From positions 1 through 64,000 of the forward strand of contig QJWJ01000353.1 of the NCBI GenBank assembly GCA_003235365.1: a DNA stretch of 64,000 nucleotides, written 5' to 3'. Positions 1 to 64,000 of the stretch are shown here, piece after piece (the stretch's first letter is position 1; each line of letters starts with the position of its first letter). This stretch comes from Deltaproteobacteria bacterium. GTDB lineage: Bacteria > Myxococcota_A > Polyangia > Polyangiales > Polyangiaceae. Below the pieces are notes generated by a model that was not told the DNA's origin, ran no database searches, and was given only the letters and a program-made list of their open reading frames with translations. The translations under genes and the position numbers were made by a program.

Positions 1-1
1 C

Positions 2-625
2 GGCGCCGACATCAGTGACACGGGACACGACCTCTTCCACCGCGTGGATACTGCCGTCGCTTGCGTTCATTGCCACCCGGGGGGTGCGGACGACGGCCAT
101 GTATGGAACTTCGAAGGATTCGGCGCTCGCCGTACCCAAACTCTGGAAACCGGGCTGCGCCCACCGTTCCACTGGGACGGCGACCTGGCAGACATGAGTC
201 AACTCATGACGGAAGTGTTTCAGGGTCGCATGAGCGCCGCTCCGCAATCACCGGCACGCGTGGCCGCACTCTCGGACTGGCTGTCGTCGCTCACGCCACC
301 GGCGCCGGGCATGGTCGCCAATCCCGATCTGATCGAGCAAGGTCGGCAACTGTTCGAGTCACCAGAGGTGGGGTGCGCGGCCTGCCATAGCGGCGCCGCC
401 CTGAGCGATGGTGCCTTGCACGACGTCGGCACGGGTAACGTGCCGCTCAAGACCCCATCCCTCCTGGGCGTGTCGCAACGTCTTCCAGTGATGCACGACG
501 GCTGCGCAACCTCACTGCAGGACCGATTCTTCGTCTCCTGTGGCGGTGACGATCGCCACGGCGCGACATCGAACTTGTCGGCGACGCAACGCGACGCGTT
601 GGCGGCGTACCTCACGTCGCTTTGA
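2..625 (+). CDS. Di-heme cytochrome c / cytochrome-c-peroxidase-like protein, 5' truncated by window edge
   Basis: Frame is open from base 2 upstream of the listed GTG at 44; two CxxCH motifs (CVHCH, CAACH); HWDGD and KTPSLLGVSQRLPVMHDG resemble the di-heme peroxidase family. Confidence 0.75.
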   Translation, partial: GADISDTGHDLFHRVDTAVACVHCHPGGADDGHVWNFEGFGARRTQTLETGLRPPFHWDGDLADMSQLMTEVFQGRMSAAPQSPARVAALSDWLSSLTPPAPGMVANPDLIEQGRQLFESPEVGCAACHSGAALSDGALHDVGTGNVPLKTPSLLGVSQRLPVMHDGCATSLQDRFFVSCGGDDRHGATSNLSATQRDALAAYLTSL

Positions 626-699
626 TCCCCCCCACGCGCGGTGGTCCGACGTTGCGTCGCGTCCAGCGGCACTACACTGGAGCGCAGGCGACGGACACA

Positions 700-3600
700 T
701 CATGGTCGCCACAACGCGAGGCCACCGCGAGTCGCAACCCAGTAAGTTCCCTCAACAAAGGAAGACGGCAGTACTTGCGTCACGTCCTCGTGCGGCGTCG
801 GCACGGTGGACCAGCCCCCGGCGCCCGATACCCGCAGACCCTCCATCGTTGCCACCGCCACCCGACCAGAATCGAGCAGCTCGATGCCCGCCGGATTCAC
901 GTATCCAAGTGCCGCACTGCGTTTGGGATTCGATAGCTGAGCCTCACTCCAGTCGAAGCTCGTCACGCCAGCATTGTACGTCCCGACGAACAGTCGCTGC
1001 CCGCGAGCTTCGACCGCCGTCACCCAGTCATCCTCCAGCTCTCCGCTGACGACCGCAGCTCGGTGGAAGTCTGCTGCGACTGGGGGCGTCTCCGCGGTAA
1101 ACACCGCGCGCGGCGCCCAATACAGCCCACGTGTGGTCCCGACGAACAGGGTGTCATCTTCGGCAACCGCAAGTGCCCACACCTTGCCAAAGGGCCAGCC
1201 CCGTTTCTTGTCGAGAGAGACCTCGACATCTCCGCCAGCGGACACGAACGCGAGCTTACTGCCCCCCGAGACCACACCACCGCCAGGAAGCAATGCCAGC
1301 GCGTGCACGTCGTCCACCGGCCCGACGCGTTTGCACGCCAGCGCGCTCTCGAACGTGCAGCGGCTGAGGCCACGTGCCGTGGCGATCCACAATGCCCCGC
1401 GTGTCTCGTCCCAAGCCAATGCGTTGACGTTGCGGTTGAGGGCAGCGTGTGCGACGCGAGTCACGTCACCACGAGCGTCGACCGTGAACAACCCCTGGTC
1501 GAACGTGCCCACGAACAGCGTTCTTTTTCCCTGGGCCAGCGCCGCAACATCCCCGGGCAAGGCGTCGATGACTCGCTCGAGCGCCGGTCGTCCCGGGCTG
1601 TCTTCATCGACGGGCACCGGCTCGGCCACCATCTGTGCCATTAGGGGCCGAAGGTTTGGCAGGCTCGGAGTTTCCGGGCTCGGAGCCATCACGAACGTCT
1701 CAGTGCGGTGGTTCAGCGCACGATCGAACCCCACCACGCGGAGTTTTCCAGTGGGCTGCTCGGCGCTGACGTAACCGCGAAACTGAGCCCACCGAATCGC
1801 GGTCAACGGCGTGACCTGGCCGTCGGGAGTCTGGATCTCCACACGGCGCAGATCGTGATCCGCTTTCGGTCCTCGTTGCGTCACCAACACACCCATCTCA
1901 CCCGGGCGACGCCCTCGGATCAGTTTCACCACGAGCTCTGGCGCACTGCGGTCGACAGTGTACTGGACCGGTCGTGTCTCCACCCGCCCGTCGGCAAAGG
2001 TGATGTGGGCCAAAGCTTGGTACTTTCCCTCCTCCGTCGTCGATGGCACCAAGAAGCGAACCATCCACGCTCCACGGCCTCCTTTTGCCAGTGGCTCGTA
2101 CACTGCGTTCTTGCTCACACCGAACGGAAATTCGACCTCGACGCTCTCGGCATCGGAAGGCGCCTCCACGTAGATCTCTGGATCGCCCGGCTGGATCCTG
2201 TCGAGATTGATGCTCGCGCCGTCTGGGTCCATCCCCTGAAGATCCGCACCGACGATACGCGGACCGTCTGCTTGTTGCTGGGCGCGCCGAGCGATGGCGT
2301 AACGCGCATAGGCCTCCTCACTTTCCAAGACCAAGAAGGACGTATGTTTGCTCATCACCCCGTAGGCCAACGACGCATCGACGATCTGTTCCTTCGGTTT
2401 GTTCCTGCGCTCGAGTTCGCGCACCCATGAAGCACCGAAGCGCCGAGCCACGGAAGGTGAACCAATCGCGGACACGTCGTGCTCAATGACCTGCTCACGG
2501 TCACCCAGACGAGCGGTCAACGAAAGCCTCGAGAGCGCTCTTCCCGCTGGTGTCTTGACCAAGACAGTGAACGACTCGTCGGCATCGATACTGAGCGGAC
2601 CGCTCGGTAGCACCACGGCGTCATCTCCCGCGGACACCCGGACATCGAGCAGCGGTCGCCGGGGGCTGTGAAGCAGACGGGTGAACGCGCCAACATCGCG
2701 TTCGTCACGTGCGACGACGGCGCGCCCGGTCGTCGCCTGAGCGAGTTCACGAGCGAGCTCGGGATCTGCGGCACTACCAATCACGAGTGGAAAGATCGGA
2801 GTCTGCCCCAACTCCTTCTTGGCCAACTCGACGAGGTTCGCCGGAATCACTTCTCCCCAGCTAGGCTCAGTATCACCGATGTACACCATGCCCGCGTCTC
2901 CTGCGCGACGAGCGAGCTCGGAAACGGTGAGCAGCAACGATTCGATGTTGGTGGCGCCATCCGGCTCACGCGCCGCGACGAACTGCAAGGCCCGCTCGAC
3001 CGCCGCCGGACTCGGCACGCTGAAGCCTTCGGATTGAGCCTCAGAGTCGATGTCGTTCGTCACCACGACGAAGCGATGATTGTCGTTCATTCCCGACAAA
3101 ACACGCTTCAGAGCCTCGAGCGTCAACTTGCGCTCCTCGAGCGTGCTGCGCGACGTATCGACCGCGACGATCCAGTTGCTTGGTGGCTTGATGGCAGGCG
3201 CCGCGAGCTGCGACCAGTTTGGTCGAAGGCGCACCGCGGTGTGAGTCCCGTCATCCTGCTGCTCGAATACGGCGTCGGGACTCTCTCGAGCTTCCACCTC
3301 GATGCTACGTCCGGCAGCCACGTCGCGTTCCGCAAAGACGCGCTTGCCATTCCACTCGACCACCAGCTCGGGGAGCTTGGCATTCGCATCTGGACTGTGA
3401 GTGCCCTGAACGAAGGACAGGGCCTCACCTCTACGTCGGAGCGGCGCCAAGTAGCGGAGGGTCACGACCTTGCGTTCATGGGGCTCGATCGGAAACACCC
3501 GCATCTTGAAGACGGATCCATGCTCCCATTCGAGCAGCGCCGGGTCCTGCATCGAATCGACAATCTCCTGATATATCTGGCGTGCGCGCTCGCGCTCCAG

Positions 3601-4005
3601 CAGCTCGCCTTCCACCATGCGGCCGTCGATCATCATCGCCAAACCGGTCACGATTACGCCGTCCGGCATCGGGTAGCGAAATGTACCTTCCACGCGCTCG
3701 TCGGCTTCACTCTCGAAGACATGCTCCACGGACACTTCCGCATGGTCAGCAACTTGCCTTGCCGATACGGTCACCGACTGCAGCACGACCTGTGAGTCCT
3801 CAGCACGCCGCCCGCGCACCGCAATCGCGCCGATCCCCCCGGAAACCGACTGCCGAGTGGCGATTGAATCGTCAGCGGAGATCTCGCCCGCGGTAGGCGT
3901 CGAAGCGGAAGCCGGCCCGATACCGTCAGGCGGTCGCACTTCGTTCGGACCTCCACAGCTGACCATCGAAACCACCAGCACACCGACGGAAAACAGACGA
4001 TTCAT
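700..4005 (-). CDS. Lipoprotein with VIT + vWA domains (inter-alpha-trypsin-inhibitor-like) and C-terminal propeller-like repeats
   Basis: Signal/lipobox VVSMVSCGG; VIT-like ADHAEVSVEHVFESEADERVEGTFRYPMPDGVIVTGLAMMIDGR; vWA-like WIVAVDTSRSTLE; C-terminal LFVGT..GLFTVD repeats. Confidence 0.8.
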   Translation of the reverse strand: MNRLFSVGVLVVSMVSCGGPNEVRPPDGIGPASASTPTAGEISADDSIATRQSVSGGIGAIAVRGRRAEDSQVVLQSVTVSARQVADHAEVSVEHVFESEADERVEGTFRYPMPDGVIVTGLAMMIDGRMVEGELLERERARQIYQEIVDSMQDPALLEWEHGSVFKMRVFPIEPHERKVVTLRYLAPLRRRGEALSFVQGTHSPDANAKLPELVVEWNGKRVFAERDVAAGRSIEVEARESPDAVFEQQDDGTHTAVRLRPNWSQLAAPAIKPPSNWIVAVDTSRSTLEERKLTLEALKRVLSGMNDNHRFVVVTNDIDSEAQSEGFSVPSPAAVERALQFVAAREPDGATNIESLLLTVSELARRAGDAGMVYIGDTEPSWGEVIPANLVELAKKELGQTPIFPLVIGSAADPELARELAQATTGRAVVARDERDVGAFTRLLHSPRRPLLDVRVSAGDDAVVLPSGPLSIDADESFTVLVKTPAGRALSRLSLTARLGDREQVIEHDVSAIGSPSVARRFGASWVRELERRNKPKEQIVDASLAYGVMSKHTSFLVLESEEAYARYAIARRAQQQADGPRIVGADLQGMDPDGASINLDRIQPGDPEIYVEAPSDAESVEVEFPFGVSKNAVYEPLAKGGRGAWMVRFLVPSTTEEGKYQALAHITFADGRVETRPVQYTVDRSAPELVVKLIRGRRPGEMGVLVTQRGPKADHDLRRVEIQTPDGQVTPLTAIRWAQFRGYVSAEQPTGKLRVVGFDRALNHRTETFVMAPSPETPSLPNLRPLMAQMVAEPVPVDEDSPGRPALERVIDALPGDVAALAQGKRTLFVGTFDQGLFTVDARGDVTRVAHAALNRNVNALAWDETRGALWIATARGLSRCTFESALACKRVGPVDDVHALALLPGGGVVSGGSKLAFVSAGGDVEVSLDKKRGWPFGKVWALAVAEDDTLFVGTTRGLYWAPRAVFTAETPPVAADFHRAAVVSGELEDDWVTAVEARGQRLFVGTYNAGVTSFDWSEAQLSNPKRSAALGYVNPAGIELLDSGRVAVATMEGLRVSGAGGWSTVPTPHEDVTQVLPSSFVEGTYWVATRGGLALWRP

Positions 4006-5153
4006 CGCTCACCTCCTGCCTCTGCACGCACCTTGGCGACGGTGACGACTTGCTTCTCCTCGAAGAGTCGGTACGGCAGCACGTGCCGACGCTCGTCCGC
4101 CCTGCCTTCGTTCAAGAGCACGATGACTTCCCCCCTCGCTTCTTTGAATGCCGAAGCCCGCGAGCCGTAGTACTGCACCTGGATCGTGTACTCGCCGGAT
4201 TGGGCGCGGGGTGCGGTAAAGCTCTCCGGCCCGTAGCCACTGGTGACATCGTCAAACAGCGCCTCGCCGCCCCTCCCCTGCTTGTGGCTGTAGAAGATTT
4301 TCTCGCCTCGCGGGGTCGTCACCCACAAGTCGACGTCGGTGCGGTCCGTATCCCACGACAAGTAGACCTTGATGTCGTTCTCCACCCCCCCAGCGATTCC
4401 GAGAGCGCTGAGCTTGTCGCCGAGTTCGGCAGCTTCGCTCGTCTTGCCTGCGGAGAGCGCCTGCCGCCGACGGGTTGCGTAGATCTGGCCCAACCGCTGC
4501 TTGGCTGGGTACGAGAGCGACGTATTGACGTCCGGTGCCGTCGCCGTCGCTTCGAAGCGCCCACGTGCACTTTCGACCATGCCCAGGCGGTACTCGACGT
4601 CACCGAGTTCGAACTCGGTGCGACGATCTGCCGGTGTCAATTCGAGGGCTGCTCGCAATTGAGCGCGCGCCGACTCGAGGTCGCCTGCCTGTTTCAGCAC
4701 GGTCGCCAATGCACGGCGCGCCTCGACGTCCCTCGGCAGCAGTTCCACGATCGCGGAGTAGGTGCGCCGCGCCCGTTTCGTTTCGCCACGAGCCACGAGT
4801 ATGTCCCCGAGCAGCCGCACCGCGACCAGGTTGTAGGCGTCCTGTTCACGGAATCGTTCTGCCTCCTCGCGCGCTTCGTCGAGACGCCCCGCGTGAAACA
4901 GAGCCTGGACCAAGTCGAAACGCGGCTTGCGCAGGCGCGGAGCCTCGTCCACCGCCTTGCGCAACGCCGCCAAGTCGGCAGCGGTCGGAACGTTGGGTCG
5001 GGGCGGCTCCCTTTCGAGGGCAACGAGGGAGAGCCGCCCCGCGGGTGAGTGCTCGGCGGCCGGGGCGTTACCCGGAAGCGAGTCGCTGGCGAGAGCACGT
5101 GCGGCAAGGGGTAGCCAGCAAAGCAGTGTCAGAGAACCAAGGAAGCGTCGCAT
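4002..5153 (-). CDS. Secreted TPR protein with C-terminal DUF2135-like (YfaP-type) domain
   Basis: Start chosen at MRRFLGSLTLLCWLPLAARALA (signal peptide); TPR-like helices; DTDRTDVDLWVTTPRGEKIFYSHKQ...GPESFTAPRAQSGEYTIQVQYYG; overlaps the VIT/vWA gene start. Confidence 0.7.
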   Translation of the reverse strand: MRRFLGSLTLLCWLPLAARALASDSLPGNAPAAEHSPAGRLSLVALEREPPRPNVPTAADLAALRKAVDEAPRLRKPRFDLVQALFHAGRLDEAREEAERFREQDAYNLVAVRLLGDILVARGETKRARRTYSAIVELLPRDVEARRALATVLKQAGDLESARAQLRAALELTPADRRTEFELGDVEYRLGMVESARGRFEATATAPDVNTSLSYPAKQRLGQIYATRRRQALSAGKTSEAAELGDKLSALGIAGGVENDIKVYLSWDTDRTDVDLWVTTPRGEKIFYSHKQGRGGEALFDDVTSGYGPESFTAPRAQSGEYTIQVQYYGSRASAFKEARGEVIVLLNEGRADERRHVLPYRLFEEKQVVTVAKVRAEAGGER

Positions 5154-5353
5154 GACTGACACCGGTGCAAGGCGGATGCCGCGCACGATCGACGGTGTTT
5201 GTTGCGCTTCTCGCCGCTCGGTGTGTCCGGTGAGCCGCAGCTCGCGATCCAGGGGACACAGGTGAAACCGCAACGCCTCGGGGTCCGCCAGCGGTATCGC
5301 AGCGATTGACCCGGCGCCTCGCCACGCGTGCGCGATCTGCCGAGGAAGCGTTC

Positions 5354-6391
5354 CTACAGCACGCGATCGATCCCGCTCAGCAGGTTACCCATCTCTTCCG
5401 AAGTCATCATCAGGAACAGGTTGCCGCCAATGTGACGACCCGGCATCAGAAACAGCGTTTCGACGAGTAGAACGTAGTCGGCAACGTCGCTGTCGAACTG
5501 CCCGACCACTGCTGTCATGTTGCCGATGTCGCACTTGGCTTGCTTCAGGTCGAAGGCGATCCCGAGCGTATTCCCCATGCTTCCCACCAGGGCATTGATG
5601 AGGATGTTGCCCACTTCGACGAGCAGATCGCGGTCGGCGTCGCTGATCTCGTCGTCCGCCTGTTCGCTATCACTCACCAACGCGTTGACCAGACGCATCC
5701 CGCTTTCCTTGGACATCAGCAAGAAAGCGATACCACTGGCCTCTCCCGAGAAGTCTTGCCTAACCAGCGCCAAATCGTCGGAGAAGTTCTCGCGAACCGT
5801 GTCTTCGAGCGCCGAACGCGGCAAGACCTCGAGCCGAGGCACGCTCAGTTTGATCGTTTCGTAGACCAACTTGGATAGGGCATTGGCGGCCCGCCCCATG
5901 CCGATGTTGAAGATCTCCTTGAACGCATCGGCATACCGCGGCGAAAACGGCAACGCGTTGGGGATCTCCTTGCGGGCCAAGACGATCTTCATCACTTGGC
6001 GGAGCTCCGCTGCGTCGACCGGTTTGGGAACGAAGGCCGCCGCACCGAGCGACCGCGCCTTTTGGGCGGTCGTCTCTTGAATGTCCGCCGACGAAACGAT
6101 CACCCGAGTGTTCGGGTGCCGGGCGCGAGCATGCCCCAAGAACGCCAATCCGCTGATGTGCGGCATCAGCAGATCCGTGATGACGACGTCGTACTCCTTG
6201 CTCTCCATCATGGTCAGCGCCTCCGCGCCGCCCGTCGCCTCGTCGATATCGTACTCGTTGGAGCCTTTGGTCAGTGCCTTGCGCACCTGCCCGAGACTGA
6301 AGCGCGAGTCATCGACCAGCAAGACCTTCACGTTGCCGTCCGGGCGGATCGTGTCTTGATTTCGAAGGGGTTGGTTCTCGTCTGTGCTCAT
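5354..6391 (-). CDS. Response-regulator receiver fused to CheC/CheX-type phosphatase domain
   Basis: Receiver: VLLVDDSRFSL...DVVITDLLMP...VIVSSA...FVPKPVD; CheC-like ExxN helices FKEIFNIGMGRAANALSKL and LLVEVGNILINALVGSMGN; start at MSTDENQ. Confidence 0.8.
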   Translation of the reverse strand: MSTDENQPLRNQDTIRPDGNVKVLLVDDSRFSLGQVRKALTKGSNEYDIDEATGGAEALTMMESKEYDVVITDLLMPHISGLAFLGHARARHPNTRVIVSSADIQETTAQKARSLGAAAFVPKPVDAAELRQVMKIVLARKEIPNALPFSPRYADAFKEIFNIGMGRAANALSKLVYETIKLSVPRLEVLPRSALEDTVRENFSDDLALVRQDFSGEASGIAFLLMSKESGMRLVNALVSDSEQADDEISDADRDLLVEVGNILINALVGSMGNTLGIAFDLKQAKCDIGNMTAVVGQFDSDVADYVLLVETLFLMPGRHIGGNLFLMMTSEEMGNLLSGIDRVL

Positions 6392-6895
6392 GACAACTCT
6401 CTCGTCTCGCCCCTGATGCTTTGAGTTTGCAGCCGTTTGGGGACGGATGCCCGCCTCGGTTCTCTCTCGAATTGTTTGGACAACTGGGGGCGTTCCTTTG
6501 ACCCTGTAAACCCGCAACGCGATCTCGGCAGACACATGCGCCGTCGGTCGTGTTGACACCCCTGTGCTCCGTTGCGGCGCGTCGGCCCCCGCTGGCCTCG
6601 ACATTCAGCAGACGCAAGCAGACGTGATTGGTGGGCGCGCATCGCGCTGGCTTCGGTTGCCCCGGTGGAGCGTATTCCAACTGCGCAGTGGGTAGACTCC
6701 GAGAAGTCGGCCCGAAGTCGTACACCCGGAGGGCGTCAGCGATCTTGGTCGGAACAGGCCGTTATGCTGTCGCTAGCCCCCGGCGGTCAGTTGGTTCGCC
6801 TGCCGCCCCGAACCAGAACGCGCACCGCAAACGCGATGGCGAAGTGTGGGTAGCCACATACAATGACTTTCCTCTCATCCTACGGGGGAAACTAC

Positions 6896-7597
6896 ATGAC
6901 CAACATCACACGTCAGCTACTCACCTGGATCGCTGGCCTACTCGCCCTCACCATCGGCGGCGTAGCCCAGGCAGAACCAATCCTACAACTGTACGTCGAA
7001 GGCGCGACCTACGACGATACCACCGACACCTGGGTTGGAGAGCCTGGTTCGGAGGTCAACGTCTGGGTCATCGCCAACACCGCCGGCGGAGGCAGCAAAG
7101 GCACCGTCTTCGACGTCAACCTGGTTATCGCCTACGACGCCTCGAATACCGCCGCGACCTTCGGCAACAACGGTCCGGAACAATTCGACCTGGTGGCGAC
7201 CGGCACCGGTTCCCACTCGGTGCTCGCCCCTCACGGGATCTATGATTCCGAGACGGCCTGGCAGCAGTTCGCCCTGGGCGACTTCACGGAAACGCAGGAT
7301 CCGCTCGCGGATTTCAACGCCGACTTTCAGCTCAGTGATCTAGAGGGAACCACGGGAGCCGACATCGAGGTCTACTCCCTGACCATCCAGAACGTCGAAG
7401 GTGGCATTCACCTCGATGCCTTTGGTACCGTCATACTCGGCGGTTCGGAGAAAGTGTACGCAGCTCCGTATTCCCACGACGCTGAGATCACGAACGTACC
7501 TGAGCTCTCCGCGAACGGGTTGCCCAACGCGGTCGCATTCATGGCCGGTACTGCCGCGGTCGCCGTCGCATCTCGCCGGCAACGTCGAGAAATCTGA
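6896..7597 (+). CDS. Secreted protein with PEP-CTERM/VPEID-CTERM-like C-terminal sorting signal (VPELSANG...AVA...RRQRR)
   Basis: GGGGGAA RBS before ATG 6896; signal peptide MTNITRQLLTWIAGLLALTIGGVAQA; C-terminus NVPELSANGLPNAVAFMAGTAAVAVASRRQRREI (motif + TM + basic tail). Confidence 0.8.
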   Translation: MTNITRQLLTWIAGLLALTIGGVAQAEPILQLYVEGATYDDTTDTWVGEPGSEVNVWVIANTAGGGSKGTVFDVNLVIAYDASNTAATFGNNGPEQFDLVATGTGSHSVLAPHGIYDSETAWQQFALGDFTETQDPLADFNADFQLSDLEGTTGADIEVYSLTIQNVEGGIHLDAFGTVILGGSEKVYAAPYSHDAEITNVPELSANGLPNAVAFMAGTAAVAVASRRQRREI

Positions 7598-7623
7598 GTC
7601 TCGGCTACATTGAATGAGAACTC

Positions 7624-7646
7624 GGCCGTCTCCAAAGGGGGCGGCC
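7624..7646 (+). terminator. Terminator-like hairpin between substrate gene and TPR lipoprotein gene
   Basis: ggccgtctcc-aaa-gggggcggcc: 10-bp stem (two G.T pairs) with AAA loop, 27 nt after the substrate stop. Confidence 0.5.
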
Positions 7647-7675
7647 TTGCTTCATTTGAGCAGAGGAGGAACGTG

Positions 7676-9784
7676 ATGCTCTTACATCGTCAGGCGTTGT
7701 CGGCGTTGCTGTTGTTGGTGGCTTGCTCGCGAAACGCGCAGCAAGTGGAGAGGAGTGAAGTCGAGCGGGGGTTCGAACTGATCGCTCACGCGCCGGAGCG
7801 AGCGCTCACCGTGTTTAGCAACCATCAAGGCAGCCCCCAAGCACAACTGGGTGCGGGGCTGGCGTACGAGGCGCTCGGCAACTGGGACGCCGCGGCAACC
7901 GCCCTGTCCCGCGTCGCAGAAGGAGCTCCGGGCTATCTCAGGGCCCGCACCGCGTTGGCGAGGGTACTGCTGTTCTCGGGCAACCCCGAGCGGGCGAGGG
8001 ACGAGCTGAAACTCGTCCACGCCACCGCCCCCGGGGACCTGGAGGTGATACTACTGTTGGCGCTCACTGCCGTCGATGCAGCAGATCACGAGTCCGCCCT
8101 CGAAGCGCTCACCGGCTGGGAGTCGACGATCGAAGCAGGCGCACGCATTCCCGTGGAAGTGCTGGTAACCCGGGCCGCGCTGGAGCGAGCGAGCGGCGCG
8201 CATCGCAACGCCCAGGCCACGCTCGCCAGGTCGTCAGGCAGTCAGCTGAGAGACCCTCACGGCGCCCTGGTGTTGGCGAGTCTGGCCAAGTCGCTTGGCA
8301 AGGAGACTCTGGCGTCGGGGTTGGCGCGGCGAGTCAGCACGAGTGATGCTCCTGGCCTGTCCAGACACACGCTCGCCGAGCTCGGTTTCGACTTGGGGGA
8401 CATGACCATCGTCGCAAACGTCGTAGATCGTCTGCCAATCGCCCAACCTCACCCGCTAGACTCGCTGCTGCGCGGCCGCTATCTCCTCGCAACGGGATCG
8501 GCGGACAAGGCTCGCCTCGAACTGGAGAAGGCTCTCGGGGGTGTACCTCAAGCCGACACCATCAATCGATCCAAGGCCGAATATCTCCTGGCCCAGGCCT
8601 GCTTGCAGAGTGGCCGCAGCGCCGAAGCGCGCAGGTTGGCAGAAGAACTGCTCTTGGAGTCACCCGAAAGCGTCCCCTACACGCTGCTGTTGGCCGACGT
8701 CGAACTCGACTCGAAGCAACCGAGCAGAGCCGTTGATCTACTCGGTCGCGTCGTGCAGCGCGGTCCAGAGCGGGGTGAGTTGATCGCTCGATTGGGCAGC
8801 GCCCAGCTCGCCGCCAACCAACTCGCCGAGGCGGAGAAGACCTTTCGCAGCTGGTTGGCACTCGAGCCCGCTAGCATCGATGCCACGCAGAGACTCGCCA
8901 ACGTCCTGACCAGGAGAGGAAAGCACGCAGAAGTCGCCGCAGTATTCGAGAACCTGGCCGATCACGCTCCGAGCAACGTCCAAGCGCACCGCATGTTGGT
9001 TGGACACTACCTAGCTCGCCAGGACGCTGCGACAGCACTTCGTTCGCTCGAGCTTCGCGCTGAACGACCGAACGCCACCCTCGACATCAAGCTGCTACTC
9101 GCCGCAACCTACGAGAAACTCGGGAAACGCAAGCAGATGAGGTCGCTGCTCGAATCTCTCGCGCAGCTGGCTGCCGACGACACCCGAGTCTGGGTTGCGC
9201 TCGCGCAGTTGGAGTCTCTGGAAGGGCAGAAACGGCAGAGCGAAGCGGCGCTGCGCAAGCTGGTGACACTGGACCCCAATTCGGTGCTGGGACACGCTCG
9301 GTTGGGCAGCGTGCTGGCGGAACTTGGACAACCGGAACTTGCCGCCCAGGAATATGAACGTGTCCTGCAACTCGTCGAGAACGACGTCATCGCACTCAAC
9401 AACGCCGCCGCGCTGTACAACGAGCAGCTCGGTAACCCGAGCCGCGCCGTCGAACTAGCCGAGCGCGCCCTGGCCGTCGACCCGCGAATTCCGCAAGTTC
9501 AGGACACACTCGGCTGGGCGCTGTTCAAGCGGGGACGCCCCGCCGACCGAGCGCGAGCCATCCAACTGTTGCGCAGCGCGAGCAACGGCTCGAAGTCGAA
9601 GGCTGCCAGGATCCACTACTTGACCGCTTTGCACGAAAGCGGCGGCACGTTTCAAGCCATCGAACTTCTGCAATCCTACGACTGGGACCGGTCGGACGAC
9701 GAGGTCGCGGCTCTTGCCTCGCTGCTTCAGTCCCAGAGTTCCACCACACCCCCGGACAGCGACCGCACCGCCACAACGTTGTGA
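7676..9784 (+). CDS. TPR-repeat lipoprotein, PrsT-like (PEP-CTERM system TPR family)
   Basis: AGGAGGA RBS before ATG 7676; lipobox ALLLLVACS; TPR-like repeats; C-terminal VIALNNAAALYNEQLGNPSRAVELAERALAVDPRIPQVQDTLGWALFKRG. Confidence 0.75.
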   Translation: MLLHRQALSALLLLVACSRNAQQVERSEVERGFELIAHAPERALTVFSNHQGSPQAQLGAGLAYEALGNWDAAATALSRVAEGAPGYLRARTALARVLLFSGNPERARDELKLVHATAPGDLEVILLLALTAVDAADHESALEALTGWESTIEAGARIPVEVLVTRAALERASGAHRNAQATLARSSGSQLRDPHGALVLASLAKSLGKETLASGLARRVSTSDAPGLSRHTLAELGFDLGDMTIVANVVDRLPIAQPHPLDSLLRGRYLLATGSADKARLELEKALGGVPQADTINRSKAEYLLAQACLQSGRSAEARRLAEELLLESPESVPYTLLLADVELDSKQPSRAVDLLGRVVQRGPERGELIARLGSAQLAANQLAEAEKTFRSWLALEPASIDATQRLANVLTRRGKHAEVAAVFENLADHAPSNVQAHRMLVGHYLARQDAATALRSLELRAERPNATLDIKLLLAATYEKLGKRKQMRSLLESLAQLAADDTRVWVALAQLESLEGQKRQSEAALRKLVTLDPNSVLGHARLGSVLAELGQPELAAQEYERVLQLVENDVIALNNAAALYNEQLGNPSRAVELAERALAVDPRIPQVQDTLGWALFKRGRPADRARAIQLLRSASNGSKSKAARIHYLTALHESGGTFQAIELLQSYDWDRSDDEVAALASLLQSQSSTTPPDSDRTATTL

Positions 9785-9966
9785 TGAGTTGGGGGATTCC
9801 GGCCACGGGCGCGTTCGGCGCACGTGTGGTCGCTTCCACCACATACGCACACGCGATACCGAGCCCACGGTGAGCTGACAGACAAAATGCACTGCCGGAG
9901 CGTATGGATTTGGGTCCGTGCTGGCACAGACACCCTAGGCCGCAACTTCAGCGGCCAAGGTGATTC

Positions 9967-12306
9967 ATGCAGATACGAATTGCAAAGGGGATCCGGTCGC
10001 TGGCCACTTGGTGCGCCCTTGCCTTGACGTGGAGCTGCGACGAGGGCGCGACTGAATCGTCATCGGATGCTCGGGCGAGGAAGGGCGAACTGGACGCGGG
10101 CCACCAGACGCCGAGCGGCAAGCGCGGCGATCCGCCACAGCCAGCCAAGCCCCGAAGCGAACTCGACTCGGGAACCGCCGGACCCGCAACGGGGCCCGAA
10201 CAGACGCCGCAGGCTTCAGGCGACCCCGCTGGGCCCACGCAGTCTGCGAATGACCCGAACGATGCCAGCACCCCCGTCTCCGAGCCGACAGCGAAAACAG
10301 GGAGTCACCCCATCCTGTTCGTGACGCAAGTGCCCGTCGAAGGCTTCACCACTCTCAGTTCCACCTTCGGCAATCACCGGGGGACGATTGGTTCGGCGCC
10401 ACGCGGTGGAGATCTGATGATCCTCTACCCTGACGGAACGCTGCGCAATCTGACCCGCGAAGCTGGGTTCGGCTCCGAGGGAGAACAGCAGGACGAAAAT
10501 GCCATCGCCGTCCGCGAGCCGACGGTGCACTGGAGCGGGAAGAAGGCTGTGTTTTCGATGGTCGTGGGGGCGCCACCTCAACAGTACCAGCACGTATACC
10601 CACCGTGGCAGCTGTACGAGGTGAGCGGCCTCGAACGAGGGGAGACGGCAACCATCACCAAGGTCTCCGATCAACCCGAAGACTACAACAACGTTTCCCC
10701 CCTGTACGCCACGGACGGCGAAGACATTCTCTTCACTTCAGATCGGCCTCTGGACGGTGCAGAACACCTCTACCCGCAGCTGGACGAGTACGAAAGTGCT
10801 GCGACGGTAACTGGGATCTACCGGCTGAGCCCAGGCGATGGGGAGCTCATACTGCTCGAGCACGCACCGAGTGGCGCCTTCTCTCCCACCATCGACAGTT
10901 TCGGGCGAGTCATTTTCACCAAGTGGGATCACCTACAGCGCGATCAGCAGGCACTCCCCGATTACGAACCGATCACCTATGTCGACGAATCCCCCGATTC
11001 CGAGTCGAGCACCGAGATCGCCGGGGCCGAGGTCTTTCCCGAGGCGCGTGAAACTGAGGGTAACGTGTCAGGTCACACCTTCAATCACTTCTTCCCCTGG
11101 GAAATGAATGAAGACGGAACCGCTGAAGAGACGGTGAACCACGTTGGCCGGCACGAGTTCGGCGGGTCGTACACGGAGGGTTCGTTCACCAATGATGACA
11201 ACCTCAGCTACTATGCGCCCGAGGAGTACCACGCCAATCGCCTCTCTCTGGGCGGCGACGGTGGTACGTTTCACATCAAAGAGGACCCGCTACACCCGGG
11301 CAGCTACTACGCGACCGTGGCCCCCGAGTTCTACACCGCTGGCGGTGGACAGCTGATCCGCTTCGACGGGCATCCCTCCAAGAGCGCCGAAGAGATGGTG
11401 GTCGAAGCGGTGACCACCGAGAATGAGGGGCACTATCGAAGTCCGCTACCCTTGCGCGACGGACGACTCGTGGCCGTCTACACAGCGAGTTCCGAGTACG
11501 CCACCATCGACTATGGCGAGCGCACGACGACCAACTACGACTATCGGCTCTACGCGCTCGAGCCTTCTGGCGGATCCATGCGCGCTGCCACGGCATTGAC
11601 CGCCGGGATCAGCAAGCGCGTCACGTGGTGGGACCCCGACAGGAGTATCACCTGGGACGGTCCGCTTTGGGAGCTGGACCCCGTCGAGGTCGTTTCACGT
11701 CCCGCGCCAACACCACGAACGACGCAACTGGAGGAGCCCGAGCTCGCAGTATTGAACGAGTTGGGTGTAGATGAAGGAGAGCTACAGCGTTGGCTACGCG
11801 ACAATCAGCTAGCGCTGATCGTGATGCGCAACGTGACGCTGCGGGATCGAGCCGACCTCAATCAGCCGTACAACCTGCGTGTACCGGGTGGCACCGAAGC
11901 CATCGCGACGAGCGGTGAGGCCTATGACGTCAGCCATCTCCAAGTGTTTCAGGCCGAGGCGGTCCGTGGCTATGGTTCGATCGAGGGCCGACGCCTGTTG
12001 GCTCGTCCGCTCCGTCAGACCCCATTGTCCGAAACCGGTGTGGTCCCTGGGAGCACGGCCATCGGTGAGGACGGCTCGGTTGCCGCGTTCGTGCCCGCGC
12101 GGCGCGCACTGAGCTGGCAACTGGTCAGTCCCGAGGGTGAACCCGTGGTGCGCGAGCGCAACTGGCTTTCGTTCCAGGCGGGCGAAATCCGCGCCTGCCC
12201 CTCCTGCCACGGGATCAACGAGCTCTCCCAACTCGGCACTCCGACCCCGCAGAACGAACCCGACGCTCTGCGCGCGCTGCTCGAGCGGTGGCTCGAAGGG
12301 CGGTAA
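9967..12306 (+). CDS. Lipoprotein related to hydrazine-synthase alpha subunit-like (HzsA-like) proteins, C-terminal CxxCH
   Basis: Lipobox region CALALTWSCDEG; PILFVTQVPVEGF...GNHRGT..SAPRGGDLMILYPDGTLRNLT; DILFTSDRP; C-terminal ACPSCHGINE. Confidence 0.6.
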   Translation: MQIRIAKGIRSLATWCALALTWSCDEGATESSSDARARKGELDAGHQTPSGKRGDPPQPAKPRSELDSGTAGPATGPEQTPQASGDPAGPTQSANDPNDASTPVSEPTAKTGSHPILFVTQVPVEGFTTLSSTFGNHRGTIGSAPRGGDLMILYPDGTLRNLTREAGFGSEGEQQDENAIAVREPTVHWSGKKAVFSMVVGAPPQQYQHVYPPWQLYEVSGLERGETATITKVSDQPEDYNNVSPLYATDGEDILFTSDRPLDGAEHLYPQLDEYESAATVTGIYRLSPGDGELILLEHAPSGAFSPTIDSFGRVIFTKWDHLQRDQQALPDYEPITYVDESPDSESSTEIAGAEVFPEARETEGNVSGHTFNHFFPWEMNEDGTAEETVNHVGRHEFGGSYTEGSFTNDDNLSYYAPEEYHANRLSLGGDGGTFHIKEDPLHPGSYYATVAPEFYTAGGGQLIRFDGHPSKSAEEMVVEAVTTENEGHYRSPLPLRDGRLVAVYTASSEYATIDYGERTTTNYDYRLYALEPSGGSMRAATALTAGISKRVTWWDPDRSITWDGPLWELDPVEVVSRPAPTPRTTQLEEPELAVLNELGVDEGELQRWLRDNQLALIVMRNVTLRDRADLNQPYNLRVPGGTEAIATSGEAYDVSHLQVFQAEAVRGYGSIEGRRLLARPLRQTPLSETGVVPGSTAIGEDGSVAAFVPARRALSWQLVSPEGEPVVRERNWLSFQAGEIRACPSCHGINELSQLGTPTPQNEPDALRALLERWLEGR

Positions 12307-12314
12307 CCCCACCC

Positions 12315-12468
12315 AGAGCACCAATCAGCTTGCCAGTGCACGGAAATGCCCAGAAAAATCGCCCCAGCGGGGGCGAGGGCGTTTTTCGGGGCCACGTTCG
12401 GGCACTCTTGCTCGCAGCTCGGTGCTCTAGGTTGTTGGTTTGTCGCGACACTCAACATGATTGCCGCT
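12315..12468 (+). repeat. Copy A of ~155-bp interspersed intergenic element
   Basis: Terminal inverted repeat agagcacc (12315-12322)/ggtgctct (12421-12428); internal hairpin tcgcccc-agcg-ggggcga (12359-12376); near-identical to 38312-38466 and reverse complement of 57149-57303. Confidence 0.9.
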
Positions 12469-12801
12469 GTAGCCACGGGCAACGGCAATCGGCGGCGACG
12501 AACCACACAGCCTCCAGGTCCCCGCTCAGACGCGCCTCGGATGCACCGTGTCGCACCGTCAGCCGCTGCCGGTCGTTCCAGGGAGGTCGGACCACAACCA
12601 GGGTGGGGCGACTCGGTAATGCCCTGTGCGCGGAGGAAACACACCGAAGCGCGCCCGACCCCGAATTGGCTCACCGCGGGCGTACGAGTGCCCGCAAACG
12701 GTGGTCCTGTTTGGACCAAACCGGGAAGGGCGGAACTAGCTCCGAGGATCTGCCCGCTATCCCTGCCACATCCGGGCGAACCGCGATAACGTTCACGTTC
12801 G

Positions 12802-15129
12802 ATGACGGACTCGAAGCCGCCCGCTGCGCCAAAACTCGGCGAACCGCCAAACCTCGATATCATCCCCGGACCGAACAAGGCTTTCGTGGCTGTTCTCGAT
12901 TCGGTGCCGGGGTCCTGGTACTTCGCGCGGCGCGATGGGAGCTTTGCCTACGTCAATCTCGGAGCGTGCTCGTCACTGGGGTACTCGCGCGATCAACTGC
13001 TCCAAACGACGATCTTTTCAATCGACCCCGTGATGACTCCCGAACTCTGGGAGCATCTGTGGACCAGCAAGCGGCCCAGCGACACGATGACCCTGCGTAC
13101 GACTCATCGGCGGCGCGATGGTGTCGATTTTCCGGTAGAGGTCCGCGCCTCACGACTCGTCATCGACGGTGAAGACCTCGCGGTATCCTATTCCGTCGAC
13201 CTGACGGCGAGTGAACGCACTCGGGAGGCGCTCGCAAAGACGGAAGCCGAACTCGAACGTTTGCTGACGCACCTGCCGGATTTGGTCTTTCGCTTGCGGC
13301 GCGCGCCCTCGGTCGCCTGGCTATTTACCACCCCGAGTTGCAAGAATCTGCTCGGGTACGAGCCTGACGAGCTCGTATCCGGTGTGGTCAGCTTGGACCG
13401 CTTGATCCATCCCCACGACATCGAGATGTTCCTCGCCCTCGACGAAGCCGAAGCGGGGCGTTCCCACAAGATCCGTTTCCTCCACAAAGACGGGCACATC
13501 GTTTGGATGGGCGTGCGGGCGACCGCCATTCAAGATACCGAGACGGGCGGGTTGGTGATCGAGGGGGTTGCGCGCGACATCAGCAAGCGGCACCAGGCGG
13601 AATTGCAGCGCAACCGACTGTTGACCGGCATCGAACACTCGGCCGAAGCAATCGTCATCACCGACGCCGAAGGACGGCTGGAGTACGTCAACCCAGCGTA
13701 TGAACGCTCCACCGGCCTCGACAGCGAGCACGTGCTGGGCATGCCGTGGTCAGCACTCGAAGTCCGTAAAGATCCGACCCTACTCGCTGAACTGAATCGG
13801 GTGCTGGTCGAGGGCGTGACCTGGGCCGGGCGGATCAAGAGTCTTCGCGTCGACGGCGAAACCTACGATGAAGAGCTGACTCTCTCGCCGTTCCGCGACG
13901 CCGACGGTGCGTTCGCAGGTTTGGTCGCAGTCAAGCGAGACGTGACGGAACAGCTGAAACTCGAAGCCCAGTTGATTCAGGCTCAGAAGATGGAGGCCGT
14001 CGGACAGCTCGCCGGAGGCATTGCGCACGACTTCAACAACCTGCTGTTCATCGCGCTTGGCAACATCGACTTGCTGCGGCGGTTGTCTTCTGACGAGCGA
14101 GTTTCGCAGAGACTCCACGACGCACAGTCAGCGCTCGAACGAGCAGCGGGTTTGGTCAAGCAACTACTCACCTTCAGTCGCAAGGGCAACGTCGAAACGT
14201 CGGTGCTACCGCTGGAGAAGGTGCTGCAGAATTCACACGGAATGCTCAGCCGTCTGCTCGGCGAGCACATCCACCTCGACTTTCAATACGCGGCTGACAC
14301 CCCGTTGCTGCTCGTCGGCAACGCACCACAGATCGAACAAGTCATCGTCAACCTGTGCGTCAATGCGCGAGACGCGATGCCTGAGGGGGGCTCACTCCGA
14401 GTCACCCTAGAAGCAGTGGACCGCGACGACTTGCCGGAGTTCGCGGCGTCATCGATCGCGGAGCAGTTCGCGCGCGTCACCGTCAGCGACACCGGGCACG
14501 GGATGTCCCCCGACGTACTGGAGCGGGTGTTCGAACCCTTCTTCACTACCAAGGCTCCCGGCAAGGGCAGCGGGCTCGGGCTGGCCACGGCCTATGGGAT
14601 CGTTCAGCAGCACTTCGGTCACATGCATGTCGAATCGGAGCCGGGAGCAGGGACCAAGTTCTTCATCTACTTGCCGCTCAGCGACGCCGCGGCGCCGTCG
14701 CCACCATCGTCGCGCTCGGCATTGATGCTCAGTGGAGGCGGGCGCTGGGTGTTGGTTGCGGAAGACGAACCGGCAGTTCGGCAGCTGCTCGCCTGCTACC
14801 TCGAAGACGTCGGATTTCGTGTAGTGGTCGTGGAGAACGGGCGAGCCGCGATCGCCGCACTCCAGGAGCAAGACCCCGTTTTCGCGTTGGTCGTACTGGA
14901 CGCCGTCATGCCCGAACTCGGCGGGCGCGCGGTGCTCCAACACATGCGTGAAAACGGCATCCAGACACCGGTACTCTTCGTGACCGGCTACGACAACGAG
15001 TCACTGGCCGAGGTTCACGACGCGCCCAACGTTGCAACCATGACCAAACCGTTCGATCCCAGGACGCTCAATCGCCAAGCCGCGAAGCTGTTGGGGCTGC
15101 GACGCTCGGCTGGTCTGCAAGTTGGGTAA
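12802..15129 (+). CDS. Hybrid PAS-PAS-PAS histidine kinase with C-terminal receiver
   Basis: PAS/PAC segments; H-box GGIAHDFNNLL; HATPase motifs NLCVNARDAMP, DTGHGM, GKGSGLGLATAYGI; receiver VLVAEDEPAVR...LVVLDAVMPELGG. Confidence 0.9.
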   Translation: MTDSKPPAAPKLGEPPNLDIIPGPNKAFVAVLDSVPGSWYFARRDGSFAYVNLGACSSLGYSRDQLLQTTIFSIDPVMTPELWEHLWTSKRPSDTMTLRTTHRRRDGVDFPVEVRASRLVIDGEDLAVSYSVDLTASERTREALAKTEAELERLLTHLPDLVFRLRRAPSVAWLFTTPSCKNLLGYEPDELVSGVVSLDRLIHPHDIEMFLALDEAEAGRSHKIRFLHKDGHIVWMGVRATAIQDTETGGLVIEGVARDISKRHQAELQRNRLLTGIEHSAEAIVITDAEGRLEYVNPAYERSTGLDSEHVLGMPWSALEVRKDPTLLAELNRVLVEGVTWAGRIKSLRVDGETYDEELTLSPFRDADGAFAGLVAVKRDVTEQLKLEAQLIQAQKMEAVGQLAGGIAHDFNNLLFIALGNIDLLRRLSSDERVSQRLHDAQSALERAAGLVKQLLTFSRKGNVETSVLPLEKVLQNSHGMLSRLLGEHIHLDFQYAADTPLLLVGNAPQIEQVIVNLCVNARDAMPEGGSLRVTLEAVDRDDLPEFAASSIAEQFARVTVSDTGHGMSPDVLERVFEPFFTTKAPGKGSGLGLATAYGIVQQHFGHMHVESEPGAGTKFFIYLPLSDAAAPSPPSSRSALMLSGGGRWVLVAEDEPAVRQLLACYLEDVGFRVVVVENGRAAIAALQEQDPVFALVVLDAVMPELGGRAVLQHMRENGIQTPVLFVTGYDNESLAEVHDAPNVATMTKPFDPRTLNRQAAKLLGLRRSAGLQVG

Positions 15130-15402
15130 CGAGGGTCAGTCGAACGACGCCGCCACCGCGCCGCGTCACTCCCAAGAAGACCCGCGAGCGGACCAATCTG
15201 ACTGCGAAGCGTCGACTTCACCCTTTCAGTCACTGCCTGCGATCGGCACGCACGCGCCTTCCCGAGCCAAGGTAACTCTACGCTGAGACCGGCGCTGAGA
15301 CCGCTCCCATGCCGAGACCGTGACGATCACGGCGCACGATCGTTGGACGGGCCACCTGTAGATGACTTGAGCGCACGAGAGCCTGGTGGTAGCGAATCGT
15401 CC

Positions 15403-16617
15403 GTGAAAGCACCGCTGCGAAATTGGGTCGTTTTGGCTGTGTTGCTCCCGGCAGCATGTTCCGACGGCAACGTCGACGACAACGCCGCTGGGGCGACCGG
15501 CACAGGCACTGACGGCCCCCATGCTCCGGGCAGTACGGTGATACCCGTGACGGGTACTGGGACGCTGCCGAGCGCGTCTCCCAGCGCACCGACGCCGTCA
15601 CCCTTGGGGACAACCGATAACCCGACGCCACAAATACCGCCAAGCGACGCGCCGGGTGCCCCCACAGCCAATGCAACGCCTGAACCGGCGGCAGTCGTCC
15701 CCAGCAGCCCCGCAACGATCCCCTCCAGCGAACCAGCTCCGGTGGCCAGTTCCACCGCAGGCGGCCCCGAGGCACCGCCCCCCGTGGATCAGCCGTCGGG
15801 CACACCGTCGAGCGTCACGCCCGAGCCCACCGTTCAACCGAGCGACGACCCGACGCAGCCCGGACCTGACGCGATACCCGACGGCCCATCGGTGTTGGGA
15901 CAGGCGGTGATGAGCGGCGAAGGAACGTCTGACGAACGCTACTCCGGCGGCGATGTCACGCGAAACGGCCAGAACTACTACTTCATGTCCAACGGCTGGG
16001 GTCCGGGTTTCGACCACCACGTCGTTTCGTGGGAGGGAACGTCGTTCACCATCGAAAGCATGGAAGGAACGGTCGGCAGCAACTACGAGCCGGCGTCCTA
16101 CCCCACGGTGTTCTGTGGTAACTACTCCAGTGAGAAGTCCAAAGAGTGTGGACTACCCGCCCCACTCGCCGACATCGAACAGCTCCGTACCGGCTGGCGC
16201 TGGGACCCGGGCGGCAATAGCGGCGAGTACAATGCGGCGTACGACATCTGGCTCGGAGATGGCGACGGCTTTGCTGGGTTCGCAATGGTGTGGCTACGTG
16301 ATCCCCCCGGGCAACAACCCGCAGGTCAACCGATCCTGGACGACGTCGAGGTAGCCAATGTTCCCGGCACCTGGGACGTCTGGCAAGGGACGGTCTTTGG
16401 GAGCGTGCCCATCATCAACTGGGTGCGCAACGAAGGCGAAGACATGACCGAACTCGAGTTCGACATCATGGACTTCGTCCGCGACGCTGAGGCGCGCGGC
16501 CTCGAATTGCCCGGCAACGTCGTCAACGCTGTCGCGGTCGGATTCGAGATCTGGCAAGGCCCGGTCACCAACCTCGTGAGCGAGGACTTCTACCTCGACG
16601 TAGTCCTCGAGTTGTAA
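15403..16617 (+). CDS. Lipoprotein with Pro/Thr/Ser-rich linker and GH12-like glycoside hydrolase domain
   Basis: Probable GTG start VKAPLRNWVVLAVLLPAACSDG; long PT/PS linker; GH12-like YYFMSNGWGPGFDHHVVSWEG...GEYNAAYDIWLGDGDGFAGFAMVWL. Confidence 0.65.
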   Translation: MKAPLRNWVVLAVLLPAACSDGNVDDNAAGATGTGTDGPHAPGSTVIPVTGTGTLPSASPSAPTPSPLGTTDNPTPQIPPSDAPGAPTANATPEPAAVVPSSPATIPSSEPAPVASSTAGGPEAPPPVDQPSGTPSSVTPEPTVQPSDDPTQPGPDAIPDGPSVLGQAVMSGEGTSDERYSGGDVTRNGQNYYFMSNGWGPGFDHHVVSWEGTSFTIESMEGTVGSNYEPASYPTVFCGNYSSEKSKECGLPAPLADIEQLRTGWRWDPGGNSGEYNAAYDIWLGDGDGFAGFAMVWLRDPPGQQPAGQPILDDVEVANVPGTWDVWQGTVFGSVPIINWVRNEGEDMTELEFDIMDFVRDAEARGLELPGNVVNAVAVGFEIWQGPVTNLVSEDFYLDVVLEL

Positions 16618-16799
16618 CGACCCAACGACCGCCACGCTTCCCCCGCAGCTCCAAGTTTCCGAGGGGTTGAAGCACAAACCCCCATCGGCACCACCCGTGG
16701 CTACATACCTTTGACGGGTGATGCGGTACAGTTGGACGCGGGTGGGGCCATCACGGCCCTGACGAGCCGGACCCCGTTCGGACCTGAGGAGAAAGCGAC

Positions 16800-17447
16800 G
16801 TGCCATCGTTCAGCGTTCGAACTTCGCCCAATGCGACGGGCCGATTTCATCGACCTCTCTGGATCGCGCTCGCATTGACGCTTGTCGTGTCATGCGGGGA
16901 GTCAGGCGAGCCTGAACCCCAAGACCTCTCAACCCGGGACGCAGCCGACAACTTCAAACCTTGCGGAGGTGACCCGACCGGGACGTGGACGATGACGCTG
17001 CTCGTGTACGAAGGCAAGGACGACTGCTCGAAGACACGTGCTGAGTTCGAGCCCAAGAAGAGCTTTCTCTACTTTGCCGAACCACACCTCGAAAACGTTC
17101 CCGGATCGTACGTGACGACGTTCGGCTCGGATGAACCCGACGGCAGGGTCGAGAAGACGGTGGGTGACGAATGCTTGGAAGGCAGTTCTTGCGAAGCGCA
17201 TCTGGCGGATGACGACGAGCCGCCAATCTGTTCCGAAGCGAAGGACGCCTGCGTTTGTGTATTCTACGTCGCTCCGCGCGCCGACATCGCAGCGGCGTTT
17301 TGGGTCACCGACAAGCATACGCTGAAGACGACCGATTCCTCCGGCAAGACCCTGAACAGTGCCACTTACTGTGTATCGCCTGAGTACCTGGTGATCAGAA
17401 GCGACGGCGACGAGAACGACGTGTGGACCTACGTCGCAGAGCGGTAG
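16800..17447 (+). CDS. Hypothetical lipoprotein
   Basis: Signal/lipobox ALTLVVSCGESG; Cys-containing secreted domain, family not recognised. Confidence 0.55.
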   Translation: MPSFSVRTSPNATGRFHRPLWIALALTLVVSCGESGEPEPQDLSTRDAADNFKPCGGDPTGTWTMTLLVYEGKDDCSKTRAEFEPKKSFLYFAEPHLENVPGSYVTTFGSDEPDGRVEKTVGDECLEGSSCEAHLADDDEPPICSEAKDACVCVFYVAPRADIAAAFWVTDKHTLKTTDSSGKTLNSATYCVSPEYLVIRSDGDENDVWTYVAER

Positions 17448-17454
17448 ATGCTTG

Positions 17455-17484
17455 AATTGTCGCGGCAATCAACCGGATTGCCGC
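17455..17484 (+). repeat. Stand-alone copy of the tail hairpin of the interspersed element
   Basis: attgtcgcggcaatcaaccggattgccgc: stem gcggcaatc (17462-17470)/gattgccgc (17476-17484), preceded by ttgtcgcgg as in the tails of copies B and C. Confidence 0.65.
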
Positions 17485-17551
17485 ACTGGTACTGCCTTTG
17501 CTGTCGCTCAGCCACCTGCTCGACCAAGCAGGCCGGCAACCGTGCCAAACA

Positions 17552-18901
17552 TCATCGGCCGAGGAATTCGAGGAGCCAAGTCATGGCAGGACGCTGCACC
17601 CCGTCACTGCTCATCAACCCGCTGTTGGTGACCCAGGTCGCGCCTTCGATGTATCCCCACAGCGTGATCCCAGGCACGTTGGGGTTGTCCCAGAACATCG
17701 TGAACATCGCTTCCATCACGTCGCGCTGCCGGCCATCGTCGGCGATGTTCAAATCGAACTCGGTAATGTAAACGGGCAACCCGGTCTGCGATGCAATCGC
17801 GTCGATGTAGCCCTGCACCGTGCTGGCCGAGAGGTTCGCTGCCGCATGGGTTTGCGCACCGACTGCGTCAATCGGCGCGCCAGCTGCCTTGATACGATTG
17901 ACGATGTCGATCGTGTGGTTGTTGTCGTTGGGGTTCTCGACGTTGTTGTAGTCGTTGAGGATCAGGATCGCATCGGGACAGTATTGGTCCGCCCACTTGA
18001 AGGCTTGCACGATCCAGTCGTAGCCGCTCTCGCCGTCGCCCCCCAACGCGGCGATGTACACGGGCGAAGTGTGCGGTGGCGGCTCGTTGACCACGTCGAT
18101 GATCGGCGTGTCAGGATAGCGCTCGCAGAACAGACGAATCCACTCCTCGACTTCCTCCCGCTGTTCCGTTGCTGAAAGGCCATCGAGCCAGCTCGGCTGC
18201 TGCCGACCCCAGATGAAGTTGTGGTGTTTGAAGATGATGCCGTGGGTCTGGGCGTACTCGTACATGGCATCGACGCTCGACCAATTCATCTGGTCGCGCG
18301 TGCGTTCGATGGAACCCCACTTGCCCGCGTTCTCCGCGGTGAACTGATCCCAATACAGACTGAAGTCGTCGCGAACCTCGCCGCGCGTGTCGATGTTGCC
18401 GACGAACTTGGTCCGGGGCGTGGGCCCGATCGTCCCACCGTCTTCGGCGCTCGAGACTGATGTGCCACCTGCGCCCCCTAGTCCGACGCCGAGCCCCGCG
18501 TCGGCGCCCGGGTTTGCGCCGCCGCCGGCGTCTTCTCCAACAGAATCACGTCCACCCGCGCCTGTGCCAGGCCCGTCGGGGCGAGCACCACCTACACCGG
18601 AAGAACTGGTCATGTCCCGCGTGGGCTCCGATGCCAACGGCCGAGCGCTGGTCGTGCCGATCGTGCTCGCCGCAACCGGAACGCCGCTGGGCACGCCAGC
18701 CGTGGGTTGATCCGTCGCTCGATTGGCGGTTGCGGACGCGCTCCCTGGTGTATCCGCAGCAGACGTAGTCCCGCTGATAGCTCCCGTTCCTTCGCCCGAC
18801 TGGGCCGGTGGTCCATCGCATCCGTGCGCGATGGCAGCGAGCACCAGCGGCAAGGCCAGCCTCACAGCTGCAGAGAAGCGATGATCGAGTCGGAAGGTCA
18901 C
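17552..18901 (-). CDS. GH10 endo-1,4-beta-xylanase, lipoprotein
   Basis: KFVGNI...YWDQFTAENAGKWGSIE...HNFIWGRQQPSWL...IIDVVNEPP...TEFDLNIADDGRQ...GITLWGYIEG; lipobox ALPLVLAAIAHGC. Confidence 0.9.
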   Translation of the reverse strand: MTFRLDHRFSAAVRLALPLVLAAIAHGCDGPPAQSGEGTGAISGTTSAADTPGSASATANRATDQPTAGVPSGVPVAASTIGTTSARPLASEPTRDMTSSSGVGGARPDGPGTGAGGRDSVGEDAGGGANPGADAGLGVGLGGAGGTSVSSAEDGGTIGPTPRTKFVGNIDTRGEVRDDFSLYWDQFTAENAGKWGSIERTRDQMNWSSVDAMYEYAQTHGIIFKHHNFIWGRQQPSWLDGLSATEQREEVEEWIRLFCERYPDTPIIDVVNEPPPHTSPVYIAALGGDGESGYDWIVQAFKWADQYCPDAILILNDYNNVENPNDNNHTIDIVNRIKAAGAPIDAVGAQTHAAANLSASTVQGYIDAIASQTGLPVYITEFDLNIADDGRQRDVMEAMFTMFWDNPNVPGITLWGYIEGATWVTNSGLMSSDGVQRPAMTWLLEFLGR

Positions 18902-19282
18902 GACTCGTTGATGGGTTGACGTCGAGATTCTGGTGTCGTTCGGCGGAACCGGGCCGCTGGCGGCAAGCCGGGGCTCCCGACTACGAGGGAACGGCGGACC
19001 TCGATCGAGTTGTCAGAGCGGTTCACCTTCTCCCGCCCCACGTAGAATTATCCCCGGACGTGGAAGCCCAGCTCCGGGAGTCCAAGCGACCCGCATGTCT
19101 CACCAAAACCACAACAACGCGCTGACCGGCGTGAATACGGATCCCCCACAGTGGGCATTGTCTCTGACACCAGCCGTGATGGGTAACACACTGAACATCG
19201 ACAACCGCTTCCGCCGCCCTCGTCGGCCGCGCAGTGCACGACACGAAGCTGCTCAGCTCGAAGTGCGTGGCAGGGGGTCGGC

Positions 19283-20917
19283 GTGACACCCCGTGTGAAC
19301 CGTAGGCTCTTTCTGCGCGGCTTGGGTGGAGCGTGCGTCGCAGCCCCATTCCTCAGCTCACTCGTCGAACGTGGAGTCCTAGCAGGGTCGGCAGCCCTCC
19401 CCAGGCAGCTGATCGCAATGTTCACTCATTACGGCTGCATCACTACTCGGTTCTTTCCAGCCAAGTCACACGGAGCGCTGAGCGCGGCCGATCTCGAGTC
19501 GACGACGCTGAAGCACTTGGCTCCTCACGTCGACAAGATGCTCATGCCACGCGGCATCCGTGCCATGAACGAGTGGACGACATCGCTCGCGCGAGGGCAG
19601 GGAAACGACACCTACTTGCAGGTCGTCGGTTCGTACCTCACTTGCCAACCGGTAACGCCAAATTCCGACGACCCGTTCTCCTTCCAACAGGCCACGAAGT
19701 TCAACGCCAAACCCGTCGGTCCGTCACTGGACCATGTTATCGCCGCGCAGGTCAGTCCCGATGGACTGCCGCTGTTGCTGAACGTAGGCGGGACCCGTGA
19801 CAACGCGCAAAGCGCCATCTCGTACTCCGCGGCGGAAACGCCGTTTGCGGGGATCAGCGCCCCGCTTCAGGCGTTCCAAAACCTGACGGGGTTGTCCATG
19901 AACGGTAACGCCATGTCTCCCGACAGCTTCTTGGTAGCGCGGGGCAAGAGCGTACTCGACGTGGTGCACGACGACTTGGAGACGCTCGAGCGTTTCGACA
20001 TGAGCCGCTCAGACAGAGACAAACTCGAAGCGTGGAAGGCCCTCCTGCACGAGACGACACCCGCCCTCATCCCCCAGGGCTGCGACGGCCAGGTTGCTGG
20101 TTCTCTGATGTTGACGCAAACCACCTTCGACGCGATCGCGAGCCCGCTGGGCTCAGACGTTCTGACATCGAAAGTGACCGACAGTTTGGACGGTGCAGAC
20201 GTCTACTCGAACCTCGCGGTGCTCGCGGCGGTCTGCGGTGCCAATCCGATCATCTTACTGAAGTACCCCTCGACCTACGTGTTCAACGGCCTCGACATCA
20301 CCATCGAAAGTGCCAGCTTATCCCACCGGGGGGACAATGCCGGAATGCAGGGCGACTGCTACCCTGATGCAATTGACCACATCCTGAAGATCGACGACTT
20401 CTACACGAGAAAGTACGCTCACCTGGTGTCGCTCTTGGACAGCTTCTCGGAGGGCGACGGAACCGTGCTCGACAACACAGCCGCAGTCTGGTTTCAAGAG
20501 GTGTCGGATGGTTGTGCGCGCAATCTGAACAACCTGCCAATCGTGCAGATGGGCGGCATGGGGGGCTACTTCAAGACGGGTTGGGCGGTAAACGTCGAAG
20601 ACGGCTCGGCTGACCTGACACAGGGCAACAGCGAAGCGCAGTGCACGCCCGAAACCACGACCGAATACGACGCGCTCACCCAGGAAACCGGCACCGACCC
20701 GAGCGTCGCCAACGCACCGATCAACAAGTACTACTGCAACCTGATGAATGCGCTGGGCGTACGGGCCGGATCAGATGGCTTTCCCACACGCGGAGGGCTC
20801 GCCGAGGTCACCAAGTTCGGGATGTACGACAAGACCGAAGACTTCATCGGGGGAGGCACCAACCCGCCCATGATCCACGACCCAGGCGAGTTCAGTGCGC
20901 TGAAGGCGAACACCTGA
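19283..20917 (+). CDS. DUF1552-family secreted protein
   Basis: N-terminal NRRLFLRGLGGACVAAPFLSSL (Tat-like); LPRQLIAMFTHYGCITTRFFP; HLVSLLDSFSEGDGTVLDNTAAVWFQEVSDG. Confidence 0.75.
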   Translation: MTPRVNRRLFLRGLGGACVAAPFLSSLVERGVLAGSAALPRQLIAMFTHYGCITTRFFPAKSHGALSAADLESTTLKHLAPHVDKMLMPRGIRAMNEWTTSLARGQGNDTYLQVVGSYLTCQPVTPNSDDPFSFQQATKFNAKPVGPSLDHVIAAQVSPDGLPLLLNVGGTRDNAQSAISYSAAETPFAGISAPLQAFQNLTGLSMNGNAMSPDSFLVARGKSVLDVVHDDLETLERFDMSRSDRDKLEAWKALLHETTPALIPQGCDGQVAGSLMLTQTTFDAIASPLGSDVLTSKVTDSLDGADVYSNLAVLAAVCGANPIILLKYPSTYVFNGLDITIESASLSHRGDNAGMQGDCYPDAIDHILKIDDFYTRKYAHLVSLLDSFSEGDGTVLDNTAAVWFQEVSDGCARNLNNLPIVQMGGMGGYFKTGWAVNVEDGSADLTQGNSEAQCTPETTTEYDALTQETGTDPSVANAPINKYYCNLMNALGVRAGSDGFPTRGGLAEVTKFGMYDKTEDFIGGGTNPPMIHDPGEFSALKANT

Positions 20918-21142
20918 CGCCCCTCTGCGCTTGTCAACGAGAACCCGCAAGTCGGGTTTCGTCGGCCGCGTCACCGACGGGAGCCGTCGGGACGACACCC
21001 CCCGCCAATGCGGCACAGACCTGAGCAAGCCAAGGCTCGCAGGGGGTATAGCCGCACTGTCACGAGGTGCTTCCTGTCGCAGTAGGCATGTTTGCAGCTG
21101 CAAAGTGTACAAAGTTGGGACAGAGTTGGAACGTCGTCGCTC

Positions 21143-23269
21143 ATGCGCCATCTTACTTCCTACTTCTTGCTTCCAATTGCCGCGCTGGCCCTGCCGGCAC
21201 CGACGCTGCTGTCTTGTGAAAGCGGGCTGCCAGACGACTGGGGCGTGCGCCGAGACTCCGGACTGGAAGGCGAGTCCGACGAGAGTACTTCGTCGGATGA
21301 TGCGCCCACAACCTTCGTCGACGGGGGTCCACAACCCAACGGGACAGCGATGGACTCGGGCGAAGGGGGCTCGGTCTGTGGCAAGGGCACGTTCCTCCGC
21401 AACAACCGGTGCGTCGCTTGGAGGAATTGTGATCCAGGCAGCTATGTCGTCGAGGCAGGCTCCACCGAAGCCGATCGACGCTGCGCCGATTGTCCCACGG
21501 GGACGTTTACGGCCACCAGCAACGAAGCGGAATGCCAGCCTTGGTCGATCTGCCAACCCGGGCAGTACGTCAGTCAAGCGGGCACGGACGCGCGGAATCG
21601 TGCCTGCGAAAAGTGCCGCACCGGAACCTCGACAACGACCGCGAACGCAAAAGAATGTGTGGTGTTCGCGGAGTGTCCACCTGGAACGCTCGAACTCAGG
21701 AACGACGACGAAGTGGCGGTCGGATGCGAGACCTGCGAAACCGGAACGTACTGCGCGGGAGGTGACGCCGACATCGTGCCGTGCGAGGCCGGCGAATGGG
21801 ACGATGACGGCGACTCGTCGACGCCTTGTGTCGCACACACGGCATGCGAGCCAGGTACCTACCTGAAACAAAGCGGAGATCGGTTGCGCGACCAGCAATG
21901 TGCCGCTTGCACCGATGGCTACTTCAGCCAAGACGTCGACGCATCTGCTTGCCAGCAGTGGCAAGACTGCGCGGCGGGGACTTACATCGAGCTGGGGGGA
22001 ACGGCGAGCAACGACGTGGAATGCGCCGGCTGTGAATCAGGCTCGTACAGTACGAACACGAACGCCGATTCATGCACATCCGCGACGGACTGTCAGCCGG
22101 GTGAGTTCGTCAGCGACCCCGGAAATGCCACGACGGACCGCACTTGCAGTCCGTGTCCCGATGGGCAGTACAGCGCGACGGTCAACGCGGGATCGTGTTC
22201 GGATCCCGACGCTTGCCCAGCGGGCACCGTGGAAACCGCGCCCGCGACGGGCATGTCGGCGGCGGAGTGCGCCCCCTGTTCATCCGGAAGCTACTGCGCC
22301 GGTGGAACCTCAGCCGAAGCAGCATGCGCCGCCGGCACTTGGGATGACGACGGCGACCCCGCAACGCCCTGCGCGACGAAGACCGATTGCGTACCGGGTC
22401 AACGCATCGCATCCGAAGGAGATACGACGACCAACCGCAGCTGTTCGAATTGTGATTCGGACAACTACAGTACCAGCATCAACGCGCTCAGCTGTGATGA
22501 CTGGACCAACTGCAGCCCCGGTACCTATGCCTCCGTGGCAGGTTCGAGCACGAGCAACCGCGAGTGCAGCCCGTGCCCGAGCGGCCGTTACTCCAGCGGC
22601 AGCAACGCTGCCAGTTGCTCACCCTGGACGACGTGCTCAGCGCCGACGTTCTACCAGTCGACGGCGCCAAGCTCGACCAAGAACCGGGTTTGCACCGCGT
22701 GCCCGTCTGGCCAAATTTCCACCAGCGACAACGCCACCAGCTGCATCGTGCCAGTGTATCAGATGAGTGGCGGGCAAGTCGTCATGGAAGCTGAACACTT
22801 CCATGCGAAGACCGATGTTGCGACGGACTCCTGGGCGGTCGAGGATATCTCTGCAGCGTCAGGCGGCCAGGTGATGACGGTGGGTCCCGATGCGGCATCG
22901 GGCGGACAAGACTGGATCGACTACATGACGGTGGACACCTCACCGCATTTCGACTTCAACGTGAACTTCGATCGGACCGGCCAGTTCTGGGTTTTCGTCC
23001 GCGGCGATGCCGCCCCCGCAAGCCCGAGCAACGGCAACTCGTGCTGGAACTTCCTGGACAACGAGGTCTTCGGTATCCCCCACGAATTCCCCTCGACGAC
23101 GGGAACGTGGAGTTGGGTGAGCAGCGGTCCGCTCAACATCAACTCGACGGGACTGCACAAGGTGGGAATCTACGCGCGAGAAGATGGGTTTCGTGTGGAC
23201 AAGATCGTGATCAAGAACTCGCAGACCGCAATCAGCGGGGCTGGACCCGCCGAGAGCCCGCAACAGTAG
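21143..23269 (+). CDS. Secreted Cys-rich (TNFR/ephrin-receptor-like repeat) protein with C-terminal CBM6-like beta-sandwich
   Basis: Start at MRHLTSYFLLPIAALALPAPTLLSC; about ten C..G.Y...G....N..C..C..G..S...NA.SC repeats; C-terminal VVMEAEHFH...SGGQDWIDYMTVDTSPHFDFNVNFDRTGQFWVFVRG. Confidence 0.7.
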   Translation: MRHLTSYFLLPIAALALPAPTLLSCESGLPDDWGVRRDSGLEGESDESTSSDDAPTTFVDGGPQPNGTAMDSGEGGSVCGKGTFLRNNRCVAWRNCDPGSYVVEAGSTEADRRCADCPTGTFTATSNEAECQPWSICQPGQYVSQAGTDARNRACEKCRTGTSTTTANAKECVVFAECPPGTLELRNDDEVAVGCETCETGTYCAGGDADIVPCEAGEWDDDGDSSTPCVAHTACEPGTYLKQSGDRLRDQQCAACTDGYFSQDVDASACQQWQDCAAGTYIELGGTASNDVECAGCESGSYSTNTNADSCTSATDCQPGEFVSDPGNATTDRTCSPCPDGQYSATVNAGSCSDPDACPAGTVETAPATGMSAAECAPCSSGSYCAGGTSAEAACAAGTWDDDGDPATPCATKTDCVPGQRIASEGDTTTNRSCSNCDSDNYSTSINALSCDDWTNCSPGTYASVAGSSTSNRECSPCPSGRYSSGSNAASCSPWTTCSAPTFYQSTAPSSTKNRVCTACPSGQISTSDNATSCIVPVYQMSGGQVVMEAEHFHAKTDVATDSWAVEDISAASGGQVMTVGPDAASGGQDWIDYMTVDTSPHFDFNVNFDRTGQFWVFVRGDAAPASPSNGNSCWNFLDNEVFGIPHEFPSTTGTWSWVSSGPLNINSTGLHKVGIYAREDGFRVDKIVIKNSQTAISGAGPAESPQQ

Positions 23270-23782
23270 CCAAGGCGCGCCGCGGGTCGTTCATGGTGAA
23301 CGGCCAGTGTCGTTCAACGAGACTCGGGTACGCGTCTGCGGGGGCTCATCGACGACGGTCGGTCCTTCGTCGAGGCCAGCGAACCACCGGCACCGTCCCT
23401 CGGCGCCGTGGCAACGACTCTTTGGCTAATCGGATTCGGGGGACTGGGTAATGGTTTGAGGGAGGAATCAGTTGCCGTCTCCGACGGCGACCAAGCCGTG
23501 CCTTGCCCAGCAAGAATTGGAACCACAACTTAGCGCGTCTGAGTAACACCCCAACGAGGTCCACGAGAACACTCGCCGGCCACCGAGCTGTTGCACCACC
23601 AGCGATGGCCGCAAGCAACGAACGCGTGGCAGCTTTGGCTAGCGGCCCGACGTAGATGAGCAAAGTGAGCAACATCACTGTTGGGCACGAGATCCGTTGA
23701 GACGTTTTGATCGCGTCGCCAGACTGCGCCACGTCCTCAGCTCGTCCAGCGAGACGTGCGTCGGACGACTGGAGGCGTAGTC

Positions 23783-25489
23783 ATGAAAGCCCGCAATCTT
23801 GGAATCGGGGTTGTATGCCGAACAGTGACGTCAGTTCGTCGCAGCACTGTGCTGCAGCTGGCCTTCGTGTTGCTGTGTTGTGCCTGTCGAAGTGAGAGTC
23901 TCAGCATTGGGTCCAATCCATCGCGCGAGGAGGCACCAGCGATGGGGGACAGCCCAGCGAGCACCAAACCCGTTGGGCAAGGAACTGAGCCAACGGCACC
24001 CAAGCGTCGGCTTGGCCACTTACCGCCACCATACCCGCCAGGCCGCTGGCGACTCGCGTCCAGCGACGAGCTGGAGCTCACGACGGTTTGGGCTTCCCAC
24101 ATTCTGATACGCCACACCGACGCCGAATCCAAACAAGCGCCGCTCACCCTCATGGAGTGGAGCCTCCACCGGCAGCCATCAAAGCGACCGTGGCAGCAAG
24201 CGCTCACCCTGGCCCAAGATCTGGAGCGGCGCCTGCGAGAGAAGCCAGGCGACTTCAACGAAATCGCGACCCATCACTCCGAGGATCCCGCAACGCGCGC
24301 CAACGGCGGACAGTTGGGAGCCATGTCCGCCGTCGACTTGTCGGTCTGGCCCGAAGTGCTCGACGCGTTGGCCGCCATTGAGCCTGGTGAGATCTCGAAG
24401 GTCGTCGAAACCGAGTCTGGATTCCACATCTTCCGGCGCGATCCGCCTCCGGAGTCGGAAAGTCTCGCCGGACGCCACATCGTGCTCGGACATGACGACG
24501 TACCCGGACTGCGGCTCACACATCGCACGGACCGCGCTCCTGTCGCGAGGAGCCACGATGAAGCCGCGACCTTGGCTCTCGAGCTCGTTCAACAGCTGAA
24601 CGAGGACCCGGCAAGGTTTGCTCAACTCGTCGAGGCCTATTCCGACTCGGAAGACTCCCTACGCGGGGGTGATCTCGGTGTGTGGTCCAATCAAGAACGA
24701 ACGAACTTCCGCCTCGAGCTTCTGGCCATGGCGAAATTGGACATAGCGCAGGTCTCCTCTCCCATCGAAACGCAGCTGGGTATTCAGATCCTGGTGAGGG
24801 ACCCCGCGAGTGAACGCACGGAGCTGGGGGCATCGGTTTTGAGTTTGCCCTACGCCGCGAGCGCAGCAGCTAGCGACTCACCCCTACCCAGCCTGGAGCA
24901 AGCCCAGAAGAAAGCTGAAGAGGTTCGCTCGATCTTGCTGCGAGATCCCTCACAGCTGTCAGCATTTCAACAGGCCTATTGCTGTCTGGAGGCGCAACGC
25001 TGGGCGCCGGGTCGTGCACCACCTGGCGCCCTTCCCGCTCTACAAAAGGTGGCGGTCGGACAGTTCACGCCCGTGGTCAGGACGGCATCGGCGCTGATCA
25101 TCGCGCGTCGTCTCGACTTGGCAGACGTCCCTCCGCGCCAACCAACTAGATTGACCATTCCGACTCCGCTGGGACCTCAACTCGGGCGCCTCGTGCGAAG
25201 TACACAGCCTGCGGCCCTCGCTCGATTCTGCCGAGAGTTCGCCCCTGCTGCCCAGGCTCGACTGGACCTGGGCAGTCAACTCGCCGAACCATTCGCCGAA
25301 GTGCACGCTCGGCTGGCTACCGCTTTCGAGGGGGTGCACGAACCGAGTGCCAACGAGGTGTTGATGAACGAAGCTTTCGAGCGGCTGCGCGAGCTGCTCG
25401 GCGAAGCGAGATACGCTCAGTATCGCCGCTTGTTGGACGACCGCATCGAAGCGAAAGTGTTCGGCTTGACCGCAGGAGCCATCAGGTGA
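23783..25489 (+). CDS. PpiC-type (parvulin) peptidyl-prolyl isomerase lipoprotein, two rotamase-like segments
   Basis: Lipobox FVLLCCACRSE; WASHILIRHTDAE...FNEIATHHSEDPATRANGGQLGAM...SGFHIFRRDPP and second GRHIVLGH...FAQLVEAYSDSEDSLRGGDLG...LGIQILVRD. Confidence 0.85.
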   Translation: MKARNLGIGVVCRTVTSVRRSTVLQLAFVLLCCACRSESLSIGSNPSREEAPAMGDSPASTKPVGQGTEPTAPKRRLGHLPPPYPPGRWRLASSDELELTTVWASHILIRHTDAESKQAPLTLMEWSLHRQPSKRPWQQALTLAQDLERRLREKPGDFNEIATHHSEDPATRANGGQLGAMSAVDLSVWPEVLDALAAIEPGEISKVVETESGFHIFRRDPPPESESLAGRHIVLGHDDVPGLRLTHRTDRAPVARSHDEAATLALELVQQLNEDPARFAQLVEAYSDSEDSLRGGDLGVWSNQERTNFRLELLAMAKLDIAQVSSPIETQLGIQILVRDPASERTELGASVLSLPYAASAAASDSPLPSLEQAQKKAEEVRSILLRDPSQLSAFQQAYCCLEAQRWAPGRAPPGALPALQKVAVGQFTPVVRTASALIIARRLDLADVPPRQPTRLTIPTPLGPQLGRLVRSTQPAALARFCREFAPAAQARLDLGSQLAEPFAEVHARLATAFEGVHEPSANEVLMNEAFERLRELLGEARYAQYRRLLDDRIEAKVFGLTAGAIR

Positions 25490-27723
25490 ACGGGCGAACG
25501 CTCATTGGGGCAATACTCGCGCTGATTGCCGTGGGCATCGTCTACTGGGCGTGGCCTGAAGACGACGCCGTTCACCCGCACACGTCCGAGCTCTCCGTCG
25601 ATCCACGACCCGACGAACGGGAGCAACGCGTTCCCACCATTCAACGCTGGGAACGTTCGTCAACGGAGACCCACGACGGCTTCTCCGGTCGCATAACGGC
25701 GACGAACGGCAGGGCACTCACTGCGAGTGTTTGTGTGACGTCCGAACCGACGCGTGGAGACGATGTACCGTGTGTGAACACCAATGCAGCTGGCGAGTAC
25801 GAACTGCACCTCACATCCGGTTTTGTCTACACCGTCTCGGCATCCGCACCAGGCCACATCGCTTCCTCCCGCCGAGTCGTCGCGTCCGCTCCGGCCCTCG
25901 ACTTCGTGCTCGAGGCGGGCGGTAATCTCATACGCGGAATCGTGCTCGACGCGACCGGCGGAACCATCGCAGGTGCGCTCGTCTCCGCCGCGGCTGGAGG
26001 AATGAGCCCCCTGGGGCGCACGCTCTCCGACACCGAAGGACGGTTCGAGCTACGTGCCGCAGCAGCCATGGTCGATCTGACCGCGACAGCGCCGGGCTAC
26101 GCCTTGGCCCAACTCGAGCTGGTTTCACCAGCGGACGACGTCCACCTGGTCATGGCCCCAGGCGCCGTCTTGACAGGAAGGGTCCTTCACGCCGACACGA
26201 AACACGGTGTGGCTGGCGCCAGCGTGACGATTCGAGCGCGCGACGGTGTCTTGGCGAGGATCCCCCCAGCCGCAACGGGCGATGACGGACGATTCCGAGT
26301 CACTGGCGTCCCCGCTGGCGCGTACGAACTCACTGCAACGGCGGATCAGCTCATCAGCCAGCCTCAATTCGCACGAGTAGCTGTCGCGAGTGAATCCCCA
26401 GCGATCGTCCTCGAGCTGGCACCCGCGGCGCGGGTCGAGGCCAACCTGATGGTAGGCGATGAGCCCTGCCAACACGGCACTGTGAATCTCGTGGGAGCCG
26501 CGTCCGTCGCTGCCGACGTCGAGGAAGGGACTGCAGTGCTCCCCGCCGTCCGGGGGGGGCGGTACAACGTGCAAGCATACTGTGAACGGGGTGGCTTCGC
26601 GCGATACGAACTCGACGTACCCCAACGTGGCCTGGTGCATCCAGTCTGGCGAATGGATCCTAGCTTCGAACTGAAGGGTCGCGTCGCCACGACGTCCGGT
26701 ACTGGCGTCGCTGGCGTTTCCGTCCAGTGCATGCCCACGGGCTCCGCCGCTGCAACGCCGCCCCCCGTGCCTCCCTGCACCACGGGCGCCGATGGCGACT
26801 TCGCCTGCCACGGCTTCCACGCAGGGCGCTATCGGTGCGCCGCTGAGCTCACGAAGCCCGAATCCGCGATTGACGTCGAGCTACCCACCGATGATGTCGT
26901 CACACTGGTGCTCGAACCCCGCGCGACCATACGCGTAGACCTCGGCGCTGCGGTGGCGGGGGCCACAATCGTCGCAACCGATGAAGCGGGGATACGCCGC
27001 TACGCACGCAGCGCCGGGGGCGCCTGGTTCGCTTTCCACAACCTACCCCTCGGCGTCTACGAGGTCGGCACGGGCCAGACACCGAACCAGGCCAGCGTAA
27101 ACCTGACGACGGCTGGCCAAGTCGCAGAAGTCGCGCTTCGACCGGAGCTCGGCCTGCTTTCGGGGCAGGTACTCGACGCAGCGGGGATGCCAGTCGTCGA
27201 AGCCTGGGTGCAAGTCCAACCACAAAGTGACGGAGCAGCGGCGGTTCCACCAGCGCTCACCGACGACGATGGTCAGTTCGAATTTCGTTCCATCGCCGTT
27301 GGGATCTACTCGGCAATGGTAACGAGTCCACTGGGCGAAGCGTCGCTTACGGACTTTGAAACCGGCACGCCCAGAGTACTGACTCTCCGGGGATATGGCT
27401 CCGTCGGTGGAAGCGTGGTCGACACCGACGGCAATCCGGTCTCGGAGTTCGTCGTCTCGTACGCAGACCAGGAGAAGATGGAGGTCCAGAGGGTATCCGA
27501 CGCCCAAGGACGGTGGTCCCTACCCTGGCTGAAGGCGGGAAACTGGAAAATCAGCGTTCGCGGAGACGCCGGCAGTGCTGAACAGTCAGTGAAGATCCAA
27601 CCGGCGACGCGAGCGGAATTGCACTTCACGCTGAGTTCATTGGGTGGGACCCAGAACGATCAAGAGCCCACCGTAGACTCTGACACGACGTCAGGCGAAG
27701 AAGCGGAGGCGCGCGGTGGCTGA
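25486..27723 (+). CDS. Protein with multiple carboxypeptidase-regulatory-like (CarboxypepD_reg) domains and N-terminal membrane anchor
   Basis: GTG start overlapping upstream TGA; TM AILALIAVGIVYWAW; repeated GGTIAGALVSA...DTEGRFELR / AGVSVQC...GADGDFACHGFHAGRY-type units. Confidence 0.7.
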   Translation: MNGRTLIGAILALIAVGIVYWAWPEDDAVHPHTSELSVDPRPDEREQRVPTIQRWERSSTETHDGFSGRITATNGRALTASVCVTSEPTRGDDVPCVNTNAAGEYELHLTSGFVYTVSASAPGHIASSRRVVASAPALDFVLEAGGNLIRGIVLDATGGTIAGALVSAAAGGMSPLGRTLSDTEGRFELRAAAAMVDLTATAPGYALAQLELVSPADDVHLVMAPGAVLTGRVLHADTKHGVAGASVTIRARDGVLARIPPAATGDDGRFRVTGVPAGAYELTATADQLISQPQFARVAVASESPAIVLELAPAARVEANLMVGDEPCQHGTVNLVGAASVAADVEEGTAVLPAVRGGRYNVQAYCERGGFARYELDVPQRGLVHPVWRMDPSFELKGRVATTSGTGVAGVSVQCMPTGSAAATPPPVPPCTTGADGDFACHGFHAGRYRCAAELTKPESAIDVELPTDDVVTLVLEPRATIRVDLGAAVAGATIVATDEAGIRRYARSAGGAWFAFHNLPLGVYEVGTGQTPNQASVNLTTAGQVAEVALRPELGLLSGQVLDAAGMPVVEAWVQVQPQSDGAAAVPPALTDDDGQFEFRSIAVGIYSAMVTSPLGEASLTDFETGTPRVLTLRGYGSVGGSVVDTDGNPVSEFVVSYADQEKMEVQRVSDAQGRWSLPWLKAGNWKISVRGDAGSAEQSVKIQPATRAELHFTLSSLGGTQNDQEPTVDSDTTSGEEAEARGG

Positions 27724-28903
27724 GCTCTTACTCGAACTGATGAACGAACGAGCGTTGCGTATTGGGCTTCTCGGCTTGTTCATGCGCAGCCTGCCCTTCG
27801 CCGTATACGTTTGCCAGTCCACCACGCGCCATTGGTTGGTCAAGGTCGGGGCGGTGCTGACCTGTACCTTGCTCGCGTTCGTCAGCGAGTGGAGCGCTGC
27901 TCACCTGTGGGTGATGGGCACCCTGCTCTACTTCGCCGTGGCCAGTGCAGGAACGTGGTGGCTAGAAGCCAAGTATCGCGAAGGAAACATCACCGGGGGC
28001 GCCCTCTTCGTGATCTGCGCCGCTGCTTTCCTCCTCGTTCCTTCATTGTGGCTGGCGGGGGCAGCCGAGCTCATGGTCCTCAGCGTCGGTTGGGAACTGT
28101 GCTTCGCCAGCTACAGCTACTGCCGGGATGCCAACGCCCGGGGCACTGGCAAGCTCGCGAGTCTGAAGGACTGCCTGTTCTTCATGATGGTCAATCCGGT
28201 GCTAGTGTACCCGGAGCGTTGCGCCTCAGGAGGGGATGCAACTCGGCTTCAGGGGTTGGTCCTGGCCGCCGTCGGCGCTGCCGGCTTCCTGATGGGCACC
28301 ACGCTATTAGTACCGCTCCTCGGCGCGGTAACCCCACTCACTGAGCAACTTGGTGGGCTGCGTCACCTTCTCTACTCCGTGCTCGGACTCGGGATCATGC
28401 GATTCGTCTGTGCCTATTTCGTCCAGGCGGGAGGTGTCAACTACCGCATCGGGATCATGCGAAGTCTGGGTTACGCCGTCCCCGACTCGTTCAACTACCC
28501 GTTCTTGTCTACGAGTCCAACCGACTTTTGGCGTCGGTGGAACGCCTACGTTCTGAACTGGCTCAAGCGCTACGTTTACCGTCCACTGACTCGGGCCAGC
28601 GCGTTCCGCAGACTGGGCGCTTTGAGCCTGGCTGCGGCAGTGCTCGTCACGTTCGTTGCCAGTGGCTTCCTGCACGAACTGCCCGCCTATGCTCGGCACG
28701 CGCGGTGGGTAGGGCACTTCGCTGCCCAGTTCACACTGGTAGCCGTCGGAACCGTACTTTGGCTGGGCGTCGACCGCTGGTTGAAGAGCCAGGGTCGACG
28801 CGCAAAGGGCGTGCGGCAAGCGCACGTTCGAACCGTTCGCGATTGGTTCGCCAGGGCGGTCATCGTCGGCGGCATGCTCACAATGCCATTGGTATGGGGG
28901 TGA
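27716..28903 (+). CDS. MBOAT-family membrane-bound O-acyltransferase
   Basis: Multiple TM segments; NYPFLSTSPTDFWRRWNAYVLNWLKRYVYRPL and FVASGFLHELPAYA (catalytic His region); start overlaps upstream gene. Confidence 0.75.
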   Translation: MAELLLELMNERALRIGLLGLFMRSLPFAVYVCQSTTRHWLVKVGAVLTCTLLAFVSEWSAAHLWVMGTLLYFAVASAGTWWLEAKYREGNITGGALFVICAAAFLLVPSLWLAGAAELMVLSVGWELCFASYSYCRDANARGTGKLASLKDCLFFMMVNPVLVYPERCASGGDATRLQGLVLAAVGAAGFLMGTTLLVPLLGAVTPLTEQLGGLRHLLYSVLGLGIMRFVCAYFVQAGGVNYRIGIMRSLGYAVPDSFNYPFLSTSPTDFWRRWNAYVLNWLKRYVYRPLTRASAFRRLGALSLAAAVLVTFVASGFLHELPAYARHARWVGHFAAQFTLVAVGTVLWLGVDRWLKSQGRRAKGVRQAHVRTVRDWFARAVIVGGMLTMPLVWG

Positions 28904-28908
28904 GAGCA

Positions 28909-30255
28909 ATGCAAGCCGCAACACAACCGCCTCTCGTCGGCCCCACGTCCCCACAGGAATGCACACCATATCCACACGCCACAAAGCTGAGAGCGGAACG
29001 TCGCAGGATCGAAACACCATCGATCGAGAAGAGTTCTGCCCTTCGCTTCGACGCACTGCGAATAGCGCTCGGCCTGGCATTGGTCGTTCACTTTGTTAAA
29101 CAACTCCCACACACTCCAGCTCTCGTCGCACAAGGCGGGCTCTTCGCGCCCGAGCTGAGCACCTACCTCACCGGCCCCGGGCTGGCCTGGGGCGTATCGT
29201 TCTCAGAGTTGACACCAACCCACGTCCGGATCTGGTTTGGCGTCGCGCTGGCGCTCTGTTGTGCAATCGCGTTGGGGTGGAGGACGCGACTGTGTGCGGC
29301 TGCCTTGCTGGCGATGTGCACCGAAACTTACTGGGGTATCTACCCGGCCACGCTTCGAGACGACCAAATTGCCTGTGTCACCGCTGCGTGGTTGATGCTG
29401 TTCCCCTTTGGACGGACTCTCCAGCTGTGGCGCCTATCCAATCGGGAGTCATGGCGCCAACACTGGGCCGAGTCCTCCCGGCTGTCGATACCCCGCGGCA
29501 CACGGCTCGTATTCGCGGTCCAGTTGCTACTCGTGGAGTTCCAAGTCCTGGTGCTTCCAACCGTCCGCGATGGGACGTGGTTACCGCTGTTCGGGTGGGT
29601 GATGCTGATCGCCGCGGCGCGACTGAGTTCGCACCGCTTCTCGATCTCCCTTGCGCTGGCGCTCACACTTGCCCTGCACGTCGGGTTCTACATTGAGACC
29701 GAAATGCTTCTGGCGAGCGTCGCGCTGTTTTGTGCATTTGCGTTCGTGTTGACCGTCAACGGCTCAATCGCGATTAGCCCCACCCCCAAAGTCGGCGCCG
29801 GAATCGCTCTGGCGGGGGTGCTCAGCTTGGTGCAAACGCTGTGCGCGACGTCCTCGGCATTCCACTGGCAGCGTCCGTTCTTCGTCACTTCCCGGATACT
29901 CGCAGACTTGGGCATGGCGCCTCCCGCCTCCGTGCTTCTCGGGACTCGAGGCGCGACTGCACAGATTCATAGACTCTCACCCGAAAGCACCATTCCGGAA
30001 ACTCCCCCCGACACTCTTCGTGACCGTGCGGTGTTGGCAGTCGCATCTGCGCCGGAAAGCGAACGAATGACGCGCCTGCGATCGACTGTCGCGGGACGGT
30101 ACGCCAATGCGTATTGCTCACGCCACCCGCACTTCGACGGTTCGGCTCAATTGGTAGCCCTCGATCGCCAGCGGGAGCTGCCACTGGCGTGGTTCGCCTG
30201 TTTGCGGTCACGCCCCTCCGACGTGGTCTTGCTACGTCCCAACGGCGCGAACTGA
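28909..30255 (+). CDS. HTTM-domain (vitamin-K-dependent-gamma-carboxylase-like) membrane protein
   Basis: FDALRIALGLALVVHFVKQLPH...VRIWFGVALALCCAIALGWRTRLCAAALL...LRDDQIACVTAAWLMLFPFGRTLQ; multiple TM helices; start chosen at MQAATQPP. Confidence 0.6.
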   Translation: MQAATQPPLVGPTSPQECTPYPHATKLRAERRRIETPSIEKSSALRFDALRIALGLALVVHFVKQLPHTPALVAQGGLFAPELSTYLTGPGLAWGVSFSELTPTHVRIWFGVALALCCAIALGWRTRLCAAALLAMCTETYWGIYPATLRDDQIACVTAAWLMLFPFGRTLQLWRLSNRESWRQHWAESSRLSIPRGTRLVFAVQLLLVEFQVLVLPTVRDGTWLPLFGWVMLIAAARLSSHRFSISLALALTLALHVGFYIETEMLLASVALFCAFAFVLTVNGSIAISPTPKVGAGIALAGVLSLVQTLCATSSAFHWQRPFFVTSRILADLGMAPPASVLLGTRGATAQIHRLSPESTIPETPPDTLRDRAVLAVASAPESERMTRLRSTVAGRYANAYCSRHPHFDGSAQLVALDRQRELPLAWFACLRSRPSDVVLLRPNGAN

Positions 30256-30374
30256 ATCCCTACGGCAACAGCTCGCGCGAATGACCTGCACCGCGGAGAC
30301 CGACTCGACATCCGCCTCAGATTTCGTGGGCAACGCCCACGGGAGACACATCGAAAACATCAAGGAGAATCAAG

Positions 30375-30758
30375 ATGACAAGCAAAACGATGAAATCGCT
30401 GGGTGCTGCAATCTGTGCGGCTGCCGGCTTGGCAGCGATTGGTTTCACCGTCACCCCGGCAGACGCAGCTTCCAAGCTGTGTTCAGCGGTCAGCTGGGGC
30501 ACAGGGAGCCAGTGCATTGGCGGCTCGGGCAGCCTGTGGGTGTTCAGCTCGGGCAAGGGTGACGGTAGCGGCACGTCCGCCAAGTTGGGCGTGAGTATCG
30601 ACCAGGGTGGGTACAAGGCCACGGCATACGCGTACGACGTGTACGGAAACTACCAGTCTTCATGCACGGTCACCGATACGACGCTCAACGGCGACTCGAG
30701 CTACGACATCACTGGTTGCGGCAACGCGGCAACTTACAAGATCCGCGTCTACTGGTGA
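30375..30758 (+). CDS. Small secreted protein with four Cys after predicted signal cleavage
   Basis: Strong RBS aaggag; signal peptide MTSKTMKSLGAAICAAAGLAAIGFTVTPADAAS; mature region with four Cys and C-terminal RVYW; followed by terminator-like hairpin. Confidence 0.75.
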   Translation: MTSKTMKSLGAAICAAAGLAAIGFTVTPADAASKLCSAVSWGTGSQCIGGSGSLWVFSSGKGDGSGTSAKLGVSIDQGGYKATAYAYDVYGNYQSSCTVTDTTLNGDSSYDITGCGNAATYKIRVYW

Positions 30759-30763
30759 TGAGT

Positions 30764-30781
30764 CGGGGCCGCTCGGCCCCG
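30764..30781 (+). terminator. Terminator-like GC hairpin after small secreted protein
   Basis: cggggcc-gct-cggccccg: 7-bp stem just after the stop codon. Confidence 0.55.
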
Positions 30782-30950
30782 GACGTCAAGTCAGACAACC
30801 CGGTAGCCGTCAGCTCTGTTCCCGTCTCAGTCCTCGACAACTAGACAAGTCGTGTTCAGCGACGCTCAGAGTCAGCGGTGAAGCTCGTGAAGCACTGGCG
30901 ATCGAGCGGGTTCTGACCGCTTCGGGATTGAGTCGGGTCCTATTCAAGGA

Positions 30951-30997
30951 GTCCGCCGCAGGTGATCTTCGTTCTCGAAAGCGCACCTGCGGCGGAC
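30951..30997. repeat. Perfect 14-bp inverted repeat (large hairpin)
   Basis: gtccgccgcaggtg (30951-30964) and cacctgcggcggac (30984-30997), 19-nt loop with partial inner pairing. Confidence 0.8.
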
Positions 30998-31204
30998 ACC
31001 GCTACAGCTTCGCAACAACGACCCACGGTGACGTCCTCGAACGAGACTCCACTTTCTCGCTTAGCTGGTTTCCACAAATTGTGAACATCACAGTTTCTGA
31101 CCGACGCGGACGGCACGTCGTATGTACGCAGCACGACGTGCAAGGCTGTTGACCTGTATGACTCCCTTCGGCAGTCTGCAACGCAGCGAACGGGGCGCAC
31201 ACGG

Positions 31205-34102
31205 GTGGTGGGACAATTCACGAACAACGTCGCGGCGGAGATTCAGCTACCCGGATGCCGCCTCGACCTGGGGCGGGGAACGCTCGTCCGACGGGGAACG
31301 ACGCTCACCTCGAGACGTCAAGTCGTGCGCCTGCTTGCCTACCTTTGCACCCGACGCAACACGATGGTTTCGAGAGAAGAACTCGCGCGGGCCCTGTGGG
31401 CGGATGGCGGGGGCTCGGATGGCGCGCTCAACTTCTGCGTGGCAAGAGCTCGCGAAGTGCTTCAGCACGTTTCCGGTGCGCGTTTGGTGACGATTCGTGG
31501 TCGGGGATACCGCCTCGAGCTGGAGCCCGAGAGTCGCGGTGTGGGCCCAGGAACACTGTTGGCCTGCTCTCGCCACACACCACCGGCGGGTCGCGTAAAC
31601 TCGGGACTACTGGAACGCTCCAAAGAGATCGCGGTGGTCACGTCTCAACTGGAGGATGCCGCAACCTGGCGTCAACCGCGCATAACCCTGGTGAGCTCTG
31701 ACGTAGGTTTCGGCAAGACTGCATTGGGTGGAGCTATCGAAGTTCATGCCGCGAGTCGAGGATTTGGCCACATCTGGAGTGGCTGCATCGAGGGGGAGAC
31801 CGAGCCACCTGGGTGGCCCTGGCCAGACGTCCTCGAACGACTCCGCGGCGAAGATCGCCCAGGCGCTCCCGACAGTGACCAGCTGCCGGCGCCGATTGAC
31901 ACGCAACGGCACCGATTCTGTGGTCGAGTACTCCAAGCCCTGTCCGACTACCGGGGGGGCGTGCCGCTCCTCGTCGTGTTGGACAACATGCACCTCGCTG
32001 ACGAGCTGGCATTGTCCGTTTGCCACCACCTGCTGGCCCGAGGCCGTTCGCTGCCGGTTCATGTCGTCCTACTGGTTCGCACCCAGATCGGAGCCAGGGA
32101 GAGCGAAGGGCTCTCCATGCTGAGAACCCAAGCAGTAGAGATAAGTCTCCCACCCCTCTCTCGAGAAGCGAGTCGGTGTCTGATCCGACGATGCCATCCT
32201 GGAATGAACGCAGAACTGGAGCAAGCTGTTCTCGAAACCGGGCGGGGCAATCCATTGTTTTTGGTCAAAGCCTGCGCCCGCGCGAGCACCAACCCCTCCC
32301 TCGATTCGGCTGCGGTAATCCGACACGGTCTCGCGCATGTGCTGCCGGTCCAACTCAAGAGCCTGCCCGCCCGCGCAACGCAGTTGTTGCACGTCGCAGC
32401 GGTTCTTGGGATGCGATTCCAACTTCCGGTCGTCGCGTCCGCGCTGGAGTGGTCCATCGCCGAGGCTCAGCAGTACCTGCAGCCCGCACTGAGCGCACGA
32501 ATGGTGCTCGTGGCGTCAACCCTCGAGTATCGATTCGACTCCGAATCGACGCGACAGTTCCTGGTCGATGAAATCGGCTCAATTGAAAAAGCCGTACTGC
32601 ACTGGCGTATCGGTTTGGCACTGAGGCTCTCGGCAGACAACTGCACCGGGCGCGATCACGCCGCCGCCTATCATCTCACTCAAGGCGCATCCGACCAGAC
32701 ACAAGCAGCCCTGGCTTTCGACGCTTGCGAAGAATCGGGAACGCGAGCGTTGCGAGACTGTTCGTTCGAAGCCGCGGCGAGTCGCTTCAGCGACGCACTG
32801 GCGATGAGCGAGCTGGCTCGGCCCGAACCGCAACGCCTGATCGGGGTGCTATGCCATTCTGCCTTTGCGCACCGACATGCGGGTCGCCTCGGCCAAGCAA
32901 GAGAGTGTGCGTGGCGCGCCTTGCGTTTGGCCGATCAGAACGCGAATGGTGAGTACTTTGCGGAAGCGGCACTGCGCATCGCCGAGCTATCGCTCAATCG
33001 CGCGAGTGGCAACCAGCACGTCCTGGAAGCACTATTGCGAGCTGCGCTGCGGATCAAGCGCGGTACGGAAAGGCATTGCCACCTGCTCCTTTGCACCGCC
33101 GAACTCATGTTCGCCTCCGAGTCTGCAGATATCTCCTCCCTGGCGCGTGAAGCGAGGCAAGTGTATTCCGACGCCCAGACTGCGCGGGCAAAGGGACTAC
33201 TCGACTGTTGTGAGGTGTTGGCGTTGTGGAACTGTCCCGACGAGTCTGAGCGACTTCTCGAGCTGCTCGAACGGGCCAGTACGACGTCGGATGAAGCAGA
33301 AGACCGCGAACGAGTCGCGAAGTTGGACTTGCTGTATGCCGGCATCAACCTACGCCTGTGTCGAATGAGCGAATACCGGCACGGCATTCGCCAAGCCGCC
33401 CAAGTTGCCGAGCAGATGCCTTTTTCCGCTCCGGCACTCCTGGTCTCCATCGCTCGCGCCGCGCTCGCGGCGTTCCGAGGTCAGCTGCAATCTACCGACC
33501 TGATTGCTCACGCCTACCAACAGAGCGAGCAGGTCACGCCGGAAAGGGTTCTTCAGGCCGCAACGATGCAACGGCTGCTCTACGCGGTCGAAAACCCTTC
33601 ATCAACTCAGCTCTCCGAGCTCATCAGCCAGGTCCCGGTGCCACACTGGAGCACGAGGTCTGGGCAGGTGCACCGCGCCTTCTTTCAGGCAATGCTGGGG
33701 GATGACGCCGGCTCGTTCGCAACGTTCGAGCACCAAGCATCGGACGGTCTGTACGACGCAAACGCGAATGACTCGTTGGGTGTCGTGGCGCTGCGCTGTG
33801 AATTGGCAGCCCACCATGGCGACAGGCGGTACGCTCGCCAAACACTGGACGCGCTATCTCCTTTTGCCTCCCAGCTTGCCACCATAGGCTGTGTGGACGC
33901 GATTGTGGCACCGTTGGGGTTCAGTCTGGGTGCCTTGGCCACATTGGTCGGCGACCTCGAACTTGCACACCAACTGTACAGTCGAGGTGCGGCGGCGTCG
34001 CAACTCGTCGGCGCCTTCAACTGGGTGAGACGCTGCCAACTCGCACGAGAACGACTCCGTGACATGGAGCTGCCCACCCCGTTGCGAATCCGTCGCGACT
34101 GA
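31205..34102 (+). CDS. Large regulator: OmpR/PhoB-type winged helix + P-loop ATPase + TPR-like C-terminus (AfsR/SARP-like architecture)
   Basis: wHTH LTSRRQVVRLLAYLCTRRNTMVSREELARALW...VTIRGRGYRLE; degenerate Walker A SSDVGFGKTAL; Walker B-like LLVVLDNMHLAD; helical repeats. Confidence 0.75.
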   Translation: MVGQFTNNVAAEIQLPGCRLDLGRGTLVRRGTTLTSRRQVVRLLAYLCTRRNTMVSREELARALWADGGGSDGALNFCVARAREVLQHVSGARLVTIRGRGYRLELEPESRGVGPGTLLACSRHTPPAGRVNSGLLERSKEIAVVTSQLEDAATWRQPRITLVSSDVGFGKTALGGAIEVHAASRGFGHIWSGCIEGETEPPGWPWPDVLERLRGEDRPGAPDSDQLPAPIDTQRHRFCGRVLQALSDYRGGVPLLVVLDNMHLADELALSVCHHLLARGRSLPVHVVLLVRTQIGARESEGLSMLRTQAVEISLPPLSREASRCLIRRCHPGMNAELEQAVLETGRGNPLFLVKACARASTNPSLDSAAVIRHGLAHVLPVQLKSLPARATQLLHVAAVLGMRFQLPVVASALEWSIAEAQQYLQPALSARMVLVASTLEYRFDSESTRQFLVDEIGSIEKAVLHWRIGLALRLSADNCTGRDHAAAYHLTQGASDQTQAALAFDACEESGTRALRDCSFEAAASRFSDALAMSELARPEPQRLIGVLCHSAFAHRHAGRLGQARECAWRALRLADQNANGEYFAEAALRIAELSLNRASGNQHVLEALLRAALRIKRGTERHCHLLLCTAELMFASESADISSLAREARQVYSDAQTARAKGLLDCCEVLALWNCPDESERLLELLERASTTSDEAEDRERVAKLDLLYAGINLRLCRMSEYRHGIRQAAQVAEQMPFSAPALLVSIARAALAAFRGQLQSTDLIAHAYQQSEQVTPERVLQAATMQRLLYAVENPSSTQLSELISQVPVPHWSTRSGQVHRAFFQAMLGDDAGSFATFEHQASDGLYDANANDSLGVVALRCELAAHHGDRRYARQTLDALSPFASQLATIGCVDAIVAPLGFSLGALATLVGDLELAHQLYSRGAAASQLVGAFNWVRRCQLARERLRDMELPTPLRIRRD

Positions 34103-34258
34103 CGCGAATGGTCCGATGGAGGTCGCGCAACCCAGCTCATCCCTCGAACAACCGATCAGTACAGGTGAAACGTTACCGTACGGGCAACATTCACTCGACC
34201 GTCCCGTGGCGTCGCGCTCCTCGCTAGCGATCGCTGCGTGCGTTACGCTTCGTGTCTC

Positions 34259-35716
34259 ATGTCGACGCTTGCGCAAAGTCGGCGCGCATTCCTCCGCGCT
34301 TTGGGCGCTGGTGCGACCGCATTGCCGTTCTTTCGTCTGTTGGAGAACAGCGCGGTGCATGCACAAGCGGCGTCGACGCCGATGCGCTACGTCAGCGTTC
34401 TGCACCTCCACTCCGCGGCGTCACCCCTCTACGTCCGACAAGCCGGCGAAACGGAGACGGACTTCGACATCGCCTACGAGGGGTGTGTGCTGAAGTGCTT
34501 CGACGACCCCGACACGTACGGGGTCAGCTTCAAGGACAAGCTGATTGCGATCGACGGGATGGACCTCGCAGTGGCACTGGCAACAGGAGACGGCGGCCAC
34601 TCCGCTGGACCTGGCGTGTTCACCGGGGCGACACCCACGTCACCGGAAAACTCGAGCATCGATCAGTTTTTGGCTGTGGAGCACGGATTGGGGGCGGATA
34701 CGCGAGTATCGAGCATTGCGCTCGGCATGGGCCTCGACACACCCGATTGGGGTATCGTTTTCGGAGCCGGCGGCGTGCTTCTGCAGAAGATCATCGATCC
34801 GACTGAGACGTACAACACGCTATTTGCGGGCATCGTGGTTGGGGACGATCCCGTAGCCTTGGCCGAAGCAGAGCGCAAACGACACTTGGGCGGTAGCCTG
34901 CTGGACTACCTGCGCAGCGACATTGGTCGGACCTACGAGCGTCTGGGAGGGGAAGAGCGAGAGAAGCTAGATCTCCACTTGACGACACTGCGGGAACTGG
35001 AAAAGCGCCTGGGTGATTTGGAGTTTCATTGCGCATCCCTGCCGGACCCTCCCCCGACTTTCGAACACCTCACGACTTTGGCCGGCGCCGGGCCGGACCT
35101 GCACGAGATCACGCAGCTGCAGATGGGTTTCCTCGCGCAAGCCATGGCCTGCGACCTGACGCGCTTCGGGTCGGTCGAACTGCATGACTTGAGCGGCGGC
35201 GCGGCTGTGGGTGCTGGCATCGTCGACATGCCAAATGACAACCACGCGGAGCTCGCTCACAAGTACTTCCCACCGATCTACGACGGCGAGGAGCTGGTGG
35301 ACCCAGGTGACCCTGAGAGCTGGGAACGACTCGCTGTCGTGCACCGCTACAATTACGGCACCGTCGCGGCGTTCATGAAAGACCTGCACGCGGCTGGAGT
35401 CCTAGATGACACACTGATCTACGTGTCCGGGGAAATGGGCGAGCCGAATCTCCACAGCTCCGAGGACACCCCGATGCTTTTGCTGGGCGGCGCGGGAGGC
35501 AAGTTCCAGATGGGGCGTCGCCTCAAGGTCAAAGACAACTGCGCCGGGAACGCGCGCAACTGCGCAGGACGAGAGCAACTCACTTCGCACAATCAAGTGC
35601 TCGTTTCCATCGCCAATGCGTTCGGCGTGGAGATCGACACTTACGGCACAGCTCTGGACACGGAGCTAACCCAAGGCGCGCTCGCCGCGTTGACGGAGTT
35701 GGGAGTGAGCTTGTGA
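34259..35716 (+). CDS. DUF1552-family secreted protein
   Basis: Tat-like SRRAFLRALGAGATALPFFRLL; conserved DUF1552 architecture; ATGA-type overlap with downstream DUF1592 gene. Confidence 0.8.
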   Translation: MSTLAQSRRAFLRALGAGATALPFFRLLENSAVHAQAASTPMRYVSVLHLHSAASPLYVRQAGETETDFDIAYEGCVLKCFDDPDTYGVSFKDKLIAIDGMDLAVALATGDGGHSAGPGVFTGATPTSPENSSIDQFLAVEHGLGADTRVSSIALGMGLDTPDWGIVFGAGGVLLQKIIDPTETYNTLFAGIVVGDDPVALAEAERKRHLGGSLLDYLRSDIGRTYERLGGEEREKLDLHLTTLRELEKRLGDLEFHCASLPDPPPTFEHLTTLAGAGPDLHEITQLQMGFLAQAMACDLTRFGSVELHDLSGGAAVGAGIVDMPNDNHAELAHKYFPPIYDGEELVDPGDPESWERLAVVHRYNYGTVAAFMKDLHAAGVLDDTLIYVSGEMGEPNLHSSEDTPMLLLGGAGGKFQMGRRLKVKDNCAGNARNCAGREQLTSHNQVLVSIANAFGVEIDTYGTALDTELTQGALAALTELGVSL

Positions 35717-37455
35717 AGCACTCACTCCAGCGCTCAACCGCGGTCTTGGCCGTCGTCGCATCCACAACCGCGCTCGGCTGCTCGATGCCTGAAGGCGATC
35801 GCGCCGCTTCCTCGAGCATGAGCTCACAGCCGACTGAGGACGGCGGCGGTGCGGAAGTGAACTCTGATGGGTCGTCGACACAGTCAGGCGACGATTCACC
35901 GCCCAACACGCCTACAGCAAGTAGCACCACTGATGGTGACGAGGCATACCTGGAGGCCCGCGTGCGTCGCATGACGACGCGAGAATTCACGAACACCATC
36001 GCTGCGCTCCTCGGCACCGAGAGGGACTTCACGGACGTGTTGGCCCACGACGTCCCACAAGAGGGCTACGGTCGTAACCAAGCGCAATTGGTCGATCCCG
36101 TCTTCGGACGCCAACTCCAGCAAGCTGCGGAAGAGCTTGCAGCGGAGGCTGTTGCCACCGCGTTGCCGCGCCTCGCCCCCTGCTCGTCGAACCCGGGTCC
36201 CGAATGCGCGCTGACCTTCATCGAAGACTTCGGGCAACTCGCCTATCGCCGGCCCCTCGACGCGGCTGAAATCGAGGCGTTGAGGCACCTGTACGAACTC
36301 GCTGCCGAAGGCAGACCCGACGCTACGAGTCGGTTCACCAGCGGTGTTCAGTTCGTTCTTGGGGCGATGCTACAGGCTCCGAGCTTCATCTACATATCCC
36401 AAGTGGGCGAGTTGGCAGAGCCCGGTGAGGTGTCGAACCTCGACCAATGGGAGATCGCTTCGACGCTTTCGTACCTGGTCGTTGCCGGTCCTCCCGACGA
36501 AGAGCTCCGTGAAGCGGCCGCGATGGGGAAACTGTCGTCGACGGAACAACGACGCTCCCACGCCGAACGCCTCGTGGTTACGGACGCTGGGCAGGCTCAG
36601 GTGCGCGCCTTCATCCGACAATGGCTACACTTGGACAAGGTGGCAACCATCGACAAGTCGGATCCACGCTTTGCTCAGTTGCGGGGCCCCCTGCTCGACG
36701 AAGCCAATGCCTTCATCGACGAAGTCACCCTGCGCGACGATGGAACGCTCAGCAAACTGCTCACCGCTGGCTACACCGTCGTCGGACCAGAACTCGAACA
36801 GTTCTATGGGATCACGACTGGACCGGACGGGCGCGCCAGTTTGGCCGGCACAGGGCGCGTCGGGATTTTACAACAGGGCGCGTTTCTGGCGGCCAACTCA
36901 GCGGCGAACATCTCATCTCCGATCGAGCGGGCCGTGGCGTTGCTGGATCGCGTGACTTGCGTACCGCCGCTGCCGCCGTCCTTTCTCGACGTCGTGGTCA
37001 AACAACCCGAACCGGATCCCGATGCCACGACGCGGGAACTCTTCGCCGCACACGCCGCTGATCCCGGGTGTTTCGTTTGCCATGAACGCCTCGACGGCGC
37101 CGGATTTCCGTTCGAGAGCTTCGGCCCCATTGGGGAAAGCCGCACCGAGCAGTCCGGCAAATCCATCGACACTTCGGGACAGCTGATCTCACGCATCGAT
37201 GCGGACGGCCCGGTTGCTGACAGCGCCGAACTGTCTCAACGCTTGGCCGAGAGCGCAGACGTCAAGCGTTGCTTCGCACGGCAACTATATCGCTACGCCG
37301 CAGCTGCTTCCGACCCGCGCCGCGAAGAGACGTTCTTGCGTGGCCTCGAAGCGGAAGGGGCAATGAGTGACCGGGTGAAGGAGCTGGTCGTTTCGTTTGC
37401 GGCAAGTGACAGCTTCCTGCGTCGACAGCAGCCGCTCGCAGCGACCTCCAAATAG
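35713..37455 (+). CDS. DUF1587/1595/1592/1588/1585 (planctomycete-type) c-type cytochrome-like lipoprotein
   Basis: VRRMTTREFTNTIAALLG; YRRPLDAAEIEALRHLY; AFIRQWLHLDKVATIDKSDP; GILQQGAFLAANSAANISSPIERA; CFVCHERLDGAGFPFESFGPIG (CxxCH). Confidence 0.85.
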   Translation: MKHSLQRSTAVLAVVASTTALGCSMPEGDRAASSSMSSQPTEDGGGAEVNSDGSSTQSGDDSPPNTPTASSTTDGDEAYLEARVRRMTTREFTNTIAALLGTERDFTDVLAHDVPQEGYGRNQAQLVDPVFGRQLQQAAEELAAEAVATALPRLAPCSSNPGPECALTFIEDFGQLAYRRPLDAAEIEALRHLYELAAEGRPDATSRFTSGVQFVLGAMLQAPSFIYISQVGELAEPGEVSNLDQWEIASTLSYLVVAGPPDEELREAAAMGKLSSTEQRRSHAERLVVTDAGQAQVRAFIRQWLHLDKVATIDKSDPRFAQLRGPLLDEANAFIDEVTLRDDGTLSKLLTAGYTVVGPELEQFYGITTGPDGRASLAGTGRVGILQQGAFLAANSAANISSPIERAVALLDRVTCVPPLPPSFLDVVVKQPEPDPDATTRELFAAHAADPGCFVCHERLDGAGFPFESFGPIGESRTEQSGKSIDTSGQLISRIDADGPVADSAELSQRLAESADVKRCFARQLYRYAAAASDPRREETFLRGLEAEGAMSDRVKELVVSFAASDSFLRRQQPLAATSK

Positions 37456-37598
37456 TGAATGCGACTGGGCAGTGCACGGCCCCGCGCGCCTCGACGCTCT
37501 TCGGCCGCCGAGTGCTCAATCGAGCTCCGTACTCGACAAGCACTGGGTTCGTACTCTAACGTCACACGCCGAACCTACCCACGAAGGAGCTCGCCAAG

Positions 37599-38156
37599 AT
37601 GATGCGTTCCCCACTGAGTCTCGCGTTCCCTCGCGTTCTGGCCGCGTTGCTGCTGGCGCTCACATGCGCGTGCGGCTCTTCACTCAACTACGCGTACACG
37701 GGCGCGCCAGGCATCTACACGCTGACGAACCTTCATTTCGACGCGGGGCGAAACCGCATCTATTCCACCCACTACCTGTTGGAGCCGATGATCCCCGTGT
37801 GCACTCAGGTACGCGTGGAGGCGGTCTCCGCGAAGAAGGCCGTCTTCACGGTCAACGGCAAAGAGTACAGCTACTTCTTCGAAAAGTACCTCCAACGCTC
37901 GCCACAACAGCAGCTCGACCTAGTCTTCGGTCCGAAGTGTCCGGACCTCACGCAACTTTCTGAAGTGGATCAGAAAGGGATCAAGGCCGGCTCGGCCGCC
38001 CTGGGCATGACTCGACGCGGAGTGGAGATCGCCAACGGCGTGCCCCCCGACCACGTCAACCGACCCGATTCGAAGGAATGGAAGTACTGGGTCAACCGCT
38101 TCAGCACGCGCCGTATCGTGTTTGACGGTAACGTCGTGAGTGGAATCCACGATTGA
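37599..38156 (+). CDS. Lipoprotein with SmpA/OmlA (BamE-like) C-terminal signature
   Basis: Lipobox LLALTCACGS; C-terminal ALGMTRRGVEIANGVPPDHVNRPDSKEWKYWVNRFSTRRIVFDGNVV. Confidence 0.6.
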   Translation: MMRSPLSLAFPRVLAALLLALTCACGSSLNYAYTGAPGIYTLTNLHFDAGRNRIYSTHYLLEPMIPVCTQVRVEAVSAKKAVFTVNGKEYSYFFEKYLQRSPQQQLDLVFGPKCPDLTQLSEVDQKGIKAGSAALGMTRRGVEIANGVPPDHVNRPDSKEWKYWVNRFSTRRIVFDGNVVSGIHD

Positions 38157-38311
38157 GCGCCAAGCCACGTGGCGCAACCGTCGCTCGCCCAGCGTCGGAG
38201 AACCAGCGCTCCAGAAAGACAAGTTCCCAGTATCACCCTGGCGGGACCTGGGGCTCATTCGGACGACGGGCGGCGTGCTCCGCGTATGCAATCTGGTCGC
38301 CCACCTCCTCT

Positions 38312-38466
38312 AGGGCGCCGATCAACTTGCCAGTGTACGGAAATGCCCCGAGAAATCGCCCCAGCGGGGGTGAGGGCGTTTTTCGGGGCCACGTTCGGGC
38401 ACTCTTGCTCGCAGCTCAGTGCCCCAGGTTGTTGATTTGTCGCGGCAATCAACATGATTGCCGCTC
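38312..38466 (+). repeat. Copy B of ~155-bp interspersed intergenic element
   Basis: agggcgcc.../...gtgcccc terminal arms; tcgcccc-agcg-ggggtga inner hairpin; tail hairpin gcggcaatca-aca-tgattgccgc (38442-38464). Confidence 0.9.
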
Positions 38467-38576
38467 CAGGGGTCGGTTCTTACCCTCCGCATTTCGCCAA
38501 GCTACGAAGCCGCTCGGTGAGGAGAACCTTCGTCATCATGGCTGCGCCCATCGAGATCCGTTAAGCTATCCGGGTC

Positions 38577-40961
38577 ATGGGGGAGCGGCGCAATGATGTG
38601 GTTGCTGACGGTCGAGAGGCATTCGCGCAGACCGAAGAACGCCCCTCCGCCGCACACACATCCGAGGTGAAGGCCAAGCTCGAAACCCAGGTGCCGGTCG
38701 GAGCTGCGCTCGACGACGATGGAAAACCATTGCTCTTCGGTCGAGGCACGCGCATCAAACGCTTCGTGGTCGAACGCCGACTCGGCGAAGGCGGAATGGG
38801 CGTCGTGCTCGCGGCGCGAGACCCCAAACTGCGTCGCCGCGTGGCGCTGAAGTTGCTCCGCCTCGATATGAACCTGAGCACACGAGTCCAGGCCAGAGCT
38901 CGTATGTTGCGCGAAGCCCAGGCCATGGCGAGAGTGACGCACCCCAACCTCGTGACCATCTACGAGGTCGGCACCGTTGGTCAACACGTGTTCCTCGCGA
39001 TGGAGTTCGTGTCCGGGGTAACCCTGCGCCGCTGGCTACGCAAAACGAGACCGCTCCACCAAGTCATCGACTTGTTCGAACAAGCCGGTAGGGCCTTGCA
39101 AGCCGTGCACGACGCGGGGCTGGTGCACCGCGACTTCAAGCCAGCCAACGTCATGGTGACGAAGAAGCACGTCGCCAAGGTTCTCGACCTCGGTATCGCA
39201 CGCAAAGCTGACGAAGAGATCGCACGGGTCGTGGACGGTCCCCCCACTTCCATGAAGCTCGAAACGATGGATACGGAGTGTGGTGGTGGACGCCCCGCCC
39301 CGGGGAGCCAACGGTTCAATTGGCTCGATAGCGACTTGACCACCGCCGGGCAGCTGATCGGGACTCCGGCGTACATGGCCCCAGAACAGCTTCGCGGCGA
39401 AGGCTCGACGCCAGCGACTGATCAGTTCGCGTTCGCCGTGGCGTTGTTTGAAGCCTTGGCTGGCAGGCGGCCTTTCGAAGCCAACGATCGGGACGGGTTG
39501 TTGGCGGCGATGGAGGAGCGTCGAATGTCTCCGTGGCCCGAGGTCAGCGCGATGCCGCCAGGACTGAGGAAGCCACTCGAGCGGGCACTCGCCGCGGACC
39601 CCGAAGACCGATTCCCTTCGATGACGGCCTTGTTGAGCACCATCCGCGAGTCGCTGGGGGTGCGCCTTCGACTGCCTGAACTCGCCTCCAACTGGCAGCA
39701 GGATGATCGTCCGAAACGTCGGTTGCTCGAAGACTCCGAGGCACTCGCCGAATCCTGGTCGCTGCTGCAACGGTATCCCGACGCGCTGACGGGAGCCGAA
39801 GCCGAGTTCATTCGAGCGTCTTGGAACCACGCGCTAGGACGACGGCTCAAACGGCGTGGTGCAATCGCGGGCGCTGGAGCTCTGGCGCTGCTCTGGGCTC
39901 CGACAGCGTGGCTGCTGGAACGTCGCAGCGCAGAGCTGGCTGAGGCGACCGAGCGCAGAGTATTGGCGCGCATCTCCTCCGTGCGGGACGCCGTCCTTTC
40001 GGTGTTCAACCAAGCCGAGGGAGAAATCCTGCGGATGTTCGAACAACGACACATCTGGATGCCGCTGGTTGTCGATGCACTGGCGCCGCACGCCCAGAGG
40101 GGGGCCAGCCAGTTCGAAACCAAGCTGGTTGCAGAGTTGAAGAGAATCAACGACTACTTCCGACCGGTTGTCGAGGGCAACCAGATGATCTCATCGTTGA
40201 TGCTTGCGACGGACGAGGACGACGAGGTGTTGGTGTTCGACGACCCTGATGCAGAGAACTTCACCCCCCCATACCGTCTGTACAACCGCCTCGTTCGCAA
40301 ACGCGCGTTCAACGAAAACGCCTTCGAGGTGTTCTGGCCTCCTGGGCCCGATGGCGAGCCGCACTGGAATTGGTTGTACGTCGGCGGGGCAGACAGGCGC
40401 GGGCAGCCGTGGATGGGCTACACACCAACCGCTCGTCCGTGGTTCCGAGACGCAACCGAGCACGAAGTACCGACGATCTCGTGGACTCGCCCCTACTTGT
40501 TCTTCGTCACGAAGGATGCTGGGATCACTGGCTCGATCAGCTGGCGGTCTGGACCGACACGATACGTTCTGGGCGTGGACTTCATGCTCACCGACATTTC
40601 ACTGACCGCAACACAACTCGACGATAGCGAATTCCTGGCAATGGTGCTGACTCGGCAGGGCGGCGTGGTGGGCTTGCCAGCGGACCAGCGCTTTGGAACG
40701 CCGAAAGACGTCCGTTCGTTCTTTGCTGAATTCGACACGACACGACGAGCCGAAAAAGCGCAAGGCAAGAACGCCGATTCCGCGGCACAACTACCCTTGC
40801 CGGCAGACTTGGGGATTGGCGTCCTGACCCGCGCGGCGGAAGCGAGACCCGCAAGAGACGGCGTGTTCGCCTTCGACTACGACGGGCAACAGCGCTGGGC
40901 AGGACTTGCAAGTCTCGGCGCACCGAGACTCGGTCTCGAGGTGCTCGTCGTTCAGCGCTGA
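38577..40961 (+). CDS. Ser/Thr protein kinase with TM and C-terminal extracytoplasmic (dCache-like) sensor region
   Basis: RRLGEGGMGVVLAARD; VALKLL; VHRDFKPANVMV; DLGIA; GTPAYMAPEQL; TM AIAGAGALALLWAPTAWLLE; extracytoplasmic GQPWMGYTPTARPWFRDA. Confidence 0.85.
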   Translation: MGERRNDVVADGREAFAQTEERPSAAHTSEVKAKLETQVPVGAALDDDGKPLLFGRGTRIKRFVVERRLGEGGMGVVLAARDPKLRRRVALKLLRLDMNLSTRVQARARMLREAQAMARVTHPNLVTIYEVGTVGQHVFLAMEFVSGVTLRRWLRKTRPLHQVIDLFEQAGRALQAVHDAGLVHRDFKPANVMVTKKHVAKVLDLGIARKADEEIARVVDGPPTSMKLETMDTECGGGRPAPGSQRFNWLDSDLTTAGQLIGTPAYMAPEQLRGEGSTPATDQFAFAVALFEALAGRRPFEANDRDGLLAAMEERRMSPWPEVSAMPPGLRKPLERALAADPEDRFPSMTALLSTIRESLGVRLRLPELASNWQQDDRPKRRLLEDSEALAESWSLLQRYPDALTGAEAEFIRASWNHALGRRLKRRGAIAGAGALALLWAPTAWLLERRSAELAEATERRVLARISSVRDAVLSVFNQAEGEILRMFEQRHIWMPLVVDALAPHAQRGASQFETKLVAELKRINDYFRPVVEGNQMISSLMLATDEDDEVLVFDDPDAENFTPPYRLYNRLVRKRAFNENAFEVFWPPGPDGEPHWNWLYVGGADRRGQPWMGYTPTARPWFRDATEHEVPTISWTRPYLFFVTKDAGITGSISWRSGPTRYVLGVDFMLTDISLTATQLDDSEFLAMVLTRQGGVVGLPADQRFGTPKDVRSFFAEFDTTRRAEKAQGKNADSAAQLPLPADLGIGVLTRAAEARPARDGVFAFDYDGQQRWAGLASLGAPRLGLEVLVVQR

Positions 40962-41129
40962 GACATCGCTCCAACGTCAACCGATGACGAGCATCGCTCG
41001 GCAATTTCCCACGCGCTGTTCGACGCTCAACAGCAGCCCAAGTCCGCCTTGTGGGCATTGGTCGACTTCTGCAGGTGAACGAGATCGGACACGGAATCCG
41101 CTCCGGCCGCCCTCGGGCGCGCCGTCAGT

Positions 41130-42536
41130 TCACAAACCCGGGACGGGGCCAGATGGCGGATCCCCGTATTCGCCAACGTCTATTCCGAAGTAGCCCAAGA
41201 TCGACGAGTGCAACGCCCCAGTGGGACGACCGCCTGCATCGACGACGCGCCCGGTCTTGAAGCCTCCAACGTTACCCGCCAACATGTACGGCACGCGTTT
41301 TCGACTGTGACTATCGCCATCGCCGTTTTCGGAGCAGTACAGTGCGAGGGTTTCCTCGAATAGGCTCCCGTTGGCGCCCGGTGCCTCTTTGAGCGCACCT
41401 ACGACGTTGGCGAACCGCCGAGCCTTGAAGCGCGACGTCTGCACCACGCGCGCGTTGGCGATACGCATCGCCGCCTCTCGACCGTCCCTGCTGATCACGT
41501 CGTCCAAGTCTTTCGCGCGGTCGTTGTCGTCGAGTTTGTGAGAGATGAAGTGATCGCTCCAGTCGCTACAGCCCTCGGGCAACTCGTACTTGCCGTAGTT
41601 GACGTCCCAACTGTTGCTGTACTGCACGACCGCCACGCGCGTCAGATCACACTGGAAAGCCATGATGGTCAGATCCAACATCAACTTGGTGTTGGTGTGC
41701 ATGTCCCGAGTGCGTTCGGGGTCCTCGGGGATGGAACAACCGGCAGTGACCGTCGTGTTCTGGATCTGCTGTTCGAGCTCGCGTACCGACTGCATGTACT
41801 GATCAACCCGCTGGCGGTCGGCAGCGCCCAGACGGTTGCCCAGTCGCGTCGCGTCCTCGATGGCGTAGTCGAGAATGCTCGCCTCTCGGCTGCGGATCTC
41901 GGTCGGCATGTTGTTCACCTGCGCCGCAGGGTCCAGCCCGGAGAAGACAGTGTCGAACAGCGCCGTCGCGTTGCGATACACCGCCTCGGCCTGACCGTTC
42001 TCGCGAAACGACAAGAAGCCTTGGGTGATTGCAGTGTCGCCCGTGGCGCTCGACGTCAGACTGCGATAGGCCGTCTCTGCTTGGATCTGCGACGCCAAGT
42101 ACTGGTCCAGCGTCGGCTTCGGCGTCACCTCGGGGCTGGCGCCGCGCGCATTGTGCGCGGAGAGGGCCATCGACGGATTGTGAATGTCGTTGCAAATCGC
42201 CTGATGGTCGACGTTCGTCACCCAGGTGATGTCCGAAAACACGGGCCCTGATGCGGGCCATTCGATCTCTGCATCGAACCCCGCCATGTCGACGAGGCAC
42301 TCCGTCAGGTCGGATTCGCTGATGGCATCGGTCACAGCCGGTTCCCAGCGGCTGGGCTCGGTTCCGCACGGACAGAAGAACGCCAAGAAGCGCTGGGGAC
42401 CAGTCGTCTGAGCGCTGACAGTCCTGGGGCGCATCGCCTCGAGGAAGGGAAGCGCGAGCGTCACCCCCGCACCACGCAACAACGTGCGACGCGAGATGGG
42501 GCGTACAATCATCCGTCGAATGCTCATCTTCTTCTC
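41130..42536 (-). CDS. DUF1552-family secreted protein
   Basis: Start at MSIRRMIVRPISRRTLLRGAGVTLALPFLEAM; PQRFLAFFCPCGTEPSRWEP; LGYFGIDVGEYGDPPSGPVPGL terminus. Confidence 0.85.
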   Translation of the reverse strand, partial: EKKMSIRRMIVRPISRRTLLRGAGVTLALPFLEAMRPRTVSAQTTGPQRFLAFFCPCGTEPSRWEPAVTDAISESDLTECLVDMAGFDAEIEWPASGPVFSDITWVTNVDHQAICNDIHNPSMALSAHNARGASPEVTPKPTLDQYLASQIQAETAYRSLTSSATGDTAITQGFLSFRENGQAEAVYRNATALFDTVFSGLDPAAQVNNMPTEIRSREASILDYAIEDATRLGNRLGAADRQRVDQYMQSVRELEQQIQNTTVTAGCSIPEDPERTRDMHTNTKLMLDLTIMAFQCDLTRVAVVQYSNSWDVNYGKYELPEGCSDWSDHFISHKLDDNDRAKDLDDVISRDGREAAMRIANARVVQTSRFKARRFANVVGALKEAPGANGSLFEETLALYCSENGDGDSHSRKRVPYMLAGNVGGFKTGRVVDAGGRPTGALHSSILGYFGIDVGEYGDPPSGPVPGL

Positions 42537-42930
42537 CGCGTTTCGCCCTTCAGATCTGACCTGCCGTGGGTGACGGCCCTGGATTGCCACAGCGCCATTG
42601 CGGTGTTTCCCGCAGCTGACTGATGGCACTTCGGCCAGAAAATATCACAAGCCGAGCGGCGCGCTGGCGGGGCTGGGCGGCGCGACCGTCACACCTCACG
42701 GCCGGTTTCAATAGGGCCTGATCATTCCGCTGCAGGGCGGTATCGCGGAGCGTCGTGAAACGGATTCTCGACGCTTCGATGGGAAAGGAATGGTCGGTCT
42801 ACGATCGACTGAGGGATCGCCAGTCCGTGCGCGGTCTCTGTTGGGACTCACTGCGGCCGAGCACGAACACGCGATTCCCCGCCATACGTCGTGGTGGGGA
42901 ATCGCGCGTCTCGCTCTACGAAGCCCTCAC

Positions 42931-45900
42931 TCAGGGCGTCGGGTCGAATTCGCAATAGAACCACAGTGACCAACTGCAACGCAGATCCCAGAGGCCTCCG
43001 GCTCCCATGCCCCCACAATCCTGGTCACCACCGGTGTCATCGGGCTCGTTGTCGCCCGGGTACCAGGGGAACGCGTCGCCTGCGATGGGTATCGCGCTGT
43101 CGAGCCAAACCCAAGAGCCCAAGGGTTCCAGCTCGGGACCGCCGATGTCCCTCATGCCAACCCAAACCCAGGCCTCGTCGAGCAGAGTGTCGAGAACGCT
43201 GACTTGTTGGGTCGTCTGGGGTGTGCCGAGATCGAGCACCGCCAGATCCGCACCGATACCGTAGGCCTGGCAGTGCTTTCGTGCGTTGTCCCAGCTGGCA
43301 AACGCATAATTCAAGGGCCCGGCGCCATCATCGAGGTTACTCGATGACGGGCCGACACCGTTCGCTCCGGCAACGAAAACGCAGCTCGTCGACGACTTCC
43401 AGCTGGCGACGAATTGGTTGGGTGCGTTGCACTGAAGCTCACAGGTGCTCGGGTTGCAGAACGCGACCTCGTCATTGTAGCCGTCGTCGCGCTGAGCGAT
43501 CGACGCGCCGCGAGCTTGCGTGTTCGCGTTGACGAAGTCGGGGTACAGGCCACCATCGACGTCGAAAGCCGCGCCGACATCACACGCCTCGGGAGCCGCT
43601 CCGGCACTCCCTGCTGCCGGATGGTCCCCCTCGGCGGTAACCTCACGCCGGACACCATCGCCACACACGTTCCACTTGCAGGCCGCCGTGCACAAGTCGG
43701 TGTTGATGAGATTGCCGTCATCGCACTCTTCTCCGTTGGCGGTTTGCAGGATCCCGTCTCCGCATTGCGCCGGAACGCAGCGATTCGTACACAGGTCCGT
43801 GTCGACGCTGTTCCCGTCATCACAGCCCTCGGTCTCGGTCAGGCACGTTTCGTCGCCATCGCTCGCCGCTTGCCCGGGGATCAATGGCCTACCGGTTTCA
43901 CACACGCCGTCCCTGTCGTTGTCGACGTCGGCCGCGTGAATGTCTTCGACTAGCACGGAGTCTTCGGCGGCACTACCGCAACTCGATGGACGACAATCGT
44001 TGCTACACGCGTCTGTATCGACGGTATTGCCATCGTCGCAGCCCTCGAACAGACCCTTGATGCCATCGCCACACTTGTTCTCCGTACAGGAGCGCAGGAG
44101 CCCGGTCTCCGCCGGATCGCTCAGGCACCCATCACCCGGGTCGGCGTTTCCGTCGTCACATTCTTCACCCGCCTGAACGACACCGTCTCCGCAAGTCGGT
44201 AACGTGCACTTGTTCGTGCAACCATCGTCGTCGATGGCGTTGCCGTCATCGCATTGTTCGACGCTCACGGCTGTTGCAGTCCCGTCTCCGGCGACGTTGT
44301 GAGTATGGAGCACGCCGTCGCCGCACTTGGCGCTCTGGCAGCTCGTCGGGCACTGGTCGTTCTCGTTGGAGTTGCCGTCGTCGCACGCCTCGAGTGGGTT
44401 GGGGTTGCCCTGGTTCGTCTCAGACGCGTACCGATGACCATCTCCGCACGAATTCCACCTGCAGTTGTCTAGACAGCTGCTCGTCGGGCCGTTGTTGTTG
44501 CCGTCATCACATTCCTCGTCGCCTTCGACGGCCCCGTCACCACAGACAGGATCTGTCGAAACGCAATTGGCATCGCAGTTCGCGGAACCGAGCGGGTCAC
44601 ACTGTTCATTGCCCAAGTCGACGTGACCATCACCACATTCGGCCGCGAGGCACTGCCCTACGCACTTGTCAGTATCGGAGGTGTTGCCGTCATCGCACTC
44701 CTCGACCTGCCCGATCCCGGTGATGCTCACGACCGTTTGGCGCCAGCCATCGTGGCACGTGGCTTCTGCACACGTGCTGAGACAACTGTCGTTGTTGCTG
44801 ACGTTGGCGTCGTCGCACTCTTCGTGACCGGCCCAAATCTCACCGTCGCCGCACGAAGCAGCAACGCACTCCAAAGCCGCGTCACCCGACAGGTTCTTGG
44901 CAAGGCAGTCGTCGGTGTTGACGGTGTTGCCGTCGTCGCACTCCTCGAACTTCTCTTGCTCGATGTTCAACGGTCGATTGTCGCCCACAGTTGCCGCATC
45001 AGCGACATTGCGGTCCTGAAGGTACTGCACCATCCAAGGGCCGGGAGACGGAGTCATTGGTCCGGCGCCATCGGGATCTGAGTAGGGACCGATGTTGTGA
45101 TCGTGAACGCTGCCGTCGGTACACGCGGCATAGACACAACTCGACAAGCACTCGTCGGTCTCGTCCGTATTTGCATCGTCACACTCCTCGAGCGAGTTGG
45201 GGTTGCCGATGTTGGACTCCACGCGATACCAAGCGCCGTCGCCACACCGGTTCCACAAGCAGTAGTGTGTACAGCTATCCGTATCATCGTCGTTGCCGTC
45301 ATCACATTCCTCTCCCGGGTCCAGATTTCCGTCCCCGCACTCAGAAGGAAGGCAAGCGGCACTGCACGAGCTGCCCGGACCGTTGTTTGAACCCAGATCA
45401 CAGAGCTCGACGCCGGCTCGCACGAAACCGTCGCCACAGCTGGCAGCAGTACAGTCGCTCAAGCACGCGTCGGTGTTGCTTGCGTTGCCGTCATCGCACT
45501 CGTCCAAGCCGTTGACGATGCCGTCGCCACAGTCGGGCGCCGTGCAGTTGTTGGTGCACGAGTCGCCGTTGTTCAGGTTGCCATCATCGCATTCCTCGTC
45601 CGTCTGGACGATGCCGTCACCACACTCGCCATGACGGCAGGCATTCGTACACCCGTCGTCGTCCACATCGTTGCCATCGTCACACCCCTCGCCGGGCTGC
45701 ACCAACCCGTCACCACACCTTGCCGCCTCACAGGTATCGGTACAGGTATCCGTGTTGCTAGCGTTGCCGTCGTCACATTCTTCCGATCCCTGCACTACGC
45801 CGTCGCCACAGCGCGCGCCGGCGCAGTTGTTGGAGCAATCGTCGGCGTTGTTGAGATTTCCATCGTCGCACTCTTCGGCGCCTTCGATGATACCGTTGCC

Positions 45901-47067
45901 ACAAGTCGGCTCACCACATAGGGAAGAACAGGCATCCCCATCGGCCGTGTTGCCGTCATCACATTGTTCGTTGTTTCCGACTTGAACGTAGCCATCACCA
46001 CAACGCGCCAACATGCAGCCTACGGTACACGTGTCCGTGTTCGAGCCGTTGCCATCGTCGCACTCCTCTTCGCCGGAACGAACCCCATCGCCGCAGCGCG
46101 AGATCAGGCAAGTGTTGATGCAATCGTCGCCGTTGTCGAGATTGCCGTCGTCGCACTCCTCTCCTGGCTGGACAATCCCGTCTCCACATTCGCCACTGCC
46201 AGCGCAGCGGACGCACTCATCATCGTCGAGATCGTTGCCGTCGTCACAAGCTTCGCCCGGTTGTACGTAGCCGTCTCCGCACGCCGCGTTCTTGCACTCG
46301 TTCGTGCAAGTGTCGGTGTTGACAGTGTTGCCGTCGTCGCACTCTTCATCATCGGAGCGAATCCCGTCGCCGCACTTCGCGTCGAGGCAGGTCGACAGAC
46401 AGTCATCGCGATCGTTGATGTTCCCGTCGTCGCATTCCTCCGGTGCCTGAACGACACCGTCACCGCAAGTTGGTACGGCACACTCGTTCGTGCACTCGTC
46501 GTCGTCGACGGTGTTGCCGTCGTCGCACCCTTCGCCGGCTGACTTGATGCCATCGCCGCAGCGCTCGGTTTTGCACTCGTTCGTGCATTCGTCGCCATTG
46601 GTGGAGTTGGCATCATCGCACTCCTCAACACCGTCCTGCGTGTATCCGTCACCGCACACGGCGTCCAGGCAGCGGTTCGTGCAAGCATCGGTATTCTCCT
46701 CGTTGCCGTCGTCGCATTCTTCGTCACCTTCACGAACGCCGTTGCCACAGGTGCCGGCGGCGCAATCGTTGTTGCAGTCGTCATCATCATCGTCGTTGCC
46801 GTCGTCACAGGCCTCACCCGCTTGACGCACGCCGTCACCACACCTCGGCGTCGTACAAGCGTTGGTGCACTCGTCGTTGTCGACGTCGTTGCCGTCATCG
46901 CAGTCTTCTTCGGCGTCCTTGTTCCCGTCACCACATCGCCCAGAACCGGCATCGCCATCTCCAGTCGAACCATCGGAGTTTCCGTCGTCCCCACAAGCGA
47001 CCAAGCCGACAGCCAACAATGCCGTGGCAACGAGAAGTCTACCTAACCCATGCTCTTGTTTTTTCAT
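42931..47067 (-). CDS. Giant secreted Cys-rich protein: about 30 DUF4215/Myxo_disulf-type repeats plus C-terminal C-type-lectin-like domain
   Basis: Signal [29 protein letters not shown]; tandem CGDG....EECDDGN...D.C...C units; C-terminal [23 protein letters not shown]...[10 protein letters not shown]...[10 protein letters not shown]...CGGMG...[14 protein letters not shown]. Confidence 0.9.
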
Positions 47068-47776
47068 TGCTTCGTATCCTCTTCCCGCGACCCGACCAAG
47101 CGTTCAAATTCACCGCTATAAGCTAACGGAACAAACCGCCGCCGCGCGCCAAACTCCCCCCGCGCCGCACACCGAATACCACAGGTCCGGAGTGATGGGC
47201 AGTCTACTGATCTCCGCAGTTCGATGAACCGATCATCCACCCGGCCCCAGACGAGGACCAGAAACCAGAGAAGAACGAACATGACGCGACCGTGATCTCA
47301 ACGCCTCAACGGGCTACAGCCTCCCCACAGCAATCAACGTGCCACGCACGTTGACCTACCCGTGGCCTGGGCTCGTTGCTCGACTGACGTGTCTTCCGCC
47401 GGACCCTGCACACCCCACCGGCTACGCTCTTGCGCATCTGTGCAGGGAGGTGCACACGTCGTGAGCTGCATTCGAGCCGACGCGCATCTTCAGTGACCGG
47501 TGCGCGGGTCATTGATTGCGGCCATGGATGCGAATGACCGTTTCGGGGCCAAGCCCAACGCGACCCGCCAATCACCCCAGGCGCGGGCATCGACCTCCGG
47601 AGCCGGTTGCTGCGGCAGTCCGCGAAACGCCGCGCCAACCTCCGACGGGAGTCAACGCTAGCCCCCGAACGTCGTGCGTTGGCACCGGTGGTGGAAACGC
47701 TGGGCGCGCGACCTCGACCGATGCAGAACGCGAGTCGCCTCAGCCGTGAGCGCACGGACGGACCGTCGGGTTCCGC

Positions 47777-49498
47777 TTGCCGCGTTGCCGGCGATCAGGG
47801 ATGTTGCAGGGCGTGAGCGAGACGATCGCCGGTGAGTCGCCGACCTCGGGTCCTTCAGACGAGCATGCTGCTCGCGCTTCCAGTTCGGACGCGAAAGGTG
47901 CCGAACGCGTCACCAAGCCGACCAAGATGAGCCGGCGGCTAGCCATCGCCGGCGCAGTCCTGCTCATCGAGTATCTGGCGATATCCTACACTTTCGACGC
48001 CTACGGTGTCGGTCAGCGGGGTGGGGTTTGGTCGGTGCTCGGTCAGGTGGGGCAGCTCGGGTCGCTCCTGGTGGTGGCCACCACGGCGTTCCTTCTCGTT
48101 CCATCAGATCGAAGGGGGTTGACAGCAGGAGCGAAGGCGGCGCGGCCGAGCATCGGGATCCTGGCGCTTCACGCAGTACTCGCAGGGGCGTTCGTAGCCG
48201 CCACCTACTTGGCCTTCGGCACGACCGAAGCACCCGCCGGACCAGCTTTGGCCTGGATGCTGGGATGGGCAATGCTGGGAGCGGCCACCGCAACATCGTT
48301 GTTCGTGGGGGTATTGGGCCAATGGCGCTGGCTGCTGAAGACACTGGGCCGAGCAGTTGCCGCGGGCGGAGTCCTGGGCCTGGTCGCATGGCTCGCCGGT
48401 TCACTGTCCACCGAATTGTGGGCACCCCTATCCCGGATGACGTTCCACGCCGTCGCGGCACTGCTACGACTGATGGCTTTCGAGTTGTACGTCGACCTGC
48501 CCAACGTCGTACTGGGCTTGGAGGGGTTCGCGGTCAGCGTGTCCCCGGCGTGCAGCGGCTTCGAAGGGATCGGTCTGTTCGTCGCACTGATGTCCGGTTT
48601 CATCTACCGTTTTCGTGCAACCCTTCGCTTCCCCAACGTGCTGTTGCTGCTGCCTGTCGGAATGGTCGCGGTTTGGTTTGGCAACGTGCTGCGCATCGCA
48701 GCCTTGATGATCGTCGGTGCGCGGGTCGATGCCCAAATGGCAATCGGCAGCTTTCACTCGAAAGCCGGCTGGGTGTTCTTCTGCGCCATTACGCTCGGTA
48801 TCGCCGCCGTAGGCAGGTCGTTGCCCTTCTTCAAGCGCGACGAGGTCAAGCAGACCGATTCCGACGACTTCGAGAATCCGACTGCACCGCTACTCCTGCC
48901 GGTGCTCACTTGGATCGGGGTCGGCTTGATCACGTCGATGTTCAGCACTGGGCACGATCCGCTGTACGGCGTTCGTGTCGTCATCACCGGCGCCGTATTG
49001 TGGTCATTCCGCGCGCGCTACGCCGAACTGTGGCAGAAGCCGTCGGCGTTGGCCTGGGTCGTCGGTGCCGCCGTTGGCGTGCTGTGGCTCGTCCTCCCCC
49101 TATCCGGCGTCACCAACGAGCCGGTTGCCGCACCAGGCGACGAGAGTTGGTCGTCGCTGCAGTACGTGTCCTGGGTCGGATTTCGAGTCGTAGGCGCGGT
49201 ATTGGTCATCCCGTTGTGCGAGGAACTGGCGTTTCGGGGATATCTGACTCGCTTCCTATCGAACCGCGAATTCTGGCTGGTTCCGTATCAGAGTCTGACG
49301 GCGCTCGGGGTTCTCGGCTCGTCGCTGGCTTTTGGGCTCGTCCACGACCGATGGTTGTTGGCCTCGGTAACCGGGGTCGTCTACGCCATCCTACTCAGAT
49401 ACTCCGGGCGTCTGATGGACGCCGTCGTCGCACACGCGGCAAGCAACCTGGTAATCGCCATCTGGGTCTTGGCGACAAGCAATTGGCAACACTGGTGA
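47777..49498 (+). CDS. xrtE: Exosortase E-like/CPBP protease fusion (VPEID-CTERM-type system)
   Basis: Exosortase catalytic motifs SPACSGFEGIG (Cys), GNVLRIAAL (Arg), GSFHSKAGW (His); C-terminal CPBP motifs EELAFRGYL, FGLVHDRW, HAASNLVIA. Confidence 0.85.
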   Translation: MPRCRRSGMLQGVSETIAGESPTSGPSDEHAARASSSDAKGAERVTKPTKMSRRLAIAGAVLLIEYLAISYTFDAYGVGQRGGVWSVLGQVGQLGSLLVVATTAFLLVPSDRRGLTAGAKAARPSIGILALHAVLAGAFVAATYLAFGTTEAPAGPALAWMLGWAMLGAATATSLFVGVLGQWRWLLKTLGRAVAAGGVLGLVAWLAGSLSTELWAPLSRMTFHAVAALLRLMAFELYVDLPNVVLGLEGFAVSVSPACSGFEGIGLFVALMSGFIYRFRATLRFPNVLLLLPVGMVAVWFGNVLRIAALMIVGARVDAQMAIGSFHSKAGWVFFCAITLGIAAVGRSLPFFKRDEVKQTDSDDFENPTAPLLLPVLTWIGVGLITSMFSTGHDPLYGVRVVITGAVLWSFRARYAELWQKPSALAWVVGAAVGVLWLVLPLSGVTNEPVAAPGDESWSSLQYVSWVGFRVVGAVLVIPLCEELAFRGYLTRFLSNREFWLVPYQSLTALGVLGSSLAFGLVHDRWLLASVTGVVYAILLRYSGRLMDAVVAHAASNLVIAIWVLATSNWQHW

Positions 49499-49503
49499 TC
49501 GCT

Positions 49504-50544
49504 TCACCCATCAGGCGCGCCTGACGTCAATGGTTGCCTCGTCCACTTCCGGGTCACGGCAACAACCCCCAGCGCAACGCTCGCCGACAACAGCCAGCTC
49601 GCTTTGGAATGAAAGCTGGCTACCGCTGCACTTGGCCCGAACCAGTCGCCGACGAGACTCAGCAGAACGAAACGGACCACGTTCGCAAGCCATACCGCCA
49701 ATACCCCCATGGGCACTGCAGCCAGCGCCTTGGGAAAGTCCAGCTCGCGCCTGAAGCGAACCAGGTACGCGGCAATGATTGCGATCGCAACTCCAAAGCC
49801 TTCGTAGCCGCTGCACCCCGGCGAAATCACCATCGTCCAGCTGTCGGCGTGAAGCAGGTACCGGCTGGACACCGACGCCGCCTCAACCGAGATCAGTCGG
49901 AGCAGTAGCGTCACTGGGGTTAGTGTGAATCGCGCACCCACGTACCAAGTCGATGCGCTGACGAGGCCGGCAACCCACGCGAGTAGACTCGGCGGCCCAA
50001 CCACAGCCAAGTCCCGGTGCAGCACGCGAAGCCACCTGGTGCCACCGAGTATGCCGAGAAGCGAGCTGGCCGCGGTCAACAGCACCAGAAACGTCCAACC
50101 GAGCAGACACAGCGCGGCAGGCACGGGTGGGGCGTTCCGAGATCCAAAGATGACCTCGGTGGCGTACAGCAGCGCCGCGTACGCGATCGCGTGAAGCGCC
50201 AACCATGGCAGGCGACTGACAGACCGCCCTCCACCCCCAAGAGAAGCCGCCACTCGGGAAGAGCCGCCTTGGCATACGCCCAAGGGCGCAAGACGGAAGA
50301 GCGCAAACCACACCGCCGCCGTAGTGATTATCAACGGCGCGACGTAGCCGACTTCGCCAGCAACTCGCCAAATACCACCGCGTTCCAGAACGCTGTGCGC
50401 ATCGACGCGGTGTGACAGCACGACGTACTCGCCGAGAAGAACAGACGCGGCGCCAATCAGCAAGCGACCGCGGTTCGCGCCCGGTGATGCAATCCGCTCG
50501 CGCTGGCTGAGGGGGTTCGAAGACGGCAAGGGCGCTGGTAGCAT
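49504..50544 (-). CDS. Second exosortase (XrtE-like N-terminal part only; no CPBP domain)
   Basis: SPGCSGYEGFG, ANVVRFVLLS, ASFHSKASW retained; N-terminus resembles the fused protein (LLIGAASVLLGEYVVLSHRVDAHSVLERGGIWRVAGEVG vs LAIAGAVLLIEYLAISYTFDAYGVGQRGGVWSVLGQVG); ends before CPBP region. Confidence 0.85.
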   Translation of the reverse strand: MLPAPLPSSNPLSQRERIASPGANRGRLLIGAASVLLGEYVVLSHRVDAHSVLERGGIWRVAGEVGYVAPLIITTAAVWFALFRLAPLGVCQGGSSRVAASLGGGGRSVSRLPWLALHAIAYAALLYATEVIFGSRNAPPVPAALCLLGWTFLVLLTAASSLLGILGGTRWLRVLHRDLAVVGPPSLLAWVAGLVSASTWYVGARFTLTPVTLLLRLISVEAASVSSRYLLHADSWTMVISPGCSGYEGFGVAIAIIAAYLVRFRRELDFPKALAAVPMGVLAVWLANVVRFVLLSLVGDWFGPSAAVASFHSKASWLLSASVALGVVAVTRKWTRQPLTSGAPDG

Positions 50545-50750
50545 AGCTCACCTAGCCCTTCGCCGTGGCCACAACGGGCGCACGACAACTCCCCCGCGTC
50601 CGCCGGTCGGACTCCTCGGGCACGCCGAAGCCCACTCCCGCCGCGGAACGTCGTTCAACTATGAACCACTCGATGGCAGCGACGGCAGATCGGCAGCGAC
50701 CACCACCCGCGAGGTGGTGCACTGCGCCCCCGCATCGCCACCGTCCAAAG

Positions 50751-52904
50751 TCACGGCGCGGTCGTGTTACCGGGGTTCCCCGACGACTTCGCGCCGTTGC
50801 GCAACTGCGCCAACAGCGCCGTCGCAACAGAACGCTCGGAGAACTCCTTCTGCAGCAACGAGCTCTCGAGCTCCTTGATGGCGTCACCAGGCCGGCCCGC
50901 CGCGATGAGAACGCGCGCGTAGCGCAGGTACCCGTCTCCTGTTCTCAAGCGGCGGCTACTTTGGCGCAACAAGTCGAGGCTCTCCTCGAGGTTCTTCTTG
51001 TCGCCCGTCTGCGCGAGTGCCCAACCCAGCGTATCTTGAGCGGCTGGATTGTCGGGAGCGGCCGCGAGTGTTTTTCGTGCCAACGTCACGGCTTGTCCTG
51101 GCTTCTGCAACGGTCCGGCGAAAAGCATCGCAAGATTGTTCAAAGCGATGACGGAATTCGGTTCGACGTCCAGAACGCGTTCGTAGGCTACGCGTGCCTG
51201 TTCCGGATTGTCGGCTCGGCTTTCGAGGGCCCCTAACTTGACCAGCACGAGAGTATTGTATGGAGAACCTTCTAGCAGCGTCCGCAACGACGCTATCGCG
51301 TCCTGCAAACGCCCCTGGTGTTCTTGCGTCGCGGACAGCTCTGCCCAGCTCTGATTGTCCTTCGGATTGTCCGCGACGACCTTCTTGTAGACGCGCTCCG
51401 CATCGGCGTGGCGACCGTGACGCACGTAGAGCTTTGCCTCGAGTCGATCCAGCGACGCTTGAACAGCTCGAGCTCGGAGCTTCTCGATCATCGCGAGCCC
51501 TGCAGCCAACCCACCCGACCGATCAGCGCCCTTGACCAACGCTGCCGCAAGAGCGGTGCTGGAGGGCTCTCGTTCCAAAGCGTCGAGAAGCACTTTCGAC
51601 GCTTCCGCTCTGCGCCCGGCTTTCTCGTGCACCTTCGCTAACATCAAGATGGAACGCGCCGACTTTTCACTCGCCGCGACATACTCGCGGGCAGCAGCGT
51701 CAACCTTGGACTGATCACCCTTCAAGGCCAAAGCAGCGATACGGATTTCGTGCAGTTGCTCGAGATTGCCTTTGTCGTTCAGGAAGGGCTGGACCAATTC
51801 CAACGCTTCATCGGGCTTCTCAAGTGATACGAGCAAACTCGCCAACACGATCTTGGCTGGTTTGAATTCGGGCGCCTCTTTGAGCAAGTCCTTGGTCAGG
51901 CGCAACGCATCTTGGTAGCGGCGCGCCTTGAGGAGTCTGCCGATCGCGTTCATTGCGACCTCGAGCTTCTTCCCCTTTTCCGCGTCGCGAGGAAGCGCGT
52001 CGAGAGCCTTCTTTGCCGCTGCCGCGCTCTGGCGCGCGGAACTCTGGCGCTCGAACAACCGGGCCTGAAGCAGAAGCGCATCGGGATCCGCAGCGAACTC
52101 GGTGCGCAACTTGCCGATCGCCACCTGAGCCAACGTCAAGTGACCGAGACTCAGAGCCACGTTCGCAAGCTCACCGTGAATGTAGTCGGGCGCGTTGTTG
52201 TCCGCAGAAGCTCGCGTGAGGAGCCACTCGGCGTAGCGTTGGGCGCCCAACTTCAGGTAGGCGTGAGAAAGCGCAAGCGCCATCTGAGGGCTCAGCGAAC
52301 GACTCTCGGCGGCATCGCGCAATACGGCCTCTGCGGCAGCAGTGCCTTCCGTGAGCTCGGCGAGGCGCGCCTTGGCGCAAGCGTATTCCGAACTCGCCCG
52401 TACCTGGTTGTACTCCGGCCCGTTCATCCGCGCGAGCGCTACCTGTCCCCGTTTGGCGTCGGCTGGAGAGGCCACCAGCGCCGGCAACAAGAGAATGCTC
52501 GGAACATGGGGTGGTGTGTGACCGAGCGTCGCCGCGACGTCGGCACGAGCCTCGTCAAAACGACCCGCGTCGATGTGGATCCGCGCCAGGGCGAGGCGCG
52601 CCTCCAACCGCGTAGGTGCCTGCTCGATCACCTCGGCGAGTAGCTTTTCCGCTTCGTCGATGCGCTGCAACTGCTCGAGTGCCGCAGCTTTGCCGAGCTT
52701 CACGGCGATCGAGTCAGCCCCCTCGGCTTCTGCGAGTTCGTACTGCTCCAAAGCCTGTGTGGGCTCAGTACCTAGCAACTCTTTTCCGCGCTGTAGGCGG
52801 TCGGCGCCGTCCTTGCGCCGCTCACAGCCTACCAACAACGAGAAAACGCACGTGGCCACGAGGAACACGTGCGTTGTTTTTCGGGCGCTGTCGTACACAA
52901 CCAT
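50751..52904 (-). CDS. TPR-repeat lipoprotein, PrsT-like (PEP-CTERM system TPR family)
   Basis: Lipobox VFSLLVGCER; TPR-like repeats; C-terminal YERVLDVEPNSVIALNNLAMLFAGPLQKPGQAVTLARKTLAAAPDNPAAQDTLGWALAQTG, matching the 7676-9784 product. Confidence 0.8.
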   Translation of the reverse strand: MVVYDSARKTTHVFLVATCVFSLLVGCERRKDGADRLQRGKELLGTEPTQALEQYELAEAEGADSIAVKLGKAAALEQLQRIDEAEKLLAEVIEQAPTRLEARLALARIHIDAGRFDEARADVAATLGHTPPHVPSILLLPALVASPADAKRGQVALARMNGPEYNQVRASSEYACAKARLAELTEGTAAAEAVLRDAAESRSLSPQMALALSHAYLKLGAQRYAEWLLTRASADNNAPDYIHGELANVALSLGHLTLAQVAIGKLRTEFAADPDALLLQARLFERQSSARQSAAAAKKALDALPRDAEKGKKLEVAMNAIGRLLKARRYQDALRLTKDLLKEAPEFKPAKIVLASLLVSLEKPDEALELVQPFLNDKGNLEQLHEIRIAALALKGDQSKVDAAAREYVAASEKSARSILMLAKVHEKAGRRAEASKVLLDALEREPSSTALAAALVKGADRSGGLAAGLAMIEKLRARAVQASLDRLEAKLYVRHGRHADAERVYKKVVADNPKDNQSWAELSATQEHQGRLQDAIASLRTLLEGSPYNTLVLVKLGALESRADNPEQARVAYERVLDVEPNSVIALNNLAMLFAGPLQKPGQAVTLARKTLAAAPDNPAAQDTLGWALAQTGDKKNLEESLDLLRQSSRRLRTGDGYLRYARVLIAAGRPGDAIKELESSLLQKEFSERSVATALLAQLRNGAKSSGNPGNTTAP

Positions 52905-52938
52905 GCTCGAGAGCGACGCCGAGATGACGGACCCGCGC

Positions 52939-53673
52939 TCAGCCGGCGGCGAGTCGAATCCCGGACCCCCTACGTCGACCGGCGATGATCAGACCGAATC
53001 CCAAGAACAGGGCTACGGCGCTACCTGCACCTGCGGCACTCAGTTCAGGTACGGCGGCGCTTGCGACGCTGACCATGAAGCCGCTGAGAGAGAACTCGCT
53101 TCCTCCACTACCGAAGGAACCGGGTGCAGTGAGCACGATCGTCGTCGCCGTGCTGTTGATGGCGACAGTCTTTTCACCGTTGGAACCGCTGCCCAGAACC
53201 TCGCCCGGATCCGCGTAGAACGCGACCTTGGCTCCGCCGTCGATCTGGTAGTAGCCCTTCTCCAGGTAGCTCGAGCAGAAGCTGCAGCCAGCCTCGTTGA
53301 AGAGGTCCGTCAGATTCATGCTGACGATGTCAACAGCCTGGCTGAACGTGACGGTCAGGCTCTCGGAACCCTCGACCTCGTCGTCCTCGTAGTTCTTGCC
53401 CGAGTTGAACCAGGTGTCGGTGTCGACACCGAAGCCATCCTGGCCGTCCCACCACAGGTTGCTGGACGAGGGCCCCGCGGTCACGGTCACCGACAGACCG
53501 TCCTTGGAACCAGTCCAGGATTGATCACCCATCGGATTGGTTTCGCTCGTCGCGAAGCTATCGAGATCGGTGAAATCCAGCTCGATAGTCGAGGCGTGGG
53601 CGTTACCCACTGAACCCCAGGCGAGAGCAGCAACAGCTAGCGGAAGCGAAAACTTGGTGAGGGATTTGCTCAT
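52939..53673 (-). CDS. Secreted protein with VPELSA C-terminal sorting signal
   Basis: Signal MSKSLTKFSLPLAVAALAWGSVGNAHAS; C-terminus AVPELSAAGAGSAVALFLGFGLIIAGRRRGSGIRLAAG. Confidence 0.85.
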   Translation of the reverse strand: MSKSLTKFSLPLAVAALAWGSVGNAHASTIELDFTDLDSFATSETNPMGDQSWTGSKDGLSVTVTAGPSSSNLWWDGQDGFGVDTDTWFNSGKNYEDDEVEGSESLTVTFSQAVDIVSMNLTDLFNEAGCSFCSSYLEKGYYQIDGGAKVAFYADPGEVLGSGSNGEKTVAINSTATTIVLTAPGSFGSGGSEFSLSGFMVSVASAAVPELSAAGAGSAVALFLGFGLIIAGRRRGSGIRLAAG

Positions 53674-54230
53674 CTGACGAACTCCTACCCAGCGCGACTC
53701 GTCTGGTGGGTTCGGTTATGTCAGCGCCCCTCAGTTGCGTCCATCACGAACACCGTGGCGTGGTGCGACAAACGGCGCCGTAGTAGTAACACAGCGCCAT
53801 TTCCAACCGATCCGGAACGTGAACGACCACTTTGGAACAAACCGACCAAATTTGCCAGCCCAATTGAGCCAGAACCTCTGCCCAAAACCGGCCCAAGGAC
53901 CAAGCCCCATCGATGCCGATGTCTGGCCGCCCGTGCCCGAGAACTCCTCGCAGACCGAAGCGCAGCGGTCACGACACGACGGCCAACGCGTCACACGGAG
54001 GTCACCCGGCAGCGTTTTGGCATCTTGGGTGATGTGCACTGACGGAGACACGCGGTTCCGATCCGTTCGGTTGCCGCGGCCAGAAACGAGACGGAGAAGC
54101 AATTGAACGAAATGGCGCACTCGATTCGAAGGCACCGGCCGTTTCGCGTTGGGTCTTTTTTTGGGCTTCTGGCACGCGTACACAACTTGTAGTCTGACCA
54201 CGTCGACGACTTTGGGAAGGACGGTTTCAG

Positions 54231-55109
54231 TTGAACAGGAAAGGCATCATCTTGGCTGGCGGCACGGGCACCCGGCTTCATCCGGTGACCAAGGCGGTGA
54301 GCAAGCAGTTAATCCCCGTCTACGACAAGCCGATGATCTACTACCCACTCAGCGTACTCATGCTGGCGGGCATTCGTGAGATCCTGATCATCAACACGCC
54401 GCACGAAAGCGAACAGTTCCAGCGCTTGCTCGAGGATGGGTCGCAATGGGGTTTGTCCCTCACCTACGCCGTTCAACCGAAGCCCGAAGGGCTCGCCCAG
54501 GCGTTCATCATCGGCGAAGAGTTTCTGGGCGGCGCGCCCGCGGCGATGATCTTGGGCGACAATCTCTTTTACGGCGCAAAGCTCCAAGACGTCGTGCGCG
54601 CGGCTGCCGCTGAAACCGACGGGGCCAGTGTTTTTGGCTACCACACCAACAACCCGTCGGCGTACGGCGTCGCGGAATTCGACGCCAACGGTGTCGTGAT
54701 TGGTCTCGAAGAGAAGCCCGCAAAGCCCCGAAGCAACTACGCGGTGACAGGCCTGTACTTCTACGACTCGAAGGTTTGCGACTTCGCCCGGGCCTTGAAG
54801 CCTTCGGCGCGTGGCGAGCTCGAGATCACCGACCTCAACCGGGTTTATCTCGAACGGGGAGAACTCCGGCTGCGCAAGCTGGGGCGCGGAGTCGCCTGGC
54901 TCGACACCGGCACACCGGAAGACATGCTGAGCGCTTCAAACTTCATCCACACGGTCGTTTCGCGACAAGGGTTGCAGATTGCTTGCCCGGAAGAGATCGC
55001 GTATCGCAACCATTGGATCGACGACAAGACGCTGCTCGCACAAGCTGACGCGCTTGGCAAGACCCGGTACGGCAGCTACCTCCGGGAACTCGTGGAGCAC
55101 GAACGATGA
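54231..55109 (+). CDS. rmlA: Glucose-1-phosphate thymidylyltransferase
   Basis: [57 protein letters not shown] start; full-length family match by eye. Confidence 0.95.
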
Positions 55110-55666
55110 AGGTCACCGAACTCGAGGTCCCCGGTGTCTTGCTTCTCGAGCCGCGAGTATTCGGCGACGACCGAGGCTTCTTCCTCGAGTCGTGGCAGGC
55201 AGACCGCTACGCCGAGATCGGCCTCCGCGATGCCTTCGTGCAAGACAATCTTTCCCGCTCCAGTAAGGGCGTGTTGCGAGGGCTCCACCTGCAGAACCCC
55301 AACGCACAGGGCAAGCTGGTGAGCGTGCCGTTCGGTTCGGTCGTGGACGTCGCCGTCGACGTGCGTATCGGTTCGCCAACCTTCGGCAAGGCCGTGTCCG
55401 TCGAGCTATCCGGAGAGAACCACCATCAGCTGTTCGTTCCTCGCGGCTGCGCCCACGGGTTCTGTGTGACGTCGGAATGGGCGTTGTTCAGCTACAAGTG
55501 CGACAACGTGTATTCGCCCAAAGACGAAATGTCGGTCCGCTTCGACGATCCAGAGCTGGGCATCGAGTGGCCTCAACTGGGCATGGCGTATTCGCTGTCA
55601 CCCAAGGACGAGGCCGCACCGAAACTGCGCGACATCGACCCATCGCGCCTGCCGAAGTTCGGCTGA
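55106..55666 (+). CDS. rmlC: dTDP-4-dehydrorhamnose 3,5-epimerase
   Basis: [25 protein letters not shown]...[22 protein letters not shown]...[31 protein letters not shown]; overlaps rmlA end. Confidence 0.95.
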
Positions 55667-55715
55667 ACACCAACCGGTGCGGGCGCGCTGACCCATCGTC
55701 GTGCGTGATGCCGAA

Positions 55716-56426
55716 CTACTTGATCGCCAGAAAACCTTCGAAGCTCAGGTAGCGGAACACGGTCATGATGTCGCTGAAGCCCGCGCGATGCAGCAGGCCC
55801 AAGTTGCCCTCAGTCGAAAAGGGCTCGAGCACCCCCTTCAAACTCGACGCCTTCGCCAGCACTTCATCGGCGCTCAGCCCCCTGCCCATCTTGAACTCGT
55901 TGTGGAGCACGGTGAGAATGTCCTGAAAACGCGCGTCGGGGCCCCGCACCTTCTCGAAGAGAATGAATGCACCGCCCCAGTGCAGCGAGTCGTAGATCTT
56001 CTGAAATGTCGCCTGCCGATCGCGCGGCGGCACGAACTGCATGCAGTAATACGAGACGATGAAGTCCGACTGGGCGAAGTCGAAGTTGCGCACGTCTTCG
56101 TGCAAGATCTCGATGTTTGAAACGTCTGCACAGTGTTCGCGCGCCTTGTCGACCATCGACGGTTCCACGTCCAAACCGACCCACCTGATGTGGGGTCTGG
56201 CAGCGTGGTGCACAGCGAGCTTTCTCAGCAGTTCACCGGTGGAGACCCCCAGCTCGTAGCAGACGCTTTCCTTGCCGCAGAAAAAGTCGCTCAAGCGGCA
56301 CACCAGGTCGTGCATTTCCTCGTAGAAAGGCACCGATTGACTGATGTGGTCGACGAACCTGTCTGGTACCTGGCCTCCGAAATGCCAGCCGGCGTTCTCA
56401 GCGTGTAAGTCTTTTCCAACTTTCAT
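55716..56426 (-). CDS. Class I SAM-dependent methyltransferase, CmoA-like
   Basis: SVCYELGVSTGELLRKLA...GLDVEPSMVDKAREH...FIVSYYCMQFVPPRDRQATFQKIYDSLHWGGAFILFEKVR; CmoA-like C-terminus LHRAGFSDIMTVFRYLSFEGFLAIK; start at MKVGKDLH. Confidence 0.75.
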   Translation of the reverse strand: MKVGKDLHAENAGWHFGGQVPDRFVDHISQSVPFYEEMHDLVCRLSDFFCGKESVCYELGVSTGELLRKLAVHHAARPHIRWVGLDVEPSMVDKAREHCADVSNIEILHEDVRNFDFAQSDFIVSYYCMQFVPPRDRQATFQKIYDSLHWGGAFILFEKVRGPDARFQDILTVLHNEFKMGRGLSADEVLAKASSLKGVLEPFSTEGNLGLLHRAGFSDIMTVFRYLSFEGFLAIK

Positions 56427-56810
56427 GACGACAATCCGCGTCGCGAGCCGTCGCCCGCGGTCTCGTAGTGTCGTGAACGTGCCCTCCAGCAGCAAATGAA
56501 TTCGCCGCGCGGCACCCGTTCAAGGCACAGGGCGCATCCGTTGACGGCAACGACACGAGCGATGAAGCAAATCGCCGTGGCCGCGTCGAACCCGGTCCCC
56601 TCGCCACGCGACCCCAATTGGGCGCATTCGCCCACGCGTACCGACGCGTGTCCACGGGGTACCAGAAGCGCACACCCTGCTATGGCCTGGGTGTCATTTC
56701 AGCGGGTGTGCACGTGGGTAACGTTCACCAATCCAACTGCCCTTGACCGAGGCCTACATCGACGACATCGTCAACAGCATCACACAACGTCACCCAAGGG
56801 GGGAAACCGC

Positions 56811-57146
56811 GTGACGATTCTGCATTTCGAGTTGAAGCAAAGCTTGGACAACCGCTTCTTGTTCAACCTCGTCGCCGCGAGCGGTGAGATCATCCTGACG
56901 AGTAACCGCTACACGACGAAAGCGAGAGCTAGAACTGCCATTCAATCCGCACGGGTCAACGCGCTCGTCGATGTTCGCTACGACCGCCGCTTGGGGGTAG
57001 ATGGCTCCCCGTTCTTCGTTCTGCTGGACGTCAATCACGGTATTCTGGGCACGAGTGCGGCGTTCGCTTCCAGCCAAACCCGCGAGAACGTCATCGAAAC
57101 GGTGAAGATCGCGACGTCGGATGCTGGTGTGCTCGAAGTGGCCTAG
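56811..57146 (+). CDS. DUF1508 (YegP-like) domain protein
   Basis: GTG 56811 after AAGGGGGG-type RBS; RFLFNLVAASGEIILTSNRYTTKARARTAIQSARVNA. Confidence 0.75.
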   Translation: MTILHFELKQSLDNRFLFNLVAASGEIILTSNRYTTKARARTAIQSARVNALVDVRYDRRLGVDGSPFFVLLDVNHGILGTSAAFASSQTRENVIETVKIATSDAGVLEVA

Positions 57147-57148
57147 GA

Positions 57149-57303
57149 GCGGCAATCATGTTGATTGCCGCGACAAATCAACAACCTAGAACACCGAGCT
57201 GCGAGCAAGAGTGTCCGAACGTGGCCACGAAAAGCGCCCTCACACCCGCTGGGGCGATTTCTCGGGGCATTTCCGTCCACAGGCAAGCTGCTTGGTGCTC
57301 TAG
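57149..57303 (-). repeat. Copy C of ~155-bp interspersed intergenic element (inverted)
   Basis: Reverse complement contains ctagagcacc...ggtgttctag ends, cggaaatgccccgagaaatcgccccagcggg core and tail hairpin identical to copy B (57149-57171). Confidence 0.9.
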
Positions 57304-57315
57304 AAGCCTGGTACT

Positions 57316-60300
57316 TCAGGCCCGATCGGCATCCGACGCGGGCACCTGCGGCTCAATCTTCGCCGAGGCACCGCCCTCGGCGGACCACCGGTCCAACGCT
57401 CGGCGCACACGGCGCCGAATGTCTGCCGCCAAGAACGGCTTCTGGAGCAGCTCGATGCCCGGCGCGAGCACGCCCTGCTCGGCAATCGAGGACTCGGCGT
57501 ACCCGGACATGAACAGCGTGGGACCAGCGTAGCCGCGTTCGCCCAACCTGCGGCTCAATTCTTTGCCGCTGAGGCGCGGCATGACCACGTCGGTCACGAC
57601 CAAGTCTACGCGATGGCCAGCCGCAGCGGCAACGCGTAGCGCATCCTCGCCGTCGGTCGCGACCAGGACCTCGTAACCCGCATCGCCCAATGCGCGCGCT
57701 GCAAAGGTTCTCACCAGGGCCTCGTCCTCCACCAGCAGAATCGTTTCGTTGCCGCCAGCGACGTCGTCGGCCGCTGCAGGCGCTGAGGTGCTGACGGGTT
57801 CTTCAGCAGTACGCGGCAAGTACACGTAGAACGAACTGCCGCGACCCAACTGGGACTGCACGACGATGCAGCCGCCATTCTGAGTCACGATGCCGTGACA
57901 GGTGGCAAGCCCCAGGCCCGTCCCTTTGCCGACTTCTTTGGTGGTGAAGAAAGGCTCGAAGATGCGACTCTTGGCGTCTTCGCTCATGCCGACGCCCGAG
58001 TCCATGACCTGGATGGCAACGTAGTCGACCGCGGGTCTCAGCTCCGGCGGTCGCGAGACGGTCGTGGGAACGTTCATCGTGCGGATCACGAGCCGCCCCC
58101 CTTCCGGCATCGCATCTCGGGCATTGACGACCAGATTGACCAGCACCTGCTCCGCTTGACTCACATCGACTTTGACCGGCAGTGGTTCCGCATCCGGCAA
58201 GATGACGAACTCGATGTCCTCTCCGATGAGTCGACGCAGCATCTTGTCGAGATTGAACACCAGCTTGGTGAGGTCCACGACCTCCGGCTGCAATACCGAG
58301 CGCCGGGCGAAGGTGAGCAACTGGCGCGTCAGCTTCATCGCTCGATCCCCGGCGACCTGGATCTGAGCCATCCCATCGGCGTGAGGCGAACCCGGTTCGA
58401 GGTCCATGGCGATGAGATCGGCATTGCCGATCACGGCGGTGAGCAAGTTGTTCAGATCGTGGGCGATCCCCCCAGCCAAGCGCCCCACCCCCTCGATACG
58501 CTGAGCGTGGCTCAGTTGAAGCTCCAACGAACGCCTCTCGGTCACGTCGAACAGCGCGCCATCCAGCCACAGCAGTTTCCCTGCCGAATCGTGGCAACCC
58601 CGACCACGGTCGAGGACGATACGTTCACTTCCATCTGCCAAGACCAAGCGATACTCGACTTCGAACGACCTTCGCTGCTGCAGTGCCTCGCCGATACAGT
58701 GCAGCACGCGATCGCGATCATCGGGGTGAATCATCTGTCGCAGAGGCTGGTCGTCCCGGTCGAGCATTCGCGAAGCTGGTATCTGGGCAATCGACTCGAA
58801 CGCCAAACTGAGAAACTCGAACACACGTGCGCCATTCCAACGTGCCCGGTAGATCGCACCCGGAACATTCGCGACCAGGGAGCGAAAACGTTCCTCACTC
58901 TCGCGCAAGACCCGTTCGTTGTGTTTGCGCTGCGCGACATCCCGCTCCAAGGCTTGCCGTTGACGTTTGGTGCGCAAGACGAACCCGAGTGTCACTGCAC
59001 TCAGCGCCGCCAAACCGGATACGAGTGCTGTCAAGCGAAACCAAAGCGTGCGCCAGAACGGCGGCACGACGGTGACTTGGAGCGTGGCACCTTGCTCATT
59101 CCACACTCCGTCGTTGTTGGAGCCGATGATGCGCAAGGTATATGTCCCATCGGGCAGATTGGAGTAGCGGCCGAAGTGCCGGTCCCCCGAGTCGAACCAC
59201 TCGGTATCCAGACCTTCGAGCATGTACTTGTAGCGGTTCTTGAGCGAACGCGTGTAGCTCAACGCGGCGAACTCGAACTCCAAGTAGTTGCGCCTCCAAT
59301 CCAACGTGACCTCTTCGACGCGTTCAGGCGCCACACCCAACGACAGCGGCTCCCCTCCTTGCCGCAGCGAAGTCACGACGACGGGCGGAACGTAGGGATT
59401 GTCTTTCAGGTCCCGCGGGTGAAAACTGCTCGCGCCGGTGATGGTGGCGACCCAAAGCGTCCCGTCGCGTGACTTGGCGATGGCGGCCTCCTGAAACTGG
59501 TTACCTGCCAAGCCGTCGTCCGTCGTGTAGACACGCGTCGCGCGCGTGTCTGGATCAAACCGCACGAAGCCGTTTTTCGTGCCGAGCCACAGCTTGCCGT
59601 CATCATCTTCGAGGATGTTCGTGACCGAGTTGGTTACGAATCCGTTTTCGATGTTGAACCGTTCGAAGGTTTGCGTTGCCGGATCAAATCGGTTCAGTCC
59701 ACCGCCGTACGTCCCTACCCATATTCTTCCTTTGGAGTCGAAGAAGACGTGTGTGGCGGTGTCGCTGCCCAAGCTGTTCGGGTCGTCGGGGTCGTGACCG
59801 TAGTGCCGCACGACTCGTTCCGCGCTCGGGTCGAACAGATCCAACCCACCCCCCATCGTGGGCAACCAAAGGACGCCGTCTTCATCCTGGGCGAGCGTGA
59901 CCAGCAAGTCGTTCGACAGCGTCTCTTTGACCCCCGATTGATGGCGATAGTAGCGAAACGTACCCTGGTGCTTGTCGAAACGCGCAAGTCCCTCGCCCCA
60001 GGAGGTAATCCACAACAGGTTGCTGTCGCGATTGTCCTCGAGAGCACTGATGGGCGACTGAAACGTCGCGTAGGAGGTGATACTCTTGCCCTGCTCGCGA
60101 TCGAACAGCGTCAGATTGCGGTCCGAAAGAACCCAAAAGTTGTCGTCGCTGTCCTCGAACGGACCACAGACGAAACCACCGGGGATTGCGTCAGGGTCGC
60201 TCGGGTCGTGGGGATAGCGGGTGAAGCGACCCGTCTTGCGATCGAGTCGGTTGAGCCCGTTGGGCGTCGCGAACCAAATCGTGCCGCGTGAGTCCTCATA

Positions 60301-61497
60301 CGAGGTGTTGACCATCCGATCACTGATGGTCGTTGGGTCGTTCGGGTCGTGAAGGTACGAACGAATGGGGTGGCGATTCGGGTCCAACTGGTCCAGGTCA
60401 CCGTTGAGGTGAGCGAGCCAGGTGACCCCCGCTTTGTCTTCGAGAAACCCGGTGACGCTGTCGGAGCTCAGTTTCAGTTCGTCACCGACGCCTCGTTCGC
60501 CCGGCGCGTTGATCGAAAATACACCGCTATCCGGGTCGAAGGTCGTCAACCCACCCCCCTTGAGCGAGTGCCCGATCCACAAAGTGCCGTCCGGGCGCTG
60601 CACCATGGCGTGGATGTACGCGTTATGCAGGGCGCCCACTTCGCCTGTTGTCGCGGGATAACGCCTGAAACGTTCCGAGCGTCGATCCAGTCGGTTCAGA
60701 CCCTGGTCGGTGCCCACCCACAGTTCTCCAGTGACGCCTTCGAGCAGCGAGATGACACTGCCCGGCCCAATCGACGTCGTGGATGCGTCGTTTTCGAAGC
60801 AGCGAAACCGATCCATTTCCTCGTCGAGACGGCACAGCCCCTCGCCGGTGCCGACCCACAGAACGCCAGTGCTGTCCACCAACAGCGAGAAGATGTCACC
60901 GCTGTTCAGGCCACCGGAATCCGCCTCCGAATCCGAAGCGTATCGGGTGAACTTGCCGGTCGCGCGATCGAAGCGATTGAGCCCGTTGCGTGTGGCGACC
61001 CACAGTCGACGACTTTCGTCTTCGGTGATCGATTGAAGCGTCAGGTTGAACGCTTGACTGCTGATGGTCGTAGGATCTTGCGGGTCATGAGCGTACGTCG
61101 CGTATCGCTCCGCGCGCTTGTCGTAGCTGGACAGGCCACGCGCCGTGGTAACCCAGATAACGCCATCCGAGTCCTCGAACAGCCCCAAAACGTTGTCGTC
61201 TGCAATCGAATCGGGCCCTGCCAGATGTGGCTTCAGTTCGTAGCCGTCGTAGCGGAACAAGCCGCTGCCCTGAGTGCCAATCCAGATGAACCCATCCCGA
61301 TCCTGCAGCAGTGCACCGGTCAGGAAAGCGCCGGTCGATAGTACCCGGTCCAGATTGGATCGCGGTGCACCGGGCAACTGTGCGCTGACCGTCGGGCTGA
61401 GATGGACCCAGAACAACGCGAGCCCAAGCGCCAAGAACCACTTGGGGGTCGCTCCGCCCAGGAGCATTCGCACTGACGTCGCCTCCCCTGACGGCAT
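57316..61497 (-). CDS. Large hybrid two-component sensor: Reg_prop beta-propeller + Y_Y_Y + PAS + HisKA/HATPase + receiver
   Basis: Repeated GLFEDSDGVIWVTTARGLSSYD-type propeller units; YKYMLEGLDTEWFDSGDRHFGRYSNLPDGTYTLRI (Y_Y_Y); GGIAHDLNNLLTAVIGNADLI; DSGVGM; GKGTGLGLATCHGI; ILLVEDEALVRTFAARAL...LVVTDVVMPRLSG; start uncertain (61497 or 61467). Confidence 0.9.
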   Translation of the reverse strand: MPSGEATSVRMLLGGATPKWFLALGLALFWVHLSPTVSAQLPGAPRSNLDRVLSTGAFLTGALLQDRDGFIWIGTQGSGLFRYDGYELKPHLAGPDSIADDNVLGLFEDSDGVIWVTTARGLSSYDKRAERYATYAHDPQDPTTISSQAFNLTLQSITEDESRRLWVATRNGLNRFDRATGKFTRYASDSEADSGGLNSGDIFSLLVDSTGVLWVGTGEGLCRLDEEMDRFRCFENDASTTSIGPGSVISLLEGVTGELWVGTDQGLNRLDRRSERFRRYPATTGEVGALHNAYIHAMVQRPDGTLWIGHSLKGGGLTTFDPDSGVFSINAPGERGVGDELKLSSDSVTGFLEDKAGVTWLAHLNGDLDQLDPNRHPIRSYLHDPNDPTTISDRMVNTSYEDSRGTIWFATPNGLNRLDRKTGRFTRYPHDPSDPDAIPGGFVCGPFEDSDDNFWVLSDRNLTLFDREQGKSITSYATFQSPISALEDNRDSNLLWITSWGEGLARFDKHQGTFRYYRHQSGVKETLSNDLLVTLAQDEDGVLWLPTMGGGLDLFDPSAERVVRHYGHDPDDPNSLGSDTATHVFFDSKGRIWVGTYGGGLNRFDPATQTFERFNIENGFVTNSVTNILEDDDGKLWLGTKNGFVRFDPDTRATRVYTTDDGLAGNQFQEAAIAKSRDGTLWVATITGASSFHPRDLKDNPYVPPVVVTSLRQGGEPLSLGVAPERVEEVTLDWRRNYLEFEFAALSYTRSLKNRYKYMLEGLDTEWFDSGDRHFGRYSNLPDGTYTLRIIGSNNDGVWNEQGATLQVTVVPPFWRTLWFRLTALVSGLAALSAVTLGFVLRTKRQRQALERDVAQRKHNERVLRESEERFRSLVANVPGAIYRARWNGARVFEFLSLAFESIAQIPASRMLDRDDQPLRQMIHPDDRDRVLHCIGEALQQRRSFEVEYRLVLADGSERIVLDRGRGCHDSAGKLLWLDGALFDVTERRSLELQLSHAQRIEGVGRLAGGIAHDLNNLLTAVIGNADLIAMDLEPGSPHADGMAQIQVAGDRAMKLTRQLLTFARRSVLQPEVVDLTKLVFNLDKMLRRLIGEDIEFVILPDAEPLPVKVDVSQAEQVLVNLVVNARDAMPEGGRLVIRTMNVPTTVSRPPELRPAVDYVAIQVMDSGVGMSEDAKSRIFEPFFTTKEVGKGTGLGLATCHGIVTQNGGCIVVQSQLGRGSSFYVYLPRTAEEPVSTSAPAAADDVAGGNETILLVEDEALVRTFAARALGDAGYEVLVATDGEDALRVAAAAGHRVDLVVTDVVMPRLSGKELSRRLGERGYAGPTLFMSGYAESSIAEQGVLAPGIELLQKPFLAADIRRRVRRALDRWSAEGGASAKIEPQVPASDADRA

Positions 61498-61620
61498 GGG
61501 CCAGGATACCCACATCACATAGGCGGCGCACGCCCGCGCGCCTCCAGATCTTGGGTCCTGGGCCGGGAAACGCCGCGACTGGCGAACTCGGGATATCAAT
61601 CACCGTGTTTTCTGGATTCC

Positions 61621-63282
61621 TCAGTTCAGCAACCGGTAGTGAACTCGTGGAATGCGGCGCGCACAACTCTGCTCAGCCGTGAACGCGGCACGTAACAGCA
61701 GGTGTTCGTCCCAGGGGCGTCCCATCAATTGCAGGTTGGTCGGCAGCCCATCGCGGTCATACCCCGCGGGAAACGAAATCGCCGGGTATCCCGTCAAGTT
61801 GGCCAGTGTGGCGAAACGCATGATGCGATCGAGCAACGGGAGATTCGATTCGCCAGTGCTCAAAGCATCGGCGGGCACGGCGCTGGCCGTCGTTGCGGTT
61901 GCTGGGGTTGCGAGCACGTCGATGTTCGAGAACAACCGCCGCATCTGGCGACAGGTTTGTCGGCGCACGCGCTGTGCCGTGACGTAGTCCACACCGGTCA
62001 GCGTCTCGACCAGCGAAAACAACAGCCGCACGTCGTGGGCGTAGTGTCGTCTGTGCCGGTGAAGCAGGCCACGCTGGGCGGCCGTCATTTCGCTGCCGAT
62101 GGTGACCAAGTGCGCAACGCGTATCAACTCGAGGTCATCCACGGCGACGTCGATCACCTGCGCGCCTTCGCGCTGCAGCCGTTCGACCGCCTTCATACAA
62201 GCATCGACGACGTCCGGGTCGGCGTGCTCGAACCACGGACGGAAAATGCCGATTCGCATTCCGCCGACCCCCGCGTCGAGCCCGTCCCAACGCGGCGCGG
62301 GCTGAGCGAGCGTGTTCGGGTCACGTGAATCGGGACCGGCCAGCAAGGCGTAGACGAGCGCCGCATCCCTGACCGTCGAAGCCAACGGCCCCAGATGCGC
62401 AACACTCCAACACAGCGGCGCAGCCCCAATCTCGCTGACGCGACCAAACGTCGGTTTGAGGCCAACGACACCGCAAAACGATGCGGGCGTACGGATCGAC
62501 CCGCCGCCGTCGCCGCCCAGTGCGGCAGGGCACAACCCAGCCGCTACTGCCGCAGCGGGACCACTGGAGGATCCCCCGCTGATACGCGTCGGGTCATGGG
62601 GGTTGCGGACCGCACCGTGGTGCACGTTGAGGCCGGTCACGCCGATCGCGATCTCGGTCATGTTCGCTTTGCCGATGAGTACTGCGCCTGCAGCGCGCAA
62701 GCGCTCCACGACCGCGCTGTCCATCGACGGCGGGGACGCCGCAAACTTTCTACCTACCGTCGTTGGATAGGGCACCTGGTCCACTTCGTCTTTGATGGCG
62801 ATGGGCACGCCATCGAGCGGCCCCAGCGATTCGCCGGCTCGGTAGCGCTCGGTCGCCGCTTGGGCCATCGCCAGCACGTCCTGTGCATTTTGCGCAATGA
62901 ACAGGCGCAGCGGCGGAGACGATTCATCGCTGGAACGCGTCGCCGCGAGCACGTGCTCGGCCACTCGTAGCGGCGTCGATTCGCCGCTCGTGTAAGCACT
63001 GACGAAGTCGTGTGCGGTCTCGAAGTCGTGCAAGCGAGTTCGTGTGGCGGCCAGATGCGACCACTCGGGCTGTGGAGGGAGATCGCTGTGACCCGTTCCC
63101 AAGTCCGGCCAAGGAGCGGGCGTTTCGTCCACCACGGCATCGCGCAACCGACCGATACCCGCGTTGCGAGTGAGCGACCTACGCAACGGACCACCGAGGA
63201 CAGACTCCGCCAACCACACCAGCAAGCGCAGCGACCCGCCGGCAACTCGAGGAACGTTCACGGGCGCCGGTTCGTAGGCCAC
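61621..63282 (-). CDS. Amidase (amidase-signature family)
   Basis: VPIAIKDEVDQVPYPTTVG; RISGGSSSGPAAAVAAGLCPAALGGDGGGSIRTPASFCGVVGLKPTFGRVS (Ser-cisSer-Lys triad motifs). Confidence 0.95.
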   Translation of the reverse strand: MAYEPAPVNVPRVAGGSLRLLVWLAESVLGGPLRRSLTRNAGIGRLRDAVVDETPAPWPDLGTGHSDLPPQPEWSHLAATRTRLHDFETAHDFVSAYTSGESTPLRVAEHVLAATRSSDESSPPLRLFIAQNAQDVLAMAQAATERYRAGESLGPLDGVPIAIKDEVDQVPYPTTVGRKFAASPPSMDSAVVERLRAAGAVLIGKANMTEIAIGVTGLNVHHGAVRNPHDPTRISGGSSSGPAAAVAAGLCPAALGGDGGGSIRTPASFCGVVGLKPTFGRVSEIGAAPLCWSVAHLGPLASTVRDAALVYALLAGPDSRDPNTLAQPAPRWDGLDAGVGGMRIGIFRPWFEHADPDVVDACMKAVERLQREGAQVIDVAVDDLELIRVAHLVTIGSEMTAAQRGLLHRHRRHYAHDVRLLFSLVETLTGVDYVTAQRVRRQTCRQMRRLFSNIDVLATPATATTASAVPADALSTGESNLPLLDRIMRFATLANLTGYPAISFPAGYDRDGLPTNLQLMGRPWDEHLLLRAAFTAEQSCARRIPRVHYRLLN

Positions 63283-63668
63283 GAACCGACGCTACACGGC
63301 GCCGGCCGCCCGAGTCACGCCCGAACCGGCCCCAAGTGAGCGAAAGGGCGCTCGGGCTGCAGGGTGGGCAAGCAGCGAACGCGGGGCAGGAACCTAGCGC
63401 TCAGGCCCCGCCCCAACCTGCTGTGACCAAGACCCGATGCAGAGGAGCCCGCGCGAAGCGGAAAGACTCCCGCACGGAGTGGTCGCGCCGGAAACGAAGC
63501 GCTACGAATCGGCGAGCGACTCAGCGCCGCTTCGCGAAAGGGTGCGATGAAGCAAGAGGGATCTTGTTTGGCCTCCCCGTGCCTTCCTCGAGGGGTCAAC
63601 CTTGGACAGTGAGCGACACGCGCGCATGGTGAATCCCATCGACCCCGCGCGTGTACGGTGGAGGCCCA

Positions 63669-63742
63669 CCTACACCTAGAGCACCGAGCTGCGCGCAGAG
63701 GGGGCCGAACGTGGCCCCGAAGAACGCCCTCACCCATGCTAG
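63669..63742 (-). repeat. Copy D: partial (right-half) copy of the interspersed element
   Basis: Reverse complement gggtgagggcgttcttcggggccacgttcggcccc...gcgcagctcggtgctctaggtg aligns without gaps to the 3' part of copies A-C; left half absent. Confidence 0.75.
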
Positions 63743-63775
63743 ACGCCGATCTTCGCGCTTGGCAGACTGGCACGG

Positions 63776-64000
63776 ATGAGAAGCACCATGGTTGGGCTAG
63801 CGTTGGGCCTGCTCTCGATTGGCGCCGGCGCGGTGTCCTGCCGCAGCGATACCGATACTGCAACAACCGACGATGGCCCCAGCGCGAACACGCCCAGAGT
63901 TCAACCGGCTGACGCGGGAGACGAACCGTCGCCCCAAGAACCGACGGAACCGGAACCGTCGGAACGGACCGAGCCCGCGGGGACGGGCACCCGAACGGTG
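63776..64000 (+). CDS. N-terminus of a lipoprotein with Pro/Glu/Thr-rich linker, truncated by window end
   Basis: ATG 63776: MRSTMVGLALGLLSIGAGAVSCRSDTDTATTDD...; open to window end. Confidence 0.6.
   Translation, partial: MRSTMVGLALGLLSIGAGAVSCRSDTDTATTDDGPSANTPRVQPADAGDEPSPQEPTEPEPSERTEPAGTGTRTV

Follow-up and report, generated by a model that had tools for sequence, protein, structure and literature searches.

CTAG-flanked, two-module hairpin repeats of Polyangiaceae as a probable family of non-autonomous mobile DNA

MITEs of the ERIC, RUP and Correia kinds are gene-free, imperfect palindromes of 100-170 bp with terminal inverted repeats, which occupy intergenic positions in many copies, often without an autonomous partner in the genome (PMC10969869). 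REP, BIME and REPIN repeats, tagged with GTAG or CGTC, are short hairpins that form mosaic tandems, prefer the 3' ends of genes and supply TAG stop codons from the repeat terminus (PMC3733652). Apart from these tags, the repeat described here shares these features of both groups. It was found in a 64,000-nucleotide stretch of Polyangiaceae DNA (the window; QJWJ01000353.1, positions 1 to 64,000), which is one contig of a 10.4-Mb, 546-contig assembly, 96.5% complete. Our analysis of its copies indicates that it most likely represents a non-autonomous, modular, palindromic family of mobile DNA of the MITE/REP-like kind, moved in trans by a CTAG-targeting transposase.

The full-length element comprises 160 bp, has CTAG at its start and end (CTAGAGCACCGATCAG...GATTGCCGCTCTAG), shows no protein-coding capacity, and consists of hairpin module X (~110 bp) followed by hairpin module Y (~38 bp), with a further CTAG at their junction. 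Three full X-Y copies are present in the window: copy A (12313-12472, plus strand; CCAG, a mutated CTAG, on the left and GTAG on the right), copy B (38310-38469, plus strand; CTAG on the left and CCAG on the right), and copy C (57143-57303, minus strand; CTAG at both ends). Copy D (63674-63740, minus strand) is a module X without its 5' half, covering element positions 54-120, and a lone, degraded module Y hairpin (GCGGCAATCAACCGGATTGCCGC; 17445-17487, plus strand) is the fifth piece. A BLAST search with copy A within the window yielded 91% identity over 154 bp (E 5e-56) for each of copies B and C, and 87% over 70 bp (E 2e-16) for copy D. The original prediction had placed copies A to D at the right locations, far beyond chance, but with borders that were short at both ends. 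Window positions 9967-12306 encode a protein of 779 aa in which a short segment matches the middle domain of hydrazine synthase alpha (PF18582); this is probably a lookalike domain.

In module X, the closing stem P1 (CTAGAGCACCGA/TCGGTGCTCTAG) encloses the long inner hairpin P2, whereas module Y consists of GTTGTTGATTTGTC followed by hairpin P3 (GCGGCAATCA-ACA-TGATTGCCGC) and, as a CTAG-bounded unit, reads CTAG-GTTGTTGATTTGTCGCGGCAATCAACATGATTGCCGCT-CTAG. In copy A, module X with both its bounding CTAG-type tetranucleotides spans 12313-12430 and module Y, with its CTAG and GTAG bounds, 12427-12472 (P3 at 12445-12467), both on the plus strand; P2, GCCC.GAAAAA..CGCCC / GGGCG..TTTTTC.GGGC by the consensus fold and pair counts, lies at 12348-12392 on the same strand. 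Composite units are of the types X-Y, X-Y-Y, Y-Y-Y and X-Y-X-Y, neighbors in an array sharing a single CTAG, and each module also occurs alone. X-Y composites numbered 75 in the sample from this genome and 63 in that from a second genome, JAFGBI01; the X-alone and Y-alone classes include reversed and truncated copies, and modularity rests on the composite classes and the examples. The arms previously proposed as the ends of the whole element (CTAGAGCACC/GGTGCTCTAG) do pair, but both are ends of the inner module X, and the downstream module Y, although inside the span then described, had been missed as a separate hairpin. The inner hairpin tcgcccc-agcg-ggggcga, earlier taken as the conserved one, breaks in subfamily 2 (TCGCCCTAGGATCGGTGAGGGCG), where the stem CCCCGAAAAA.CGCCC/GGGCG.TTTTTCGGGG, conserved across subfamilies, persists. 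The terminal inverted repeats (CTAGAGCACCGATCAGnTTG vs CTAGAGCGGCAATCATGTTG) are imperfect and about 20 bp long; element ends begin with CTAG(G)AGC, and the ends of X-Y composites read AGC(A/G)(C/G)C(A/G)ATCA. Two further arrangements were observed: a minimal palindrome of two inverted element 5' ends (GGCGCCGATCAGCTTGCACTGGCAAGCTGATTGGTGCTC) near position 1495 of locus L140 (contig C225 of this genome), and, at three loci of JAFGBI01 (L175, L186 and L230), elements lengthened to 293-408 bp by another repeat, CTTGGCGGTGTGATCTTGACCGGATC...GCCGGCTTGG, inserted at or close to the CTAG of the X/Y junction.

A search of the host genome and its relatives, proposed along with the original prediction, recovered further copies in this genome and in two other genera. 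Here, one genome search scored at least 40 copies, mostly at 90-96% identity, and the collected loci include at least 79 distinct full-length X-Y units, with about 100 copies overall; a 25-mer from the core had 71 matches, compared with 0 for its reversed control. When one genome per species was scanned for the pattern, the matches listed included the Y hairpin in Polyangiaceae bacterium Zod_Metabat.1029 (MAG JAFGBI01), a member of another genus; whole-genome searches yielded 326-400 hairpin matches in that genome, a sample of which contained 53 distinct full-length X-Y units, and at least 10 in a representative of a third genus (G112). Within the class, the hairpin was found in only 3 of 318 genomes; the one other genome of this genus (G001) has none. 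The architecture is the same in all three genera; the length is 160 bp in this genome and JAFGBI01, and 162 bp in the G112 copy. Copies from this genome (44) and JAFGBI01 (49) align without gaps, and the two consensus sequences are identical at 21 of 22 positions of the 5' end, 30 of 73 of the interior, 31 of 37 of the junction region, and 26 of 29 of the 3' hairpin. In both genomes the borders are sharp on both sides, with background base composition outside the terminal CTAG and most inner columns 80-100% conserved.

Evidence for insertion at CTAG comes from two G112 loci (L340 and L338) with a common flanking repeat, 88% identical over 119 bp and ending in ...GGAGCCCCG-CTAG. After this flank, L340 continues as CTAG-Y and L338 as CTAG-X-CTAG-Y, which makes them an occupied/empty pair for X, exact at CTAG and with CTAG duplicated; it is the sole such pair found, and its flank is itself repetitive. 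We infer insertion of X in L338, though its precise loss from L340 could also account for the pair. Comparison with G001 gave no orthologous empty site, as synteny at the DNA level is too poor for the purpose and breaks off 1.6 kb short of copy C. The exact cut is not fixed, because about a quarter of the right ends in this genome read GCTC-CTAG and not GCT-CTAG. The CTAG is mutated in many copies, and the tetranucleotides to the left and right of a single copy are often unlike, a difference that must be attributed to subsequent mutation. In the terminal CTAG of JAFGBI01 copies, C and G are conserved at 93-98%, and T and A at 74-86%. As a separate observation, the central TA in both genomes is lost chiefly through T-to-C and A-to-G transitions, with the outer C and inner G retained, a pattern that resembles CTAG erosion by very-short-patch repair.

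Many element ends coincide with stop codons. In copy C, the Y-side terminal CTAG (57143-57146) supplies the TAG stop of a DUF1508 gene (56496-57146, plus strand). Gene calling, after training on the loci, placed 37 gene 3' ends within an element end; 34 of these genes stop with TAG and 31 end in CTAG, compared with 5% of other genes in this genome and 10% in JAFGBI01. Only three genes run deeper into an element, and CTAG is about five times less frequent in coding DNA (0.3 per kb) than between genes (1.5 per kb). Random insertion would be expected to bring only about one third of truncated frames into the TAG register, the remainder running on, yet just these three do so. CTAG insertion followed by loss of harmful insertions would therefore be enough to explain the pattern, with no search for stop codons needed. 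GTAG-tagged REPs are reported likewise to supply TAG stops to adjacent genes (PMC3733652). Short hairpin modules bounded by a TAG-containing tetranucleotide, lying between genes near their 3' ends, could be of the REP/REPIN type, with a RAYT (Y1/HUH) transposase reading the hairpins in single-stranded form and CTAG acting as the GTAG tag. This is improbable, since the units are CTAG-flanked on both sides, with a duplication that IS200/605-type insertion is not known to produce. Module Y has the size of a REP hairpin (20-40 bp with one GTAG or CGTC tag) but is bounded by CTAG on both sides.

The pairing-preserving changes reported in the original prediction are supported far beyond the data then at hand. 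Among 37 aligned copies, the shared structure is paired in 90% of cells; the covariation score is 0.218, compared with 0.099 +/- 0.006 for shuffled alignments (0 of 500 reached the observed value) and at most 0.109 for slid ones, and changes on both sides affect 166 cells, compared with 76 +/- 8, though the copies within each genome are related by descent, so that these counts overstate the number of independent events. The interior is paired in all three genera with different letters, the inner hairpin being replaced in register between genera while the ends are conserved, and comparison of the majority types of this genome and JAFGBI01 shows both partners changed in 10 of 49 pairs.

Strong covariation, a nearly constant length of 160 bp across genera and the many copies lying directly 3' of stop codons could point to a useful cis-acting or small RNA (a terminator, processing element or sRNA) amplified for that use; a structured RNA had also been among the initial suggestions. 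Several results make this very unlikely. Orientation to flanking genes is even (16 sense and 20 antisense, and 10/10), one-sided mispairs on the element strand show no excess of G.U over A.C (110 G-T vs 159 A-C), there is no Rfam match, modules X and Y also occur separately, and G001, of the same genus, has no element. A sense-strand RNA role is, accordingly, not supported. The slight A-C excess corresponds to a weak excess of G.T wobbles on the opposite strand among copies that are non-independent; selection of the hairpin on one strand, as under the REP reading, would give such a pattern.

Pairing can be kept either because the hairpin is recognized as DNA or through arm-to-arm copying in repair. 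By the latter, quasipalindrome correction would maintain the pairing with no selection involved, and the covariation would be functionally silent; this is compatible with a mobile family and may apply here, although we consider it doubtful. The inner hairpin is both the most divergent part and the longest inverted repeat, and mispairs are roughly symmetric between the strands, as such copying would predict. However, P1 and P3, which are conserved in sequence, also pair at 93-97%, and the length stays at 160-162 bp across genera, though slippage-type correction should alter it. Alternatively, the mobilizing enzyme might read the paired interior itself, so that the element would be recognized by shape, its structure fixed and its sequence free. 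It would be copied by a class of enzyme new to repeats, and its hairpin arms would be exchanged in full from genus to genus with hardly any change in length, a reading to which we give little credence.

No transposase had been visible in the window, and indeed none was present among the window genes scanned. The autonomous partner of a MITE need not reside in the same genome. Such a partner would be expected to carry the flanks CTAGAGCACCGATCAG/CTAGAGCAGCAATCA; none with matching ends was found among the Y1, DDE_3, DDE_Tnp_1 and DDE_Tnp_1_6 matches of this genome and JAFGBI01 or beside single-end copies, which turned out to be truncations and not parts of an autonomous copy. An IS630-type partner was rejected, as the element ends do not match, and an apparent 2.5-kb element-bounded unit (L249) is really two copies flanking a protein-kinase-like gene. 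Searches for viral, plasmid and phage carriage gave no match. A different MITE-like unit of 169 bp, CTAG-flanked and with perfect inverted repeats (CAGGCTGTTGAAAAACTC), lies beside an IS630-type gene in this genome (L317, contig C286, 1282-1450).

With regard to REP-type mobility, no RAYT gene (Y1_Tnp, PF01797) was matched across this 10.4-Mb, 96.5% complete assembly, and a RAYT was rejected as the mover here. JAFGBI01 does possess one Y1_Tnp gene, but no element end occurs near its locus (L278).

A DDE transposase of the IS1182 family is a more specific candidate within the preferred reading of a CTAG-targeted mobile family. A complete 1.62-kb IS1182 (L322, contig C243 of this genome, 502-2125; NF033551, 334 bits against a cut-off of 270), whose inverted repeats of 21 bp begin with CTAGGAGCG, has CTAG on either side and lies between the stop of a gene and an element copy, which it adjoins at one CTAG common to both. 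This suggests that a CTAG-duplicating transposase is, or formerly was, active here. The element might therefore be a MITE moved by this IS1182 or by a lost relative, and its ends also begin with CTAG(G)AGC; yet we propose this tentatively, as the likeness is limited to CTAG(G)AGCG, the terminal repeats diverging after GAGCG, and JAFGBI01, the genome richest in element copies, has no DDE_Tnp_1_6 match, its DDE_Tnp_1 matches being IS1634.

The original view of a MITE-like mobile hairpin element is thus upheld: the element is short and non-coding, occurs in many dispersed copies with sharp borders and terminal inverted repeats, has CTAG duplicated on both sides, and is represented by one occupied/empty pair. 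In the mechanism that we propose, each module would be a DNA hairpin or inverted repeat, which a transposase acting in trans would insert at CTAG; duplication of this target would leave the unit between two CTAGs. Units inserting at each other's CTAG ends would create the X-Y composite, later spread as one 160-bp element. Surviving copies would sit between genes, given the scarcity of CTAG in coding sequence and its ability to form a stop (C-TAG), and often right on a TAG stop left intact by the duplication. The folded shape would be kept while the sequence drifts, either since the machinery recognizes hairpin ends or arms, or since the arms of the palindrome correct each other. Besides the single occupied/empty pair, the variable right ends and the unlike flanking tetranucleotides, two points count against this explanation: no autonomous element sharing its complete terminal repeats was found among the transposase families searched in this genome and JAFGBI01, and a MITE that depends only on its ends for movement would not be obliged to preserve full pairing and a fixed interior length from genus to genus.

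The family, with hundreds of copies in one genome (JAFGBI01), is unusually well documented as to its modularity, its targeting of CTAG and stop codons, and an interior fixed in shape and variable in sequence. One 160-bp architecture with at least three different, still paired interiors offers a natural experiment on whether a palindrome is maintained by its recognizer or by DNA repair, and landing on CTAG stops illustrates a way for a repeat to multiply in a gene-dense genome while leaving genes intact. No earlier description of the element in myxobacteria was found in the open-access papers searched, and this repeat family of Polyangiaceae, of the established MITE/REP-like kind, appears to be undescribed. 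Unlike REP, BIME and REPIN repeats, its units are flanked by CTAG on both sides, the composite is longer, and the genome has no RAYT. With the IS1182 family it shares the CTAG on both sides of the complete copy, whose ends begin with CTAGGAGC, but the terminal repeats diverge beyond GAGCG and the element has no coding region. From ERIC, RUP and Correia it is set apart, by description, by CTAG and not TA as the duplicated target, by two separable CTAG-bounded modules, and by its occurrence in another phylum; TA, however, lies within CTAG, and the staggered part may be that TA, as in the TA duplication of ERIC, RUP and Correia.
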